Under the pieces are notes generated by a model that saw only the letters and a program-made list of their open reading frames with translations, did not search any database and was not told where the DNA came from. A stretch of DNA of 64,000 nt, from contig NZ_CP022098.1 of assembly GCF_002305875.1 (NCBI RefSeq), positions 3,844,001 to 3,908,000 on the forward strand. Direction: 5' to 3'. The translations under genes and the position numbers were made by a program. Position 1 is the first letter of the stretch. Every line of letters starts with the position of its first letter. Of the stretch, positions 1-64,000 are shown piece by piece. Source of the stretch: Cystobacter fuscus. GTDB taxonomy: Bacteria; Myxococcota; Myxococcia; Myxococcales; Myxococcaceae.

Positions 1-1239
1 GCTGCGGACGGCCATCTCCTGGTCCTGGAACATGACCTTGGTGAAGATGTCCCACAGGAAGTAGCTGCGGCCCTCCGCGCTCGGCTCGGCCGGGCGCGAG
101 TCCCCGAAGAGATCCGACGAGGAACCGGACAGCCGCTCCATCGGCTTCTGGTCCTGGGTGCCGCTGGTGAAGTACAGCCCGCGCATCACCGGCGTGTCCT
201 GGTACACGTTGTCCAGGAAGAGCGGCTGGGCGAACTCGGCCAGGTTCTTGCGCAGCTCGTCGAAGCGCTGGGGGAACTGGTAGATGTGTTCGCGCGCCTC
301 CAGCCGGCGCTCCTGCCCCAGCCGCTTGAGGGTGCGCTGCTCCAGCACGCTCACCAGCTCGTCGAAGCGCTCCAGCAGCAGATCCGTGGACGCTTCCGCC
401 TGGGCGCCCATGGGCACGGTGAAACCCCAGATCTGCCCCCGCTCGGAGCGGGTCAGGTCCGCGTACATCTCCGTGAAGCCGGGGATGAGGTCGCACTTGG
501 TGAGCATCAGGTACACGGGCACCAGCGTGCGCAGGCGGGACGTGATCTCGTCCAGGCGCTCACGGATGTTCTGTCCCAGCTCGCCAGCGGCCTGGGGATC
601 CACGCCCATCAGCTCGCTGACGCTCACCGCGACGATGAGCCCGTTGATGGGCCGCTTGGGGCGGTACTTCGAGAGCGTGTCGAGGAAGGCGAACCACTCG
701 GGCCGATCATCCTCGCTGCTCAGGTAGCGGCCGGCGGTGTCGAGGAGCACGGCCTCGTTGGTGAGCCACCAGTCGCAGTTGCGTGTGCCACCCACGCCCC
801 GCACGCCGCCGCCCTTGGAGGAGAGATAGGGGAACTTCAGTCCCGAGTTGCGCAGCGCGGTGCTCTTGCCCGCGCCCGGCGGCCCGACGATGAGGTACCA
901 GGGCAGGATGGCGAGCGCGTCCTTGCGGCCCCGCGACAGCTTGGAGGTCTTGAGCGCCTCCACCGCCTTGGAGAACTCGGCCTGCATGGCCTTGATCTCC
1001 GGCTGCAGGTCCGGCCGTACCGTCTTGATCTGCTCCTCGGCCTGGGCCTCCAGGGCGCCCTCGAGCTTCTTGGCCGCCTTGCGCGAGCGCACCTTGCCCA
1101 CGAGCCACTTCACGCTCGCGACCACCAGCAGCGCGCCCAGGGCGACGAGCCCCGTCAGAAGGGGCGGCAGCCCCAGCAGGGAGATGGCACCCCACGCCAT
1201 CCCCACCAGCGTCGTGACGACGAGGGTCCAGAACATCAT
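1..1239 (-). CDS. tssM: TssM (IcmF-family) T6SS inner-membrane protein, N-terminal part
   Basis: The reading frame starts at 1239 and leaves the window at base 1, so about 413 N-terminal residues are seen. TssM is the large inner-membrane component of the type VI membrane complex TssJLM. Two hydrophobic segments lie near residues 4-28 and 29-47. A Walker A motif GPPGAGKS follows at about residues 119-126, with the GGTRNCDWW and DTAGRY segments typical of IcmF proteins downstream. The start ATG overlaps the tssL stop codon (ATGA), so the two are translationally coupled. The C-terminal TssM domain lies outside the window. Confidence 0.95.
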   Translation of the reverse strand, partial: MMFWTLVVTTLVGMAWGAISLLGLPPLLTGLVALGALLVVASVKWLVGKVRSRKAAKKLEGALEAQAEEQIKTVRPDLQPEIKAMQAEFSKAVEALKTSKLSRGRKDALAILPWYLIVGPPGAGKSTALRNSGLKFPYLSSKGGGVRGVGGTRNCDWWLTNEAVLLDTAGRYLSSEDDRPEWFAFLDTLSKYRPKRPINGLIVAVSVSELMGVDPQAAGELGQNIRERLDEITSRLRTLVPVYLMLTKCDLIPGFTEMYADLTRSERGQIWGFTVPMGAQAEASTDLLLERFDELVSVLEQRTLKRLGQERRLEAREHIYQFPQRFDELRKNLAEFAQPLFLDNVYQDTPVMRGLYFTSGTQDQKPMERLSGSSSDLFGDSRPAEPSAEGRSYFLWDIFTKVMFQDQEMAVRS

Positions 1240-1928
1240 TGCGACGCCCCCGTGTTGGTGGCCATGTGGAGCTTGATCTCGTTCATGAAGGTGTCGACGG
1301 TGCTGTCCAGGTTGAACAGCAATCCGCCGTAGACGACCAGAGCGAGCACCAGTGCCCCGAGGGAGATGACCATCGGCGACAGCTTGCGCTTGCCCGCGAG
1401 CATCGACTCGGTGGGCCGCTCCGCGTGGGGCGACAGGACCTCGAAGTCGAAGGGCTTCGCCCGCTCCAGATCCTTCTGGACCGAGTCGATGAGCGTCATC
1501 AGCTCCAGCTCGCCGCCGCGGATGCGGTAGCGGCCCTGGAAGCCGAAGAGCATGCACAGGTAGTAGACCTGCAGCACCTCGGCGCGGTGTGGATCCTTCC
1601 GGATGGCTTGCAGGCGGTGGAAGAAGCCGTCACCCGCCACGTTCTCGTTGAAGTACTGCAGCTGCAACTGGTTGGTCATCCAGAAGGAGCGGTAGGGCTC
1701 GGGCCGGCTGAGCGCGACCTCGTCGAGCAGGGCGACGAGGGCGTAGGCCATGTCCTGGGCGTCTTGGTGGCTGAAGCCCAGCACCGCCGCGCGCCGCAGC
1801 ATCTCGTCCACGACGCCGCGCAGGCGGTGGTGCAGCACCTCGGGGGGCGGCACCGCGGCGGCATCCGAGTTGCGGATCCGGATCGCCGCGTCGAAGCAGT
1901 CCTTGGTGGCCTCGGTGGTTCGTTGCAT
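1236..1928 (-). CDS. tssL: TssL (DotU-family) T6SS inner-membrane protein, short form
   Basis: 230 residues. The cytoplasmic DotU domain fills about residues 10-160, including the family signature GFQGRYR at 129-135 and the preceding YYLCMLFGF stretch. A single transmembrane helix lies near residues 185-206, followed by a short periplasmic tail. There is no C-terminal peptidoglycan-binding OmpA domain, so this is the short TssL type; wall anchoring would have to come from another protein. It follows tssK after 12 bases and overlaps tssM by 4 bases, in the order tssJ-K-L-M. Confidence 0.95.
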   Translation of the reverse strand: MQRTTEATKDCFDAAIRIRNSDAAAVPPPEVLHHRLRGVVDEMLRRAAVLGFSHQDAQDMAYALVALLDEVALSRPEPYRSFWMTNQLQLQYFNENVAGDGFFHRLQAIRKDPHRAEVLQVYYLCMLFGFQGRYRIRGGELELMTLIDSVQKDLERAKPFDFEVLSPHAERPTESMLAGKRKLSPMVISLGALVLALVVYGGLLFNLDSTVDTFMNEIKLHMATNTGASQ

Positions 1929-1940
1929 GGCGGTGGGTCG

Positions 1941-3308
1941 TCAGCGGGAGGCGGTGGGGACGGCGAGCAACTCCACCGTCGTCTGGGAGGCGTCGAAGGG
2001 GTGCGGGAGGTAGAGGGCGAGCGTTCGGTCGCGCATCGCGTTCCTCCAGTAGCCGTCCGAGATGAAGAGCGAGAAGTAGAGGGTCCCCGGCTGGATGGGC
2101 ACCTCGGGCGGAGGGCGGTAGTTGACCTGGATGGGGACGCCGGGCGACGCGGCGTGCACCAGGTTCTGGATGTCCCCCCAACTGGCGAGCTTGGCGAGCT
2201 TGGGGAGCTGCTCGGCCACCATCCGCTCCGGCAGCTCGCTGCGCACGGAGAGGAAGAACTGGCCGCAGCGATCGAGCCGCTCGTCCTCCAGTTTCCCGCG
2301 ATAGAGCCGGTCCTCCCCGGGCTGCATCTGCACCGCGAGGCACTGCTCGAGCGCCACGGCGCGCAGCAGCGTCTGGAAGCGGCGGAAGAGCTCCTCGAAG
2401 GTGACGCGCAGCTGGGTGAACTGGAAGGGCGGCAGGGTGGTGGGATCCGCGTCCGCCACGAACGAGCAGAGCTGTCCCGCGCACTGGCTGAGGGCCAGGT
2501 AGAGCGCGTGCGGCCTCATGCTGCCCGAGTCGATGGCGTGCTGGAGCAGGGGGATGATGCCGTTGAGGGCGTTGAGCTCCAGGAAGAGCGTCACGTCCGA
2601 GGCGGCGAACTCGAGCGCGGAGGCGTCCCGGTGCCGGCGCCGCGAGGCGAGCTGGCGCTGCTTGGCGACGATGAGCCGCAGCAGGTTGCGCAGCTCGGAC
2701 ATGATGTAGGGCGACGCGTCGATGCGCAGCGCCGGCGGGATGTAGTTCTCCACGAGCGTCAGGCTGCCGGAGCGATCGCGCGACAGCTCGAAGAGCTTGA
2801 TGGCGTCGTAGTCCTCGCGCGGCTCGGTGCCGAAGAGCAGCCGCACGTTGCGCTGCGCGAAGGCCACCGGGACGATGGAGGTGGACGAGGTCAGGTCGTT
2901 CACCGGCCGGTTCGTCGGACTGAAGCGGGGATTGCCGCCGACACGCTCACCGCCGCCGTAGCTCTCCACGCCACTGCGCTCGCGCGGAACGCCGAGATAG
3001 ACATCCAGCACGTGCTGGGCGGGAGGAAAGAAGCCCTCGGTGGGGCGGGCCGGCGGGGCCTCGGGGTCGCCGCTCTGGAAGGCGAGGGGCAGCCCGTCGG
3101 GGAGGACGCCGCTGAAGTGGCGCAATTGCACGCGGCCCGCGCGCAGAGCCTCCATGTCCAGCTCCAGCGCGCTGACGCCCCACGGGTACGGCTCCACCGC
3201 CGCCAGCCGAAGGTCCAACAGGTTCTCGTGATACAGGTCGAGCTGCTGCAGGTGGTGGGGACTCATGAACATCCCCTCCGACCAGACGACGCGCTGAGCG
3301 ATCTTCAT
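1941..3308 (-). CDS. tssK: TssK T6SS baseplate protein
   Basis: 455 residues from the ATG at 3308, which overlaps the tssJ stop codon by 4 bases. TssK links the cytoplasmic baseplate to the TssLM membrane complex. The opening MKIAQRVVWSEGMFMSPHHLQ is the highly conserved TssK start (shell domain), and the IVPVAFAQRNVRLLF and QFTQLRVTFEELFRRF regions fit the rest of the family. Length is normal. The longer reading frame upstream of 3308 lies inside tssJ and was not used. Confidence 0.95.
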   Translation of the reverse strand: MKIAQRVVWSEGMFMSPHHLQQLDLYHENLLDLRLAAVEPYPWGVSALELDMEALRAGRVQLRHFSGVLPDGLPLAFQSGDPEAPPARPTEGFFPPAQHVLDVYLGVPRERSGVESYGGGERVGGNPRFSPTNRPVNDLTSSTSIVPVAFAQRNVRLLFGTEPREDYDAIKLFELSRDRSGSLTLVENYIPPALRIDASPYIMSELRNLLRLIVAKQRQLASRRRHRDASALEFAASDVTLFLELNALNGIIPLLQHAIDSGSMRPHALYLALSQCAGQLCSFVADADPTTLPPFQFTQLRVTFEELFRRFQTLLRAVALEQCLAVQMQPGEDRLYRGKLEDERLDRCGQFFLSVRSELPERMVAEQLPKLAKLASWGDIQNLVHAASPGVPIQVNYRPPPEVPIQPGTLYFSLFISDGYWRNAMRDRTLALYLPHPFDASQTTVELLAVPTASR

Positions 3309-3958
3309 GCACTCCCCTTGGGGTGGTCTGGCACCTCGGTCTCGGAGGGCACGGCGGGCGCCGGCTGCGTCAGCGAGAACTGGGTGCGAAGCATATCGAT
3401 TTGATAGCCTTGTAGCCGGTAGCGCAACTGCACGTCTCCGGGCCTGGGCTCGCCCTGGTCGCCCGCGGCCCTCTCGACACAGAAGGGCGGGAGCACCGGG
3501 TCGAGCGCGGAGACGGTGCGCCACGAATAGCCGAGTGGCTGGCGGAAGTGACCCATGGTCAGGATGAAGCGCGCCTTGGGATCCCGCTGGATCCACCGCT
3601 GGAGTTTCTGTCCGGGGGCGACGGTGAACTCAGCCACCTGGAGCAGATCCTCTCCCAGGAATTCCTTGGGACGGCCCCACAAGTCACGAAAGCCCGCGCG
3701 CTCCAGCTTCGCGCTGTCCTTGAGCTGGATGACCTGCACCACCGTGGGCAGTGAGCGCCCGCGCGGATCCGGATTCACCTGCTCGGAGACGTCCAGGACG
3801 ACCTGCATGGGAGGTGGGGTCTCGCATGGCGTTGGCCCGATGCGTTTCGCGCATGAGGTGCCAGCGGTGGCCGCGAGCAGGAGCGTGAGCAGAATCCTCC
3901 GGCCTCGGCCGCCGGAGAGGGCACGCGTCTTGGTGTATGCGTGTGGCTGCGCCTTCAC
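3305..3958 (-). CDS. tssJ: TssJ outer-membrane lipoprotein of T6SS
   Basis: 217 residues from a GTG at 3958, chosen because AGAGGA lies just upstream; another in-frame GTG at 3973 has no good ribosome site. The N-terminus has an Arg-rich segment, a hydrophobic stretch and a lipobox ending AGTSC (Cys about 36 from this start), so it should be lipidated and carried to the outer membrane. The C-terminal part (VVLDVSEQVNPDPRGRSLPTV, then VQVIQL and FRDLW) matches the TssJ fold that contacts TssM. It is the first gene of the leftward tssJKLM run. Confidence 0.92.
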   Translation of the reverse strand: MKAQPHAYTKTRALSGGRGRRILLTLLLAATAGTSCAKRIGPTPCETPPPMQVVLDVSEQVNPDPRGRSLPTVVQVIQLKDSAKLERAGFRDLWGRPKEFLGEDLLQVAEFTVAPGQKLQRWIQRDPKARFILTMGHFRQPLGYSWRTVSALDPVLPPFCVERAAGDQGEPRPGDVQLRYRLQGYQIDMLRTQFSLTQPAPAVPSETEVPDHPKGSA

Positions 3959-4277
3959 GAGTCCTCTTCGCACGAGCAGTGGAACCCCCCACAGCAGGTC
4001 GGATTGGCGGTGGAAAACCTGCCAGAGTGTTCAACAGACCGCAAGTCCATGGTCAATGCCCGCTCGAAACATTCGTGACTTCCGAGTGACGGGGGCGGAC
4101 CTGTAGCGAAATGGGGCAACGGACTTAAGTATGTCTCTCTTGAATTGCTTGATTCAGAGGCGCGCGCGGCTCTGTTGGATTGGAGCCGGACGCTGCTAGA
4201 GTGACTCGGACTGGTATTTCTGCTCTACGCGGTGGCGCGCCCTGGCTGGGCCGCGGCACGTCCGAAGAGGGGGATTC
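3959..4277. promoter_or_regulatory. divergent intergenic region between tssJ and the OmpA/TSP3 gene
   Basis: 319 bases without a convincing gene. It must hold promoters for the leftward T6SS genes and for the rightward outer-membrane protein. The stretch around 4115-4160 is less GC-rich than its surroundings. GAGGGGG at about 4268-4273 is the ribosome site for the gene at 4278. I looked for a -24/-12 sigma-54 site on both strands and found only weak matches. Confidence 0.5.
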
Positions 4278-6098
4278 ATGAGACGAAGGATGTTTGGGCC
4301 TGTCGCGCTGGTGCTGTTCCTGGCATTGCCAGGAATGGTGGCCTTCGCGCAGCCCTCGCTGCGTGGCTTCGAGCTGGAGCGGCTGGACCTGAATCCTGGC
4401 GCCGAGGGCTCGTTGTTGGTGGGGATGGGGGAGATGCTGCGGGCCGGTCAGTTCCGCCTCTCCGCCGTGGGACATTACTCCCACAATCCGCTGGTGATTT
4501 CCCGGGAGGGAGAGGGGTCCACGCCCATCGTTGGGGGACGGGCCACGATGCATGTAGCCGCCGCTTATGCTTTGACAAACCGGTTGCAATTGGGAGTGCA
4601 ACTCCCGGTGGTGGCGCTCCAGCGAGGCGAGGGGACGAGCCGGACAGGCTTGACGAGCCCGGGGTCTTTCGGGCTGGGAACGCCCGAGGTGGGGTTGCGC
4701 CTGGGTCTGTTCGACCAGAACGAGAAGGGCGGGCTCGACGTGGCGGTGGAGGGAGCCGTCGGGCTGCCCGTGGGCAGCGTCGAGGGCCTCGGCCGGGACG
4801 AGGGAATGCGTTACATGCCCAGGGTGATGGTGGGGCGGCGCTTCGGTTTCATCCGGGCCGGGCTGGACGTGGGACTCCTGGTTCGCCCGGTGGCTCGCAT
4901 CAGTGAGCTGGGCCCTGCGGGTGTCCACGACGTGGGCAACGAGTTGCGCGTGGGCGGAGCACTGGTCTCGACGGGTCGGCGGCTCCGGTACGAGTTCAAC
5001 GTGCGGGGGATGATCCCTCTGTCGGGGCAGTTCGGCTCGGCGGAACTCCTGCCGGGAGCGCGCTATCTGGTCAACCCCTCATTGGAGGTGTTCGCGCTGG
5101 CGGGGGTGGGGGTGGGCGGGGCTCCGGGGACTCCATTGTTCCGGGTGCTCGCGGGCGGTTCCTTCGGGGACGTGACGCCGCGGCAAGGTCCAGGGGAGAC
5201 CTCCGTGAAGTGCGATCTGGGGACCGCCGTGGATCAGGTGAAGGAGTGCCCGGACCGGGACTACGACGGCGACGGTGTCATGAACGGCGTGGACAGCTGC
5301 TGGGACAAGTCGGGCGACGTCTCGCGCGGGGGCTGCCCCCGGGCGGACACGGATACGGACGGCATCGAGGATTCCCTGGACGCCTGCCCGACGGAGCCGG
5401 GTGATGCCGCGCGCCAGGGCTGCCCGATGCGCGACCAGGACAAGGACAACGTCGAGGACGAGCAGGACAGCTGCCCGGCGGAGCCCGGTCCCGCGGAGAA
5501 CCGGGGCTGCCCGCTCAAGGACCGGGACAAGGACGGCATCGAGAACGACCAGGACGAGTGCCCTGATGAGCCCGGCCCGGCCGAGCGCAAGGGATGCCCG
5601 GAGGAAGACTCGGACAAGGACAAGGTGCCCAACCGCATCGACGTCTGCGCGATGGAGCCGGGACCGGAGACGAACCAGGGCTGCCCCGAGCACGAAGTCC
5701 CACTGCTGTCCATCGAGCCTCGTCAGCTCAAGCTGATCAATGGCGCCAAGGTGTATTTCGACCCCAACGGGGCTCGTATCCAGCAGCGCTCCTTCGTGGT
5801 GCTGGACTGGGTGGTCAAGGTGATGCGTGAGCACCCGGAGATCCCACGCGTGGTGGTGGGCGCTCACACGGATGATCGCGGCTTCGCGGATGACCTTCGC
5901 CGGTCTTCCCAGCAGCGCGCGGAAGAGGTGCGCCGCTACCTGATCGCCAAGGGAGTGGCCTCCGAGCGGCTGGTGGCCCGGGGCTATGGTCCGGACAGAC
6001 CCGTCGACAGCAACGCGACATCCATCGGGCGCGAGAACAACCGCCGCGTGGACTTCAAGATCATCCGCAACGGCGAGGAGGCAACCGATGCGCCCTAG
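4278..6098 (+). CDS. outer-membrane barrel protein with TSP3 calcium repeats and OmpA domain
   Basis: 606 residues with a strong GAGGGGG ribosome site. A signal peptide (cleavage about AFA|QP, residues 23-25) leads into about 280 residues of alternating strands that look like a beta barrel. Five or six thrombospondin type-3-like repeats follow (DxDxDG / DxCPxEPG, about residues 322-475). A C-terminal OmpA-like peptidoglycan-binding domain follows, with GAHTDDRG...RAEEVRRYL...GYGPDRP. The barrel resembles the barrel encoded at 13.1-13.9 kb in the gene that starts at 11003. Barrel + TSP3 + OmpA also occurs in TraB-like myxobacterial proteins; that link is only a suggestion. It could act as a calcium-stabilised wall anchor. 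Confidence 0.88.
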   Translation: MRRRMFGPVALVLFLALPGMVAFAQPSLRGFELERLDLNPGAEGSLLVGMGEMLRAGQFRLSAVGHYSHNPLVISREGEGSTPIVGGRATMHVAAAYALTNRLQLGVQLPVVALQRGEGTSRTGLTSPGSFGLGTPEVGLRLGLFDQNEKGGLDVAVEGAVGLPVGSVEGLGRDEGMRYMPRVMVGRRFGFIRAGLDVGLLVRPVARISELGPAGVHDVGNELRVGGALVSTGRRLRYEFNVRGMIPLSGQFGSAELLPGARYLVNPSLEVFALAGVGVGGAPGTPLFRVLAGGSFGDVTPRQGPGETSVKCDLGTAVDQVKECPDRDYDGDGVMNGVDSCWDKSGDVSRGGCPRADTDTDGIEDSLDACPTEPGDAARQGCPMRDQDKDNVEDEQDSCPAEPGPAENRGCPLKDRDKDGIENDQDECPDEPGPAERKGCPEEDSDKDKVPNRIDVCAMEPGPETNQGCPEHEVPLLSIEPRQLKLINGAKVYFDPNGARIQQRSFVVLDWVVKVMREHPEIPRVVVGAHTDDRGFADDLRRSSQQRAEEVRRYLIAKGVASERLVARGYGPDRPVDSNATSIGRENNRRVDFKIIRNGEEATDAP

Positions 6099-6212
6099 CC
6101 GTTTGCCAGAGAATCCCACCGCGAGGGGGGGGATGGAGGAGAGACGCCCCAGGTAGTCCTTCCATGGGGGGGCGGGTTCTGGTTGGCTGTGGAGAATGCC
6201 CGTGGGACCGGG

Positions 6213-6249
6213 ACCGAGGCGCGCGGAAGAGATGTCCGCGCGCCTCGGT
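6213..6249 (+). terminator. 15-bp perfect inverted repeat, terminator-like
   Basis: ACCGAGGCGCGCGGA (6213-6227) and its exact reverse complement (6235-6249) flank a 7-base loop, 115 bases after the OmpA/TSP3 gene. The stem is very GC-rich, but no T tract follows, so it may be a structured 3' end rather than a classical intrinsic terminator. Confidence 0.55.
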
Positions 6250-6804
6250 TCGTGGTGGCCCCTACGGAAAGAGGCCACCGGTCCAGGAAGTGGGGAGCGC
6301 GCTACCTGGCGTGCTTCTTTACCGGCGTGAGTCAGACCTGGCTTTCCGCTACCTGGCGGAAGGAGAGGGGCCGGACCACGACATGGAGGCCCCTTCCTCG
6401 TGAGGATCCGAGTGGCCGGGTCAGGGCAATCCAGACAAAGCGAAGCCGACGGACAACGCGCGGTGCGGCCTCGCGGACCGCGAGTCGAGAAGCAACGAGG
6501 GTCTCGTCGCCAGGGACGAGGAGCGCGGGCCGTGGAAAAGTCCCCATTCCCCTGATGCGTCGCGGTGGTATCCTCGCCCGAGTCGCTCTGGCCCTCGCGG
6601 TTGGAGCAGAGACCCTCTGAAGCTCCCTGTTCGCGGGGGGGATGCATGGACAGAAAAAATGAGGCTCGTAGAGGTACGGCTCCAACACGCGGCGCACCTC
6701 CGTCTGGTGGTGACGCACTTGTTTTCGCGCCGATCGTCCCGTCTGTTGGACTCCGCCCGCTCGTTTCCGCACAGACGCGCCTGGGCCGCGTTGGTGGCGG
6801 ACTC
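6250..6804. other. intergenic stretch upstream of the large Ig-like surface protein
   Basis: About 555 bases in which I see no supported gene. Open frames here are low-quality Arg/Ser-rich shadows, and the in-frame extension of the next gene back to 6565 has no signal peptide logic. The region presumably contains the promoter of the gene at 6805; no -24/-12 motif with correct spacing was found. Confidence 0.4.
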
Positions 6805-9800
6805 ATGAGGATGCTCAAACCCCTGCTGGCGCTGTTGGTGCTCGGCGTGGCCACACCAGCTGCCGCCGAACGGGATACCTTCTTCCTTGGGGAGGGCATC
6901 GATGGCAGCAGAACGGTGGAGGCGGGAGCGACCATAAGGGTCAATACCTATGCGGGGGTTAAACAAAACCTGGCTCGTGACGCCAAAGTCATCCCTATCG
7001 GGGACGTTGAGAACGATAACTTTTTGAGCCCCGCTGGCTTCAGGAAGGGCCAACTGGTTCTCGTGCTACAGACCCAGACGGAGGACCCGGGGGACACAAC
7101 CACCATCGATCTCGACTCTCCGACACCAGGCGAACGGAAGGAGGGACGCTGGGAACTCGCGAGGCTCAGCGCTAAGGTAGATCCCTCTGAGTCCCAGTTG
7201 ACTCTTGAGTCGGGTCTCATCCAGAGCTACGAGGCGGACCGCACGCAGGTTGTCTCCGTCCCCGAGTTCGTCAGCCTTCGTATCAAGGGAACCGGAACCA
7301 TCCAGGCGCTCCCTTGGCATGAGGGTGGTAAAAAGCGAGGGGGAGTCATCGCATTCCTCGTCCAGAACACCCTCATCAACGATGGGGTGATCTCCGCCTC
7401 GGGAGCGGGCTTTCGAGGAGGCCGGGACTCGGGAATCCTCACTTGCCTGGTCCAAAACGAACCCGCCAACCGAGGCGAAGGACTGGGCGCGGATTATGAT
7501 GACGACCAGAATCACAATCCGAGGTTGGCCAATGCGGGCGGTGGCGGAGGCTGTGTCGGCTCGAACAGTACTGTCGGTTTTTCGGGCGGCGGCGGTGGTA
7601 GCAATGGTGGCAGCGGAGGGATAGGTGGCAACACGGCCTCGACTACGAGCGCAGGTGGAAGCGCGAAAGGGGGAGAAGGGGGCGCCAAGCTCGACCGAGA
7701 ACTCCACCCCGGTCGCCTGATCCTGGGAGGAGGGGGAGGTACTGGTCATGAGGGGTCAGGAGGAGGCCGCGGAGGTGGAGCCGTCTTCATTCGTGCTGGC
7801 TCTTTGGTTGGCAATGGCTCGATTGTAGCCAACGGTCAAAACGCCACATCGTCAAATGGAAAGGGAGGCGGGGGTGGGGGCGGTGGTGGCACCATCTATT
7901 TGCGTGTTGCCAGCAACATCGACTGTCTCAACTCGCTCGAGGCCAAAGGGGGCGACGGTGGAGGTACTTCAAACGCCGGTACCGAGTATCTCGGCCCAGG
8001 AGGCGGTGGCGGGGGTGGATACATCTTGCTGCAGGCGGTTGGGAACCAGTGTGTCACACGGGTGACGCACGGTACCGCAGGCACTGCGACGATTAATGGT
8101 GGGTCCTCATCAGCGCATGGCGCCCAGCCAGGAGACGATGGCATCCTTGCCACCCCATTGCGTCCTGAAGCGCTTCAGGACCCTGGAAGCGTGACGAGCC
8201 TGTCAATCTCAGATTCGGTCGTCGCGGGGGGGAGCCTCTTCGTCAAGAGCACGACGCCTACCATCACCATCAATGCGCCCAAAGGCAGGAAAGTCTGGTT
8301 AAGCATTGGTGGCGGTGACTTGGTTGGCCCCCTTACGGATTTGATCGATGGTGGTATTTATCGTTCTGACATCTTGAATCTGTCTCGGGCGACGACGTAT
8401 CGGGTGAGCGCACGGACGGAGTACCAGGGGCTTTGGGGACAGCCGAGTGCGGAGCTGGTGTTCACAGTCGACGACAAAGGCCCTGCCGCTGGCTTCGACC
8501 CGACTCCACCTGCCCACACCAACTCCACCTCGGCGTCTTTCTTCTTCACCTTCCGACCAGACAGCTCGATCGACACGTTCGACACCGTGTCCTTTCAATA
8601 CAGCCTCACTGGTGGCAATTCATGGATCAACACCGACAAGGACGTGACGATCACCGATCTCACGCCAAATCGCGACCATACGTTGTATGTGAGAGCCCTT
8701 GATCTGGCCGGGAACCCAGGGACTTCAGCCTCTCACACCTGGAACATCGACACCTACCCGCCAAGGATCGCCTCCGTGACCCAACCCACCGATGGTGCCT
8801 TGCTGGGCATTTCGAGCAATCCCCCGGCGTTCGCAGGCAAGGTCGAGAAGTCGACGGACAAGGTGGATGTGTATGTGGACAATGAGCCCGTAGCGAACAA
8901 CCGTTCGGTGACGGGCACGGACTGGAGCTATTCCGGCAGTGCCCTCACTCCTGGCGCGCACCAGGTCCAGGTGATCGTGCGTGACCTCGCCGGCAACACA
9001 AAGATGTCGAGCCCGGTGTACTTCTCCATGGACCTGGAAGCACCAACGGTCACCATCCAGTCACCTGTTGGAGACTCCTTGGTGCGCCCCACACCGCTCG
9101 TGGTTTCAGGCACGACCGAGCGAGGCAGTACCGTCACCCTGACCCTCAAGATGGGGACCACGGAGGTGCCCCTTGCCGTGAGGACCGCGCTCGCTGACTC
9201 CAACGGAAACTGGCGCTATGAGACCTCAGCGACACTGGCGGATGGGCGCTATACCGTGGCGGCCACGGCCACGGACCCAGCCACCAACACTGGCGCCCCC
9301 AGCGGTGGAATCAATTTCATTGTGGACCAAGTTCCACCAGAGACGACCCTTACTGGCTGCCCGGCCAATGGGTACGCCAACGCCTCATCTCTCTCTTTCG
9401 GGTACTCCGCCACGGACGCCAATCCGACTGGGATGACCTACGCCTGTGCCGCCAATGTAAACGCCACGACCCAGTCCGTGAACTGCGATCAAGCCTATGC
9501 TGGCTACACCGCCGACGGTACCTATACGTGGCTCGTCCGGGCCACGGATGCCGCGAGCAACACGGATCTGAGTCCGGCTTTCTGCAGGTGGGTGTGGGAC
9601 CGCACGCCCCCCAGCGATGTGAGCATTACCAACAATCCAAAGCCTGTCACCAACGAGGATTATGGCATCTTCGCCTTCTCGGCGACCGACGAGACCAGCG
9701 GCCTCGCCAACTACAGGTGCAGCACGGACGGGGTCATCTATACGGATTGTTTCTCTCCCCACGTCTACCCGACTCCCGAGACCAAGGGCTATGTGCTCTA

Positions 9801-10911
9801 CGTCCGTGCCAGGGATCGTGCGGGTAACGAGAGTGTCAATGCCACGAAGTACGAGTGGACGGTCAACAAGGGCCTGCCGGTTGCCAAGCTCACCCCGGTT
9901 TCGGGGGCGGACAATCCGACCAATGCCACGACCGCGGTCTTCCGGCTGGAGGTGGAACCTCGCCTGCCCCAGAACTCGGTCAAGTTCTACTACGTCATCA
10001 ACAACCCGACCGTGACCGATCTGAAGGAGTTCCGCGAGGTGCTGCCAGACGGGTCGACGACGGATGGCTCTCACGCCGTCAACATCTCCATCGACGTCTC
10101 CAGCTACTCGGAGAGGATGACCATCCGTGCCGTGGCCTTGGATGAAACGCGGAAGATCCAGACGCCGCGCGATCTCCAGCAGTCCTATGAGTGGAATATC
10201 GATCGGACGCCTCCGTCCGTCGAGATCGTGAGTGGGCCCAACACGTGGGAGCGTGTGCCGGCGGTCCGCTTCGAGTTCCTGGCGCCGGGGGAAAGCGAGG
10301 TCCGAGGCTTCCGTTGCGAGGTGAGCGACTGTGTCTCGCCTCCCACGGGGACCCGGGACTGCACCGGCACGAGGAGCGGGGCCCGAGCGGTCTTCCAACT
10401 CCAGGAGGGCGTGAGAGAGGGACGCAACTGCGTCAGCGTGCGGGCCCTGGATATGGCTGACAACGAGAGTGTCAAGCCAGCCCATTACGAGTGGCAGTTG
10501 GATACGAAGGCACCCGAGGCGCCCAGCATCGACGCGCCCCAGGGGTCATTGAGGGTGACCACGCGGCTTCCCTCGGTGGAGGGCAGCGCCGAACCCAACG
10601 TCAAGGTGCTGCTGCTGCTCGACGACGGCACGACTCCGGCTGCCGAGGCCACGGCGAATGCTCAAGGCCGCTGGGTGGCCTATTTCGGCCAGGCCGTTGC
10701 AGACGGTTCGCACAACCTGAAGGCCATTGCCAGGGACCAGGCGGGAAACGACAGCGCCGAGGGCGAGGTCGTCACCCTGTTGGTGGATGGCAGATCGGTG
10801 GCGCGTGTCGTGGGGGGTGGGTTGAGCTGCGCCAGTACTGGTGGTGGCGGTTCATGGCTCGCTCTGTTGGCGTTGGCGGCATTGCGCGCGGGACGGCGCC
10901 GATCCAGGTGA
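6805..10911 (+). CDS. giant secreted Ig-like repeat protein with Gly-rich region and MYXO-CTERM-like tail
   Basis: 1368 residues from the ATG at 6805, chosen because it begins a clean signal peptide (about 22 residues, cleavage near AAA|ER). About residues 230-450 are very rich in Gly (GGGGG runs, GGGGGSNGGSGGIGG). The C-terminal two thirds are tandem Ig-like or bacterial adhesin modules with recurring WxxDxxPP and RAxDxAGN motifs. The end has a Cys-Ala-Ser-Thr-Gly-rich segment, a hydrophobic helix and an Arg-rich tip, like MYXO-CTERM sorting signals. The architecture resembles proteins labelled AgmC in myxobacteria, but I cannot confirm this. It is probably anchored at the cell surface. Confidence 0.85.
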   Translation: MRMLKPLLALLVLGVATPAAAERDTFFLGEGIDGSRTVEAGATIRVNTYAGVKQNLARDAKVIPIGDVENDNFLSPAGFRKGQLVLVLQTQTEDPGDTTTIDLDSPTPGERKEGRWELARLSAKVDPSESQLTLESGLIQSYEADRTQVVSVPEFVSLRIKGTGTIQALPWHEGGKKRGGVIAFLVQNTLINDGVISASGAGFRGGRDSGILTCLVQNEPANRGEGLGADYDDDQNHNPRLANAGGGGGCVGSNSTVGFSGGGGGSNGGSGGIGGNTASTTSAGGSAKGGEGGAKLDRELHPGRLILGGGGGTGHEGSGGGRGGGAVFIRAGSLVGNGSIVANGQNATSSNGKGGGGGGGGGTIYLRVASNIDCLNSLEAKGGDGGGTSNAGTEYLGPGGGGGGGYILLQAVGNQCVTRVTHGTAGTATINGGSSSAHGAQPGDDGILATPLRPEALQDPGSVTSLSISDSVVAGGSLFVKSTTPTITINAPKGRKVWLSIGGGDLVGPLTDLIDGGIYRSDILNLSRATTYRVSARTEYQGLWGQPSAELVFTVDDKGPAAGFDPTPPAHTNSTSASFFFTFRPDSSIDTFDTVSFQYSLTGGNSWINTDKDVTITDLTPNRDHTLYVRALDLAGNPGTSASHTWNIDTYPPRIASVTQPTDGALLGISSNPPAFAGKVEKSTDKVDVYVDNEPVANNRSVTGTDWSYSGSALTPGAHQVQVIVRDLAGNTKMSSPVYFSMDLEAPTVTIQSPVGDSLVRPTPLVVSGTTERGSTVTLTLKMGTTEVPLAVRTALADSNGNWRYETSATLADGRYTVAATATDPATNTGAPSGGINFIVDQVPPETTLTGCPANGYANASSLSFGYSATDANPTGMTYACAANVNATTQSVNCDQAYAGYTADGTYTWLVRATDAASNTDLSPAFCRWVWDRTPPSDVSITNNPKPVTNEDYGIFAFSATDETSGLANYRCSTDGVIYTDCFSPHVYPTPETKGYVLYVRARDRAGNESVNATKYEWTVNKGLPVAKLTPVSGADNPTNATTAVFRLEVEPRLPQNSVKFYYVINNPTVTDLKEFREVLPDGSTTDGSHAVNISIDVSSYSERMTIRAVALDETRKIQTPRDLQQSYEWNIDRTPPSVEIVSGPNTWERVPAVRFEFLAPGESEVRGFRCEVSDCVSPPTGTRDCTGTRSGARAVFQLQEGVREGRNCVSVRALDMADNESVKPAHYEWQLDTKAPEAPSIDAPQGSLRVTTRLPSVEGSAEPNVKVLLLLDDGTTPAAEATANAQGRWVAYFGQAVADGSHNLKAIARDQAGNDSAEGEVVTLLVDGRSVARVVGGGLSCASTGGGGSWLALLALAALRAGRRRSR

Positions 10912-11002
10912 GCCGGGGCGTGCATTGATTTTGAACGGATATGCCAGGTGGGTCTGGTTCTCGCCCTCCTGGTGACATGAAAAACGTAGGGAGGCAACAC
11001 AG

Positions 11003-14000
11003 ATGGGAAGTATGGGTTTGCAGAGGTGGGTACGGCTGGGGTTGGCCGCATATACGCTCGGCCATGGGGTGGCATGGGCCATGCCCGAACACGTGCCTCC
11101 GGACACACGACACACCCTGGAACTGACCTGGCCGCTGGCCGCCGGTTCCACCGATGTCGAGGTCACAACCGATGAGGACCTCGAAGTGGGGACCTGGCTG
11201 CTGGTCCAGCCTGGCGGCGAGGGGCCGTGGCGGTTGACTCGGATAGAGGGGAGCGAGGGCTGGGGGCTCAAGCTGAGCCACTCCCTGGACGGCTTCCCGC
11301 TGTCCTCAAGACCGCAGGTGAGCGTGCTCAGACCCCAGGAGCAGGCCACGCTCCACGCGGCATGGCGGGAGGCCGCGCCGCAAGCTGGCACGCGGGGCGT
11401 GCTGGACATCAAGGGCAAGGCCACCCCGGGCGACTGGGCCGTCATCTTCGTTGACGGATTGGAGGTCGCTCGAGTTCAGGCGGACAGCCAGGGCCGGATC
11501 TCGGAAGCCGTGTCGGTTCAGCCTGGCTCCACCAGTTCCCAGGTGCAGTGGGTGACCAGATCCACGTCGGGTTGGGAACTGGGCACACTCGCTCCGCCAT
11601 CGGAGCCGGTGGTGCTCGAGCCACTCAACAACAGCTATACCAACGACACGACACCGCTGTTCCGTGGCACTGCGGATCCAGGCGTCACGGTGTTCCTCTC
11701 CATCAGCGGGACGACAGTGGGTACCACCACTGCGGATGCTTCCGGCAACTGGACGGTGTCGGTGGACAGGACGTTGGCCAACAACGTCTATCCCGTCTCC
11801 GTCAGGGCGCGCTCGGGTTCTGGCGAACTCAGCACTGCGAAGGTCGTCACCGTCGTGGTCGACTCCGATCCCCCTGTCACCCGATTCTCCAGCATACCGT
11901 TGCCCTACCATGGCTCTTCCAGCTACAGCTTCAGGTTCACGGTGAACGACTACGGGTTCTCCGAGTGCAGCTATGACGGCGGCAGCTTCCAGCCCTGCAC
12001 GTCTCCGTATGAAGTCAACAACATGACGGAGGGGCCCCACTCGCTGACCGTGCGCTCCACGGACCGGGCGAACAACGTGGAGGTGAATCCGCCCACGCAT
12101 CAGTGGTTCGTGGATCTCACCCCCCCCGGTATCCGGATCACCGCGGGGCCACCGCGCTGGACGAACCTCGCTGGCGCCGTCTTCGCGTTCGAATCGACCG
12201 AGGAGCCAGTCACGTTCGAGTGCAGGTTCGATGCGGAGCCTCCGTCCACCTGTGTGTCTGGAAGGAATCTGGGGTTCTACGAAGGGCCCCATACCTTCCA
12301 GGTGCGCGCGAAGGATCGTGCCAACCTGTACAGTGAGTGGTCGACTCCCCTCGAGTGGACTGCGGACTTCCATGCACCGGCGGTCGCGGTGCTAGAGCAG
12401 CCCTCGTCTGGCGTCCTGTTGGGGGGGACGGGCACTCCCACCTTCTCCGGCACCGCGGAGGCTCTTGGAACGGTGACCATCCTCGCCAATGAACAGGAGA
12501 TCGGGGTCGCGCAGGTGGATGCTGCTGGCCATTGGTCGTTCACCCCCAGCACCGGTCTGGCGACCAACGAATACAAGGTGAGTGTCATCGCCAGGGATCA
12601 GGCGGGCAATGCCAGCGAGCCGAGTGTTCCCATCTCGCTCCGCGTGGACGTCGACCCGCCCGACACCTCGATTGTCAGTGGTCCCGATGGGGACACACAG
12701 GAGGCCGCTCCTCGTTTCTCATTCTCAGCGACCGAGTCCAATGTCACCTACGAGTGCAGCGTTGGGGAGGAGCCATTCGGTTCATGCGAGGCCCTCACGC
12801 AGGGGACGCGCTCCTTCGAGCCGGGCGAGTACACCCTGCGGGTCCGTGCGCGCGATGAGGCGGCCAACGTGGATGATTCACCCGCCACGCGGCTGTGGTT
12901 CTACAGACTCAATGAGGGAAGTGGTGGTGGCGTGTTGGGCTGCTCGGCTTCTGGTGCCACCTCGTTGCTGCCCCTGGTTTCGCTGCTGGCCTTGTTGAAG
13001 CGGCGCCGGTCGCGCTCCTCCTCCCTGGAGGGAATGGGTGGATGGGGGCTGATGGCGTCGCTGCTGGTGTTGCTGGCGGGCTCAGCGCGTGCGCAGGGCT
13101 TCGACTTGCAGCAGTACAAGCCGGCTCCGGGCTCCAAGGATGTGCTGGGGGTGTACAGCGCCCAGGTGGCTCCGGGCCTGGGGCTGCACGCGGGTCTCTC
13201 GGTGGGCTACGCCCAGAACCCGCTGGTCTTGCGGAGGATGAGCGATGGCCAGTTCGTCCAAAGCATCGTGTCCAGCCAGATCACCGCCGATGTGTTCGCA
13301 TCCCTTTCCTTCCTCGAGCATTTCGAACTGGGGCTGGCGCTTCCCGTGACCAGCCAGAGCGGGCCGACGGGCGGAGACCTCGCGGTCTTCATTCCCCCGA
13401 ACGCCACGGGCACGGGTGTGGGAGACTTGCGGCTGGTGCCCAAGGCGGTGCTCCCCCTCGGGGCGCTGAGCCTGGGCGTGGCCGCGGTCGTGTCGCTCCC
13501 CACCGCCAACAGCCAGAGCTTCCTGGGCGCGGGGGGCGTGGGGGTGCAGCCCATGGTCTTGGCCCAGTGGGCCGCCAGCGAGCGGTTTCGCGTGCTAGCC
13601 AATGTGGGAGGCCGGTTTCAGCCCACCCGGCAGCTTCCGCTGCTCGGCATGAGCGTGGGCAATGAGCTGTCCTATGCGCTGGGCGCGAACTGGTCGCCGG
13701 GCGGCGCCGACTCCAAGTTGTTCGTGCAGGGCAGCCTGGAAGGCGCCATGGGGCTCGACAGCGCGCGGTCCACCGCCAATCCCTTGGAGTTGCTGGCCGC
13801 CGTGGGCTACTCGTTCCCGGGCAATGTGGCTGTCCGGTTGGGCGGGGGCCCTGGCCTCTCCAGCGGTTACGGCACCCCCAACTTCCGGCTCTTCGCCGGT
13901 CTCTCCTGGAGTTCCTCCGAGAGCAAGCCGAAGAAGGTGGAGCGGATCGACGTGAAGCCGGCCACGGTGGTGCTGGCCGAGGCGGGCCAGAGCGTTTCCC

Positions 14001-14689
14001 TGGAGCCCCAGGCGTTCACCGCCAAGGACGAGCCAGTGGGCAATGCGAGATTCGCGTTCTCCTCCAGCGCGGGGCAGATCGCCACCGTGGACGACACCGG
14101 CAAGGTGACGGCGGTGAAGAGTGGCTCGGCCACCATCACCACCAAGTCTGGCGAGGTGAGCGCCACGACGCCCGTGGAGATCTCCATCCCCTCGGAGATC
14201 GTCCTGACGGGCACGTCCGTGAGCCTCATGGCCCTGGGCTCGGAAACGACGCTCACGGCCGAGGTGAAGGATGACGCGGGCCGGTCCGTGCAGGGGCCGA
14301 AGCTGGAGTTCGCGAGCGCGAACCCCAACGTGGTGGCGGTGGAGGGCAACCGGCTGAAGGCCAAGGGAGAGGGCACCACGACCGTGACGGTCACCTCCGG
14401 CCCGCTCAAGCAGACCGCCGAGGTCACCGTGATACAGGTGGCATCGGTGGACGTCGAGATCGTGCCGGCCACGCTGAAGGTGGGCGGGAGCGCGCAAATC
14501 AAGGTGACCGCCAAGGGGAGCAATGGCGCCATCCTCCAGGGCGTGCCATTCACCTACACCACCAGCGATGAGAAGGTCGCCACCGTGGATGCGAACGGCA
14601 AGGTGACGGTGGTGAAGGCGGGGGCCGTCACCCTCAAGGCCGAGGGTTGGAGAAAGAGCGGCGAGAAGAAGCTCACCATCAAGAAGTAG
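11003..14689 (+). CDS. composite envelope protein: Ig-like region, internal MYXO-CTERM-like tail, internal signal peptide, barrel, BIG2 repeats
   Basis: 1228 residues in one open frame with a GGGAGG ribosome site. Residues 1-26 are a signal peptide, and residues about 190-640 are Ig-like repeats. Cys647 starts a GCSASG motif, a hydrophobic helix and an Arg/Ser-rich run, just like the end of a sorted surface protein. At residues 678-697 a second signal peptide follows (ending SARA|QG). After that come a barrel similar to the one at 4278 and three BIG2-like domains starting about residue 978. An in-frame ATG at 13052 is preceded by GGGGG, so the second half may also be made independently. The BIG2 part closely matches the gene at 26575. 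Confidence 0.82.
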   Translation: MGSMGLQRWVRLGLAAYTLGHGVAWAMPEHVPPDTRHTLELTWPLAAGSTDVEVTTDEDLEVGTWLLVQPGGEGPWRLTRIEGSEGWGLKLSHSLDGFPLSSRPQVSVLRPQEQATLHAAWREAAPQAGTRGVLDIKGKATPGDWAVIFVDGLEVARVQADSQGRISEAVSVQPGSTSSQVQWVTRSTSGWELGTLAPPSEPVVLEPLNNSYTNDTTPLFRGTADPGVTVFLSISGTTVGTTTADASGNWTVSVDRTLANNVYPVSVRARSGSGELSTAKVVTVVVDSDPPVTRFSSIPLPYHGSSSYSFRFTVNDYGFSECSYDGGSFQPCTSPYEVNNMTEGPHSLTVRSTDRANNVEVNPPTHQWFVDLTPPGIRITAGPPRWTNLAGAVFAFESTEEPVTFECRFDAEPPSTCVSGRNLGFYEGPHTFQVRAKDRANLYSEWSTPLEWTADFHAPAVAVLEQPSSGVLLGGTGTPTFSGTAEALGTVTILANEQEIGVAQVDAAGHWSFTPSTGLATNEYKVSVIARDQAGNASEPSVPISLRVDVDPPDTSIVSGPDGDTQEAAPRFSFSATESNVTYECSVGEEPFGSCEALTQGTRSFEPGEYTLRVRARDEAANVDDSPATRLWFYRLNEGSGGGVLGCSASGATSLLPLVSLLALLKRRRSRSSSLEGMGGWGLMASLLVLLAGSARAQGFDLQQYKPAPGSKDVLGVYSAQVAPGLGLHAGLSVGYAQNPLVLRRMSDGQFVQSIVSSQITADVFASLSFLEHFELGLALPVTSQSGPTGGDLAVFIPPNATGTGVGDLRLVPKAVLPLGALSLGVAAVVSLPTANSQSFLGAGGVGVQPMVLAQWAASERFRVLANVGGRFQPTRQLPLLGMSVGNELSYALGANWSPGGADSKLFVQGSLEGAMGLDSARSTANPLELLAAVGYSFPGNVAVRLGGGPGLSSGYGTPNFRLFAGLSWSSSESKPKKVERIDVKPATVVLAEAGQSVSLEPQAFTAKDEPVGNARFAFSSSAGQIATVDDTGKVTAVKSGSATITTKSGEVSATTPVEISIPSEIVLTGTSVSLMALGSETTLTAEVKDDAGRSVQGPKLEFASANPNVVAVEGNRLKAKGEGTTTVTVTSGPLKQTAEVTVIQVASVDVEIVPATLKVGGSAQIKVTAKGSNGAILQGVPFTYTTSDEKVATVDANGKVTVVKAGAVTLKAEGWRKSGEKKLTIKK
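13052..14689 (+). other. possible internally initiated second polypeptide (barrel + BIG2)
   Basis: Inside the 1228-residue frame, the ATG at 13052 (or 13034) begins a typical signal peptide, hydrophobic then SARA|QG. GGGGG lies a few bases before 13052, and GGAGGG lies very close to 13034. The segment from here alone would be a complete exported barrel-BIG2 protein. Whether it is translated separately, or released from the long precursor by sorting and signal peptidases, cannot be decided from sequence. Confidence 0.4.
13936..14686 (+). repeat. BIG2-domain block, copy A of a dispersed duplication
   Basis: This block encodes KVERIDVKP through LTIKK and aligns end to end with 26638-27405. At least 60 consecutive bases are identical (14152-14211 with 26862-26921), and another 39-base identical run follows shortly after. 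Identity this long at the DNA level suggests recent duplication or gene conversion. Confidence 0.85.
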
Positions 14690-14850
14690 ACGATGGGCCA
14701 GCGGGCGCGGCGGGAGGAACCCGCTGCGGGCGCCGTGCTGGTGCTGTCAGGACCCAGGGGCTTCCCGGTGCTCGCCTTCGAGTTCCAGTGGAGCCCCTCT
14801 CTTTTGGACCTCCACGCCCTTGGTTCAAGGGCCCAACTCCGGATGTGCTC

Positions 14851-16995
14851 ATGATCGCGCTGGCCTCTCTTCCCGGCAGTACGTCGGTGTTTCGCTTCGA
14901 GGTGTCTGGCTGTGCAGCGGAGCTGCGCGTGGTGCGCTTCTCCGGGCACGAGGGGTTGTCGAACCTCTACGAGTTCCAGCTCGAGCTGGTCTGCGAGGAT
15001 CAGGCCCTGAACTTCTCGGATGTCGTGGGGAAGACGGCGCTGCTGTCCGTGGGCGGCGAGGTGCCGTCCCGCCTCGTCCACGGTATCGTCTCGCGCTTCG
15101 AACAGGTGGGCGGAAGGCCGCGCTACGGCCTCTACCAGGCCACCCTGGTGCCCCTGGCCTGGCGCCTCAAGCACCGCCACGGCAGCCGCATCTTCCAGGA
15201 AATCCCCACGCCGGACATTCTCAAGAAGGTCCTGGACGCGGCGGGGATGCTCGGTGACCAGTACGAGCTGCGGTTGAGCAACAGCTACGAGCCACGCAAC
15301 TACTGCGTGCAGTACCGGGAATCGGACTGGGCCTTCCTCTGCCGGCTCATGGAGGAGGACGGCCTCTTCTATTTCTTCGAGCACCAGGAGGACAAACACC
15401 TGCTCGTCATCGGGGACAGCCCGGGTGCCTGCAAGCCCATCCAGGGCAACGAGACCGTCCTCTTCCGCCAGCGGGACGGGCTCGCCTCGGACGTGGACTT
15501 CGTGTCGAGCTTCCGCTTCGCGGAGGAGATCCAGCCCGGCCAGGTGAGCCTGCGCGACTTCAACTTCAAGAAGCCGGACCTGCCCATGGAAGTGCAGCAT
15601 GGGGCCGAGCAGGACAAGGATCTCGAGGTGTACGAGTACCCGGGCGAGTACCAGGACCCGGGCCGGGGCTCGTCCGCCAAGGGGGCGACGCTGGCGAGGC
15701 TCCGGCTGGAGGAGTTGCAGGCCTCCCGCAAGCTGGGACAGGGCGAGAGCGACTGCGAGCGCCTGCTCCCGGGCTGTTTCTTCTCGTTGTCCGAGCACCC
15801 CCGTGGGGATTTCAACACGCGCTACCTGCTCACGGGGGTGAGCCATCACGGCTACCAACCGCAGGTGCTCGACGAGGAGGCTCCAGGCGGTGATTTCAGC
15901 TACTCCAACTCCTTCGCGTGCATCTCGTCGCAGGTGCCCTTCCGTCCTCCCCGTCTGACCCCCCGGCCGGTGGTCCGCGGCGTACAGACGGCCATCGTCG
16001 TGGGTCCGTCCGGAGAGGAGATCCACGTCGACGAGCATGGGCGGGTGAAGGTGCAGTTCCACTGGGATCGGGACGGGCAGCGCAACGAGAAGAGTTCGTG
16101 CTGGGTGCGAGTGAGCCAGCCCTGGGGCGGCGAGATGTGGGGCGGCATGTTCATTCCCCGCATCGGCCAGGAGGTCATCGTCGACTTCATCGAGGGTGAT
16201 CCGGACCGGCCCCTCATCACCGGGCGCGTGTACAACGGGGTGAATCCCACGCCCTATCCGCTGCCGGACGAGAAGACGAAGAGCACCTTGCGCACGAACA
16301 CGTCCCCGGGCGGTGGAGGCTTCAACGAGCTGCGCTTCGAGGACAAGAAGGGCTCCGAGCAGGTGTTCATCCACGCCCAGCGCAACATGGACGTGCACGT
16401 CAAGAACGACTCGATGGAGACCATCCTCCACGACAGGCACCAGACCATCGGCGCGCAAGGCAAGGGCGGGAAGGTGGGAGACCAGAACGAGATGGTCTAC
16501 CGGGACAAGAGCCTCAAGGTGCACCGCCACAGCCAGGAGCACATCGGCGGGGACGTGAAGCTGCTGGTGGGCGGGATCGATGGAGCGGGCAACCAGGACA
16601 TCCACATCAAGGCCAATCGCAAGGAGAAAATCGACGCGGACAGCCACCTCTCTGTGGGTGGCAAGCGCAACGAGCAGGTGGGGGACACCTGGTCGATTAC
16701 CGTCGTCAAGGATCTACAGGTACACGTGGGGAACAACCACGCGCTGGAGGCGGTCACGGAGATTCACCTGAGCGCGCCCACGGTGGTGATCGAGGCCACC
16801 CAGGGGCTGACCTTGAAGGTGGGGGGCAACTTCATCACCCTCGACCCGGCCAGCATCTCCGTGATGGGCACGGTGCTGAACCTCAACAGCGGTGGGGCGG
16901 CTCTCAAGGGCAGTGGTGTGAATGCGGCGAAGCCGGAGGCGCCCGCGGACGCGCAACCCACCCCACCGACTCCGGCCGACAGCGGGCGGCAGTGA
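14851..16995 (+). CDS. vgrG: VgrG (TssI) T6SS spike protein
   Basis: 714 residues from the ATG at 14851; upstream in-frame codons lack VgrG character. The gp27-like N-terminal part includes LYEFQLELVCED and the YCVQYRESDWAFLCRLMEEDGLFYFF motif. The gp5-like OB fold carries the conserved WVRVSQPWGG and the PRIGQEVIVDFIEGDPDRPLI signature. A long beta-helical needle follows, then a short Pro/Ala-rich tail after about residue 690 that may dock a cargo. The stop overlaps a GTG of the next gene; vgrG, the TPR-like gene and the RHS gene form one cargo operon. Confidence 0.96.
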   Translation: MIALASLPGSTSVFRFEVSGCAAELRVVRFSGHEGLSNLYEFQLELVCEDQALNFSDVVGKTALLSVGGEVPSRLVHGIVSRFEQVGGRPRYGLYQATLVPLAWRLKHRHGSRIFQEIPTPDILKKVLDAAGMLGDQYELRLSNSYEPRNYCVQYRESDWAFLCRLMEEDGLFYFFEHQEDKHLLVIGDSPGACKPIQGNETVLFRQRDGLASDVDFVSSFRFAEEIQPGQVSLRDFNFKKPDLPMEVQHGAEQDKDLEVYEYPGEYQDPGRGSSAKGATLARLRLEELQASRKLGQGESDCERLLPGCFFSLSEHPRGDFNTRYLLTGVSHHGYQPQVLDEEAPGGDFSYSNSFACISSQVPFRPPRLTPRPVVRGVQTAIVVGPSGEEIHVDEHGRVKVQFHWDRDGQRNEKSSCWVRVSQPWGGEMWGGMFIPRIGQEVIVDFIEGDPDRPLITGRVYNGVNPTPYPLPDEKTKSTLRTNTSPGGGGFNELRFEDKKGSEQVFIHAQRNMDVHVKNDSMETILHDRHQTIGAQGKGGKVGDQNEMVYRDKSLKVHRHSQEHIGGDVKLLVGGIDGAGNQDIHIKANRKEKIDADSHLSVGGKRNEQVGDTWSITVVKDLQVHVGNNHALEAVTEIHLSAPTVVIEATQGLTLKVGGNFITLDPASISVMGTVLNLNSGGAALKGSGVNAAKPEAPADAQPTPPTPADSGRQ

Positions 16996-17021
16996 ACGGG
17001 ACGCTCCAGGGGGTGAGGACG

Positions 17022-18332
17022 ATGGCGAAGAAGAACGCGGTCGAGAAACGGTTGGACCTGCTGCACGACCAGTGGACGGAGTTCGCCCAGCTTCCCGATG
17101 CACGACTGTTGCGCTGGGTGGTGGAGTCGGACGAGACCCGGATGGTGGAAGCCTTCCTGGAAAAGGAAGGGGACGAGCGCCTCGGGGAGTGTCCGGACCT
17201 CTTCCTGTCCTTCGATGAGCCCTTCGAGGAGGCGGCGAAGTACGGAGCCGCGCTGCGCGAGGCGCTGATGGCCATGGTAGAGGAGAGCCGGGCCGGACTG
17301 GAGGCGGAAGCGGAGTTGCCCCCAGGCGGGACGTGCCCACCGGCGAAGCCGGAAGCGGGCGCGGAGTCCTTCCTGGAGGCGTGCGGCTGGCTGCGGGGCC
17401 ACTACGAGAGCCTGTGCGAGCATCTGGCCGTGGTGCTGATGCCCTCGCGGGTGGTGGATGCGAAGGCCTGGCTGGAGTGGCTGCGGGGCGCGGTGGAGCA
17501 GGCCGCGTCGCCCCACGTCCGACTGGTGGTGCTGGACGACGCGCGAACGCTGACGCTGGAGCCGCTGGCCGAGCTCTTCCCGGAGAAGGTGGTGACGATC
17601 CCGGCGAAGTTGAACATGGGTGGGGCCCTGGAGGAACTGTCCCGGGAGGCGGGGAACCTGGACTCGCCCGGAGGACGATTCCGGGAACTCTTCGTGCGCA
17701 TGGCCAACGCGGCGACGAAGGGGAACGTGGCCCAGGTGCGGACGCTGGGCGGGCAGGCGGTGGCGGTGGCGTCCGAGCAGGGGCTGCACTCGCTGGCGGT
17801 GGCGGCGCACTTCGTGGTGGGAGGGACGTTGCTCGCGGTGAACCAACCGCGGGAGGCGCTCGGCCACTACCAGAAGGCCGAGGCCTCGGCGGCGGACGCG
17901 GAAGCCCGGGGGGAAGTCGAGGGCGCGCAGCTGCGGCTGAAGTCGCGTCTGGCGCAGGGGACCGCGCTGGTGTCCGCGCAGGAGCATCTCCCCGCCGCGA
18001 AGCTGTACGCGGAGACGGCGCCGTTGGCGCGCGCGCTCATGGATGCACAGATGGAGCTGGAGTGCTGGCGGATGGCGAGCTGGTGCCACGAGATGGCGAA
18101 GGAAGTGGAGCCGGCGTGGGAGCACGGCCAGCGAGCATGGCAGGTGGGCCAGGCGATGGATGCCGGGACGAGAGCGACCTCGACGCTCGCGTACGTGGGT
18201 GAAGCGCTGGTGCGCTTGAGCCACGAGCGGCAAGGGGAGCCGACGGCTCGGGAGGTGGAGTCGGACGTGGTGTCGGTCCTGGGCAAGGACTGGCGGCCGA
18301 TGGCGGCGGCTGCGGGAGGTCGACCCTCATGA
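17022..18332 (+). CDS. TPR-like protein between vgrG and PAAR-RHS, probable effector adaptor
   Basis: 436 residues from the ATG at 17022, which has GGGTGAGG 3 bases upstream; a GTG at 16992 overlapping the vgrG stop is a longer alternative. No signal peptide or membrane helix is visible. The last 200 residues consist of helical repeats resembling TPRs (ALGHYQKAEASAADAEARGE, AAKLYAETAPLARALMDAQME). Its place between spike and RHS toxin, overlapping the latter by ATGA, is where T6SS loading chaperones usually sit. It does not look like DUF4123, DUF1795 or DUF2169 adaptors, so a function as adaptor is inferred from context only. Confidence 0.7.
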   Translation: MAKKNAVEKRLDLLHDQWTEFAQLPDARLLRWVVESDETRMVEAFLEKEGDERLGECPDLFLSFDEPFEEAAKYGAALREALMAMVEESRAGLEAEAELPPGGTCPPAKPEAGAESFLEACGWLRGHYESLCEHLAVVLMPSRVVDAKAWLEWLRGAVEQAASPHVRLVVLDDARTLTLEPLAELFPEKVVTIPAKLNMGGALEELSREAGNLDSPGGRFRELFVRMANAATKGNVAQVRTLGGQAVAVASEQGLHSLAVAAHFVVGGTLLAVNQPREALGHYQKAEASAADAEARGEVEGAQLRLKSRLAQGTALVSAQEHLPAAKLYAETAPLARALMDAQMELECWRMASWCHEMAKEVEPAWEHGQRAWQVGQAMDAGTRATSTLAYVGEALVRLSHERQGEPTAREVESDVVSVLGKDWRPMAAAAGGRPS

Positions 18333-21300
18333 TGCTCGCGGTGAAACACCTGGATCCTGTGCTGGGCATAGACATCCACCTCATCATCACCCCGCCAGGG
18401 GCGGTGGTGCCCATTCCCCATCCGCACATTGGAATCGTGTTCGACCCGTTCGACTACCTGCCCATCATTGGGGCGACGGTGAAGGTGAACGGGCTGCTAC
18501 GCGCGCAGGCGGGCACGGGGGGCATCGCGCTGCCACCGCACTTCCCGATCGGGGGCGTCTTCCTCAAGCCACCGGGCAACGACAACGAAACCTTCATGGG
18601 CAGCTCCACTGTGCTGGTGGACGACGAGCCCTTCACGCACATGTTGCTGCCGGTGCTCAGCTGCCAGGACATCGGCATGCCGAGGCCTCCGCGCAAGAAG
18701 AGCAAGGGGGGAGCGAGGTCGCTGCTGCTGCCCACCACGGTGGCGCTCTCCATCCCGGCGGGGCCACCCGTCTTCGTGGGGGGACCGCCGACCATCTCCC
18801 TGTCCGGCCTGGGCGAGCAGCTGGTGATGGGCGCGCTACTCAAGGGACTGAAGAAGCTGCGCAAGGTGCAGAAGGGCAGCCGGAAGATGAAGGCCCTGTC
18901 GGACCGCATCCACCGGGCGGCCGACAAGGTGATGGACAAGCTGAAGATGGGCCCGCGCGCGCGCAACCGGGTCCACAAGTCCATCTGTACCCTCACCGGG
19001 CACCCGGTGGATGTGGTGATGGGGCGGGTGGTGACGGAGGTGGTGGACTGGGCCTTGCCGGGGCCCATCCCGCTATCCTTCGAGCGCCACTACTCCTCCG
19101 CTTGGGGAGCCAGGGACTCGGTGATGGGATATGGGTGGAGCCACTCGCTGGACCTCGCGGTCTGGGAGGAGGACGGGCGGGTGGTGTACCGGGCCGAGGA
19201 CGGCCGGGAGATCGAATTCGATACCTCCTCCCTCCCCAATCAGCGGATGCAGCCGGGCACGGAATTGTATGAACCCATCGACCGATTGACATTGCGGCGG
19301 GTGGGGGAACTGCGCTGGGAGGTGCGTACCGCCGAGGGGCTCGTTCATGAGTTTCGGCAGGTGGCGGCCGGAGCACCGAGGGGATTGTCCCGGGTGGTGC
19401 GTACACGCAACCAGGTTGGGCGCTCCGTCACCTATGACTATGATGCGAATGGGCGGCTGGAATGGGTCGTGGACAGCGTGGGCAGGCGCATCCGCTTCGA
19501 GCACGATGCGCTGGGCCACCTGATCAGGACATGGCTCCCGCACCCCGGACAGCCTGGATTGCTTCCCTACAACCGTTATGTCTACTCAGAGGCCGGCGAC
19601 CTCGTCGAGGTGTATGACGCGTTGGAGCATGCCGCGCGCTACGCCTGTCAGGACCACCTGTTGGTGCGGGATACGGATCGTACCGGGCTCAGCTTCTATT
19701 TCGAGTATGACGCCCAGGGGCCAGAGGCCTGGTGCGTGCGGACGTGGGGCGACGGTGGCATCTACGATCACCGATTGCGCTACGACAAGCATGCCCAAAT
19801 CACCGAGGTGGCGAACTCGCTGGGCCATACCACCACGTATCACTCAGACGGACGTGGCGTCGTCGTGAAGCGGGTGGACCCGCTCGGGGGCGAGTGGCGG
19901 TACGAGTACGACGCGTTCCTGCGCAAGACCTCCGAGGTGGATCCGCTGGGGAACGCCTCGTATGCGGAGTACGATGTCCGTGGCAACTGCACGAAGGTGA
20001 TGGAGCCAGATGGTGCCACGCTTCGTTTCGAGCATGACGAGCAGGACAATGTCGTTCGTGGCATGGATGAGCTGGGCGGAGAATGGCAGTGGGTCCATGA
20101 CCGCAATGGCTCGCTGATCGAGCAGATCAATCCTCTGGGCGAGCGTCTTCGCTACGAACGGAAAGAGGGCATGCCGGTTTCGATCATCGAGCCTTCCGGC
20201 GCGAGGGTGGAACTCCAGTATGACCACGAGCTGAACATTGCGCGTCTACGAGAACCGAATGGTATCGAGACCACCTATTCTCATGACCGCTGGGGACGTC
20301 TGATTCAGATCCGCCGATCGGACGGGGGGGGATGGCGCATCCAATACGATCTCGGTGATCGTCCGGTGCGTATCGAAGAACCCGATGGAGATGTTCAGAT
20401 ATTCGTCCACGATGCCGAGGGGAATCTGCTCGAGGAGCGGAGTGCGGGACGTCAGGCCCGGTACACGTACACCGGGTTTCATTGGCCCGAAAGCATTCAA
20501 GAGCCGGGTGGCGTCGTCAGGATGGAGTACGACCTGGAAGGCGGGCTCCTGGGGATTCGCAACGAGCACGGTGAAGACTACCGGCTGGCGCGCGATGCAC
20601 GGGGGGAGGTCATCGAAGAGCACGGCTTCGATGGGGGGATCCGGCGCTACGAGAGGGACCTCATGGGCCAGGTCATCAAGCTCCATCAAGCCGGAGGTGG
20701 CGAGGCGCGGATGGCGTACGACGTGGCCGGCGAACTCGTGAAAGTCCAGTATGCAGATGGCTCCCAGGCGCGCTTCGTCTACAGGGCGGATGGGCAGCTG
20801 ATTGTGGCGGAGAACGAGGCCGCCAAGGTCGAGTTCGAACTGGATGCGCTCGGTCGTACTCTTGGGGAGTCGAGCAACGGGCACTGGGTTCGTTCACGCT
20901 ATGATGCTCGCGGCAACAGGGTGGAGCTTCGCTCCTCCTGTGGTCTGGAATGCCTTTTCGCATTCGATTCCGCGAGTCGGCTCCAGGCACTCACCACCTC
21001 GCCGACAGGAAACGCGGGCACCTCGCGGCGGCTGGACTTTGCCCATGATGCTTCGGGGCGCCGGTCCGAGATGTCTCTTCCTGGAGGGGTGCGTTCCCGC
21101 TGGGCGTGGGACGGAATGGGCCGCCCGGAGAGGAGAACGATCTCCCATGCCTCCGTTCAGTCGGAATGGCGTTCCTATCATTGGCGGCCGGGTGACCAAC
21201 TGGGAGAACTCGAGGACTCACTTCAGGGGCACATCCGGTTCCAACATGATGCTCGGTCTCGGTTGGTCGCCACTCATTTCTCCGATGGCCGCTCGCAGTT

Positions 21301-22378
21301 CCGCTTGCAGGACGCGGCGGGCAACCTCTTTCAACGAGCAGATCTCCGCGACAGGGTCTATGGCCGTGCGAACAGACTGGAAGAGTGCGAGGGGAGCCAC
21401 CTCGAGTATGATGCGGACGGGAACCTCATCCGCCGGATCCTTCCGGACGGCTCGATCTGGCACTACGGCTACAATGGGGCGGGGTTCCTGACGCGGGTCA
21501 TCCGCCCGGATGGTCTGTGTGTTTCGTTCACGTACGATGCCCTGGGTCGGCGCATCCGCAAGAGCACCCAGGAAGAGGAGGTCACCTGGGTCTGGGACGG
21601 GGAGGAACTGCTCCACGAACTGCGCGATGCAGCCGAACCCACGTCATGGGTACGTGCACCCGATGGCCTCACCCCCTTGGTGAAGTTCGAGGGCCAGGCC
21701 TTCTACGCCATCTTGCAGGACCACCTGGAGACTCCCGAGGTCATGTACGACGAGTCGGGCCGGCCAGTATGGCGTGCCACGTACGACTCCTATGGCGCCA
21801 TCGAGAGTCGTGCCAGCGAGAGCACCTGTCCGTGGCGCTGGCCGGGTCAATACGCGGATGAGGAGACCGGTCTGTATTACAACAGGTTTCGATACTACGA
21901 TCCCGCTGCTGGGCGATATATCAGTCCGGACCCCACGGGGGTGGATGGAGGGATCAACCTCTACGCCTATGTCGGCGATCCGCTCGTGATGGGCGATCCC
22001 CTGGGGCTCGACTGGAACTATGTCCTGCTCGACGCGAATGACGAGGTTTATTACGTCGGACGCGCCAGTGACAATCAGACCCTCAAGGATATCGAGCGAC
22101 GGCATTCCAAAACGGAGGGGGCTGATGGACTCAGATTCGGTCACGGGGATAAACCCGTTCAGATCACGCCCCACGGAACCAAGCGCAATGTGGCCCGGGG
22201 AATCGAGCAGAAAACGATAGCTAAAAACAAGACAAACATCGGGCGGCGCAAGACCAACGGGAACCGGGTCCGCGGCAATAACATCCGGGGAGTCAGCAAG
22301 AATAACAGTAAGCGGAAGACCTACGCACGGGCGGCCGAGCGCTTCCTGAGTAAGAACAAAGTCAAGTACTGCAACTGA
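18329..22378 (+). CDS. PAAR-like/RHS polymorphic toxin with GIY-YIG-like C-terminal nuclease
   Basis: 1349 residues. The N-terminus is a PAAR-like (DUF4150-type) tip with HIGIVFDPFDY and MGSSTVLVDDEPFTHM. A DUF6531-like segment (HPVDVVMGRVV...LPGPIPLSFERHYSS) follows, and then a long series of YD/RHS repeats. The core closes with DPLGLD at about 1223-1228. The tip (residues 1229-1349) has YVL...VYYVGRAS, IERRH and ARGIEQKTI, matching the GIY-YIG pattern: paired Tyr/Gly strands, Arg, and a catalytic Glu near 1293. The tip DNA is richer in A+T than the core. The protein is probably injected by VgrG and the nuclease released inside the RHS shell. Confidence 0.92.
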   Translation: MMLAVKHLDPVLGIDIHLIITPPGAVVPIPHPHIGIVFDPFDYLPIIGATVKVNGLLRAQAGTGGIALPPHFPIGGVFLKPPGNDNETFMGSSTVLVDDEPFTHMLLPVLSCQDIGMPRPPRKKSKGGARSLLLPTTVALSIPAGPPVFVGGPPTISLSGLGEQLVMGALLKGLKKLRKVQKGSRKMKALSDRIHRAADKVMDKLKMGPRARNRVHKSICTLTGHPVDVVMGRVVTEVVDWALPGPIPLSFERHYSSAWGARDSVMGYGWSHSLDLAVWEEDGRVVYRAEDGREIEFDTSSLPNQRMQPGTELYEPIDRLTLRRVGELRWEVRTAEGLVHEFRQVAAGAPRGLSRVVRTRNQVGRSVTYDYDANGRLEWVVDSVGRRIRFEHDALGHLIRTWLPHPGQPGLLPYNRYVYSEAGDLVEVYDALEHAARYACQDHLLVRDTDRTGLSFYFEYDAQGPEAWCVRTWGDGGIYDHRLRYDKHAQITEVANSLGHTTTYHSDGRGVVVKRVDPLGGEWRYEYDAFLRKTSEVDPLGNASYAEYDVRGNCTKVMEPDGATLRFEHDEQDNVVRGMDELGGEWQWVHDRNGSLIEQINPLGERLRYERKEGMPVSIIEPSGARVELQYDHELNIARLREPNGIETTYSHDRWGRLIQIRRSDGGGWRIQYDLGDRPVRIEEPDGDVQIFVHDAEGNLLEERSAGRQARYTYTGFHWPESIQEPGGVVRMEYDLEGGLLGIRNEHGEDYRLARDARGEVIEEHGFDGGIRRYERDLMGQVIKLHQAGGGEARMAYDVAGELVKVQYADGSQARFVYRADGQLIVAENEAAKVEFELDALGRTLGESSNGHWVRSRYDARGNRVELRSSCGLECLFAFDSASRLQALTTSPTGNAGTSRRLDFAHDASGRRSEMSLPGGVRSRWAWDGMGRPERRTISHASVQSEWRSYHWRPGDQLGELEDSLQGHIRFQHDARSRLVATHFSDGRSQFRLQDAAGNLFQRADLRDRVYGRANRLEECEGSHLEYDADGNLIRRILPDGSIWHYGYNGAGFLTRVIRPDGLCVSFTYDALGRRIRKSTQEEEVTWVWDGEELLHELRDAAEPTSWVRAPDGLTPLVKFEGQAFYAILQDHLETPEVMYDESGRPVWRATYDSYGAIESRASESTCPWRWPGQYADEETGLYYNRFRYYDPAAGRYISPDPTGVDGGINLYAYVGDPLVMGDPLGLDWNYVLLDANDEVYYVGRASDNQTLKDIERRHSKTEGADGLRFGHGDKPVQITPHGTKRNVARGIEQKTIAKNKTNIGRRKTNGNRVRGNNIRGVSKNNSKRKTYARAAERFLSKNKVKYCN
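22013..22375 (+). other. exchangeable toxin tip module of the RHS protein
   Basis: These 121 codons after the DPLGLD boundary carry many AAA/AAC/AAT codons, unlike the GC-rich RHS core. They encode the basic, Asn/Lys-rich GIY-YIG-like domain. A compositional step exactly at the RHS boundary is the usual sign of tip exchange by recombination in polymorphic toxins. Confidence 0.75.
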
Positions 22379-22428
22379 GAACGAGGGCCAGGCGGGGGCA
22401 TGCTCCGCGGGCCATGAGGTGAAGAGAC

Positions 22429-23607
22429 ATGACGGGCAAGGACATCAGGACCAAGGTACTGAGGCAGTATTACGAAGCGAGCTACGGTGTGCAGGTCTCC
22501 GATGAGGAGGCATTCAAGGGGGCGACCTTCGACGAGTACTACCAGTTGAAGCGCATCCAGTTTCCCGCGATCACCCGGCGCAGGGCCGCCGAGAAGTCGG
22601 AACGCCCCGAGTTCCAGAAACTGGCGGCCGAGATGCCCCCGGATCCTCCGGACAAGAACCCCGTTCTTCCCCACTTCTGCATGATCGAGCGGAAACCCGA
22701 ACTTGATCTCGCTTCAGCCAAGATCGGCGAGGACGTGCAGAACCTGACCCTGAGCCGGATCAAGTCCATTACGGCATGGAAGGGACTGCGGCGGCTGGAG
22801 CGGTTGGAGCGCTTCAGCCTCTCGCTGTGCGGCTCCGCCAGCGAAGCGCCGCTGGTTCCCCCGGTACTGGCGGTGCTCGTGAACCTGGGCTCGTGCGCGC
22901 CGGAATGTGTCGAGATGGTCCTGCGATCCACTGACGCCCAGAAGATCCGCATCCTGCACGAGGAGCCATCCGCGCTCTCCCTGAGCCTCCTGCGGGGTCA
23001 TGCCAGGCTCGAGGAACTGGTCATCGATGCGAGTCTGCTGCACGGCCTCGGCGTCCTGAAGTCGCTTCCCTTGAAGAGACTGTACCTGTCTGGAGTCGCT
23101 CCCGGACAGGAGGTGCGGGGCATTCTCGAGGAGCGCTCGAAACTCCTGGCGGAACTCGGGCTCGTCTGCGATGAGCCCTTCGGACCTTCCGTTCTTCCCG
23201 ACTTGCCGTCATTGGAACGGCTGAAGGTGCCTGGGTACGAGCAGTTCCGCTCGGAATGGATCGACTGGGCGGTGGCAAACCCGAAGGTTGCCTGCGAGTT
23301 CATTCCCGTTCCGGAACAATCGAAGCGACCCACCGTCCAACTGGCCGAGGTGTACCGCGATGTCGACATCCTGCGCGTCGCCAAGGGCAAGCAGCAGTTG
23401 TTCGAGGTCGCCGCGAACCTGGTGGAGGATATCCTCGACACGGACGACATCGACAATGGGGAACTGGAAGATCGGGTGAAGGCATTGGCCAAGAAGGCGG
23501 GCAAGAAGGCGCAGTGGAGCAGTGAAAGCGACACGTTCGTCATGCAGGCGAAGGATCTCGACACCTGCCGATGGCTCATCGACTCCGTCTATGAGTTGCG
23601 GGGTTGA
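22429..23607 (+). CDS. probable immunity protein of the RHS nuclease (LRR-like)
   Basis: 392 residues with a GAGGTGAAG ribosome site, 50 bases after the toxin stop. There is no signal peptide, consistent with neutralising a cytoplasmic nuclease. The middle (about residues 85-270) shows leucine-rich-repeat-like spacing, for example LTLSRIKSITAWKGLRRLE and LEELVIDASLLHGLGVLKS. The acidic/basic C-terminus after residue 300 may be a separate domain. I do not recognise a named immunity family; the assignment rests on its position directly behind the toxin tip. Confidence 0.7.
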   Translation: MTGKDIRTKVLRQYYEASYGVQVSDEEAFKGATFDEYYQLKRIQFPAITRRRAAEKSERPEFQKLAAEMPPDPPDKNPVLPHFCMIERKPELDLASAKIGEDVQNLTLSRIKSITAWKGLRRLERLERFSLSLCGSASEAPLVPPVLAVLVNLGSCAPECVEMVLRSTDAQKIRILHEEPSALSLSLLRGHARLEELVIDASLLHGLGVLKSLPLKRLYLSGVAPGQEVRGILEERSKLLAELGLVCDEPFGPSVLPDLPSLERLKVPGYEQFRSEWIDWAVANPKVACEFIPVPEQSKRPTVQLAEVYRDVDILRVAKGKQQLFEVAANLVEDILDTDDIDNGELEDRVKALAKKAGKKAQWSSESDTFVMQAKDLDTCRWLIDSVYELRG

Positions 23608-23715
23608 GGTCTGGTTCTCTTCTCGAGGCCGGATGAATTGCTTTTGATGGTCAGCGAGAAGGGCCGTGCATGGCATAGTCAGGTAAGGATTTGCATTTCT
23701 ATCGAAAGGCTGCAG

Positions 23716-24195
23716 ATGAGTGGAACAGACGAGCTGTGCGACTTGTGGATGAGCTTCGTGGAAGCAGAGCGGTCTTTTTCTTCCTGTTCGATGATGCTGT
23801 TCAACCATCGCGCCGAGCTTACTCCTCTCCTTGCCCAGGCTCTTAACAGGCCGAAGGAGCGGAGTGCGGCCTTGTACATCGTCGAGCACCTGGGGGTTGA
23901 GGAGAGGATGCGGGTTTTCGACAATCTGCTGATCCTCGCCAGTAATGTACATGGGCATACGGAGAGAAGCCGTGGCATCCTGCTCTCTCTTCCAATGCAA
24001 TGGGTATTGGAGAATATTGAAGCTAGAGCAGAGCCTCTTCTTCATGAAGCCACCCAGGAGGAGTACCGGGCGCTTTTCGAACTCTACCTGGAACTGGATC
24101 AGGGGCTGGCACGCCGGCTGGCGGAGCGCGCGCTGAATCACTTGGATCCCGAGGTGCGGGAGGCGGGTGAGGAGTTCATGGAGCAACTGACGTAG
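23716..24195 (+). CDS. small helical cytoplasmic protein, possible second immunity or orphan
   Basis: 159 residues from the ATG at 23716 (GAAAGG upstream); a longer TTG-initiated frame to 23638 is less likely. The protein is mostly alpha-helical and acidic, with HEAT-like stretches such as RPKERSAALYIVEHLGVEERM and ARRLAERALNHLDPEVREAGEE. It has no signal peptide. Its DNA is slightly AT-richer than neighbouring genes. It lies in the cargo island between two toxin-type genes, so it may be an orphan immunity gene left by earlier toxin exchange. Confidence 0.6.
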   Translation: MSGTDELCDLWMSFVEAERSFSSCSMMLFNHRAELTPLLAQALNRPKERSAALYIVEHLGVEERMRVFDNLLILASNVHGHTERSRGILLSLPMQWVLENIEARAEPLLHEATQEEYRALFELYLELDQGLARRLAERALNHLDPEVREAGEEFMEQLT

Positions 24196-24220
24196 CCGAG
24201 GGATAACGCGCGGTGCGCAC

Positions 24221-24703
24221 ATGGGGCAGTTGGGCATGGGGGTTCATTTTCATCCGGGTCGGAAGCTTTGCATGAGGTGTGAGATCAATCGTAGACCCGT
24301 CCCTTGTGAGTGGATCTATTTCCGTGAGTTCGACTACGGGAGAGGACACTCCGAATGGCAGGCCGTGGAGTATCGCATGTCGTTGGAGATGAAGTCATTC
24401 GCCGAGACCCTCTCGCCTTTGTACCTGGACTATGTCCGTGACGACATCGAGCATGGGACTTTAGATGACGATGACGTGGTTCGGCGGCTGCGTGGGCTCG
24501 GCTGGCCGAAGTTGTCCGTGCTTGCCGTGGAGCAGCCGCGGCTCCTGGAGACGTTCATCCTGGAGCAGGTCTCGTACAGCGCGCTCCAGGCCTTGCTGCC
24601 CCCGTACAAGCAACGTCCCCGTTACTTGATTGACAGTGTGGAGCGGGTGGCGCTCTCCGGCGAGCGCATCACCCTGAGTGGTCGATCGTTCACGGTTCCT
24701 TGA
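24221..24703 (+). CDS. unrecognised 160-residue protein sharing its N-terminus with the following LDT-like protein
   Basis: The first 16 residues (MGQLGMGVHFHPGRKL) match those of the next gene (MGQSGKELHFYPGQKL), but the rest is unrelated to an L,D-transpeptidase. No signal peptide is seen. It has no family I recognise. The shared start suggests recombination within the island, so that one conserved leader is joined to different bodies, or that this is a remnant of an older cargo. It ends 9 bases before the next gene. Confidence 0.55.
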   Translation: MGQLGMGVHFHPGRKLCMRCEINRRPVPCEWIYFREFDYGRGHSEWQAVEYRMSLEMKSFAETLSPLYLDYVRDDIEHGTLDDDDVVRRLRGLGWPKLSVLAVEQPRLLETFILEQVSYSALQALLPPYKQRPRYLIDSVERVALSGERITLSGRSFTVP

Positions 24704-24712
24704 GGGGGGCGT

Positions 24713-25366
24713 ATGGGCCAGTCAGGCAAGGAGTTGCATTTCTATCCGGGGCAGAAGCTCCTGCTGTTGCTCAAGCAGGGGAAGGTCGTGCGGCGGTCCG
24801 AGGCTTGGGGTGGGCCGTCGGAGCGTGTTCACCACGAGGGAAGCATGGATGCGACGCCCACCACCCCGGGCCGCTACCTCATCTACCGGGAAGAGGCGTA
24901 CATCACCCGCTCGTGGATCTGGTCCTCGATCCGCTGGGGCACGAAGCTCCAGGACAAGCTTTCCGACGTCTGGTACCAGGTCAAGGTCAGCACCTGGGCC
25001 TCCCTCCAGAAGGACAAGGGAATCTCCCGCGCTGAGGTGATCGCGGCGAATTTCAGGCTCTACGGGCAGAGGCGTGTCCCGGACACGTGGGTCTTCAATG
25101 ACTTCGGGCCCATCGCCATCCGGTACTTCGTGGACCTCAATGGCAACGGCCGGTTCGATCAGGGGAAGGAGACGCCGATGGGAGAGATGTTCCACACCAC
25201 CCCCGACAACGAGGCCCAGTTCAGGAGGGGGCAGCCCATCGTCATGACCGAATCCCATGGCTGCATCCACATGAAGCCGCCCGACCGGGACGTGTTGAGG
25301 AGGGAAGGCGCCTTCGAGTACGGCACGCCCTTCATCGTCCACGCCTACAGCGAGCGGTTCAAATGA
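24713..25366 (+). CDS. L,D-transpeptidase (YkuD)-like protein, candidate T6SS peptidoglycan effector
   Basis: 217 residues with a GAGGGGGG ribosome site. The C-terminal region has the YkuD-type catalytic signature ESHGCIHMKPPD (Ser-His-Gly-Cys, Cys about 182), with TPTTPGRYLI earlier. There is no signal peptide, although the enzyme would have to act in the periplasm; that fits delivery by T6SS, as known for Tlde1-type L,D-transpeptidase effectors. The stop overlaps the start of an exported protein by ATGA, so a toxin-immunity pair is plausible. Alternatively it could be a cytoplasmic relic. Confidence 0.75.
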   Translation: MGQSGKELHFYPGQKLLLLLKQGKVVRRSEAWGGPSERVHHEGSMDATPTTPGRYLIYREEAYITRSWIWSSIRWGTKLQDKLSDVWYQVKVSTWASLQKDKGISRAEVIAANFRLYGQRRVPDTWVFNDFGPIAIRYFVDLNGNGRFDQGKETPMGEMFHTTPDNEAQFRRGQPIVMTESHGCIHMKPPDRDVLRREGAFEYGTPFIVHAYSERFK

Positions 25367-26316
25367 CGGGCGCGGGCCGTGTCCTCCGCGCGCTCCTGGT
25401 GGCGCTGCTGGCGGGCTCCCCCATGGGGAGGGCCATGGCACAACCCCCGGGTTCCAGCACGAGGCCCGCCGCGGGGGCGAAGCAGCCCGTCTTCCGCGCC
25501 GATGGGATGGTGTCCCTGCCCGGAGACAGGCTGCTCGTCTGGGCCGCCGATGGACGGCTTCAGGTGGGTGCTCCTGAACGGGGATGGGAGCCGCTCGTCC
25601 AGCTCCCCATGACCTACGTCACCCACGTGGTTCCCGAGGGCGAGGGAGCCCTGGTGGCAGGAAGCAACTTCCCCAAGGGGGACAGCGAATACGCGGTCGC
25701 GGTCGCCGTGGATGCGCGAGGCGCGGTGCGCACCCAATGGCGAGGGGAGGCGGGGCTCTTCAGCTCCGTGACGAGTTCCCAGGGGCGGCGGTGGGCCATC
25801 GCGCTCGACACGTTGGTGGAACTGCTCCCCGAAGGGCGGATCCAGCCGGTGGACAAGGTGCCCGCCTTGTCTCGGCTCGTGCTCGGTTCCGACGGACAGC
25901 GGGTCCTCTGCAAGCCCGCCAACCTCACCCTGGCCCAGCGCGCTCCCGCGGAATGCAGGTCGAGCCCGCCGGTGGCGTGGAGCGTCAGCGGAGATTGGAA
26001 GCACTCCCCCCTCTCCTGCGGCGAGTGGCTCGTCATGAAAGAGGGGGCCGAACTGCGCGTGGTGGCGCTGACGGATGGCAGGCAAGTGGCTCGCCGTGCC
26101 TCCCAGGCGGAAGCGCTCGCCTGTGGCCGGCCCGGTGAATTGCTGAGCGCGGACAAGGAGATCCAGACCCTGGCCTTGCCCTCCCTGGAGGTGCTGGGGC
26201 GGGCGACGTGTGGAGGTCGCTCCGTGGTGGCTCTGGCGGCCACGCCGGAGGGCGGCGCCTGCCTCGAAGCCAGGGGTCACGTGAGGCGTTTCAAGAACTC
26301 CGGGATGCACCCGTGA
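25363..26316 (+). CDS. exported beta-propeller-like protein, candidate immunity to the LDT effector
   Basis: 317 residues, overlapping the preceding gene by 4 bases. A signal peptide (about residues 1-27, ending GRAMAQ) sends it to the periplasm. The remainder consists of short repeated strands (GDRLLVWAADGRLQV, GEGALVAGSNFP, GQRVLCKPANLTL) like a propeller. Three or four cysteines in the second half could form disulfides. A periplasmic protein translated together with a peptidoglycan-active, signal-less protein is the expected arrangement for an immunity factor. No named family was recognised. Confidence 0.65.
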   Translation: MTGAGRVLRALLVALLAGSPMGRAMAQPPGSSTRPAAGAKQPVFRADGMVSLPGDRLLVWAADGRLQVGAPERGWEPLVQLPMTYVTHVVPEGEGALVAGSNFPKGDSEYAVAVAVDARGAVRTQWRGEAGLFSSVTSSQGRRWAIALDTLVELLPEGRIQPVDKVPALSRLVLGSDGQRVLCKPANLTLAQRAPAECRSSPPVAWSVSGDWKHSPLSCGEWLVMKEGAELRVVALTDGRQVARRASQAEALACGRPGELLSADKEIQTLALPSLEVLGRATCGGRSVVALAATPEGGACLEARGHVRRFKNSGMHP

Positions 26317-26451
26317 CGGGTTTCATCGTTTGGAGATGAAAGGGTTTGCGCGCCGCGACGCGCGAACACCTGGGGACAAGAAGGACAGCTTGTTGCCTGA
26401 GCCGCCCGTTTGCTCTACATCCGGCGCGCCTGCTCCAAGCGAGCGGGCCCC

Positions 26452-26467
26452 TGGAACAGGGATTGCT
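26452..26467 (+). promoter_or_regulatory. sigma-54 (-24/-12) promoter candidate for the BIG2 lipoprotein gene
   Basis: TGGAAC-A-GGGA-TTGCT matches the TGGCACG-N4-TTGCW consensus with GG (26453-26454) and GC (26465-26466) exactly 12 bases apart. It lies 108 bases before the ATG at 26575. An enhancer-binding protein site was not identified. Confidence 0.55.
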
Positions 26468-26574
26468 GAGGCATGCCGGGTTTCATCCCCCGGATATTTG
26501 GAATCCCAAAGTTTCCGCGAATCCAACGTCCATCCAAATGCTCGTCCCCCAGACGAGTGGGAGGCACATTCATC

Positions 26575-27408
26575 ATGAAGAGGTTGTTCAATCCGCTCCT
26601 GGCCACGTCCGTCATCCTGCTCGCGTCCGCCTGCCAGAAGGTGGAGCGCATCGAGGTGAAGCCGGAGAAGGTGGAGCTGTCCGAGGCGGGTCAGAGCGTC
26701 ACCCTGGAGCCCCAGGCGCTCACCGCCAAGGGCGAGCCGGTGGACAAGGAGAAGGCGAAGTTCCTCTTCTCCTCCAGCGATGGGCAGATCGCCACGGTGG
26801 ACCCCGCCGGCAAGGTGACCGCGGTGAAGAGCGGCTCGGTCACCATCACCACGAAGTCCGACGAGGTGAGCGCCACGACGCCCGTGGAGATCTCCATCCC
26901 CTCGGAGATCGTCCTGACGGGAGCGCCTGTCACCCTCACGGGCCTGGGCTCGGAGACGACGCTCACGGCCGAGGTGAAGGATGACGCGGGCCGGCCCGTG
27001 CAGGGGGCGAAGCTGGAGTTCGCCAGCGCCGACGCCAACGTGGTGGCGGTGGAGGGCAACAAGCTGACGGCCAAGGCCGTGGGCACCACGAACGTGACCA
27101 TCACCTCCGGCGCGCTCAAGCAGACCGCCGAGGTCACCGTGAAGCTGCCCGAGGTGGCCACGGTGGCCTTCGAGAACGTGCCGGCCACGCTGAAGGTGGG
27201 TGAGAGCACGCCCGTCGCCGCGGTCGCCAAGGGCGGTGACGGCGCCGCCATCCAGGGCGTGTCCTTCACCTACACCACGAGCAACGAGAAGATCTTCACC
27301 GTGGACGCGGCCGGCACGGTGCAGGCAGTGAAGCCGGGCTCCGCCACCCTCAAAGCCGAGGGCGGCGGCAAGAGCGCCGAGGTGCAGCTCACCATCAAGA
27401 AGAAGTAG
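26575..27408 (+). CDS. BIG2-domain outer-membrane lipoprotein
   Basis: 277 residues from the ATG at 26575. The signal peptide ends in the lipobox LLASAC (Cys about 20), so this is a lipoprotein. Three BIG2 (bacterial Ig-like group 2) modules of about 80-85 residues follow, each with a GKVTAVKSGSVTITTKS-type strand. The whole mature part aligns with the last 250 residues of the protein encoded at 11003-14689. It has a plausible sigma-54 promoter and is convergent with the next gene. It probably has a structural or adhesive role at the surface. Confidence 0.88.
   Translation: MKRLFNPLLATSVILLASACQKVERIEVKPEKVELSEAGQSVTLEPQALTAKGEPVDKEKAKFLFSSSDGQIATVDPAGKVTAVKSGSVTITTKSDEVSATTPVEISIPSEIVLTGAPVTLTGLGSETTLTAEVKDDAGRPVQGAKLEFASADANVVAVEGNKLTAKAVGTTNVTITSGALKQTAEVTVKLPEVATVAFENVPATLKVGESTPVAAVAKGGDGAAIQGVSFTYTTSNEKIFTVDAAGTVQAVKPGSATLKAEGGGKSAEVQLTIKKK
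26638..27405 (+). repeat. BIG2-domain block, copy B of a dispersed duplication
   Basis: Counterpart of 13936-14686. The identical 60-base run is 26862-26921. Here the block is attached to a lipoprotein signal instead of an outer-membrane barrel. Confidence 0.85.
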
Positions 27409-27449
27409 ACGGCGGGCCGCGGGGGAGGGCCCGGGGGCGGCGCGGGGAG

Positions 27450-28271
27450 CTACTTCGCCGCCACGAACTCGAAGGAGACCTCGGACTCCTGGCCCTCCTT
27501 CACCGTCACCTGGGCCGTCTTCGTCCCCAGCGTCTCGTGCCACGCGCCCAGGGTGTACGTGCCCGGGGGCACGCCCTCGATGCGGAACTGGCCCTCCTCA
27601 TCAGAGGTGTTGAAGTACGCGTTCGGGTTCACCACCACCCACGCCGTCATCCACGGGTGGATGTCGCACTTGAGGCGGATGACCTCCGCCTCCGACGGAG
27701 GCCTGGCCTCCTTCGTCTTCAGGGGCTGCTGCGACACGTTGAAGAGCTGCTTGCCGCCGGACGTGCCGCGCACGTTGTGCAGCGTGCTGTCGCTGTTCAT
27801 GAGCACGATGGGCTGGCCGACGACGGCGCCCTGGACGCGGGGCTTGTACGTGCAGCGGTTCTGGTCCACCACCACCATCTGCTCCGGCGGCGTCTGGGGC
27901 TGGCCGGGCACTTCGCCCTGCACCCGCACCAGGACGTTGGCCAGCTTGCCCGCCTTCACCTGGACGGGTTGATCCACCAGCTCCATCCCATCGCAGTTGG
28001 GGTCCGTGCCCGGGGTGATGGGCGCGGGCGCGGGCGGCGTGCCCTTGAACGTGACCACTCCCCGGATGGTGCCACCGCCCTTGGGCGCCTGGGCGCTTTC
28101 CTCCTGGGGCACGGCCACGTCCTCGGACAGGTGCTGGGCCTTGATGGTGGGGGGAGCCGGAGCCTGGGCGGCGGGAGCGGGCGCGGAAGTCGCCTCCTCC
28201 TTCTGGCAGGCCATGGTCGCGGAGAGCCCCAGGGTGCCGATCACCGCCAGGCCCAGTGTACGCAGCTTCAT
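27450..28271 (-). CDS. cupredoxin-like lipoprotein with carboxypeptidase-regulatory-like domain
   Basis: 273 residues. A lipobox (SATMAC, Cys about 22) is followed by an Ala/Pro-rich linker to about residue 60. The rest has a His in STLHNVRG and the cluster KCDIHPWM, giving His, Cys, His and Met that could form a type-1 copper site, although the Cys-x2-His-x2-Met spacing is shorter than in plastocyanin. A GxFRIEGVPPGTYTLGAWHE segment, typical of regulatory-like beta sandwiches, closes the protein. It is probably a periplasmic or outer-membrane electron carrier or copper protein; function unproven. Confidence 0.8.
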   Translation of the reverse strand: MKLRTLGLAVIGTLGLSATMACQKEEATSAPAPAAQAPAPPTIKAQHLSEDVAVPQEESAQAPKGGGTIRGVVTFKGTPPAPAPITPGTDPNCDGMELVDQPVQVKAGKLANVLVRVQGEVPGQPQTPPEQMVVVDQNRCTYKPRVQGAVVGQPIVLMNSDSTLHNVRGTSGGKQLFNVSQQPLKTKEARPPSEAEVIRLKCDIHPWMTAWVVVNPNAYFNTSDEEGQFRIEGVPPGTYTLGAWHETLGTKTAQVTVKEGQESEVSFEFVAAK

Positions 28272-28368
28272 CTTGCAGTCTCCTCACACACCAGGGGACG
28301 CGAGGGGGACGCGCGCCTGGGTGGGGATGGTCCGGGCCCGTCGTAACAGAAACGGACCGGGGGGCCAA

Positions 28369-29298
28369 TCACGGTGGGTGTGACTCCCCCGATGCGGCAG
28401 GGGGGCCTCCGAGGGGACGGGCCTCGTCGGGAGGCCGGGGGAGCGACCGCCCGCCACGAAATCCCCTCCACCTCACGTAGAGGGTGAAGTCGCGCGTGAA
28501 GGCGTCCGGTGACAACCCGATGGCGGACTCGAAGGCCTCCGGGAAGGCTTCTCCCCCCTTCATCTCGCGCATCACGCCGCGCACCGCTTCCTCGCCATAG
28601 CGCCGCACGAGGAAGGTGAAGGCGTGGTGCGCCACCCCGTACACGAGGTTCGACTCGTCGCGGTAGAGCCCCTCGGGCTTGCGCAGGGGATCCGTCTCGG
28701 GATGGCGCTCGAGGTAGCGGGCGAGCTCCTCCAGCGAGCCCCACCGGTACGTCTGCTCCGCCGTGTACGAGGCCATGCCCTCGCGAAACCACAGGGGGAT
28801 GCGCTTGCGCGACCAGCCGAGGCGATCCGCCGAGAGCTGATACATCAGGCTGTGGGTGAGCTCGTGCAGGAGCAGCTCGTTCAACTGGGCCGGCGAGGCT
28901 CCGGCGAGACCCCAGGTGGAGGGCGCCTGGATGAACACCTCGTCATAGCGGCCCCAGGCGCGCAGCCATCCCAGGCCCTCCTGCCGCACGGCGGCTTCCA
29001 GGCTCTCGTGATCGGGAAACACCCGCAGGGTGAGGGGCTCGCGCAGTGTCCCCCAGCGCTCCAGTCGGGGCAGGGCCGCGTCCACCGCCCGCACCAGCCG
29101 GGTCAGCTCCCGCTCGTCCTCCGGGGCGTACTCGATGCGGAAGAGGCCCGTGGGGCTCTCCCAGCTCGACGTGAGCGCCACCTCACCCGCCGCGAACCGC
29201 CGGAAGCTGGCGCACCCCGTCAGCGTGAGCAGGAGCCCCAGGAGCCCCAGAACCCAGGCCCCCAGCACTCCCCGCCCGCCTTCCTCGCGCCCCTTCAT
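28369..29298 (-). CDS. peptidase-MA-like metalloprotease lipoprotein
   Basis: 309 residues from the ATG at 29298, which overlaps the preceding phosphatase stop codon by ATGA. The signal ends in a lipobox LTLTGC (Cys about 28). The zinc motif HELTHSLMY at about 140 and the downstream WFREGMASYTAE glutamate region are those of gluzincin peptidase_MA proteins. The tail after about residue 285 is Pro/Arg-rich and low-complexity. It probably acts in the envelope; substrate unknown. Confidence 0.82.
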   Translation of the reverse strand: MKGREEGGRGVLGAWVLGLLGLLLTLTGCASFRRFAAGEVALTSSWESPTGLFRIEYAPEDERELTRLVRAVDAALPRLERWGTLREPLTLRVFPDHESLEAAVRQEGLGWLRAWGRYDEVFIQAPSTWGLAGASPAQLNELLLHELTHSLMYQLSADRLGWSRKRIPLWFREGMASYTAEQTYRWGSLEELARYLERHPETDPLRKPEGLYRDESNLVYGVAHHAFTFLVRRYGEEAVRGVMREMKGGEAFPEAFESAIGLSPDAFTRDFTLYVRWRGFRGGRSLPRPPDEARPLGGPPAASGESHPP

Positions 29299-30230
29299 GC
29301 TCCACCCCACCAACGCAGCACCGCGCGGCCCACGTCCGCCACGGTGGCCAGGGACTCCAGTTCGGGCGCTGGCGGTCCGAAGTAGAGCACGGGCACCGGG
29401 TGCAGGGTGTGTGAACGTGTGGACAAATCTTCCACGTTGCCGTGGTCGCTGCACACGAGCACGCGGGCGTCGGCCGGGCGGCGGGCGACGACGGCGCGGG
29501 CGAAGGCATCGAAGGTGTCCAGGGCGTCGCGAGCGGCGGCGAAGTCCTGGGCATGGCCCGCCTCGTCCGCCAGGTAGTGCTCGAAGAAGGTGAAGTCGGC
29601 CTCGTGGGCGATGCGCCAGAACACCTCGGCGGCCTCGTCGGGGGTGCGCGTGGGCACGTCCAGGTCGCGCGAGCGGGCGCGGGCGCCGGTGATGTCATGG
29701 GGGAGGGCGAGTCCCGCGCGGGCGTCGTCCAGGGTACGCAGGGGGACGCCGCCCGCGGCGAAGGCGAGCGTACTGGCCGAGGCCTTCAAGCGGCGCAGGG
29801 CGGCCGGGGTGAGGGTGAACTCGGGGGCGCTGGCCGAGGGGCGCCGGGGCAGCTTCAGGGCATCCAGGTAGGCCACGGGGTAGCAGTTGGCGAAGGTGGC
29901 GGTGTGGCCGTGGGCCACCAGGTGTTTGACGAGCGAGTGCCGCGCGAGAATCTCGCGCAGGGGGGCATCCGGATAGCCGAGGACGTGTCGGCCGATGAGC
30001 ACGGGGGCGGGCTGCCCGGTGAGCAGGGCGGTCTGATTGGAAGCGGACTGGGGACGGCCGGCGATGCCGAAGGTTGTGTCCACTGGGAAGCACTGGCCGG
30101 CCCCGGGAAGCGAGCGGGGCGGGGCATCCTGGAACCAGGAAAGCAGGTGGTCGCGCCCGGAGAGCGGGTTGATGTCCGGGTCGTTTCGTCCAATGCCAAC
30201 CCCATCGATGAAGAGGACCGCGACGCGCAT
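29295..30230 (-). CDS. alkaline-phosphatase-superfamily metalloenzyme (phosphopentomutase / iPGM-like)
   Basis: 311 residues from the ATG at 30230. It begins MRVAVLFIDGVGIG, the metal-binding Asp strand of the superfamily, and ends with the VLVCSDHGNVEDLS motif that supplies Asp and His ligands. FFEHYLADEAGHAQDF in between carries another conserved Asp/His group. The protein is shorter than bisphosphoglycerate-independent mutase, so the exact substrate is unclear. Its start is only 18 bases from the divergent gene at 30249. Confidence 0.78.
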   Translation of the reverse strand: MRVAVLFIDGVGIGRNDPDINPLSGRDHLLSWFQDAPPRSLPGAGQCFPVDTTFGIAGRPQSASNQTALLTGQPAPVLIGRHVLGYPDAPLREILARHSLVKHLVAHGHTATFANCYPVAYLDALKLPRRPSASAPEFTLTPAALRRLKASASTLAFAAGGVPLRTLDDARAGLALPHDITGARARSRDLDVPTRTPDEAAEVFWRIAHEADFTFFEHYLADEAGHAQDFAAARDALDTFDAFARAVVARRPADARVLVCSDHGNVEDLSTRSHTLHPVPVLYFGPPAPELESLATVADVGRAVLRWWGGA

Positions 30231-30248
30231 GGCGGAGAACTGTAAGAG

Positions 30249-31337
30249 ATGGCCATGGCCCTTCACGGTGATTTCTCCAGCTTCCCGCTTCCCGAGCTCC
30301 TCCAATGGTTGGACAGCTCCCGAAAGACCGGCACGCTCCAATTGCTCTCCTGGGAGGGCGGTGAGCGCTCGCTCTTCCTGCTGTCGGGGCAGGTGTTGGC
30401 CATCGCCAACGAGGGACTCCGGGGCCGGGTGGCCCGGGTGCTCGCCCTGGCGAAGCTGTCCGATGGCGCGGCGACGCTCGCGGCGCTCAAGGCCCTGCCG
30501 CCGGATGGCGAGGGCCTCGAGTCCATCTTCCAGGCCCACAAGGTGGAGCCCAGGCTGGTGCGCGAGCTGGTGCGTGAGGAGATGCTCGGCTCCATGGTGG
30601 ACCAGACGCGCGGCGGACATGGCGCCTTCCACTGGACGGAGGACCTGGACCGCTCGGGCGAGGAGTGGGCGCCGTGCGAGATGAGCCTGCGCGAGCTGCT
30701 CTTCGAGTCGCTGCGTTGGGTGGACGAGCAGGCGGACGTGGACCGGGTGCTGCCGGGGGATGCGCTGACGGTGCGCTCGCTCGTGCCGCCGAGCCCGCGT
30801 CAGCCGCTGATGCACCGCATCCTGCTCACCCTGTGCACGGGGGGGCAGAACCTGGGGCGGCTGCGGCTGTCGCTCGGCCTGTCGCGCTCGTCCACCACGC
30901 GCCGCGTCTTCGAGCTGCTGCGCGCCAGGCAGGTGGAGGTGGAGGGCGCCCCGGAGGTGGTGGTGGATCCGGTGACGGACATGCTGGAGAAGGGCGCGGT
31001 GCTGGTGCGCGAGCGGCAGTTCGACGCGACGGAGCTGGTGTGCGCGACGCTGCTGGCGAGCGATCCGACGGACCGGCGCGTGCGCGAGTTCGCGCGCATG
31101 GCGCACAGCGAGCACGTGGCGTCGCTCTACGCCGCGCTGCCCCCCTTGAGCGTGCCGGTGCTGTCGCCGGACGCGGAGGAGCTGTCGCTGCTCAAGCCCG
31201 AGGAGCGACAGGTGGTGGGCCTCATCAACGGCAACTGGGACGTGTCCACCCTGGTGCTGGCCAGCCCCGCGCGCGAGCTGGAGACGCTCAAGACGCTCGC
31301 CAAGCTCATGCGCATGGGCCTGTTGCGCCTGCGCTGA
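30249..31337 (+). CDS. DUF4388-domain protein
   Basis: 362 residues. The opening (LHGDFSSFPLPELLQWLDSSRKTGTL with FLLSGQVLAIANEG) is the DUF4388 domain common in delta-proteobacterial regulatory proteins. The middle and C-terminal parts contain winged-helix-like or helical segments (LMHRILLTLCTGGQNLGRLRLSLGLS, VVGLINGNWDVSTLVLASP). It is cytoplasmic. A second ATG two codons downstream is an equally good start. It is convergent, with a 15-base gap, to the dipeptidase gene. A signalling or regulatory role is inferred. Confidence 0.8.
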   Translation: MAMALHGDFSSFPLPELLQWLDSSRKTGTLQLLSWEGGERSLFLLSGQVLAIANEGLRGRVARVLALAKLSDGAATLAALKALPPDGEGLESIFQAHKVEPRLVRELVREEMLGSMVDQTRGGHGAFHWTEDLDRSGEEWAPCEMSLRELLFESLRWVDEQADVDRVLPGDALTVRSLVPPSPRQPLMHRILLTLCTGGQNLGRLRLSLGLSRSSTTRRVFELLRARQVEVEGAPEVVVDPVTDMLEKGAVLVRERQFDATELVCATLLASDPTDRRVREFARMAHSEHVASLYAALPPLSVPVLSPDAEELSLLKPEERQVVGLINGNWDVSTLVLASPARELETLKTLAKLMRMGLLRLR

Positions 31338-31352
31338 GCGTCCGCCCGGGAC

Positions 31353-32600
31353 TCAGGGCCGGGCGGCCGCCTCCACCTGCCGCCACACGCGGAAGACGTT
31401 GCCCGAGGCGAGCTTCTCGAGTTCCGCCTCGCCATAGCCGCGCTCGAGCAGCACCCGGAAGAGGTTGGGGTAGCGCGACACGTCCTCGAGCCCCACGGGA
31501 AGGGTGGGGCCCACGCCGTCGAAGTCCGAGCCGAGCCCCACGTGGTCGATGCCCACGAGCTTCACCACGTGCTCGATGTGGTCGGCCACGTCCTCGACGC
31601 GCGCCCGGGGAAACGGGTGCTCGCTCAGCCAGGTGGTGATGAACGCCTTGACCTCGGGGTTCTCCCGCGTCAGGCCCCGCTGCTGGATGAAGGCCAGGGC
31701 CTCCGCGCGCAGCCGCTTCTCATGGTCCTGCGCGGCCTGGAGGAGGAAGCCCGAGCCGAAGCTGATCATCACCACGCCCCCCTTGGCGGCGATGGCGCGG
31801 ATGAGTTCGTCGCTGAGGTTGCGCTCGAAGCCGGGCGTGAAGTGGCGGCACGAGGAGTGGGAGGCGATGACGGGCTGCTGGCTCGTCTCCAGCACCTGGC
31901 GGATGGTGGCGTCCGACAGGTGCGACACGTCCACCATGATGCCCACGCGGTTCATCTCCGCCACCACCTGCTTGCCCAGGGGGCTCAGCCCGCTCCAGCG
32001 GTGCGCGCCCTCGGCGTAGGAGGAGTCGCCGAGCAGGTTGTCTGCCGAGTGCGTCAGGGTGATGTAGCGCACGCCGCGCTCGTGGAAGTGGGCGACGTTG
32101 GCCACCGAGTCCTCCAGGGCGGAGCCGTTCTCGATGCCCATCGCGAAGGAGACCTTGCCCTCGCGCGTGTTGCGGCGCGCCTCGTCCACCGAGCGCGCCA
32201 GGGCGAACTTGTCCGGTGACGCGCGGGCGAGCTTCTCCACCAGATCGATCAGCGAGTCCGCGAGCGCCTTCGAGGCGCCGGCCGTCTTCTGGAGCTCCGC
32301 GGGGATGTAGATGGACATGAAGGGCACGTCGAGCCCTCCCTCCACCGCACGGGGGTAGTCGAAGTCTCCCCCGGCGGTGCGCTGGGAGATGTCCTCGGTG
32401 GGCTCGCCCTCGGGGCCCAGCTTCTCCTGGAGCCGGTAGGGCACGTCGATATGGCCATCGACGATGATGAGCCGGTGGGCGAGCTCGCGGCCTCGTTCGG
32501 CGGCATCCGCGGGAGGAGGCCCCTGCCGCGTGAGGGGCGCATGGGAACAGGACGCGGCGGTGAGCAGGACGAGACCCAGCAGGGGCAGGGGGGTTTTCAT
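31353..32600 (-). CDS. membrane dipeptidase (peptidase M19) lipoprotein
   Basis: 415 residues, full length for the family. The lipobox is TAASC (Cys about 18). Zinc-site elements are in order: DGHIDVPYR, the Glu in MGIENGS, His in VDVSHLSD, His in VIASHSSCR, and the Asp in GLGSDFDGVG. Renal-dipeptidase family enzymes cleave dipeptides, including D-amino-acid-containing ones. Anchored in the envelope, it may recycle peptides from prey or cell wall. Confidence 0.92.
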   Translation of the reverse strand: MKTPLPLLGLVLLTAASCSHAPLTRQGPPPADAAERGRELAHRLIIVDGHIDVPYRLQEKLGPEGEPTEDISQRTAGGDFDYPRAVEGGLDVPFMSIYIPAELQKTAGASKALADSLIDLVEKLARASPDKFALARSVDEARRNTREGKVSFAMGIENGSALEDSVANVAHFHERGVRYITLTHSADNLLGDSSYAEGAHRWSGLSPLGKQVVAEMNRVGIMVDVSHLSDATIRQVLETSQQPVIASHSSCRHFTPGFERNLSDELIRAIAAKGGVVMISFGSGFLLQAAQDHEKRLRAEALAFIQQRGLTRENPEVKAFITTWLSEHPFPRARVEDVADHIEHVVKLVGIDHVGLGSDFDGVGPTLPVGLEDVSRYPNLFRVLLERGYGEAELEKLASGNVFRVWRQVEAAARP

Positions 32601-32791
32601 GACCCGGGGCTTAGAACAGGCGGGCTCACACGTGCCAGCGCTGCTGAATCGAGTCTCTCAACATTTCCCGGGAATGACGCGCGAAGTCAACGAAGGCGGG
32701 CTTCTAGGGTCTCGCCCGTTCTTCTGGAGGGTCATGTCCAGGAGAAACAATGCCCAGTGTTGTCCATTCCCCTTATCCCCAGGTGAAGACA

Positions 32792-34546
32792 ATGAGTAGC
32801 ACGGTGAACAAGCGTGGTGGAGTGCTGAGCGCCCTTGGCTGCGCGCTCGCGTTGAGCGTGTCCGGCACGGCGCAAGCGGGTGTCTATGTCCACCTGTTCG
32901 AGTGGAAATGGCCAGACGTGGCCCGCGAATGCGAGACATTCCTCGGGCCCAAGGGATACACGGCGGTCCAGGTATCCCCCCCCAACGAGCACATCACTGG
33001 CACGCAGTGGTGGACCCGCTATCAGCCGGTCAGCTACAAGCTGGACTCGCGCGGCGGAAGCCGGGCGCAGTTCATCGACATGGTGCAGCGCTGCAACGCG
33101 GCCGGGGTGGCCGTCTACGCCGACCTCGTCATCAACCACACGGCGTCCTACGGGGCCAGTGGTTCCAGCACGGGGGTCGCGGGCACGAAGTGGAGTACGC
33201 GCAGCCACCCCATGTACGGCTCCAATGACTATCACAGTCCCATCTGCAGCATCAGCAACTACCAGGATGCCTGGAACGTCCAGAACTGCGACCTGAGCGG
33301 TCTGCCGGATCTGAACACGGGCTCCAGCTACGTGCAGCAGACGCTGGCCAACTACATCAACGATCTGACCTCCATTGGCGTGAGGGGTTTCCGGATCGAC
33401 GCCGCCAAGCACATGTCGCCGGGAGACATCTCCGGCATCCGCAACCGGATGACCGGCTCGCCCTTCATCTTCCTGGAGGTGATCGATCTGGGCGGCGAGC
33501 CGATCACCTCCAGCCAGTACTTCGGTCTCGGCTCGGTGACCGAGTTCAAGTACAGCGCGAGGATCGGCGAGCAGTTCAAGACGAGCCAGCTCAAGAACCT
33601 GAAGACCTTCGGTGAGAGCTGGGGCTTCATGTCCAGCGGCAAGGCGGTGGTGTTCACCGACAACCACGACAACCAGCGGGGCCACGGGGCGGGCGGCGCC
33701 AACATCCTGACCCACAAGGACGGCAGCCTGTACAACCTGGCCAACGTCTTCATGCTGGGCTGGCCGTATGGCTATCCGCAGGTGATGTCCAGCTACTCCT
33801 TCACCAACACGGACGCGGGGCCCCCGGGCTCATCCGTGCACAATGGCACTTCCGTGAATTGCTTCGGCGAGTGGCAGTGCGAGCACCGCTGGCGCGAGAT
33901 CGCCAACATGGTCCGCTTCCGCGCGGTGACCGAGGGCACGGCCGTCTCCAACTGGTGGGACAACGGCAACAACCAGATCGCCTTCGCCCGAACCGGCAAG
34001 GGCTTTGTGGTCGTCAACCGTGAGGGGGGCGGCCTCAACCGCTCCTTCGCCACGAGCCTGCCGGCCGGTACCTACTGCAACGTGCTCTCTGGTGACTTCA
34101 ACAACGGCACCTGTGCGGGCAACACCGTCACGGTGGACGGCAGTGGCAACGCCACCTTCAACGTGGCGGGCATGACCTCGGCCGCCATCCACGTGGGGGC
34201 CGTCGTCTCCGGGGGTGGCAACCCGAACCCGGACCCGAACCCGGGCAGCGTCACCGTCAACTTCACGTGCAACAACGGGCAGACGTACCTGGGCCAGAGC
34301 GTCTATGTCGTCGGCAATCTCGGTGCCCTGGGCGCCTGGGCTCCCGCCAGCGCGGTGAAGCTCAACCCGACGAGCTACCCCACCTGGACGGGTGCCATCT
34401 CCCTCCCGGCGAACACCGCCCTCGAGTGGAAGTGCCTCAAGCGCGAGGAGAGCAACCCGGCCAACGGCGTGCAGTGGCAGCCGGGGGACAACATCAAGTT
34501 GACCACGCCGTCCTCGGGCTCGGTGTCCACCACGGGCGGCTTCTGA
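32792..34546 (+). CDS. secreted alpha-amylase (GH13) with C-terminal CBM20
   Basis: 584 residues from the ATG at 32792, chosen because AGGTGAAG lies just upstream; an ATG at 32750 is the alternative. A signal peptide ends near GTAQA|G. The GH13 catalytic residues are visible: Asp in GFRIDAAKHM, Glu in FLEVIDLG and Asp in FTDNHDNQ. The catalytic domain resembles animal/actinobacterial-type amylases. A linker of Asn/Pro repeats (NPNPDPNPG) leads to a CBM20 starch-binding domain (VVGNLGALGAW, LEWKCLKRE). The gene is monocistronic and followed by a strong hairpin. Confidence 0.95.
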   Translation: MSSTVNKRGGVLSALGCALALSVSGTAQAGVYVHLFEWKWPDVARECETFLGPKGYTAVQVSPPNEHITGTQWWTRYQPVSYKLDSRGGSRAQFIDMVQRCNAAGVAVYADLVINHTASYGASGSSTGVAGTKWSTRSHPMYGSNDYHSPICSISNYQDAWNVQNCDLSGLPDLNTGSSYVQQTLANYINDLTSIGVRGFRIDAAKHMSPGDISGIRNRMTGSPFIFLEVIDLGGEPITSSQYFGLGSVTEFKYSARIGEQFKTSQLKNLKTFGESWGFMSSGKAVVFTDNHDNQRGHGAGGANILTHKDGSLYNLANVFMLGWPYGYPQVMSSYSFTNTDAGPPGSSVHNGTSVNCFGEWQCEHRWREIANMVRFRAVTEGTAVSNWWDNGNNQIAFARTGKGFVVVNREGGGLNRSFATSLPAGTYCNVLSGDFNNGTCAGNTVTVDGSGNATFNVAGMTSAAIHVGAVVSGGGNPNPDPNPGSVTVNFTCNNGQTYLGQSVYVVGNLGALGAWAPASAVKLNPTSYPTWTGAISLPANTALEWKCLKREESNPANGVQWQPGDNIKLTTPSSGSVSTTGGF

Positions 34547-34561
34547 TTGGGCTGACGGGCC

Positions 34562-34589
34562 CGAGCCGCGCGGACTTCCGCGCGGCTCG
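34562..34589 (+). terminator. 12-bp perfect inverted repeat after the amylase gene
   Basis: CGAGCCGCGCGG, a 4-base loop ACTT, then CCGCGCGGCTCG, starting 15 bases after the amylase stop. The stem is perfect; no T tract follows. Confidence 0.65.
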
Positions 34590-35385
34590 CGTCTCCTGGA
34601 ACACGAGCCTGTCAACGGAGGCGCCGTGACGGAGCCCGAAACGCTCCTCCGGCGCCTTCCTTGTTCATGGCCGGGTGCTCGCCACCAGGGGCCGCGCTGG
34701 TGGGGAAACCTCTCGATAGTGCTCAACCCCCTCGCCACACGCCAACTCCATCCCATCGGAGTGCGAAGTAGGGTGCCATGCCACATGCAAAAGCCTATCG
34801 GACGATAGGTGCGCGGTGCTGTCCTTGGTCTCCAGTTGCCTCGGAGTCCACACCGGTGGACGCACGGGCTCGAGCCCTGGGATTGATAAAGACAGCTCAC
34901 CAACGTCCTCCCCTGGTGGGCTTCAGGTGGGACGGAGTGGGTCCATGTGCTGCATGTACAGCCCTGACGGACGATGGGTGCAGGGCCTCTTTCGATGTCA
35001 CCCTGCTCCGTAAGATGGGCTGATGGACCCGCACTCGAGCCCGTGGAGCGTCCACGACGAGAGCGTCACGCCCAGGTGAAATCAGGCTCCAGCAGGAGCG
35101 TAGCCCGCTCACACCTCTGAGGCGGTTGGGCGCCGGTGACTTCCGTATCCGTGGAATTACAGCGATACCAGACAGAGCAGGAGATGTAGCTATCGGGAAA
35201 AAATCCGTTATCCGAGGATTAAGTGGATGTTGCTTAACGGATATATATCGGGTAGGAATGCCCAGGCGTATGCGTGGCTCTGGAGCCGAGCGGGGTCAGG
35301 CGAATCCAGGCCACCCGCCACCGAATCCGAGCGAACCGGGAACAGAGCAGGCCTCACCCTCTATAGAGGGTAGGCTGAACTAATA
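34590..35385. promoter_or_regulatory. long non-coding leader before the glutamate-mutase operon
   Basis: About 800 bases without a credible gene. The last 200 bases become AT-rich (35190-35260) and hold an inverted repeat ATCCGTTA/TAACGGAT (35203-35210 and 35235-35242) and a direct repeat TATCGGG (35191-35197, 35246-35252). A perfect 16-bp palindrome lies close to the start codon. These look like regulator sites or a structured leader; I did not find a cobalamin riboswitch consensus by eye. Confidence 0.5.
35356..35371. promoter_or_regulatory. 16-bp perfect palindrome just before the operon start
   Basis: ACCCTCTATAGAGGGT is a perfect palindrome that ends 14 bases before the ATG at 35386. 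Its right arm GAGGGT contains the most likely ribosome site, so folding or protein binding here could block translation. Confidence 0.55.
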
Positions 35386-36339
35386 ATGAACAACGAGACG
35401 ATCAAGCGAATCAAGCAGCGTGGACAGCTTCGCTGCGGAGTCAGCCGCGGTATCTACGGCATGTCCTATCAAGAAGGACAGAGCTGGCGGGGCTTTGATG
35501 TTGATTTCGGGCGGGCCGTGGCCGCCGCGGTCGTTGGAGATGCATCTAAAATCGAGTTCATCTCACTCAAGCCAGAGGAGCGCTTCTCCTCGCTGAGGGA
35601 TGAGACCGTCGATGTGCTCTGCTGCAACGCGACCTGCACCTTCTCTCGCGATTCGGCGCAGGGAATCACCTTCGCGGCGATGACCGTCTATGACGGGGAG
35701 ACGATGCTGGTTCACCGGGATCTCGGTGTCACCAGCGTGCGGCAACTGAAGAACCCGACGGTCGCGCTTCAATCGGGAACGACCACGGACATCAATCTGC
35801 AGCGCTTCCTGCAGCAGCATGGCATCTCCTTCACCGGGCGCTACTACTCCACGCCGCAGGAGGCGCTGGACGGCTACGCGCGGCGCGAGTGCGATGCCTA
35901 TGCCCTGGATCGCGTCCCGCTGACCGGCGAGCGCCTGCGCCTGCCCAATCCCGAGGACCACATCATCGTTCCGGAGACCTTCTCCAAGGAGCCCATGGGC
36001 CCCGCGGTGAAGGCCGGTGACGGACTCTGGGAGAAGGTGGTCCGGTGGGTCATCTACCTGACCATCGAGGCCGAGGATGTGGGCGTGTCGTCCGAGAGCA
36101 TCGACGCGCAGATCGCCGGCAAGAACCCCGACGCGCTTCACCTTCTCAAGTCCGCGGACGCGGTCAGCTCTCATCTCCAGCTGGAACCGGGCTGGGCCCA
36201 CCAGGTCATCAAGCAGGTGGGCAACTACCACGAAATCTTCGAGCGTAACCTGGGAATGAAGTCCCGTCTCAAGCTCGAGCGCGGTATGAACGCGCTGTGG
36301 TCCAAAGGTGGCATTCTCTACGCTCCCCCCTTCAAGTGA
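35386..36339 (+). CDS. AapJ-like periplasmic-binding-protein homologue without a signal peptide
   Basis: 317 residues. The sequence follows AapJ, the general L-amino-acid-binding protein, nearly to the end (LRCGVSRGIYG, GFDVDFGRAVAAAV, QSGTTTDINL, GPAVKAGDGLW, QVGNYHEIFERN, ALWSKGGILYAPP). It starts directly at the mature region, and an in-frame stop at 35371-35373 rules out a longer, exported form. A cytosolic location is therefore expected. The same fold yields enzymes such as cyclohexadienyl dehydratase PheC, so it may be an enzyme or an intracellular ligand binder. It is the first gene of the glutamate-mutase operon. Confidence 0.85.
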   Translation: MNNETIKRIKQRGQLRCGVSRGIYGMSYQEGQSWRGFDVDFGRAVAAAVVGDASKIEFISLKPEERFSSLRDETVDVLCCNATCTFSRDSAQGITFAAMTVYDGETMLVHRDLGVTSVRQLKNPTVALQSGTTTDINLQRFLQQHGISFTGRYYSTPQEALDGYARRECDAYALDRVPLTGERLRLPNPEDHIIVPETFSKEPMGPAVKAGDGLWEKVVRWVIYLTIEAEDVGVSSESIDAQIAGKNPDALHLLKSADAVSSHLQLEPGWAHQVIKQVGNYHEIFERNLGMKSRLKLERGMNALWSKGGILYAPPFK

Positions 36340-36353
36340 GTCACACACACACC

Positions 36354-37265
36354 ATGGATAATCAGCAGCAGCAGCAGCAAAACAGGACGGGCGTCATTCA
36401 GCTGGTTTCGGCCATGGTGCTCTCGGGCACCATTGGAATCTTCGTCACCGAAGCCCACATGGACGCCTTCAACGTGGTGTTCTTCCGCTGCCTGTTCGGA
36501 GCCATCTGCCTGACGATCTTCTGTCTGGCCAAGGGGTTCTTCAAGCGCTCCTTCTTCACCAAGAAGACCACCGCGCTCATCGCGCTGGGCGGTGTGTGCA
36601 TCGTCTTCAACTGGGTCTTCCTGTTCAAGTCCTACGGGCTGACCTCCATCACCATGGGGACCATCCTCTACCACACGCAGCCCTTCTACGTGGTCCTGCT
36701 CGGCGTCATCCTGTTCAAGGAGCGCATCTCGGCCAACAAGATCCTTTGGATCTGCCTGGCCTTCGTCGGCATGGTGTTCGTGACCAACCTGCAGGCCTCT
36801 GATCTCAAGTCGACCTACATCGAGGGCATCCTGTACTCGCTGGCGGCCGCGGTCCTCTACGGCATCGCCACCATCGTGGCCAAGCGGCTCAAGGGCATTC
36901 CTCCCCACCTGATCGCGCTGTGCCAGATCACCCTGGGCATGTTCCTGCTCTACCCGTTCACCACGCTGCAGAACGTCCCGACCGTGGGCACGCACTGGTA
37001 CTACCTGGCCGGCCTGGGTCTGATCCACACCTGCATCATGTACATCCTGATGTACTCCTCCTACCAGAAGCTGGACACGACGAAGATCGCCGTCCTGTCC
37101 TTCATCTACCCCGCAGTGGCGCTGATCATCGACTTCGCCGTCTACGGAACCCGGCTCGCGCCGTTCCAGGGCTTGGGCGTGGTCCTGATCTTCCTGAGCA
37201 GCATCGCGGTCAACCGCAACTGGAACTTCGCCTTCATCGGTCCCAAGAAAGAGGCCCTGTCATGA
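36354..37265 (+). CDS. EamA/DMT-family transporter, probable exporter
   Basis: 303 residues from the ATG at 36354. After a Gln-rich start there are about ten transmembrane helices in two EamA halves, with the family features FFRCLFGAICL, TSITMGTILYHTQPFYVVLLG and ERISANKILW. Such carriers usually export amino acids or related metabolites. Its position inside the biosynthetic operon, coupled by ATGA to the glutamate-mutase small subunit, suggests export of the product. Confidence 0.9.
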   Translation: MDNQQQQQQNRTGVIQLVSAMVLSGTIGIFVTEAHMDAFNVVFFRCLFGAICLTIFCLAKGFFKRSFFTKKTTALIALGGVCIVFNWVFLFKSYGLTSITMGTILYHTQPFYVVLLGVILFKERISANKILWICLAFVGMVFVTNLQASDLKSTYIEGILYSLAAAVLYGIATIVAKRLKGIPPHLIALCQITLGMFLLYPFTTLQNVPTVGTHWYYLAGLGLIHTCIMYILMYSSYQKLDTTKIAVLSFIYPAVALIIDFAVYGTRLAPFQGLGVVLIFLSSIAVNRNWNFAFIGPKKEALS

Positions 37266-37789
37266 GCAACGAGATCTCGCATCTCCAGCCGAGAGGTTCT
37301 CGCGTTCCCGCGCCCAACTCCGCGAAGACGGACTCCTCGCGGGGCACGGTGATCCTCGGAGTGGCCGCGAGCGACACCCATGTGGTGGCCAACCACCTGA
37401 TCGCCCACATGCTGCGCGAGAATGGCTACACGGTGGTCAACCTCGGCGCGTGCACCCCCCTGCGCGACTTCATGGATGCCTACGCGAGCAATGAGAATGT
37501 GATCGCCATCGTCATCGGCAGCCTCAATGGGCACGCCAAGGATGACCTGCGGGGCCTGTTGGAGCTGAAGCAGGAGTACGGCGTGCGCTGCCCGGTGGTG
37601 CTCGGCGGCAACCTCTCGGTCGGCAGCCAGAAGGAGCTGGGCCTGGAGGAGTACTTCATGAAGCTGGGCGTGGACATCGTGCAGAACAGGCCGGAGCTGC
37701 TGGCCAAGCAGCTGCACCTCCTGTCGTCCGCCAATTCCAACAATACGAACAACGCCATGGCCGAGATGCGCCAGGCCTCCGGAATCTAG
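37262..37789 (+). CDS. glutamate mutase small (B12-binding, sigma) subunit
   Basis: 175 residues. The first 28 are a polar extension. The cobalamin-binding fold follows: [15 protein letters not shown], with Asp38 and the expected cobalt ligand His40, then [13 protein letters not shown] and [11 protein letters not shown]. The family motif is usually DxHxxG; here it reads DxHxxA, a departure worth noting. With the large subunit at 40198 it should interconvert L-glutamate and (2S,3S)-3-methylaspartate using adenosylcobalamin. It overlaps the transporter gene and lies 14 bases before the semialdehyde dehydrogenase. Confidence 0.88.
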
Positions 37790-37803
37790 GGAGAAATCCG
37801 ACA

Positions 37804-38859
37804 ATGACGCAGAAGACGCAGCCTGTTGTGGCCATCGTGGGCGCCACTGGAGCCGTGGGTACGACCTTCCTCGAGCTGTTCGAGGAGCGCTCCTTCCAGT
37901 TCAAGGAGCTGCACCTGGTGGCCTCGCCGCGCTCGGCGGGAAAGACGATCCAGTTCCGGGGCAAGTCGTACGAGATCAAGGACCTGGAGACCTTCGACTT
38001 CACCGGCATCGACATCGCCTTCTTCTCCGCGGGCACCTCCATCAGCAAGAAGTCCGCCCGCCGCGCGGCGCAGCAGGGCGCGCTGGTCATCGACAACACC
38101 AACGCCTTCCGCATGGACGCGGACACGCCGCTGGTGGTGCCGCAGGTGAACCGGCACCAGCTGAACTCCTGGCCCACCTCGGGCATCTACGCCAACCCCA
38201 ACTGCGCCACCATCCCGGTGGTGCGCGCCCTCAAGCCGTTGGATCCGGTGTTCGGCGTCAAGAAGGTCATCATCAGCACCTACCAGGCCGCTTCGGGCCA
38301 GGGCCTCACGGGCATCGAGGAGCTGCGCGAGGGGACGCGCCAGCTGATGGCCGACGAGAAGAGCGTGCTCAAGGCTCAGCGCTTCCAGGTGCCGCTCGCC
38401 TTCAACCTCGTTCCCAACATCGACGCCATGCAGGAGACGGGCTTCACCCTGGAAGAGCAGAAGATGATCCAGGAGTCCCGGAAGATCATGGAGCGCCCGG
38501 ACCTGTACGTGAGCAGCACCGCGGTGCGCGTCCCGGTCATCAACTGCCACTCCGAGGCCGTCTACTTCGAGTGCGAGCGGCCGCTGGAGCTGCAGCGCAT
38601 GCTCGAGCTGCTGCGCGGCGGGGAAGAGCTGCAGGTCTATTACGGCCCTGGCGCGGAGAACTATCCGACGCCGCGCACGGTCCGTAACCAGAACGACGTG
38701 CACGTGGGCCGCATCCGCGTGGACGCGACCAACAAGAACGCCGGCTGGCTGTGGGTCGTCTCCGACAACCTGCGCGTGGGCGCGGCGTTGAACGCGCTCC
38801 AGATCGCCGAGGAAGTCATCGCCAACGGTCTGCTGGCCCGCAAGCCGCTCGCCGCCTAG
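37804..38859 (+). CDS. aspartate-semialdehyde dehydrogenase, pathway-dedicated copy
   Basis: 351 residues, normal length. It has the NADP-binding GATGAVG at about 14-20, the catalytic Cys in NPNCATIP, the YQAASGQG loop, and the His in [12 protein letters not shown]. The usual text around that His is GHSE, so Gly to Cys is a visible change beside the catalytic His. The enzyme reduces aspartyl-4-phosphate to the semialdehyde; here the substrate may be the 3-methyl derivative supplied by glutamate mutase. 225 bases separate it from the next gene, with a GC-rich hairpin-like stretch but no other gene. Confidence 0.9.
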
Positions 38860-39084
38860 AGCACCCGGAGCGGGTCCGGAGCGAGCACTCCCCAGGGAGT
38901 GCCGCCTGGACTCCGCCTCGGCAAGTGTTGAACCCCCCTTCCAGCGGCGAAACAGTCCCCCAGGCGAGGCTCCTCCCGAAAGAGGCCTCGTCCACGGGAG
39001 ACGTCCGCCCGGCCCTCCAGGTCGGGCCCGCCGCGGGTGCAGTAGAGCGTCAAGGAATCGTCCAGGGAGAGAGCAGGAAACACC

Positions 39085-40170
39085 ATGCGGATTCAGGTCA
39101 TGAAGTTCGGAGGCTCGTCCTTCGCCAGTGATGAGCACTTCCATCGCGTCGCCAGCTACATCCAGGGGCGGGTCGCCGAGGGAAACAAGGTCGCCCTGGT
39201 CGTCAGCGGACTGCCTGGCGCCACCGAGGCCCTGCGCGCCAAGTGTCTGTCCATCAATCCCGAGCCCTCGGGCGAGACGATTGACTGCCTCATTCCGTTG
39301 GCGGACACGATCGGTGCGGCCTACTGCCGGGCGGCGCTCGAGCGCCAGCGCGTCAAGGTGACCACCCTCTATTTCTCCCAGCTCGGCCTCCTGACGGACT
39401 CGAACTACTCGCGCGCCCGGATCCAGGAGTTCGATCCCACCCCGCTGCGCACCGCGCTGGAGACCCACGACGTGGTCGTGGTGCCCGGGGGACAGGCCCG
39501 CAACGCCCAGGGCCAGCAGATGTGGATGGGCAAGAACAGCTCCGATCTGTCCGCCGTCGCCGTGGCGGCCGCGCTCGGCGTCAAGGATTGCGAAATCTAC
39601 TCCGACGTCTGCGGCGTCTACTCGTCGGACCCCAACCAGATCTCCGGCACCCAACTGGTTCCGGAGATCTCCTACGACGCCGCCATCGACATGTCGCTGA
39701 GCGGCGCGAAGGTCATCCATCACGGCTCGGTCCGCTATGCCAAGCGCCACGGTGTGGAGATCGTCTGCCGCCTGAACCAGGATGACTTCCGGGTGGGCAC
39801 GCGCATCGGGCAGAAGGGCGCCCCGGCCGTCCTCGTGCTGGATCAGCGCTCGGTCGTCCTGGAGTTCGCCGCCCAGGCCGAGCAGGAGCGCGCCGTGGCG
39901 GCACTGAGCGCCATCGAGGTGCCGTTCGTCGACATGGCGCGCCCGGGCGAGTCGCGGCTGGCGGTCACTTGCGGCTTCTTCGACGTGGAGCGGTTCCTCC
40001 GGGAGAACAATCTCCAGCCCCGGACGCTGGATCGCTACCTGGCTTCCGAGTTCCGGCGGGATGGGAGTGTGTCCCGCCACCTGCCCGAGAAGAGCACGGC
40101 GCAGGCGTTCTCCCAGCAACTGCACGACCAGCTCTACTCCCAGCGCGGTCAGATCGGAAGCGCCGCCTAG
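39085..40170 (+). CDS. aspartokinase, short form with reduced regulatory region
   Basis: 361 residues, about 50-100 shorter than standard aspartokinases. The kinase domain has KFGGSS at residues 8-13, VVSGLPGATE, the GKNSSDLSAVAVAAAL loop, and the SDVCGVYSSDPNQ segment. Some consensus positions are changed (SAMG-type motif to SGLPG, GRGGSD to GKNSSD). After about residue 250, where two ACT domains normally give lysine/threonine feedback, only about 110 divergent residues remain. This suggests a feedback-insensitive enzyme dedicated to the operon, possibly acting on 3-methylaspartate. Confidence 0.88.
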   Translation: MRIQVMKFGGSSFASDEHFHRVASYIQGRVAEGNKVALVVSGLPGATEALRAKCLSINPEPSGETIDCLIPLADTIGAAYCRAALERQRVKVTTLYFSQLGLLTDSNYSRARIQEFDPTPLRTALETHDVVVVPGGQARNAQGQQMWMGKNSSDLSAVAVAAALGVKDCEIYSDVCGVYSSDPNQISGTQLVPEISYDAAIDMSLSGAKVIHHGSVRYAKRHGVEIVCRLNQDDFRVGTRIGQKGAPAVLVLDQRSVVLEFAAQAEQERAVAALSAIEVPFVDMARPGESRLAVTCGFFDVERFLRENNLQPRTLDRYLASEFRRDGSVSRHLPEKSTAQAFSQQLHDQLYSQRGQIGSAA

Positions 40171-40197
40171 GCGCCGTCTCCCAAGGGGAGCCCCACC

Positions 40198-41577
<1,380 letters not shown>

Positions 41578-41641
41578 GTCCCCATCCGCCGTACACCGTT
41601 TCCTCATCACATCGATCTCGCATCAAAGAAGGAGAATGCCC

Positions 41642-42628
41642 ATGAAGCCTCTGGCTCTGGAAGACACCCTGTCGAAGAACATTGGCGCGAAGCTGCAGGC
41701 CATCACCTCTCCGTACGAGAAGTTCGAGGACTCGCTCGTCCAGGTGTACAAGATCTTCGCGGAGCTCCCCGCGAACGTCATCAAGGACATCATGTCCTTC
41801 GGGCGTTTCCCCGAGAGCCCCGGGGTGATGCTGCTGGAGAACATGCCGCTGGACCCGGTGCTCCCCCCGACGCCCAAGGACGGCAAGCCCGTGACGGCGC
41901 GCAACAGCTTCGTGGGCGAGGGCATCCTGCTCGGGCTGACCCAGATGCTGGGCGAGCCGGTCGGCTTCACGTCCGAGAAGTCCGGCAACCTCATCCACTA
42001 CGTGACGCCGGTGGAGTCGGGCAGCTACACCCAGTCCAATCAGGGCTCCAAGGTCTTCCTCAACTACCACAACGACTCGGTCCACGATGAGAGCGGGTAC
42101 TACCACCGCTTCAACCCGGACTACCTGATCCTCCACTGCATCCGCGCGGACAAGGAAGGCAAGGCCTACACGTACTACGCGGATGCGCGCGACATCTGCA
42201 AGGCGCTGCCGGCGGAGACGGTGGCCCTGCTGCGCCAGCCGCTGTTCCGCATGGCCGCTCCGAGCACCTTCTCGCGCGAGCGCGCCAACGGCGCCCAGGT
42301 CTGGTCGAACCTGGTGCCCATCATCTCCGGGCCGGACGCCTTCCCCGAGATCTCCATCGCCGCCAACGGCGTCAAGGGCGAGACGCCCGAGGCCGAGAAG
42401 GCCCTCGAGCAGCTGCACGCCGCCTGCCACGACGACAAGGTCCACACCAAGGTCGCCCTGCGGCCCGGCATGACGATGCTCATCAACAACCGCAAGGGTC
42501 TGCACGCGCGCGGCGTGTTCGAGCCGGGGTTCGACGGTGAGGACCGCTGGCTGCTGCGGACCTATATCCGCCGCAACATGTGGGAGATGCGTCACCGCTC
42601 CATCGGCACCCAGCGGGTGTTCGCCTAG
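41642..42628 (+). CDS. clavaminate-synthase-like Fe(II)/2-oxoglutarate amino-acid oxygenase
   Basis: 328 residues from the ATG at 41642, which lies 7 bases after AAGGAG; the ATG at 41636 is too close. Likely iron ligands are His143 and Asp145 (NYHND) and His288 (KGLHARG), with Arg306 for 2-oxoglutarate. The overall pattern (VFLNYHNDSVHDESG, NNRKGLHARGVFEPGFDGEDRWLLRTYI) is that of the family containing VioC, AsnO and free-lysine hydroxylases, so it probably hydroxylates or desaturates an amino acid. It is the last gene of the operon, followed by a good terminator. Confidence 0.88.
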   Translation: MKPLALEDTLSKNIGAKLQAITSPYEKFEDSLVQVYKIFAELPANVIKDIMSFGRFPESPGVMLLENMPLDPVLPPTPKDGKPVTARNSFVGEGILLGLTQMLGEPVGFTSEKSGNLIHYVTPVESGSYTQSNQGSKVFLNYHNDSVHDESGYYHRFNPDYLILHCIRADKEGKAYTYYADARDICKALPAETVALLRQPLFRMAAPSTFSRERANGAQVWSNLVPIISGPDAFPEISIAANGVKGETPEAEKALEQLHAACHDDKVHTKVALRPGMTMLINNRKGLHARGVFEPGFDGEDRWLLRTYIRRNMWEMRHRSIGTQRVFA

Positions 42629-42650
42629 TCGAAGCAAGGACGAGCAAGAA

Positions 42651-42700
42651 GCCCCGCTCCACCGCGTCTCTGGCGCGGTGGGCGGGGCCTTGTCGTTTCC
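42651..42700 (+). terminator. terminator after the glutamate-mutase operon
   Basis: GCCCCGCTCCACCGCG pairs with CGCGGTGGGCGGGGC (one-base bulge) across a short loop, followed by a T-rich stretch CTTGTCGTTTCC. It marks the operon end 23 bases after the oxygenase stop. Confidence 0.75.
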
Positions 42701-42742
42701 GCCCGAGCGTGGAGCCCGGGCGGTGAATGGCTTTCGCGAGGA

Positions 42743-43831
42743 CTACTCGTAGAACTTCAGGCTCCAGCCCGTGTTGCGCTCCGTGCCGCGCGTGTACGTG
42801 ATGTTGCCCCACCACTGGAAGCTGCCCGAGTACCAGTAGCGCGCGCCCCAGAAGTCGCTCGGGTACTCGTTCTTGTTCACGCCGTGGTAGGCGAGGGGGA
42901 ACGTGGGGCCGGCGGGCGGGCTCGTGTTGGGATCTCCATTGAGCAGCACGAAGGAGTGGTGGCCCACGCCCTTGGCGTACAGCGTTGGATCCCATCCGGC
43001 CATGAGGGTGTTGCCCGCCGCGCCGAAGAGGCAGCCATTGGACTTGTACCAGTCCCAGACATAGGTGGGATCTCCCCCGGCCTTGAGCCGCAGATCCGCC
43101 AGACAGTAGTTGGAGCCCCAGCTCCCATTGGCCGAGTACACGATGTGCAACTGGCCGCTCGGATCGATGAGGGGCTCGGGGCCCTCGTTGACGCGGCAGG
43201 GGGGATTGATGTCGACCTTCTCCCACGTCTCACGGGGCTGGGAGATGACGTAGCGGGCTCCCGTCACCTGCGTGGGGCTCGACATGCGCGCGAGGAAGAG
43301 CGTCTGCTCTCCGTTGGTGTCTCCCACCCAGCCGGACCAGACGAAGTACCACTGCCCCTTGTAGACGAAGGCCGTGCCGTCGATGGCCCACTTGTTGTCC
43401 GGCAGCGCCAGCGGCGCCGGGGCCGAGTAGCCCGAGCTGGGGCTCTGCGATTGAATGACATACATGCGATGCGCGGGGCCCGCGCCCGCCGTGAAGTAGA
43501 TGTAGTAGGTGCTGCCGCTCTTGATGAGCTCCGGCGCCCACACCTCGGCCCAGCCATTGGGGTTGCTGAAGACCACCTGGCGCGCGGCGCCCGACAGCCC
43601 GTCCACCGACGAGGCCGTGCGCACGTAGATGCGTCCCCCCTCCACCTCCGCGGAGATGTAGGTGCTGTCCACGCGGATGACGGTCGGGTCCGCGTTGCGG
43701 ATGGACAGGCGCGCGGCCTGCTCGCTCGTGCTCACCGACTCGTGGACGGCGGCGGGGCCCACCTCGGGGCCTCCGCACGCCAGGAAGGACAGCGCCAGTG
43801 TCACACCGGGGAAGATCTTCGACAGCCGCAT
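42743..43831 (-). CDS. GH43-like glycosidase lipoprotein
   Basis: 362 residues from the ATG at 43831. The signal ends in a lipobox LSFLAC (Cys about 19). Five-bladed propeller features of GH43 are present: RNADPTVIRVDSTYIS (first Asp), WAEVWAPELIKSGSTYYIYFTAG, WAIDGTAFV (second Asp) and NEGPEPLID (catalytic Glu). It is probably an arabinan- or xylan-type hydrolase kept at the outer membrane; exact substrate unknown. It is transcribed toward the terminator of the preceding operon. Confidence 0.82.
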   Translation of the reverse strand: MRLSKIFPGVTLALSFLACGGPEVGPAAVHESVSTSEQAARLSIRNADPTVIRVDSTYISAEVEGGRIYVRTASSVDGLSGAARQVVFSNPNGWAEVWAPELIKSGSTYYIYFTAGAGPAHRMYVIQSQSPSSGYSAPAPLALPDNKWAIDGTAFVYKGQWYFVWSGWVGDTNGEQTLFLARMSSPTQVTGARYVISQPRETWEKVDINPPCRVNEGPEPLIDPSGQLHIVYSANGSWGSNYCLADLRLKAGGDPTYVWDWYKSNGCLFGAAGNTLMAGWDPTLYAKGVGHHSFVLLNGDPNTSPPAGPTFPLAYHGVNKNEYPSDFWGARYWYSGSFQWWGNITYTRGTERNTGWSLKFYE

Positions 43832-43869
43832 GGGGGCTCCTGCACCGCGAAACGGGAATTCCTCGTGTT

Positions 43870-45045
43870 CTAATTTTTCGGGAACTTCCTGTCTATGGGC
43901 TGGCGCAGGCTCACGGTGACGCGCGTCAGCACGAGCCAGGAATAGCGCCGCTCGGGAGCCTCGAGGGGGGGCGAGTCGTAGCGCAGCAGGGAGCCCGTGG
44001 TTCCCACCGCGAGGAACTCCGTGGCCCACCAGCGCACCGCCACGGCTCCGCCGCGTGCTCCGCCGGGAGTCACGTCCGGGGCGCCCAACCCCACGCCGAG
44101 CCACTCCGCGCGGGCGGTCACCTCCACGGCGCCACCCCCCCAGGCCCCCTCCTCGCCGGCAGGAGGCCCCTCGGGCCAGTCCGTGGCCCGGGGGCGGGTG
44201 CCTCGCACCATCCACGAGGCCTCGAGGGCCGCGCCCCGGGCCCGGATCGCGGGCAGTGGTTCGCGCGGCGTCTGGGGGTTGCCATCCGTGTCGCGCGAGC
44301 GCTCCTCCCGGGCCAGGGCTCCCTCGGCCAGCAGCCGCAGGGGTCCGCTCCAGAAGAGGGCATGCGCCTCGGTCACCCACCGCGCGCCGGAGACGGGCAC
44401 CGGCCGGTAGAAGAGGAAGCCCGTGGGCGTGGTGCCACCAATTCCCGCCCGATCGAAGGCGTCCTCCACGTGCACGCCCGCGCCCATTCGCAGGCCCCAG
44501 AGGGTTCCCCCCAGCAGCCCGTCCACGCGCGCATCCAGCGAGGGCGACGTGTTGTCATTGCCCAGGGGGCTGCGCGAGCCGTTGCCCACGCGGACCCAGG
44601 CCTCCAGGGGCAGGGTCCTCGGAGACCACTGCGCCTCCAGTCCCAGATCCCGTCCGGGCCACATCGCGCGCACGGGCAGGGACAGCTCGGGGATGGGCAG
44701 GGCCTCGATGGTCACGTCCCGGGCCGAGGCGAACAGCGGCGTCTTGCCATGACCCAGCCGCAGGCGCACGGAGTCATTCGGTGTGAAGATCACGAGGGCA
44801 TCCACGATCGCGGGCTTCTCGAGCGCCCATTCGATGGTGCCCACGGCCTGGAACCAGGAAGTGGGCCGCGCGGCCATGCCCAGGCGGAAGCGCCCCAGGG
44901 CGAAGCCCTGCTCTCCCTCCACCTCGTCGGAGTACACGCGGTAGTCCAGCTCGCCCACCAGCAGGGGACGGAACCAGGAGAGCTGCGCGGCGGCCCGCGC
45001 CGGGACGAGCACCAACGCCAGCATCAACAGGGTGGCGCGCATCAT
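43870..45045 (-). CDS. outer-membrane porin-like beta-barrel protein
   Basis: 391 residues with a signal peptide (cleavage about RAAA|QL). The rest alternates amphipathic strands and short turns and ends in a strand without a terminal Phe. RLRLGHGKTPLFASAR and FRLGMAARP resemble phosphate-selective porin O/P proteins. It overlaps the stop of the upstream NHL-repeat gene by 4 bases, so the two are coupled. Substrate unknown. Confidence 0.75.
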   Translation of the reverse strand: MMRATLLMLALVLVPARAAAQLSWFRPLLVGELDYRVYSDEVEGEQGFALGRFRLGMAARPTSWFQAVGTIEWALEKPAIVDALVIFTPNDSVRLRLGHGKTPLFASARDVTIEALPIPELSLPVRAMWPGRDLGLEAQWSPRTLPLEAWVRVGNGSRSPLGNDNTSPSLDARVDGLLGGTLWGLRMGAGVHVEDAFDRAGIGGTTPTGFLFYRPVPVSGARWVTEAHALFWSGPLRLLAEGALAREERSRDTDGNPQTPREPLPAIRARGAALEASWMVRGTRPRATDWPEGPPAGEEGAWGGGAVEVTARAEWLGVGLGAPDVTPGGARGGAVAVRWWATEFLAVGTTGSLLRYDSPPLEAPERRYSWLVLTRVTVSLRQPIDRKFPKN

Positions 45046-45935
45046 TCCACCGGGATGATCCGCAGGAAGTAGGTGGCGCCGTTGGAGTCATCGCCGTCGT
45101 GGTCGGCGATGAACAGGCGCTGGTTCTCCGCGTCGTAGGCGAGTCCGCGCGGCTGCTGATAGCCACTGGCCAGCACGCTCACCTCACCGGAAGGCGCGAT
45201 GCTGAAGACCTTGCCCTCGCGGCTGCCGGTGAGCAGCGAGCCCCTCGGGCCCACCGCCAGCAGATCCGGGCTCGGCAGCGCGGCATGGGTCGTGTAGTCC
45301 TGGGGCGAGGCCAGGGGCGCGCGGTACACCTTGCCGGCGAGCTGATCGCTCACGAAGAGGGAGTCGCCCATGACCGTCACTCCCACGGGCTTCTGCAGCG
45401 CGCCGATGACTTCCTGCTCGGTGCCCTCCAGGGTGAGCCGCGCCACCGAGCCCACGTTCGCGTTGTTCACGCGCACGAAGTAGGCGACGTAGAGCTGGCC
45501 ATCCGGGGCGAGCGTCAAGCCGATGCGCCGGCGCTCGGGCTTCAGGCCGGGCACGGTGCCCGTCGTGCCATCCGGCCGGATGAAGACCACGTCCCCCGCC
45601 GTGCCTCCCCCGAAGCGCACGACGACGATCGTGCCGTCCGGCATCCGCACGAGATCCCCCAGCCCGGGGCCGTTGCCGGGAGCGGGGGGGAGCTGCGCCA
45701 CGAGGGAGATGCCCCCGGCGTCGGTCCACTTGAGCACGCGGTTGTTCTGGTCATCCGCGATGTAGAGCGTCTTCCCGGCGGCGTCCCAGAACAGCCCGTT
45801 CGGATCTCCATCCAGGGAGATGGCCTTGGGGCCGCGCTCGATGGGCGCGGAGGGATCGGGCCCCGAGGGCGTGGGGGCCGGGGGAGCGCAGGCGTACAGG
45901 GAGAGCAGGCACATCGCCAGGAAGACAGGTCGCAT
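45042..45935 (-). CDS. NHL/SMP-30-like beta-propeller lipoprotein
   Basis: 297 residues. The lipobox is LYAC (Cys about 16), followed by a Pro-rich linker. Repeats such as DPNGLFWDAAGKTLYIADDQNNRVLKW and LAVGPRGSLLTGSREGKVF are NHL/SMP-30-like propeller blades. It probably displays a binding propeller at the outer membrane with the coupled porin. An enzyme of the lactonase type is possible but no metal site is clear. Confidence 0.8.
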   Translation of the reverse strand: MRPVFLAMCLLSLYACAPPAPTPSGPDPSAPIERGPKAISLDGDPNGLFWDAAGKTLYIADDQNNRVLKWTDAGGISLVAQLPPAPGNGPGLGDLVRMPDGTIVVVRFGGGTAGDVVFIRPDGTTGTVPGLKPERRRIGLTLAPDGQLYVAYFVRVNNANVGSVARLTLEGTEQEVIGALQKPVGVTVMGDSLFVSDQLAGKVYRAPLASPQDYTTHAALPSPDLLAVGPRGSLLTGSREGKVFSIAPSGEVSVLASGYQQPRGLAYDAENQRLFIADHDGDDSNGATYFLRIIPVE

Positions 45936-46022
45936 CGCGAACCTCGGGATGGGGGATGGGAGCGCGGCACTCTAGCGGCCCGGGTTGTTCCCTTTGGTTG
46001 AAAATTGTAGAAAACGGTGACC

Positions 46023-46958
46023 ATGACCTCCCGTGCCCCGGTCCCCACCTCCTCGGACGCGCTGCTCACCACGCGCGAGGTGGCGGCGCTCCTGCGAGTC
46101 CACCCCAAGCACGTCTACCGGCTGCTCAAGCGCGGCATCCCCACGCGCCGGGCCGGGGGCAAGTGGCTCTTTCCCCGCGAGGAGGTGCTGCGTTGGGCGG
46201 AGTCCTCCGCGCATGCTCCGTCCGAATCCGAGACCGCTCCCACGGGAGCCGCGCCCGCGCCATTGCTCGCGGCGAATGGAGATCTCGCGGTGGAGACGCT
46301 CCTCGCGCGGCATCAACGGGAAGGTCATCCCCTGGTGGGCTTCGTGCTCGCGGATCGCTCCCACGCGCTGGAGCTGCTGGAGCAGGGGCAGGTGATGGCC
46401 GCTGGATGGCATGGCGCGCTGCCCGCCGAGACCGAGGCGCGTGGAGGGCTGGCCCGTCTGCACCTGGTGCATCGCGAGGTCGGTCTGATCGCCGCGCCGG
46501 GGAAGGAGCCCGCCGCGCTGGAGCGGTTGTCGCGGGTGCGCTTCGCGAGCCGTCCCCCCACCGCGGGCGTGCGGCACCACCTGGACGAGTGCCTTCGCGA
46601 CGCGGGCCTGGACTCCAGGAGTCTTCACCGGGGGGCCACGCTGCATGCGTCCCACCGGGACGTGGCTTGCGCCGTGGCCCGGGGCGAGGCGGACGTGGGC
46701 CTGGCGTCACGCGCCTGGGCCTCGCGGCTCGGACTGTCCTTCCGCTCGCTCGGATACGAGGCCTATGGGCTCGTCATCCCCACGGTGCTGCTGGGCACGC
46801 CCGCCGTCGTGGGCCTGTGCGAGACCGCCCAGGGCGCCGCGCTCCGGCGCTCGCTGCGGGGGATTCCAGGGTATGAGCCGGGCGATACCGGCAAGCTCCA
46901 GGTGCTCGCGGCGCGCGCATCCCGCCACGCCCCCACCCGGAAGAAGGAGAGGACATGA
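46023..46958 (+). CDS. transcriptional regulator: excisionase-type HTH fused to a ModA/PBP-like domain
   Basis: 311 residues from the ATG at 46023. Residues about 15-60 form a MerR/excisionase-type helix-turn-helix (LTTREVAALLRVHPKHVYRLLKRG). After a Pro/Ala linker, residues about 85-290 form a periplasmic-binding-protein-like domain (MAAGWHGALP, DVACAVARGEADVGLA). Such fusions are one-component sensors of molybdate or similar oxyanions in other bacteria. It overlaps modA by ATGA. An 87-base promoter region with AAAATTGTAGAAAAC separates it from the divergent NHL gene. Confidence 0.85.
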   Translation: MTSRAPVPTSSDALLTTREVAALLRVHPKHVYRLLKRGIPTRRAGGKWLFPREEVLRWAESSAHAPSESETAPTGAAPAPLLAANGDLAVETLLARHQREGHPLVGFVLADRSHALELLEQGQVMAAGWHGALPAETEARGGLARLHLVHREVGLIAAPGKEPAALERLSRVRFASRPPTAGVRHHLDECLRDAGLDSRSLHRGATLHASHRDVACAVARGEADVGLASRAWASRLGLSFRSLGYEAYGLVIPTVLLGTPAVVGLCETAQGAALRRSLRGIPGYEPGDTGKLQVLAARASRHAPTRKKERT

Positions 46959-47785
46959 AGAACCTCGTGAGGACCGTGCTCCGAAGGGGCGGGCTGCTCC
47001 TGCTCGTCGTGGGAGTCCTGGCCGGCTTGTGGGGGCCCTCCGCCGCCGCCGCGGACGCGCCGCCCCCGCCTCGCACCCACACCTTGAGGATGGCCGCGGC
47101 GGCGGACCTGAAGTTCGCGCTGGACGAGCTGCTGAAGGACTTCCGCGCGAAGCATCCCGACGACCGGGTGGAGGTCACCTACGGCTCGTCGGGCAACTTC
47201 CTCGCGCAGCTCTCCCAGGGCGCGCCCTTCGACGTCTTCCTCTCCGCGGACATGTCCTACCCGCGCAAGCTCGTCGAGCAGGGGCTCGTGGAGCCGGGCG
47301 GAGTCTTCGCCTACGCCGTGGGCCACCTCGTCCTGTGGGTGCCCCAGGACTCGACGCTGCCCGTGGAGAAGCTCGGAATGAAGGTGCTGCTGGAGCCGGG
47401 CGTCCGGCGCATCGCCATCGCCAACCCCCAGCATGCCCCCTACGGCCGAGCGGCCGAGGCCGCCTTGAAGAGCCAGGGCCTCCATGACGCCGTCAAGGAC
47501 AAGCTGGTGCTCGGGGAGAACGTCGCGCAGGCGGCCCAGTTCGCGCAGAGCGGCGCCGCGGACGTGGGCATCATCGCGATGTCGCTCGCGCTCGCCCCGG
47601 CCATGAAGGAGCGGGGTCGTTACTGGGAAGTCCCCGTGAGCGCCTACCCGCGCATGGAGCAGGGCGGGGCCCTTCTCAAGAAGGCCCAGGATCCGGAGCT
47701 GGCCCGACAGTTCCGCGATGCGCTGCTCGGCTCCCAGAGCCGGCCGCTGCTCGAGCGCTACGGTTTCTCCACGCCGGGGAAGTGA
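46955..47785 (+). CDS. modA: molybdate-type ABC transporter substrate-binding protein (orphan ModA)
   Basis: 276 residues with a signal peptide ending near AAAADA. Family segments include LRMAAAADLKFALDELL, TYGSSGNFLAQLSQGAPFDVFLSAD, NPQHAPYGRAAEAAL and GAADVGIIAMS. It binds molybdate or tungstate in the periplasm. No permease (modB) or ATPase (modC) follows; the next gene is convergent. It may work with a distant transporter or serve signalling together with the HTH-PBP regulator. Confidence 0.92.
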   Translation: MKNLVRTVLRRGGLLLLVVGVLAGLWGPSAAAADAPPPPRTHTLRMAAAADLKFALDELLKDFRAKHPDDRVEVTYGSSGNFLAQLSQGAPFDVFLSADMSYPRKLVEQGLVEPGGVFAYAVGHLVLWVPQDSTLPVEKLGMKVLLEPGVRRIAIANPQHAPYGRAAEAALKSQGLHDAVKDKLVLGENVAQAAQFAQSGAADVGIIAMSLALAPAMKERGRYWEVPVSAYPRMEQGGALLKKAQDPELARQFRDALLGSQSRPLLERYGFSTPGK

Positions 47786-47810
47786 CGGGGCACGTCCCGC
47801 GAGGCGTGGC

Positions 47811-48977
47811 TCACTCCGTGGCGGGTGTGGGCAGGCCGGCGGTGTGGAGCCGGGTGAAGATCTGCATCAGCACGTACAGCGCGAACGCGGCGTCATCCAC
47901 GCGGTAGCTGCCGCCTCGCGCCCCGAGCGTCTGCAACTTGAGCAGATCACCCCCATCCACGTGGAGCAGGTAGGCCTGTGCGCCCAGGGGCCCCTCGCCC
48001 GCGAGCGCGAGCCCGCGGCGGGCGGCATCGAGGCAGGCCTGGATGCACGTGCCGTAATCCCCCGTGGCGAAGGCTCCCTCCGCGGCCCGGGCATGGTCGA
48101 ACAGCTCCGAGGGCGCGAGCGCACTCGCGGCGCCCAGGGGCCGCTGTCCGGTCAGCGCTGGGGGCGCGGTGGGCGCGACCACCACCTGCGGCGCCCCCAC
48201 GGCGGGCATGCTTCGCGACGGCATGGCGGGGCGCGGGGCCGCGAGTGAGGCGGAGGCGGTGGTAGTGGAGGACACGGAGGTGGAGGCGGCGGAGGTGCGG
48301 CCCACCAGGTGCTGGCTGAGCTCGGCTTCCAGTCCTCTCCCCGCGGGACGGGGCGCCGCCACGGGGTTGGCCGAGCGGGGTGGGGGGACGATGCGCTTGG
48401 CCCGCAGATCCTGGATGACGAGCCGGGTGATGCCCTTGAGCGCGTCCAGCACGCCCTTGCCGCTGATGGCCTCGGTCTCGAAGTCGGGCACGAGGCGGGG
48501 ATTGAGCGCCTCGCGCAGCTCCGCCACGGGCAGGGCCGAGGTCAGGTCGCGCTTGTTCCACTGCACCACGAGCGGGAAGCGCTCCAGCCGGATGCCCTGC
48601 TCCAGCAGGTTCTCCTGCAGGTTGGCCATGGACTCGCGGTTGGCGTCCATCATCTCCGGCTGCGAGTCCGCCACGAACACCACGCCGTCGGCGCCCTGGA
48701 GCACCAGCTTGCGCGTGGCGTTGTAGAAGACCTGGCCGGGCACGGTGTACAGCGCGAGCCGCACCGTGCAGTCATTCACCCGCTCCACCTTCACGGGCAG
48801 GAAGTCGAAGAAGAGCGTCCGGTCTCCCTCGGTGGCGATGGACATCATCTCGCCGCGGTGCGCCGGGCGCACCGTTTCGTAGATCTTTCGCAGCGTGCTC
48901 GTCTTGCCGGACAGACCCGGTCCATAGAAGACGATCTTCGCCGCCACTTCCCGGGCTACCAGGTTCACGCTGCTCAC
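47811..48977 (-). CDS. MglA-like small GTPase with C-terminal extension
   Basis: 388 residues from a GTG at 48977 that overlaps the anmK stop (GTGA). The G domain is at about residues 1-195: Walker A YGPGLSGKT, TLFFDFLPVKV, a switch-II-like YTVPGQVFYNATRK, and WNKRD for the NKxD motif. It matches the MglA family, which controls polarity and motility in myxobacteria. After a Ser/Ala/Pro-rich linker (about 200-290) there is a helical tail of unknown family. It is larger than MglA (195 residues), so it is a paralogue. Confidence 0.88.
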   Translation of the reverse strand: MSSVNLVAREVAAKIVFYGPGLSGKTSTLRKIYETVRPAHRGEMMSIATEGDRTLFFDFLPVKVERVNDCTVRLALYTVPGQVFYNATRKLVLQGADGVVFVADSQPEMMDANRESMANLQENLLEQGIRLERFPLVVQWNKRDLTSALPVAELREALNPRLVPDFETEAISGKGVLDALKGITRLVIQDLRAKRIVPPPRSANPVAAPRPAGRGLEAELSQHLVGRTSAASTSVSSTTTASASLAAPRPAMPSRSMPAVGAPQVVVAPTAPPALTGQRPLGAASALAPSELFDHARAAEGAFATGDYGTCIQACLDAARRGLALAGEGPLGAQAYLLHVDGGDLLKLQTLGARGGSYRVDDAAFALYVLMQIFTRLHTAGLPTPATE

Positions 48978-50119
48978 GGTGTCAGCTTTCCTAGAACGAC
49001 TTGACGCCGCGCGCCAGTCGCCGACGGCACGTTCGCCGGCGTTCCCGACAGATGCTCGTTGGCCAGCAGCGCGAAGCACACCGCTTCCTTGGCGCCCTCG
49101 GGCAGGCCCAGCACGTCCACCGGGTGCACCGGCAGGGGCGCGAGCCGCGCCGTCAGCCGCTCCATCAGCACGGGGTTGCGGATGCCGCCGCCGGACACGT
49201 ACACCGCCTCCAGCGTGAAGCGCGGCAGGAGCCAGGCCTCGTAGGCGCGCGCCGTGGCCTCCACGGTGAACTCCACCGCCGTGGCCATCAAGTCCTGGGG
49301 CCGCGTGTCCCGGGCGCGCTCCCACAGCCGCGTCACCAGTGCGTCCCCGAAGCCCTCGCGTCCGGCGCTGCGCGGTGGGGGCAGGGCGAGGAAGGGGTGG
49401 GCGAGCAGCTCCTCGAGCAGGTGCGGCACCACCTGGCCCCCGCGCGACAGGTGGCCGTCCAGGTCGCACGAGAGCTGGCCGCCGGAGATGCGCCGCGCCA
49501 GCCCGTCCATCACCATGTTTCCCGGTCCGGTGTCGAAGGCGATGGTGTCCTCCAGCCGCTCGCTCACCACGCTCACGTTGCCGATGCCGCCCAGGTTCTG
49601 CAGCGCCCGGGCCACGCCCGGCTTACGGAACAGGGCCCAGTCCAGATAGGGCACCAGCGGGGCGCCCTGACCTCCCGCCGCCATGTCCCGGGTGCGGAAG
49701 TCGCTCACCACGGCGATGCCGGTGCGCTCGGCGATGACGGAGGCCTCCCCGAGCTGAAGCGTGGAGGGCGTGTCCGACAGGCTCGAGGGCCAATGGGCCA
49801 CCGTCTGTCCATGCGAGCCGATGACGTCCACGTCCTCGGGGCGCAGGCCCGCCCGGGTGATGACCTCCAGCGCCGCCTCGGCGAAGTGCTCGCCCAGGGC
49901 GAAGTTCAGCTCACACAGCGCGCGGGCGTCCTGGGCGGAGAGCACCCGCTGGGTGAACTCCGGGGAGAAGGGCCGCGAGACGTGGGCGAGCAGGGTGATG
50001 CGAACCTCCGCTCCGGTGCCCTCGATGCGGCAGAGCACCGCCTCCACCGCGTCCACGCTGGTGCCAGACAGCAGCCCGACACACAGCCGTGCGCGGGAGA
50101 GGCGGGATCCCGAGTCCAT
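48974..50119 (-). CDS. anmK: anhydro-N-acetylmuramic acid kinase
   Basis: 381 residues from the ATG at 50119; a TTG three codons upstream is possible. GLLSGTSVDAVEAVL near the start is the phosphate-loop signature; VIGSHGQTVAHWP, FDTGPGNMVMDGLARR and VSGGGIRNPVLMERL are further AnmK motifs. The enzyme phosphorylates and opens 1,6-anhydro-MurNAc during peptidoglycan recycling. It is translationally coupled to an MglA-like GTPase, an unusual pairing. Confidence 0.95.
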   Translation of the reverse strand: MDSGSRLSRARLCVGLLSGTSVDAVEAVLCRIEGTGAEVRITLLAHVSRPFSPEFTQRVLSAQDARALCELNFALGEHFAEAALEVITRAGLRPEDVDVIGSHGQTVAHWPSSLSDTPSTLQLGEASVIAERTGIAVVSDFRTRDMAAGGQGAPLVPYLDWALFRKPGVARALQNLGGIGNVSVVSERLEDTIAFDTGPGNMVMDGLARRISGGQLSCDLDGHLSRGGQVVPHLLEELLAHPFLALPPPRSAGREGFGDALVTRLWERARDTRPQDLMATAVEFTVEATARAYEAWLLPRFTLEAVYVSGGGIRNPVLMERLTARLAPLPVHPVDVLGLPEGAKEAVCFALLANEHLSGTPANVPSATGARRQVVLGKLTP

Positions 50120-50283
50120 GTCCCTCAATGTAAGGCCTGGCTCCCACGCCCGCCGGGCTCATCCGGGGTGAACGACGAAAATCCCTCACTCTGGGAAAGT
50201 CCGGGCAATGACGGTGAGTCTCCCTGGTGGGGAGGGGAGCGCCGTGCCGGGGGTTTTCGCCCGGATGCCCTCCGGGTGGCGGC

Positions 50284-50667
50284 TCAGGGGCGGGCCGAGC
50301 GGCCCATTCCCACCTGGCTCCGCGTGTCCGGGGTCACGCGGAGGCGCTCGTTCGTGCCCCCGCGTGGAGTGGGGCCCCAGGTCTGGCGGCCGGAATTGGC
50401 CGGGGTGTTCCGCCTGGGCGCGTTCTGGCGCGGCTCGTCGTCGGGCGGAACTTCGCTCAGGCGCTCCTGATTCTTGCGCCACTGCCGGATGCCGGGGCAC
50501 TCCGGCGGCTCGTTCACCTGGGGTTCGATCGCGCAGTCGCCGACGTCCACCGCCGAGGGCAGGGGGCGGGAGAGCCGCGGGGCTGGAGCTTCCGGCGGGG
50601 GCGTGCGTCTGGCGGAGGGCTCCGTGCGGGGGAGCTCGGGGGCGGGAGGACGGAGGGGCGTTGCCGG
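50284..50667 (-). other. alternative-frame C-terminal continuation of the beta-helix gene
   Basis: In this frame the sequence reads LRPPAPELPRTEPSARR, then VDVGDCAIEPQVNEPPECPG and WRKNQERLSEVPPDDEPR, with normal GC-rich third positions. It has no good start codon of its own. It is best explained as the true 3' end of the preceding gene after a frameshift. Confidence 0.5.
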
Positions 50668-51305
50668 GGAGGGGGCGAGGCGGGCGGCGCCGTGTTGCCC
50701 CGGGACGAGGACGTGCCGTTGGCGAGCCGGTTGTCCTGGGCGCGGGTCTCGCTCGGCGCCATGGGCCGCACGGGAGACGCCCGCTCACGCCCTCCACATC
50801 CGCTCACGTCGTTGGCCTGGAGCGAGGAGGTGCCCCACGTCACCTGGATGCAGTCCTGGGCGAGGGCGCTCACCGAGCTGTTCTTCACCGCCGCGCTCAT
50901 GCCCAGGGAGATGCCCTGGGTGGCCTGATCGATCCGGGCGCCGTCGATGACCGTGCCCCGGCCTCCGCGCACCCGGACGCCGTACCAGGAGCCCGGACGG
51001 CCATGGGAGGTGAACTCCACGGGTTGTGACGGGGTCCCGAGCACCACCAGCGTGCCATCGACGATGAGCTCCACGCGCTCGGGGTCCACGCCGGAGCGCA
51101 ACCCGTCCTCGGGGATGGCGATGATCTGCACGCCGGCTTCCACCGTCAGCTTCGCGCCCCAGGGCACCGTGACGTCCCCGGTGAGCACGTAGGGGCTGAG
51201 GTTCCTCTTCCACACCGTGTCCGCGGTGGGCAGCGCGCCCTGCACGTCCACGGCGGACGCCAGGGCGGGCAACAGCAACAGCAGGGCGGACAGCACGGCA
51301 CGCAT
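50514..51305 (-). CDS. exported beta-helix-like protein, probably frameshifted near its C-terminus
   Basis: 263 residues from the ATG at 51305. A signal peptide (about 18 residues, LASA|VD) precedes right-handed parallel beta-helix-like turns (LTVEAGVQIIA, VELIVDGTLVVLGTP, GRPGSWYGVRVRGGRG). The final 80 residues in this frame are an Arg/Pro-rich run that looks out of frame. A coherent continuation exists in another frame down to 50284. A one- or two-base change in the G-rich run near 50661-50680 would join them. Confidence 0.6.
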   Translation of the reverse strand: MRAVLSALLLLLPALASAVDVQGALPTADTVWKRNLSPYVLTGDVTVPWGAKLTVEAGVQIIAIPEDGLRSGVDPERVELIVDGTLVVLGTPSQPVEFTSHGRPGSWYGVRVRGGRGTVIDGARIDQATQGISLGMSAAVKNSSVSALAQDCIQVTWGTSSLQANDVSGCGGRERASPVRPMAPSETRAQDNRLANGTSSSRGNTAPPASPPPRQRPSVLPPPSSPARSPPPDARPRRKLQPRGSPAPCPRRWTSATARSNPR

Positions 51306-51398
51306 GACGGAGTGAGCGTATCTCCCACTCCGACAGATCGTCCAGGTCATCCGACCTGGACGGTTGCTTTCCGGGCGGCGTTCAACCTCGACGGAGGA

Positions 51399-52007
51399 TT
51401 ACTTCAGCAGGCCTTCGGCCTTCAGGGCGGCCTGCACGTTGGGGCGCGCGGCCACGCGTCCCTGGTAGGCCTGGATCGCCGGGAACTTGCTCAGATCGAT
51501 GCCCAGGTGCCCGGTCCAGCTCAGCACGGTGAAGAGGTAGGCGTCGGCGACGGTGAACTGCTCGCCGAGGAAGTGGGACTGCTTGGACAGCCGCTCGTTC
51601 ACCGCGGTCAGGCGCTTGTCGATGTTGCCCTTCACCAGCGTCCGGGCGTCCTCGGGGAAGGCGGGGTTGAAGAGCGGGCCGAAGCTCTTGTGCAGCTCGG
51701 TGCCGATGAAGTTGAGCGCCTCCTGCAGCTTGTAGCGCTCCAGGGTGCCGTTGGCCGGCGCGAGCTTGGACTGGGGCGCCTTGTCGGCGATGTACTGCAC
51801 GATGGCCGGGCCCTCGGTGAGGGTGCTGCCGTCGTCCAGCTGCAGGGCGGGCACGTAGCCGTTGGGGTTGACGGAGGTGAAGTCCTTGCCGCTCTCGGTC
51901 TTCTTGGTGCGCAGATCGACCTTCTCGATGTCGAAGGTCTGGCCCGCCTCGCGCAGGACGATGTGGGGCGACAGCGAACAAGCACCAGGCGTGTAGTAGA
52001 GCTTCAT
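51399..52007 (-). CDS. glutathione S-transferase (beta-class-like)
   Basis: 202 residues, normal GST length. The N-terminal thioredoxin fold begins MKLYYTPGACSLSPHIVLREAG, with Cys10 in the beta-class position, followed by NGYVPALQLDDGSTLTEGPAIVQYIAD for glutathione contact. The C-terminal helical domain has the FTVADAYLFTVLSW N-cap motif. It probably detoxifies electrophiles. It is divergent from the hydrolase gene across 159 bases. Confidence 0.95.
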   Translation of the reverse strand: MKLYYTPGACSLSPHIVLREAGQTFDIEKVDLRTKKTESGKDFTSVNPNGYVPALQLDDGSTLTEGPAIVQYIADKAPQSKLAPANGTLERYKLQEALNFIGTELHKSFGPLFNPAFPEDARTLVKGNIDKRLTAVNERLSKQSHFLGEQFTVADAYLFTVLSWTGHLGIDLSKFPAIQAYQGRVAARPNVQAALKAEGLLK

Positions 52008-52166
52008 TCGGGGATTTCCTTGGGAAGAGGTTGCCCGGAGACGGCGGGCGCGCCTATTTGCCCACTTCTTCGAGCTCTCGCCACGATTTCCGTCCGCATT
52101 CCAGTCACTGGCCGTGTACGTGACACTTCGCGTTGTTGAATCGTTGAACCAACCAGGAGGCTGTTC

Positions 52167-53333
52167 ATGGGTTTCATCGGCACGTACCGCGGGCTCGCGG
52201 AGGCCTTCCAAGGGGGCCGGGGACATGGGCCGATGGACGCCGGGCTCGTCCTGCATGCCCGGCGGTTCCTCTCCACGGGCCAGGGGCCCTCGGCGCCCAC
52301 CGCTCCGCTCGAGGGGCTCGTGCCCGGCTCCTTGGAGAGCCAGGTGGACCAGGGCGACGACTGCGAGGAGAACCGGACCTTTCCCTACCGCATCCTCGCG
52401 CCCACGGGCCTCGAGCGAGGAGCCCGGGGGGTGGTGCTCCTGCACGGCCTCAACGAGAAGAAGTGGGAGAAGTACCTGCCGTGGGCCAAGGCGCTCGCCG
52501 AGGGGCTCGGCGCGCCCGTCATCCTCTTTCCCATCGCCTTCCACATGGAGCGCTCCCCGGCGCTCTGGTTCGAGCCCCGGCCCATGCGGCAGCTCAGCCG
52601 CGACCGCCAATCCCGCCTCCCCGGCCTGGAGCTGTCCTACTTCGCCAATGCCGCCTTGAGCTCCCGCCTCCACGCGCGACCCGAGCGCTTCCTCTGGGCG
52701 GGCCTGCGCACCCTGGAGGACGTCGTGGCGCTCTCCCAGCGCGTGCGCCAGGGCGAGGAGCCGCTGCTGGCGCCGGACGCGCGGCTGGACTTCTTCGGCT
52801 ACTCCATTGGTGCCTTCATCTCGGAGCTCCTCCTGCTGTCGGATGAAGACGGACGCTTCTCCGAGTCCCGGGTGGTGAGCTTCTGCGGCGGCTGCGTGCT
52901 CTCGCGTCAGGAGCCGCTGGCGCGGGAGATCCTCGACAGCGCGGCGGTCCAGGCCCTGCGCCACTTCCTCCTGAGGGAGCTGGAGCCCCTCAAGCGGGTG
53001 CGGCCCGAGCTGAGCCGGTTGTTCTCGGAGCACCCCGTGGGCCGGGCGTTCGAGCTCATGGTGAGCGAGGAGCACCTGCGCGCCGAGCGGGAGGCGGCCC
53101 TGCGGCGGGTGGGCTCGCGCATCCAGGCGATCGCCCTCCAGGAGGACCGGGTGGCGCCGGCGGGCGCCGTGGCGGACACCTTCGCGGGGACGGGGGTCCG
53201 GGTGGACATCCTGGCGCCGCCCTACGACTACGAGCACGTCAACCCGTTCCCCGCCGTGACCGCGCTGGAAGCGGATGTCGAGCGAAGCTTCGCGGACACC
53301 TTCGGGCGCGCGGTGGCGTGGTTGGCGCGTTGA
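52167..53333 (+). CDS. alpha/beta-hydrolase-fold protein
   Basis: 388 residues with an AGGAGG ribosome site. VVLLHGLNEKKWEKYLPWA supplies the oxyanion-hole His-Gly, and DFFGYSIGAFISE is the GxSxG nucleophile elbow. A late Asp (QEDRVAP) and His (YDYEHVNPFP) could complete the triad. There is no signal peptide. Substrate unknown. It is convergent with the barrel lipoprotein gene. Confidence 0.82.
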   Translation: MGFIGTYRGLAEAFQGGRGHGPMDAGLVLHARRFLSTGQGPSAPTAPLEGLVPGSLESQVDQGDDCEENRTFPYRILAPTGLERGARGVVLLHGLNEKKWEKYLPWAKALAEGLGAPVILFPIAFHMERSPALWFEPRPMRQLSRDRQSRLPGLELSYFANAALSSRLHARPERFLWAGLRTLEDVVALSQRVRQGEEPLLAPDARLDFFGYSIGAFISELLLLSDEDGRFSESRVVSFCGGCVLSRQEPLAREILDSAAVQALRHFLLRELEPLKRVRPELSRLFSEHPVGRAFELMVSEEHLRAEREAALRRVGSRIQAIALQEDRVAPAGAVADTFAGTGVRVDILAPPYDYEHVNPFPAVTALEADVERSFADTFGRAVAWLAR

Positions 53334-53346
53334 GCCGCGCGCGGAT

Positions 53347-54546
53347 TCAGTAGACGGCGAGCCCCAGCGACCAGGAGCTGACGAAGCCGCGGACGTCTGG
53401 ATTGGAGTTGGGCAACCAGTCCTGGGTCCAGCGGAACGTCAGCCCCAGGCGCGTGGTCAGCTCCAGCTCCGCGAGCGCGCCGAAGGAGACGTAGGGCCGT
53501 GTGCCCTCGCTGGTGGGCAGACCCACGCCCGTGGTGGCGGACCAGGATTGTCCCCCGCCGACGAAGGGGCCCAGGTGCAGCCGCCACAGCGACAGGGGGT
53601 ACCACTGTGCCTCCAGGCCGAGGCGCACGTTGTAGTAGCCGCGGACGTCGTTGCTGGCGAACTGCATGCGCGTGTCGGCGAGCAGGCCGAACTTCTTCGT
53701 GGGGTAGTAGCCGAGCGCGAAGCGGAAGCCGGGGCCGCGCTCGATCAGGCCCCGGGGCAGCGCGAGGCTGTCGTTGCCCGCGCCGAACTGGTACGAGAAG
53801 CCCGCGCGGTTGAGGGGCGCGGCACCGCTGAGCCACATGCCGGCGCCCTCCTCTCCCGAGAGCGAGACCTCGGAGACGGTGCTCAGGTCCGCCGCCGTGA
53901 GCTCATCGAGCGCGACGATGCTCTGGCGTCCGTTGCGGTGCCAGAGGTGCACCGGGTGGTGCGGGTGCACGGCGATCGAGCCCTCGTAGCGAGCCCCTTC
54001 GGTGGCGGCCAGCCCGATGCCGACCCCCACGCCCATGACGACGACGAGCACCAACAGATCGTTGATTCCGTTGATGTTGCCGAGGTTGCCGGAGGAGGAA
54101 CCTCCCGAGGAGCTGCTCGACGAGGTGCCCCCGGGGACCGCCGAGGCCCCATGGACGTCGGCTCCGGTGGCCACGACCGATGGCCGGTAGGGAGGCTCGT
54201 AGTAGGGCGAGCCGTAGAAGTCGAAATAGAGGGAGGGCACCCAGTGGCCGCGATGGGTGACCACATAGCCGGGAGGCGGCTCGCCGGCGGGTGGTTCCCA
54301 GGCGGGGGCCGGCTCGGGATCCTCCGCGGTCGAGAAGCGCTGCACCGCGTAGATGTTGCGTCCGCGCTCCTGTGGAGGCGTCTGGACGATGCGCTCCATC
54401 TCTCCCCGAGACACCTCGTAGTGGTGGCCCAGGCACCCGCTCGTCAGCATCAGCGCGATGAGGGGGAGGACACAGGCGGGGGAGCGCCAGGGGCTCGCCC
54501 GGCGGGAGTGTTCGCTCGCGGAAGCCTTCCGGGTGTCATGCTTCAT
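53347..54546 (-). CDS. lipoprotein with outer-membrane barrel-like domain
   Basis: 399 residues from the ATG at 54546. The lipobox is MLTSGC (Cys about 38). A proline- and tyrosine-rich segment follows (YGSPYYEPPYRP), then a Ser/Gly-rich linker (SSSSSSGGSSSG) and a hydrophobic helix LVLVVVMGVGVGIGLA. The last 200 residues alternate strands with aromatic ends, like a small barrel (FRFALGYYPTKKFGLLADTR, WYPLSLWRLHLGPFVGGG). No family recognised. Confidence 0.7.
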   Translation of the reverse strand: MKHDTRKASASEHSRRASPWRSPACVLPLIALMLTSGCLGHHYEVSRGEMERIVQTPPQERGRNIYAVQRFSTAEDPEPAPAWEPPAGEPPPGYVVTHRGHWVPSLYFDFYGSPYYEPPYRPSVVATGADVHGASAVPGGTSSSSSSGGSSSGNLGNINGINDLLVLVVVMGVGVGIGLAATEGARYEGSIAVHPHHPVHLWHRNGRQSIVALDELTAADLSTVSEVSLSGEEGAGMWLSGAAPLNRAGFSYQFGAGNDSLALPRGLIERGPGFRFALGYYPTKKFGLLADTRMQFASNDVRGYYNVRLGLEAQWYPLSLWRLHLGPFVGGGQSWSATTGVGLPTSEGTRPYVSFGALAELELTTRLGLTFRWTQDWLPNSNPDVRGFVSSWSLGLAVY

Positions 54547-54828
54547 GCTGTCTCCTGACAGGCACACCAGGATGCCATGCCGGGCAGACGCCGAACAGGC
54601 GACACCCGGCCCGCTGATGCGATTCATGTGCTCACTTCTCTCGGGCGAGGGCGGGGTGGGTCTCTGGCGGTTCCGAGTCCTCGCGGCTTTCCCATCCGGT
54701 CCACCGGATTGCCATTCAGTGGGTCCGGGAGTCGTCAGGGTGGGAAGGATCTTTCCCGGGTGTGGGAGGAAACAGGCCCGAAGAGGCAGGTGGGCGTGGT
54801 TTTTCGTTCCATTCGGTGACCCAGGGTG
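54547..54828. other. intergenic stretch upstream of the cotH-like gene
   Basis: About 280 bases with no convincing gene. It contains the leftward promoter region of the barrel lipoprotein and, at its right end, the sigma-54-like site for the cotH-like gene. Confidence 0.4.
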
Positions 54829-54844
54829 AGGCACGGCGTCTGCA
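54829..54844 (+). promoter_or_regulatory. sigma-54 (-24/-12) promoter candidate for the cotH-like gene
   Basis: AGGCACG-GCGT-CTGCA matches TGGCACG-N4-TTGCW at most positions. GG is at 54830-54831 and GC at 54842-54843, the exact 12-base spacing. The start codon is at 54875, leaving a leader of about 20 bases that contains GGAGG. Confidence 0.55.
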
Positions 54845-54874
54845 CGATGGGCCGCGACTCTGCACGGAGGACGC

Positions 54875-56638
54875 ATGCGACGATGGAGCGGGCTGCTGGG
54901 GATGAGCGTGGTGGGATTGCTGGCGTGTGGGCCCGGCTCCATCCCCGCGACGACGGATTCCGTGGGGAACATCCTGGGCTCCGAGCCCGTCGTCCCCACG
55001 CCTCCGGCGTCCTCCTCCGGGACGGGGAACACCCCTCCTGCTGAGAACGCGGGTGCTCCGGAGCCAGGGGCCTATCCGCCGGTGCAGAGCCGCGTCCCGG
55101 TGTTCGAGCTGCGCATCACCCCGGAGAACCTGGCGCGGCTGGATGCGGATCCGAAGGCGGATGTGGCGGTGCCGGCCGAGGTGGTGCTCGATGGGCGTGT
55201 GGCGCCGGCGCGGGTGGAGTACCGGGGCGCCAGTACGCGCGCGCTTCCCCAGAAGAGCTTCAAGATCAAACTGGACAAGGGCTACGAGCTGGATGAGCGG
55301 GATCAGTTCGAGCTGCTGGCGAGCTGGTACGACAGCGGCAAGCTGACCGAGAAGTTCGCGGTGGACCTCTACACGGCCCTGGGCCTGCCGGTGCCGAGCG
55401 CCCGCTATGTGCGCGTGAGCCTCAACGGCCAGCACAACGGGCTCTACCTGGACATGGAGCACGTGGGGAAGGAGTACCTGGAGCACCACGAGCTGGAGAA
55501 GAACTCCGCCATCTACCGCTGTGGTGGCCGCAACTGCGAGCTGACGCTCGAGGCGGGCTCGCACCAGGACGACTTCGAGAAGAAGACGCGGGAGTCCGAG
55601 GACAACTCCGACCTGGAAGCGTTCCTCGAGTGGATCAACCACAGCGACGACGCGCGGTTCGAGGAGAAGCTCGAGCAGTTCGTGGACGTGGAGGCGTACC
55701 TGGGCAACCTCGCCGCGGACATGCTCATCTCCAACATCGTCATCGAGGACTCACGCAGCTATTGGATCCACGAGCCGGGCAAGGATCGCTGGCAGTACAC
55801 GCCCTGGGATTTGAACAACGCGCAGATGCTCGCCTGGCGCACGTGGGCGCCCGAGGATCCGCCCATCACCAACCGCTGGCCGCAGGCCTTCAGTCTGTAT
55901 GATTCCCTCGTGCAGCGCGTGTACGAGCAGCGCGTGACGGAGCGTCCGGTCTACCGGCCGACCTGGAACGTGCTCAATACGCGCATCTGGGACAGGCCAG
56001 CCCTGCGGGCCCGGCTGCTGGCGAAGCTCGAGGCGGCGCTCGCGGGTCCCTTCTCCCAGGCCCGGGCGAGTGCTCACATCGACGCGCTCTGGGCGGTGGC
56101 GGGGCCGGAGATGGCGAGGGATCCCCATGCCTCGCCCGTGCACGTGGCCCGGGCGCGTGACTTCCTCCAGAGGTACGTGCGCGAGCGACGGGCCTTCCTG
56201 CTCGGGACGCTCGATGCGCTCAAGAACCACGGCACGGGCCCCCTGGTCATCCAGACGATCTCCGCCGGGAGCAAGGGCTATGTGGAGCTGTACAACCGGG
56301 GGACGTCCGCCGTGTCCCTGGCGGGGTATGAGCTGACGAACGACTTGCGAGCCACCGTGCGCGCCCGACTGCCTTCCGTCACGCTGAGCCCGGGCCAGCG
56401 CCTGCGCTTGACGGCGGATGGCAAGACGTCGGAGGGCGCCACCCATCTGCCTTTCGTCCTGAGCCGCCAGGGGGGCGAGGTGGGCCTCTTCAATGGCAAT
56501 CGTCTGTCCGCCAGCGGCAAGCCGCTCGTGTATGGCCCGGAGGATGTGGCCTATTACGGCCCACTGCCCTCGGGGATGAAGTATGGCCGGGTGACGCCCG
56601 GGAGCGAGGACTTCGAGCGCCAGCCAACCGGCTCTTGA
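54875..56638 (+). CDS. CotH-kinase-like lipoprotein with C-terminal lamin-tail-like domain
   Basis: 587 residues with GGAGG before the ATG. The lipobox is GLLAC (Cys about 18), followed by a Ser/Pro linker. The CotH domain is at about residues 70-440: VEYRGASTRALPQKSFKIKL, LNGQHNGLYLDMEHV, and YTPWDLNNAQM with the catalytic/metal Asp. A C-terminal LTD-like domain (GYVELYNRGTSAVSLAGYELTND) ends the protein. CotH proteins are atypical kinases that phosphorylate secreted proteins; here it is anchored at the envelope. Confidence 0.9.
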   Translation: MRRWSGLLGMSVVGLLACGPGSIPATTDSVGNILGSEPVVPTPPASSSGTGNTPPAENAGAPEPGAYPPVQSRVPVFELRITPENLARLDADPKADVAVPAEVVLDGRVAPARVEYRGASTRALPQKSFKIKLDKGYELDERDQFELLASWYDSGKLTEKFAVDLYTALGLPVPSARYVRVSLNGQHNGLYLDMEHVGKEYLEHHELEKNSAIYRCGGRNCELTLEAGSHQDDFEKKTRESEDNSDLEAFLEWINHSDDARFEEKLEQFVDVEAYLGNLAADMLISNIVIEDSRSYWIHEPGKDRWQYTPWDLNNAQMLAWRTWAPEDPPITNRWPQAFSLYDSLVQRVYEQRVTERPVYRPTWNVLNTRIWDRPALRARLLAKLEAALAGPFSQARASAHIDALWAVAGPEMARDPHASPVHVARARDFLQRYVRERRAFLLGTLDALKNHGTGPLVIQTISAGSKGYVELYNRGTSAVSLAGYELTNDLRATVRARLPSVTLSPGQRLRLTADGKTSEGATHLPFVLSRQGGEVGLFNGNRLSASGKPLVYGPEDVAYYGPLPSGMKYGRVTPGSEDFERQPTGS

Positions 56639-56662
56639 ACGAGGGGGGGCGTGGCGGGGGCG

Positions 56663-57907
56663 CTACGGCACGTCCTTGAGGCCCGGACGCGGCGCGCCCA
56701 CGAGGATGGCCATGTTGCCATCCGGGTGTTTGTTCTCGCTCATGAGCTGGTGCGCCTCGGGCAGGCTGCCGAAGGAGAACGTGCGGGACAGGCAGGGGGA
56801 GAGCCGTCCGTCCCGCAGCAGCTCGTTGAAGGCGGCCGCCTGGTCTCGGTTGGCGAAGTGGGAACCCTGCAAGCGCTTCTGCCTCATCCACAGGTAGCGC
56901 AGGTCCACCGTGGCGTTGTAGCCGGTGGTGCCGGCGCAGGTGACGACCATGCCTCCCGTCTGGCAGAGGAAGATGCTGGTGGGGGTGGTGCTCTCTCCGG
57001 GGTGCTCGAAGACGAGGGTGGGGTTGCGCTTCTCCCCGAGCGCGTCCCAGAAGGCCTTGCCGAAGGCCTTGGCGCCCTCCATCCACCGGTCATACGCCGC
57101 GGTGTCCGTCCAGTGCGGCAACATCCCCCAGTGATCGAAGTTCCGGCGGTTGATGGTGCCAACCGCGCCGAGCTGCTTGCAGAACCCGGCGCGCTCCTCG
57201 CTGGAGACCACGGCTACCGGCCGCGCGCCCGCGAGCACCGCGAGCTGGATGGCCATGCAACCCAGACCTCCCGCCCCTCCCCAGACGAGCACCGGCTCGC
57301 CCTTCTTCAGGGTATTGGGCGTCCAGCCGTGGAGCATCCGGTAGGCCGTGGCGCCCACGAGCGTCGGCGCCGCGGCCTCCTCCCACGTCAGGTGGGGCCA
57401 CTTGGGCAGGCATTGCAGCTCCTGCACCCGGGTGAATTGCGCGAAGGAGCCCCAGTTGGATTCGTAGCCCCAGATGTGGAACGAGGGGTGGAAGGCCGGA
57501 TCCATGCCCTCGGCGATCTCCGGGGCGTCCTCGTCCCAGCGGCCGCAGTGGACGACCACGTGGTCTCCCACCCGCACCCGGGTCACCTTCTCACCCACCG
57601 CGTAGACGATGCCGCTGGCATCCGAGCCGCCCACGTGGAAATCCGAGGGCTCCCCGTAGCGCGCGTGCAGCTTGCACGCATCCACGGGGGTGCCCTGGGC
57701 GGCCCAGACGTTGTTGTAATTGATGCCGGCGGCCATCACGAGGACGAGCACGTCCCTGGGCCCCAGCGGGGGGACCTCCAACTGCTCGAGCTGGAAGGCC
57801 GTGCGCGGCTCGCCGAGGCGTGAGGAGCGAATCACCTGGGCGAACATCCGGCGGGGCACGACCCCCAGGGGGGGCAACTCACCAATGGGAAAGCAGTCTG
57901 GGCGCAT
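56663..57907 (-). CDS. crotonyl-CoA carboxylase/reductase
   Basis: 414 residues of the medium-chain dehydrogenase family. [14 protein letters not shown] holds the CO2-binding Asn, [15 protein letters not shown] the aromatic-Glu pair, and [16 protein letters not shown] the His. NADPH binding uses [12 protein letters not shown]. These are the four CO2-pocket positions described for CCR. It makes ethylmalonyl-CoA or related extender units for the ethylmalonyl-CoA pathway or polyketides. It stands alone, with no mutase or epimerase nearby. An internal ATG at codon 21 is a possible alternative start. Confidence 0.93.
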
Positions 57908-58044
57908 GGAAGGCGGTGTGACGCGGTGTGCGGGAGTTCGACTCCGTGCGTCTTATAGGCGCTCCGCGTCCCGGGGAACAGGGTGTCATCCACCGTGTGG
58001 GCCGGGTGCCACCGGATTCCATCGCCTCTGGCGGCGAGGGGAGG

Positions 58045-59061
58045 TCACTCGCTCCAGTAGGTCTTGGTCAGCAGGCTGAACCCGTTCACGGTGTCGACGA
58101 AGATGGCGACGTTGTTGCCGCTCCACGGATCGTCCGCGTAGCTGAAGTAGCAGCCCTTGAACGAGCGCCCCGCGGTCAGCGCGTCGAGGTTGGCCAGGCC
58201 CGTGTCGATCACGCTCTGGGGAATCTCATGGTTCCGGTTGGCGAGGTTCAGCGTGTCCAGGAACTCGGCACGCACTTCGGCGGCGTCGGCCAGGTTCGGG
58301 CGGACGGTCGCGCCATACGGAACGCTGCTCGGCTCGAGCCCGAAGCACTCCAGGTGGCCAACACGGTAGGAGCCGCTCGTCGTCACGATCTGCCACCAGT
58401 CGAAGTGGCGGGCCATGCTCGCGCCGTAGAGGTCCCTGCCTGGCACCGCGTTCACCGTGTCGATGAGCGCCTCGAGGGGCCGGCTCAGCGTGGCCGCGTT
58501 CCGGAGGTTGCGCAGGCTCACTTCGCTGATCCCCGTGACCTTGGAGATGTCCTGGACCGACGTGAACGGGCGCAGGTTGAGCAGGTTCACGGCGCCATTC
58601 CACGCGTACGGCAGGACGTCATGCAGCTCGCTGTCGCTGATGCTGTTCACCAGCGACACGATCGCCGCGGCGTCATCGGTGGACACCGCGAGGCCGTCCA
58701 GGATGCCCACGCAGCTGGGGCCAATGAACTCCTCTTCCCGGGCACCGCCCTCGATCTGCGCGATGCGGGTCGGACCGACCAGCCGGACCGAGGCGACGTC
58801 CGCCAGGGACGTGAACGGTGACGACGTGCGCCGGGCGATGAGGTTGTTGGCGACGTCGCTCGGCAGGTACACGTCCAGCGTCTGGAAGGACGCCGTGTTC
58901 ACGAAGTCGATGATGCCCTGACACTCCGGAGCCACGTCCACGTCCGTGGTGGTGAGCGGCGCCCGCTGCTGCTCGATGGACTCGGTGGAGGGAGCGGGTT
59001 CGGTACCACCGCAACCGGCGAACAGGCTCACGGCGAGAAGGGCTTGGCCAAGACGACGCAT
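58045..59061 (-). CDS. lipoprotein with helix-hairpin-helix-like segments
   Basis: 338 residues from the ATG at 59061. The lipobox is LFAGC (Cys about 17). Several segments look like ComEA-type helix-hairpin-helix motifs: IDFVNTASFQTL, FTSLADVASVRLVGPTRIAQIE and FTSVQDISKVTGISEVSLRNL. Such motifs usually bind DNA backbone, so an envelope DNA-binding or uptake protein is possible. The final part (SFKGCYFSYADDPWSGNNVAIFVD) is unrelated. The promoter faces the GGTGAC-rich region. Confidence 0.72.
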   Translation of the reverse strand: MRRLGQALLAVSLFAGCGGTEPAPSTESIEQQRAPLTTTDVDVAPECQGIIDFVNTASFQTLDVYLPSDVANNLIARRTSSPFTSLADVASVRLVGPTRIAQIEGGAREEEFIGPSCVGILDGLAVSTDDAAAIVSLVNSISDSELHDVLPYAWNGAVNLLNLRPFTSVQDISKVTGISEVSLRNLRNAATLSRPLEALIDTVNAVPGRDLYGASMARHFDWWQIVTTSGSYRVGHLECFGLEPSSVPYGATVRPNLADAAEVRAEFLDTLNLANRNHEIPQSVIDTGLANLDALTAGRSFKGCYFSYADDPWSGNNVAIFVDTVNGFSLLTKTYWSE

Positions 59062-59063
59062 CA

Positions 59064-59236
59064 GGTGACTCCTTGATCGAGGAGAGAACAGGGGGATGCG
59101 CCCCAATACACCAACTCCAACCAGCGCTCAGGTGACTATCCTGTCACTTGACAGCCTTTTCCTCGCCCCATTTCGACCACCCCCGCGCCAGACCCTCGCG
59201 GGACTGGAGTCACCACCCCTGGTGACTGTTGTCACC
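59064..59236. promoter_or_regulatory. cluster of GGTGAC half sites in a divergent promoter region
   Basis: GGTGAC or GTCACC occurs at 59064, 59131, 59209, 59221 and 59231, with a shorter GTCAC at 59143. They form AGTCACC-N6-GGTGACT (59208-59227), GGTGAC-N4-GTCACC (59221-59236) and GTGAC-N6-GTCAC (59132-59147). TTGACA at 59148-59153 may be a -35 element. This suggests cooperative binding of a dimeric regulator. Confidence 0.6.
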
Positions 59237-59341
59237 AGCGAGCACCCGCGGGAGGCGCGTCCTTCTCGGGCCTCGAGAGGAACTCGGCGCGGATCAACCC
59301 ATTTTTCTCGAAGGGTGGATATTTCCGAGGTGCCTGGACGC

Positions 59342-59357
59342 TGGCATGGCGGCTGCA
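59342..59357 (+). promoter_or_regulatory. sigma-54 (-24/-12) promoter candidate for the Gln/Gly-rich protein gene
   Basis: TGGCATG-GCGG-CTGCA fits the consensus at all but two positions, with GG at 59343-59344 and GC at 59355-59356 (12 apart). The ATG lies at 59434. Confidence 0.6.
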
Positions 59358-59433
59358 ATACTCTTCCCCATCGCAGGACCGATACCTCCCCGCGCCGCAT
59401 CTCCCCCCTTCCCTCTGCTTTCCGGAGCCTCCC

Positions 59434-60312
59434 ATGTCCATCTCCGTCAAGAACAACGCCAACAACCTGTTGCTCCAGCTCCTGCAGACCTCCACGCAGG
59501 GCTCCCAGGGACAGGGCAAGCTCAGCCTCGAGAACGCCGGCAAGATGCTGCAGATGCTCGGGCAGATGATGACGGCCCTGCAGACCCTCCAGGACAGCAT
59601 TCAAGGCAAGAGCGACTCCTTCGGGGGCGGCAACAAGCCGGGCGGCACGAATGGCTCGGGTGGCGCGGAAGGCACCAATCCGCTGCTCCAGCAGTTCCAG
59701 CAGCTGCTGCAGACGCTGGAAGCCCTCCAGAACCCGCAGGCGGGCGGTCCCCAGCAGGGCCCCGGTGGCGCGCCGGGCTCCCAGCAGGGTGGGGTGGCGT
59801 TGCCCTTCGCCGCTCAGGCCCAGGTGCTCAACAACGCGAAGCAGGAGCAGGCCGCCCTGCTGAGCAAGATCTCCGAGGGCGTGAAGTCCGGGAAGATCAC
59901 CCCGCAGGAGCTCGGCCCGCTGATGCAGGGCGTGAAGAAGCTGGCCGAGGCGACCCGGGCCGCGTCGGCGGACGGCAACGTCACGGCCGAGGAGGCGGCG
60001 AACCTCCAGAAGCTGAGCATGGAGAACATCACGAACACCAAGTCGGCGTTCGAGAACGGTGACAAGGCCTCCTTCGCCTCCATCAACCCGGCGTCCCAGC
60101 ACCAGGCCCAGCAGCTCAGCGACATCGCCAAGGGCCTCGAGGATGGCTCCATCAGCAACCTCGAGCTGACCGACCTGGCGGAGGAGCAGGGCGCGCTCGC
60201 GGAGGCCCAGGGCAACATCTCCTCGACCGAGGACGCCTCCAAGCTGCTCCAGGCGCAGCAGCTGACCGACCTCACCATCCAGCTGGCCCGCCTGACCAAC
60301 ACCAAGGCCTGA
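59434..60312 (+). CDS. Gln/Gly-rich helical protein of unknown function
   Basis: 292 residues, no signal peptide and no membrane helix. The first 60 residues are Gln/Leu-rich helices (LLLQLLQTSTQGSQGQGK). A Gly/Asn/Pro-rich low-complexity linker covers about residues 60-125 (GGGNKPGGTNGSGGAEG, QGPGGAPGSQQGG). The rest is helical. Composition recalls secreted harpin-like proteins, but no secretion signal or family is evident. The sigma-54-like promoter and GGTGAC sites upstream suggest tight regulation. Confidence 0.72.
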   Translation: MSISVKNNANNLLLQLLQTSTQGSQGQGKLSLENAGKMLQMLGQMMTALQTLQDSIQGKSDSFGGGNKPGGTNGSGGAEGTNPLLQQFQQLLQTLEALQNPQAGGPQQGPGGAPGSQQGGVALPFAAQAQVLNNAKQEQAALLSKISEGVKSGKITPQELGPLMQGVKKLAEATRAASADGNVTAEEAANLQKLSMENITNTKSAFENGDKASFASINPASQHQAQQLSDIAKGLEDGSISNLELTDLAEEQGALAEAQGNISSTEDASKLLQAQQLTDLTIQLARLTNTKA

Positions 60313-60398
60313 GCCGGTCCCTGCATCGCCCCTCCACCCCTCATCGGCCCGGTGCCGGTGGGGGGTGACTCATTTCCGGGGGTCCTCGACGAAGGCCC

Positions 60399-60809
60399 TC
60401 AGCCCCCGAGGGCGTCCTCGACGCGAGGAATGTGCTCGCGCACGAGCCGCCAGCCCTCATCGAGTGAGCTGGTGCGCGCGGTGATCAACATGATCGCGGC
60501 CCGCCCCTTGGAGAGCACGCTCGCGAAGTGCAGGTTGTTGCGGGAGATGATCTGCACTTCCTCGAAGTAGTGCTCGCCGTTCTCCGGGATGCCACGCTGG
60601 ATGCGCACCAGTTGCTCGACCTGGGTGACGGTCGGACCCCTGAACATCTGCGCGAGTCCGATGACCACGGACGAGTGCAGGGTGCTTTTTCCGGTGACCT
60701 TGTTGTGGACCCCGATGAGCTCGGTGGTCCGGAGGTCGACGACGGCACAGGCGAGCCCGCCCTCCAACCCCTCGACGATCTCACGACAGATGGTTCTCAC
60801 GGCTTCCAT
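60399..60809 (-). CDS. roadblock/LC7-like small protein
   Basis: 136 residues. The fold pattern ICREIVEGLEGGLACAVVDLRTTELIGVHN followed by HSSVVIGLAQMF and IISRNNLHFASVLSKGRAAIMLIT resembles roadblock/LC7 proteins, the class of MglB that regulates small Ras-like GTPases. It starts 12 bases after the second oxygenase gene and is the last gene of the leftward ScoE-ScoD-like operon. A link between a GTPase regulator-like protein and a biosynthetic operon is unexpected. Confidence 0.75.
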   Translation of the reverse strand: MEAVRTICREIVEGLEGGLACAVVDLRTTELIGVHNKVTGKSTLHSSVVIGLAQMFRGPTVTQVEQLVRIQRGIPENGEHYFEEVQIISRNNLHFASVLSKGRAAIMLITARTSSLDEGWRLVREHIPRVEDALGG

Positions 60810-60821
60810 GTGCGGTCCTGA

Positions 60822-61802
60822 CTACGCCTTCGCGGAGGCGTGACGGGGTGAGCGGAACGCCGCGAGGATCTTCCGCCGGCCAGCGAAGGGCTTCCGGCCA
60901 TGCGACGCGAGCATGTTGTCGAAGTAGAGGATGTCACTCTTCTTCCACTCGATGGAGATCTCCTCTTCCTCGTACAGCGCGAGGATGTCCGCGACGACCG
61001 AGTCCTCGATGGGGGTGCCATCACCGTAGAGGGAGTTCTGCCAGGCCTCGCCCTGGGCGGCGCTCGACATCGGGCCGCCGAAAGAGCCGAGGAGCTTCGA
61101 CCAGTAGGTGTAGTGCCACAGGGCCAGGGTGTTGAAGAAGATGGGCGTGCCCGTCGTGGGGTGCTCGCGCACGGCCGGGGCCCTCTGGGTGAGCGTCAGC
61201 CGCTCTCCATTCCACTCAGCCTGGACGCCGTTGCCCCGGCAGAACTCGGTGATCCACTGCTTGTCCGTGGTCCCGAACGTCTCCTGGATGGAGCGGTAGG
61301 GCGTATCCTGCGTGTAATTGCGCACATACTTGAGCCCGAGTGAGAGGAACTTGTCGAGCACCGTCCGGGGCAGACGCCGGTAGAGCTGGTGCGCGTCGCA
61401 CAGGGTGGTCGCCCCCCCTTCCTCTGGCGGCTCCTCGCAGAAGAACAGGATCTGCATCGGCCAGTAGGCGTTGTAGGCCATCTCATGGTGCTGGGCGAGG
61501 CTGTGCTTGGGCGGCAGCTCCGTCGAGTTGTAGACCTCGGGCGCGACGAGCGTTCGCGGCCCGATGCCTCCCCGGTAGTCGATGGACTCGGGCTCGAGCG
61601 CCTTCGCGGTAGCCGAGAAGCCGTTGCGGTCGCAGTCGAAGCCCCGCAGGATGACGCCACGGTGGCGGAGGATGGCGGCTTTCAGGAACGCCTTGTTCTC
61701 CTCGGCCCATTGCGCCGCCGACATGCCCTCCCGCCTGGCCTCGATGCGCAGCAGGAAGTCGGTTTCGGGGTAGAGAATGTCTGTCTTGATGATGTCATTC
61801 AT
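60822..61802 (-). CDS. TauD/SyrP-like Fe(II)/2-oxoglutarate oxygenase
   Basis: 326 residues from the ATG at 61802. Iron ligands are likely His105 and Glu107 (AQHHEMAYN) and His301 (MLASHGRKPF), with Arg309 or Arg310 for 2-oxoglutarate. VILRGFD and the GGATTLCDAHQLYRRL segment fit the TauD/TfdA group that includes SyrP-like amino-acid beta-hydroxylases of NRPS clusters. It is third in the leftward operon, 33 bases after the ScoD-like gene. It may tailor the substrate or product of the ScoE-like enzyme. Confidence 0.88.
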   Translation of the reverse strand: MNDIIKTDILYPETDFLLRIEARREGMSAAQWAEENKAFLKAAILRHRGVILRGFDCDRNGFSATAKALEPESIDYRGGIGPRTLVAPEVYNSTELPPKHSLAQHHEMAYNAYWPMQILFFCEEPPEEGGATTLCDAHQLYRRLPRTVLDKFLSLGLKYVRNYTQDTPYRSIQETFGTTDKQWITEFCRGNGVQAEWNGERLTLTQRAPAVREHPTTGTPIFFNTLALWHYTYWSKLLGSFGGPMSSAAQGEAWQNSLYGDGTPIEDSVVADILALYEEEEISIEWKKSDILYFDNMLASHGRKPFAGRRKILAAFRSPRHASAKA

Positions 61803-61835
61803 GATGTATGGCTCCAATGATGTCTTTGATGGGAC

Positions 61836-62381
61836 TCAGGTGACGGCGAACAGCACCTTGCCCTCGGCCTGACCGTTGGCACCGTCCGAGAACCGGAAGG
61901 ACATGGACAGCATCAGCAGGTCCGCGCGCTTGCGCGTGACCTCGGTCCACTCGATGGTGCCCTGGAAGCCGCGAGGATCGATGGCCCTGCGGAAGGACGT
62001 CTGCAGGGAGAGGATCCACATGTTCGGCAACTGCTTCTCGCGGAAGGCCCGCAGGTCGAACGGACCGACGGTGGCGGCGAACGGATGCGTCTTCGCCTCC
62101 ACCAGGGACCACGCGAACATCAGATAGCCCAACTGGTTGACGCAGATGTTGGCCTCGACCGCGTTGAAGTGCCCGGTCGAGTCGATGTAGCAGGACGACG
62201 GAATCACGAAATCCCCTCGCAGCGCCAACGTCGTGTCGGACGCCGCGGGGACCACGTTGGCGTGCTTCATGTACCGGCACGGGGGCAGATAGGGCGCGAG
62301 CACGAGCTCCAGCAGCTCCCGCGGGACCGGCCGCGCGGGGGGAACCAGGAGGGGCGTGGACTCGATCAGCGATGCATCCAT
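61836..62381 (-). CDS. ScoD/FcoT-like hot-dog-fold thioesterase-family protein
   Basis: 181 residues. The central STGHFNAVEANICVNQLGYLMF (STGHFNAVE at 68-76) and the N-terminal LLELVLAPYLPPCRYMK match FcoT (Rv0098) and ScoD as I remember them. In isonitrile lipopeptide pathways, ScoD-type proteins add glycine to an alpha,beta-unsaturated acyl-ACP. The start lies 6 bases after the ScoE-like stop, so the two are surely co-transcribed. Assignment rests on remembered family sequences. Confidence 0.8.
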   Translation of the reverse strand: MDASLIESTPLLVPPARPVPRELLELVLAPYLPPCRYMKHANVVPAASDTTLALRGDFVIPSSCYIDSTGHFNAVEANICVNQLGYLMFAWSLVEAKTHPFAATVGPFDLRAFREKQLPNMWILSLQTSFRRAIDPRGFQGTIEWTEVTRKRADLLMLSMSFRFSDGANGQAEGKVLFAVT

Positions 62382-62387
62382 GGGGAA

Positions 62388-63254
62388 TCAATCCTTGGGG
62401 GAGTAGAAGGGGTGACCGTCGTAGAGACCAATCCGGTAGATCATCTGCGCTTCGTGCCGCGGGCTCGCGCCAGAGCGGTGGAGCAGGGTGCGATTGTCCC
62501 AGACGAGGATGTCGCCCTCTTCCCACTCATGCGTGATGACGTGCTCGGGCCTGGCGATGAAGGCGAAGACGTCCGCGAGCAGCGCCGAACTCTCGTCCGC
62601 CGCATAGCCATCGATGCGCTGGGTGAACCCCTCGTTGACGTAGAGCGACCGCTCCTGGGTGAGGGGATGCTGGATGATGCTGGGATGGCGAACGGGCGGT
62701 GCGAGTCTGGCTTCGGCCTCGATGAGCTCATGGAGGGGCTTGCCGATGTCCTCCTCCCGGACCTTGTAGCGCCCGTTGCCGCCGTGCCAGGCGTCACGGC
62801 CCTCGAGCCGCTGCCGAAGCCCCATGGGCAGCCGCTCCAGGACGGAGGGCATGTCGATGAACAGCGTCTCCCGGCGGCCCTCGGGAAGGATTCGCGGGTA
62901 GAGCATCGTCAATGACAGGGGCTGCTGCTGAAAGGAGCAGTCCGTGTGCCAGTAGTAGCCCGTCCTGGACACCCCCATCTTCCTGCTATTGATCGAGACA
63001 TTGGAGGAGATGAAGATCTCCGGGTGCTCGGGGTGGTGATAGTTGTCTTGCAGGTAGACCTGGGGAGTTCCGAGCTTCCGGGCGAAGTCGATGTACTCGG
63101 TGGTGGAGAGCTTCTGACCACGAAAGAGGATGAAGCGCCGCCGGTAGAGCACGTTCTCGCGGAGCTCGCGCGCCTCCTCGTTACCGAACCTTCGAACGTC
63201 CACCTTGTCAACCAGCGCGCCCACGCCGTTGATGAACCCTTCTTGTATCTTCAT
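62388..63254 (-). CDS. ScoE-like isonitrile-forming non-heme Fe(II)/2OG oxygenase homologue
   Basis: 288 residues from the ATG at 63254. It follows ScoE closely in NGVGALVDKVD, FRGQKLS, the HPEIFISSNV loop, IPEG-type RRETLFIDM, VNEGFTQRIDG and EGDILVWDNRTLLHR. Iron ligands are His103, Asp105 (YWHTDCSF) and His259; Arg274 should bind 2-oxoglutarate. Tyr67, Tyr72, Lys164 and Arg166 align with ScoE substrate residues, but the position of ScoE Tyr97 is Leu68 and the His299 position is not His. It may therefore use a related but different N-carboxymethyl amino acid or acyl substrate. Confidence 0.83.
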   Translation of the reverse strand: MKIQEGFINGVGALVDKVDVRRFGNEEARELRENVLYRRRFILFRGQKLSTTEYIDFARKLGTPQVYLQDNYHHPEHPEIFISSNVSINSRKMGVSRTGYYWHTDCSFQQQPLSLTMLYPRILPEGRRETLFIDMPSVLERLPMGLRQRLEGRDAWHGGNGRYKVREEDIGKPLHELIEAEARLAPPVRHPSIIQHPLTQERSLYVNEGFTQRIDGYAADESSALLADVFAFIARPEHVITHEWEEGDILVWDNRTLLHRSGASPRHEAQMIYRIGLYDGHPFYSPKD

Positions 63255-63367
63255 TGTCACTGCACCTCTTGCTTGATTCGGGCGGGGGTGAGCCATCCGC
63301 TGGCCCGCCAGTCCCGCCGGTACGACCGTCCCCGCACTCGGGGCGTCAGTACGGGAGGTAGATTGTC

Positions 63368-63381
63368 TTATTCTAGATTAA
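63368..63381. promoter_or_regulatory. candidate LysR-type operator
   Basis: TTATTCTAGATTAA is a near-perfect palindrome (6 of 7 pairs) with the T-N11-A pattern of LysR operators, in the AT-rich 168-base gap between the ScoE-like gene and the divergent LysR gene. Confidence 0.5.
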
Positions 63382-63422
63382 TTGGAAATAGCCGTTTATG
63401 AATTCACAGTATACATTGATGC

Positions 63423-64000
63423 ATGAAACGAAATCGCACGAAGAACACACGAAGCCCGCAGTGGGATGATCTCAAGATCTTCCTCGCCATCTCGAGAGAT
63501 GGCTCGCTGGTAGGTGCGGCGCGGGCCATGGGGCTGACGCAACCCACGATGGGCCGCCGGCTCCAGTCGCTGGAGAAGCTCGTGGGCTGCAAGTTGTTGA
63601 GGCGTACCTCCGACGGGTACGTCCTGACGGATGAGGGCATGGCGGTGTTGGCTCACGCCGAGCGCATGGAAGAGGAGGCCCTGGCCTTCGAGCGCCAGCT
63701 CGCCGCGCGTAACGGTGAACTCGAGGGGACCCTGCGTGTCTCCGCCTCGGATTGGCTCGCCAGCCGTGTCCTGGCGCCCGTCATCGCCCGGCTCCAGCAG
63801 AAGCATTCGCGCATGATGGTGGAGCTCAGTACGGATCCCCGTCTATTGCGCCTCGACCGGCGGGAAACCGACCTTGTCTTTTGCTTCAACCGTTTCGAGC
63901 AGGCCCATGTGGTGCAGAGGCAGCTCACGCACGTTCACTACGGGGTCTATGCCTCGCGCGCCTACCTGGAGCAGCGAGGGATGCCGCATCCGTCCACGGG
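63423..64000 (+). CDS. LysR-family transcriptional regulator, N-terminal part
   Basis: The gene runs off the right edge; about 192 residues are seen. The winged HTH is clear (WDDLKIFLAISRDGSLVGAARAMGLTQPTMGRRLQSLEKLVG), followed by the linker helix and the start of the effector domain (GTLRVSASDWLASRVLAPVI). It is divergent from the four-gene oxygenase operon and probably controls it in response to a pathway metabolite. Confidence 0.93.
   Translation, partial: MKRNRTKNTRSPQWDDLKIFLAISRDGSLVGAARAMGLTQPTMGRRLQSLEKLVGCKLLRRTSDGYVLTDEGMAVLAHAERMEEEALAFERQLAARNGELEGTLRVSASDWLASRVLAPVIARLQQKHSRMMVELSTDPRLLRLDRRETDLVFCFNRFEQAHVVQRQLTHVHYGVYASRAYLEQRGMPHPST

Follow-up and report, generated by a model that had tools for sequence, protein, structure and literature searches.

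In the described ScoE pathways, a fatty acid is loaded on a carrier protein and finished on an assembly line. The operon studied here lies near the right end of the window, the whole 64,000-nucleotide stretch of the Cystobacter fuscus chromosome that was analysed. Like the ScoA-E, sfa and mycobacterial nrp isonitrile lipopeptide clusters, it places a ScoE-type oxidase beside an FcoT/ScoD-type enzyme, and the same glycine-adduct chemistry is expected. Unlike these clusters, the operon has no acyl-ACP ligase, ACP or NRPS gene, an extra SyrP-type oxygenase accompanies the pair, and H299 of ScoE is not kept. Can such a set make an isonitrile without a carrier?

All four operon genes were confirmed and are located on the minus strand. 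The ScoE-like Fe(II)/2-oxoglutarate oxidase/decarboxylase (62388..63254, 288 aa; NF049937 E 3.3e-72; phmmer to ScoE 6dch E 1.2e-56) precedes an FcoT/ScoD/CmiS1-like thioesterase (61836..62381, 181 aa; PF10862 E 2.7e-39; NF049938 E 8.1e-37; SAV606-type chain 5wsy E 1.9e-28). The gap between them is exactly 6 bases by coordinates, as the earlier note had said. Its account of the remaining layout also holds: a SyrP/clavaminate-synthase-like Fe(II)/2-oxoglutarate oxygenase (60822..61802, 326 aa; PF02668 E 1e-37) and, as the operon's last gene, a roadblock/LC7-fold protein (60399..60809, 136 aa) follow downstream, and a divergent LysR-type regulator starts at 63423 on the plus strand. The regulator runs to 64000 in the window and on to 64367 beyond it (L004:4423-5367); 192 of its 314 residues, the first ones, are in the window (PF00126 E 1.7e-17, PF03466 E 8.8e-28). 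The 168 bp between operon and regulator (63255..63422), in which a repeat search found two imperfect palindromes (63368-63381 and 63404-63419), is presumably the promoter and operator region. The family profile scores of the ScoE-like, FcoT-like and SyrP-like proteins are well beyond chance, and the four genes are intact: they are closely spaced, their GC3 coding signal is high and the active sites are conserved.

The ScoE-like protein matches the ScoE profile (NF049937, E 3.3e-72) far better than the taurine dioxygenase profile (4.1e-41). Since its 243 bits fall under the NCBI equivalog cut-off of 400, we file it as a member of the ScoE clade and not as a ScoE equivalog. In the tree its neighbors are ScoE proteins from Hyalangium, cyanobacteria, Planctomycetota and Actinomycetota, and the TauD paralogs of this genome branch far away. 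In ScoE, residues Y96, K193, R310, H132, D134 and H295 bind the substrate adduct and the iron (PMC7949033). The equivalents of the iron ligands H132, D134 and H295, of the adduct-binding Y96, K193 and R310 and of R157 in the 2OG site are all kept, and that of Y101 is also conserved, whereas the TauD paralogs of the same genome lack Y96, R157 and K193. The protein, called ScoE-like in the earlier note, thus sits inside the ScoE clade with the diagnostic residues, and tree and residues together rule out an ordinary TauD origin. The equivalent of H299, part of the inducible 2OG site, is Ala, so 2OG binding must differ; replacing H299 in ScoE lowers or abolishes activity (PMC7949033). At this position, His is almost confined to the actinobacterial clade; homologues from outside it, ones with a ligase among them, have nearly all lost it. 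Y97 and Y135 are further replaced by Leu and Cys, and the same or similar substitutions are present in cyanobacterial and Hyalangium homologues that are accompanied, as is usual, by carrier, ligase or NRPS genes.

The FcoT-like protein scores 134.7 bits against PF10862 (cut-off 27). The positions of its motif Y-GH-N-E-NQ-Y (Y66, G71, H72, N74, E77, N83, Q84 and Y87) are invariant in 85/85 sequences, and those of Y66, N83 and Y87 of Mtb FcoT are conserved in it. Its FcoT family membership, also proposed in the earlier note, is therefore borne out. With 126.5 bits it stays under the ScoD equivalog cut-off of 250 (NF049938), as do the Hyalangium-genus members with fuller gene sets (145-161 bits). 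In known pathways, FcoT enzymes use substrates that are ACP-bound or made by a PKS; for the window's protein, we assume a CoA ester.

The SyrP-like protein has the TauD fold (PF02668) and an HxE...H iron triad, in which H105, E107 and H301 are invariant. Most of its relatives adjoin NRPS genes, and its class was assigned by similarity to these SyrP-type, NRPS-linked oxygenases rather than to SyrP itself. SyrP relatives are amino-acid β-hydroxylases. The best structural matches of its model are At3g21360 and ScoE, with PvcB and IsnB next among the best. PvcB and IsnB are likewise TauD-fold oxygenases partnered with isonitrile formation, but they are only ~17% identical to the SyrP-like protein, and the likeness is an analogy, not membership, because TauD itself scores nearly as well. 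An additional tailoring hydroxylase, SfaE, is known from the S. thioluteus cluster (PMC9600254).

The roadblock protein has no sequence profile match, and its fold was assigned from an AlphaFold (AF2) model (pLDDT 80) that matches the roadblock/LC7 structure 3kye (Foldseek E 4.5e-7) and MglB structures, with E about 1e-6 overall. We rejected it as a conserved part of the module, for its gene is missing from the sister loci described below and its nearest kin (25-30%) are found at unrelated places; we propose that it is a lineage-specific accessory. The LysR gene has a DNA paralog elsewhere in the genome (89-91% identical). Because it duplicates a genus-wide LysR gene, it is doubtful that the module included it from the start. 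It probably controls the operon.

The four genes and the LysR gene form a 4-kb island (~60405 to 64396, the right end lying beyond the window), because a congener, G033, has the same flanks without them. In the sequence extended rightward, L004 175-1404 and 5397-7746 match contig G033:C5 on either side of an unrelated 1.64-kb segment. The island contains exactly these five genes, and the operon is small and movable. To its right lie the remainder of the LysR gene and genes for an M20 peptidase, a PAS histidine kinase, an amine oxidase, a sigma factor and a glycosidase, names that were assigned by reading the sequences and not by a profile scan. The earlier note had seen no ligase, ACP or NRPS gene by the operon; from ~8 kb to its left to 15 kb to its right, past the LysR gene, there is indeed no ligase, ACP, NRPS or PKS gene, which rules out linked partners on the right flank. 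A ScoC-like ligase is absent from the whole genome: the best match, 38% identical against a paralog background of 36%, leaves no unlinked candidate above paralog level. Island boundaries, this absence and three more loci with the same trio of enzymes back the suggestion of a stand-alone set. We do not claim that the crotonyl-CoA carboxylase/reductase encoded close by (56663-57907) supplies the pathway, since its gene lies outside the island and is separated from the operon by two unrelated genes. No metal transporter or receptor was noticed next to the operon, nor at the sister loci, and nothing found hints at metal chelation.

FcoT loci were recovered with an alignment query; a single FcoT sequence searched against genome contigs gave none. 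The family is rare and patchy, occurring in 5/195 genomes of the phylum and 2/400 of Pseudomonas. A ligase, PKS or NRPS gene accompanies FcoT in 75 of the 80 other loci, and a linked ligase in 63. Three of the 80 lack all of these and carry a SyrP-like gene: those of Pseudomonas agarici (L032), Pseudomonas sp. dw_612 (L033) and the uncultured bacterium MAG DP_38 (L060). In each of them the trio is intact, with no carrier gene nearby, in a gene order that differs from the window's (FcoT-SyrP-ScoE in both Pseudomonas loci, SyrP-ScoE-FcoT in the MAG). The SyrP-like proteins of the four trio loci form one clade (99/96), the window's being 49-51% identical to its counterparts in the two Pseudomonas operons. 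The FcoT proteins probably do so too, judging from their tree (87/93; window with Pseudomonas 96/85), and for ScoE a single clade is weakly supported and not rejected (p-AU 0.237). The agreement of the four loci does not amount to four independent events, because they are related by descent. Around the trio, both Pseudomonas loci end with an FMN-binding PaiB-like gene, dw_612 also has SDR, P450 and lipocalin-like genes, and the DP_38 locus has an extra PhyH oxygenase. A second DP_38 locus (PKS, ScoE2, FcoT2, SyrP2) was not counted as a fifth member because its SyrP branches beside the trio's at an unstarred support of 88/74 and a PKS is present. Searches of plasmid and viral collections added no trio locus, and the literature, within a limited reach into subscription journals, describes no such operon in myxobacteria or Pseudomonas. 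Its recurrence in two Pseudomonas and one uncultured bacterium makes the trio look like a route of its own to a small nitrogen-containing product. This recurrent, carrier-free three-enzyme module is a new variant of the ScoD/ScoE pathways.

Fuller relatives are the ScoE-FcoT-ACP-(PKS)-ligase operons of the genus Hyalangium (L012-L015), which belongs to the same bacterial family; their ScoE and FcoT proteins are 46-52% and 39-41% identical to the window's. These operons carry an ACP and a ligase (in L013, no ligase within the stretch read), whereas the window's operon has neither. Three of the four have a PKS together with a divergent Rieske oxygenase, and none has a SyrP-like gene. In cremimycin biosynthesis, CmiS1 is likewise an FcoT-type enzyme yielding an N-carboxymethyl-3-amino acid, but the flavin enzyme CmiS2 then gives a β-amino acid; the window has a ScoE-type oxidase instead.

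The sequences directly establish which genes are present, where the island begins and ends, to which clades the proteins belong, that active-site residues are conserved and that the trio recurs; substrate, each reaction, step order, product and regulation we infer. Most likely, the trio turns an enoyl thioester and glycine into a small β-isocyano acid, which the SyrP-like protein then oxidizes. The FcoT-like protein would attach glycine through its amino group to C3 of a short α,β-enoyl thioester supplied by primary metabolism, e.g. crotonyl-CoA, and then hydrolyze the thioester to a free N-carboxymethyl-3-amino acid; formation of the glycine adduct is quite probable. In two 2-oxoglutarate-dependent rounds, the ScoE-like protein would oxidize and decarboxylate the glycyl part to a free 3-isocyano acid, and isonitrile formation is somewhat likely. 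The SyrP-like protein would finally oxidize the small isonitrile, by hydroxylation beside the isonitrile or by desaturation with CO2 loss. This step is modelled on PvcB and IsnB acting on tyrosine isonitrile, and the SyrP-like protein could possibly, if rather doubtfully, act on the ScoE-like product. The product we infer is an isonitrile acid. No later carrier would be needed, because ScoE works on an untethered acid (PMC7949033) and a CmiS1-type FcoT enzyme releases N-carboxymethyl-3-aminononanoic acid via Michael addition and hydrolysis (PMC11284099). Counting against a carrier-free route are the NRPS neighbors of most SyrP relatives, the scores of both signature proteins below the NCBI equivalog cut-offs, the loss of H299 and the assumption of a CoA ester. 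As a whole, we give a compact carrier-free ScoD/ScoE isonitrile route slightly better than an even chance.

Chemistry of another kind is conceivable, in which the FcoT-like protein makes the glycine adduct, the diverged ScoE-like protein (Y97L, Y135C, H299A) stops before the isonitrile and the SyrP-like protein hydroxylates the resulting amino acid. The last step would suit what is generally known of SyrP relatives, and the three substitutions could suit the second, with oxidative loss of the glycyl carbons giving, for example, a β-amino acid, an imine or an N-formyl compound. CmiS1/CmiS2 pathways do turn the same adduct into β-amino acids (PMC11284099), but the island has no CmiS2-like flavin oxidase. 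Every substrate-binding residue and R157 are retained, and comparable substitutions are found in the cyanobacterial and Hyalangium homologues with conventional gene sets; we regard such an outcome as unlikely, albeit one to be taken seriously.

The operon might instead supply one part of a conventional pathway of the isonitrile lipopeptide type, with ligase and carrier encoded elsewhere or the acid passed to an unlinked NRPS/PKS. There are 21 adenylate-forming matches in the genome, several in long NRPS-sized frames, and MAG DP_38 has, on another contig, a ligase 48% identical to a Hyalangium one. However, the best ligases in the window's genome (38%) and in the two Pseudomonas (37% and 35%) are at the level of unrelated paralogs, linkage is the rule where ligases exist (63/80 loci), and the trio's island carries no ligase or carrier gene, making a distributed pathway improbable. 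A functionless operon left over from the decay of a larger isonitrile cluster would fit the rarity and patchiness of FcoT, but four intact genes and three other genomes with the same intact trio leave this reading hardly any credence.

Returning to the carrier-free route, we suggest only tentatively that the trio is self-sufficient, moves between bacterial phyla and, through a free-standing SyrP-type oxygenase, makes a new small isonitrile without an assembly line, such as a hydroxylated isocyano acid or, via decarboxylative desaturation, a vinyl isonitrile. If the proposal is true, thioesters of primary metabolism can feed ScoD/ScoE chemistry, and isonitriles could be made with a very compact cassette that encodes only three soluble enzymes. 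Myxobacteria and pseudomonads would then harbor an overlooked class of small isonitriles.

At the right end of the window, which spans G000:C1:3844001-3908000 on a 12.35-Mb myxobacterial chromosome whose family is shared with Hyalangium, four closely packed minus-strand genes form the operon. The ScoE-like gene (63254-62388) is followed after 6 bases by the FcoT/ScoD-like gene (62381-61836), then by the SyrP-like (60822-61802, read from 61802) and roadblock-like (60809-60399) genes. The LysR gene is divergent, on the plus strand, and is completed just beyond the window (63423 to 64367; L004:4423-5367 in the extended stretch). This is the arrangement described in an earlier note, and profile searches back its first three genes. 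The roadblock identity, also claimed there, comes from structure prediction, the model matching chains of roadblock/LC7 proteins and of MglB. In the 15 kb to the right of LysR, the genes named from their sequences encode an M20 peptidase, a PAS histidine kinase, a TerB-like protein and an amine oxidase, and further on a sigma factor, a glycosidase and an aldo/keto reductase. None of them is a ligase, ACP, NRPS or PKS, in agreement with the earlier note, which saw none of the first three on the operon side. Elsewhere in the window, the plus strand at 35386-42628 holds a possible small non-proteinogenic amino acid cluster, with an amino-acid binding protein, an EamA exporter, aspartate-semialdehyde dehydrogenase, a short aspartate-kinase-like protein, a methylaspartate mutase E-like protein and a clavaminate synthase/VioC/GntD-like oxygenase.

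Both core enzymes belong where they had been placed from the sequence. The nearest solved structures to the ScoE-like protein are ScoE and SfaA (E about 1e-56), and the tree puts it in the ScoE clade, distant from the TauD paralogs of the same genome. The alignment keeps the iron residues H132, D134 and H295, the contacts of the N-carboxymethyl-3-aminobutyrate substrate Y96, K193 and R310, and R157, all of them described for ScoE in PMC7949033. Y97 is replaced by Leu, Y135 by Cys and H299 by Ala. H299 is important in ScoE (PMC7949033); His at this position is almost confined to the actinobacterial clade and is mostly absent too in homologues from Hyalangium, Planctomycetota and cyanobacteria that have carrier, ligase, PKS or NRPS genes. 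The FcoT-like protein keeps all tested invariant positions of 85 family members.

An alignment-based scan of 84,980 species, one genome each, gave 206 FcoT relatives, the best 80 of which were taken with flanks of at most 9 kb per side and classified by tblastn. A ScoC-like ligase is found in 63 of the 80 loci, 24 of them with PKS or NRPS matches too, and 12 more have PKS and/or NRPS matches without a ligase. One locus (L058) ends at a contig end. Another, L109 from a Sporocytophaga MAG, has ScoE, FcoT, a carboxyl methyltransferase of the leucine-carboxyl-methyltransferase family and a Rieske oxygenase (L109:8037-11488), with ligase, ACP, PKS and NRPS absent from the locus, and is a possible second carrier-free variant. 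The remaining three carry a SyrP-like gene and lack ligase and PKS/NRPS: Pseudomonas agarici (L032), Pseudomonas sp. dw_612 (L033) and a MAG titled Deltaproteobacteria bacterium DP_38 (L060). The two Pseudomonas loci are the top two of the 80 in FcoT similarity to the window. The trio set is rare; of 400 Pseudomonas genomes surveyed, FcoT turned up in 2, the ones that the known loci come from.

A ligase might act in trans, and the Hyalangium ligase was therefore searched against the whole genomes of the window, the two Pseudomonas and DP_38. The best match in the window's genome has 38% identity and those in the Pseudomonas genomes 37% and 35%, the level of unrelated paralogs in the Hyalangium genome itself (36-38%) and below most ScoC-like ligases linked to FcoT loci (mostly 41-53%), so this search gives no sign of a dedicated trans-encoded ligase in these three genomes. 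DP_38 is the exception, with a ligase at 48% on a different contig. With no ligase nearby, none above paralog level in its genome and the trio recurring in three other loci, the earlier idea of a stand-alone set gains support.

The gene order differs among the sister loci: FcoT-SyrP-ScoE-FMN-binding protein in P. agarici, flanked on both sides by housekeeping genes; SDR-P450-lipocalin-FcoT-SyrP-ScoE-FMN_bind_2 in dw_612; and SyrP-ScoE-FcoT-PhyH in DP_38. The roadblock gene, considered as part of the conserved module, falls outside it. The four SyrP-like proteins form one clade (support 99/96) against 27 others, which include same-genome SyrP paralogs and plasmid ones, mostly NRPS-linked. The four loci group in the FcoT tree too, with support of 87/93; there, a group of the window and the two Pseudomonas has 96/85. 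In the best ScoE tree the four are apart, and a single clade is not rejected (p-AU 0.237). The three genes have therefore most likely moved as a set. DP_38 has a second set (L141:9718-16410), in which consecutive genes encode a type I PKS, a protein of ferritin-like or diiron type, ScoE, FcoT and a SyrP-like protein; this SyrP is only a loose sister to the trio clade.

In the congener G033, the left (L004 175-1404) and right (L004 5397-7746) neighbours lie on one contig without the operon, separated by an unrelated 1.64-kb segment. Because the breakpoints fall at the roadblock stop codon and just past LysR, the unit gained or lost is ~4.0 kb, exactly the operon and LysR, five genes. The congener's site (G033:C5:324070-325707; L159:7571-9208) encodes a different, 483-aa lipoprotein-like protein, short pieces of this segment are also present in another genome, G032, and the site seems prone to gene replacement. 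A crotonyl-CoA carboxylase/reductase gene (56663-57907, minus; TIGR01751, 555 bits, cut-off 379) lies outside the island, ~2.5 kb past the operon's 3' end. The LysR gene has 89-91% DNA identity to a paralog on the same chromosome (G000:C1:10812103), whose neighbours are conserved in G033, and has the look of a duplicate recruited to this site. The three congeners lack FcoT; across the family, 5 of 96 genomes have it, the four besides the window's being of one genus that includes Hyalangium versicolor. Loci of this genus are apparent isonitrile clusters by gene content: the operon of L012, L013 and L015 reads ScoE-FcoT-ACP-type I PKS, a Rieske oxygenase gene is divergent from it, and L012 and L015 also carry a ligase; H. 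versicolor (L014/L065) has ScoE-FcoT-ACP-ligase and an acetyltransferase-like gene.

The ScoD/ScoE chemistry itself is already known, as is an extra hydroxylase, SfaE, in the SF2768 cluster (PMC9600254); the extra oxygenase of the trio is instead of the SyrP clade, and we found no description of a conserved carrier-free trio with such an enzyme in the literature searched. The metal chelator suggested earlier finds no support here beyond isonitrile chemistry, since no metal-uptake genes were noticed near any of the four trio loci. The known reaction of the FcoT family, that of CmiS1, adds glycine to an enoyl thioester and then releases the free acid (PMC11284099), and ScoE binds such a free acid (PMC7949033), so a carrier would be unnecessary after the FcoT step. 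The SyrP-like model best matches At3g21360, then ScoE, SfaA, P.IsnB and PvcB, and its predicted fold leaves the substrate undecided because TauD is close behind. PvcB and IsnB each act as a second Fe/2OG oxygenase on an isonitrile, and offer an analogy for such a role of the SyrP-like enzyme. In the route we propose, the FcoT-like enzyme would add glycine to an enoyl thioester taken from primary metabolism, the ScoE-like enzyme would form a free 3-isocyano acid, and the SyrP-like enzyme would oxidise it.
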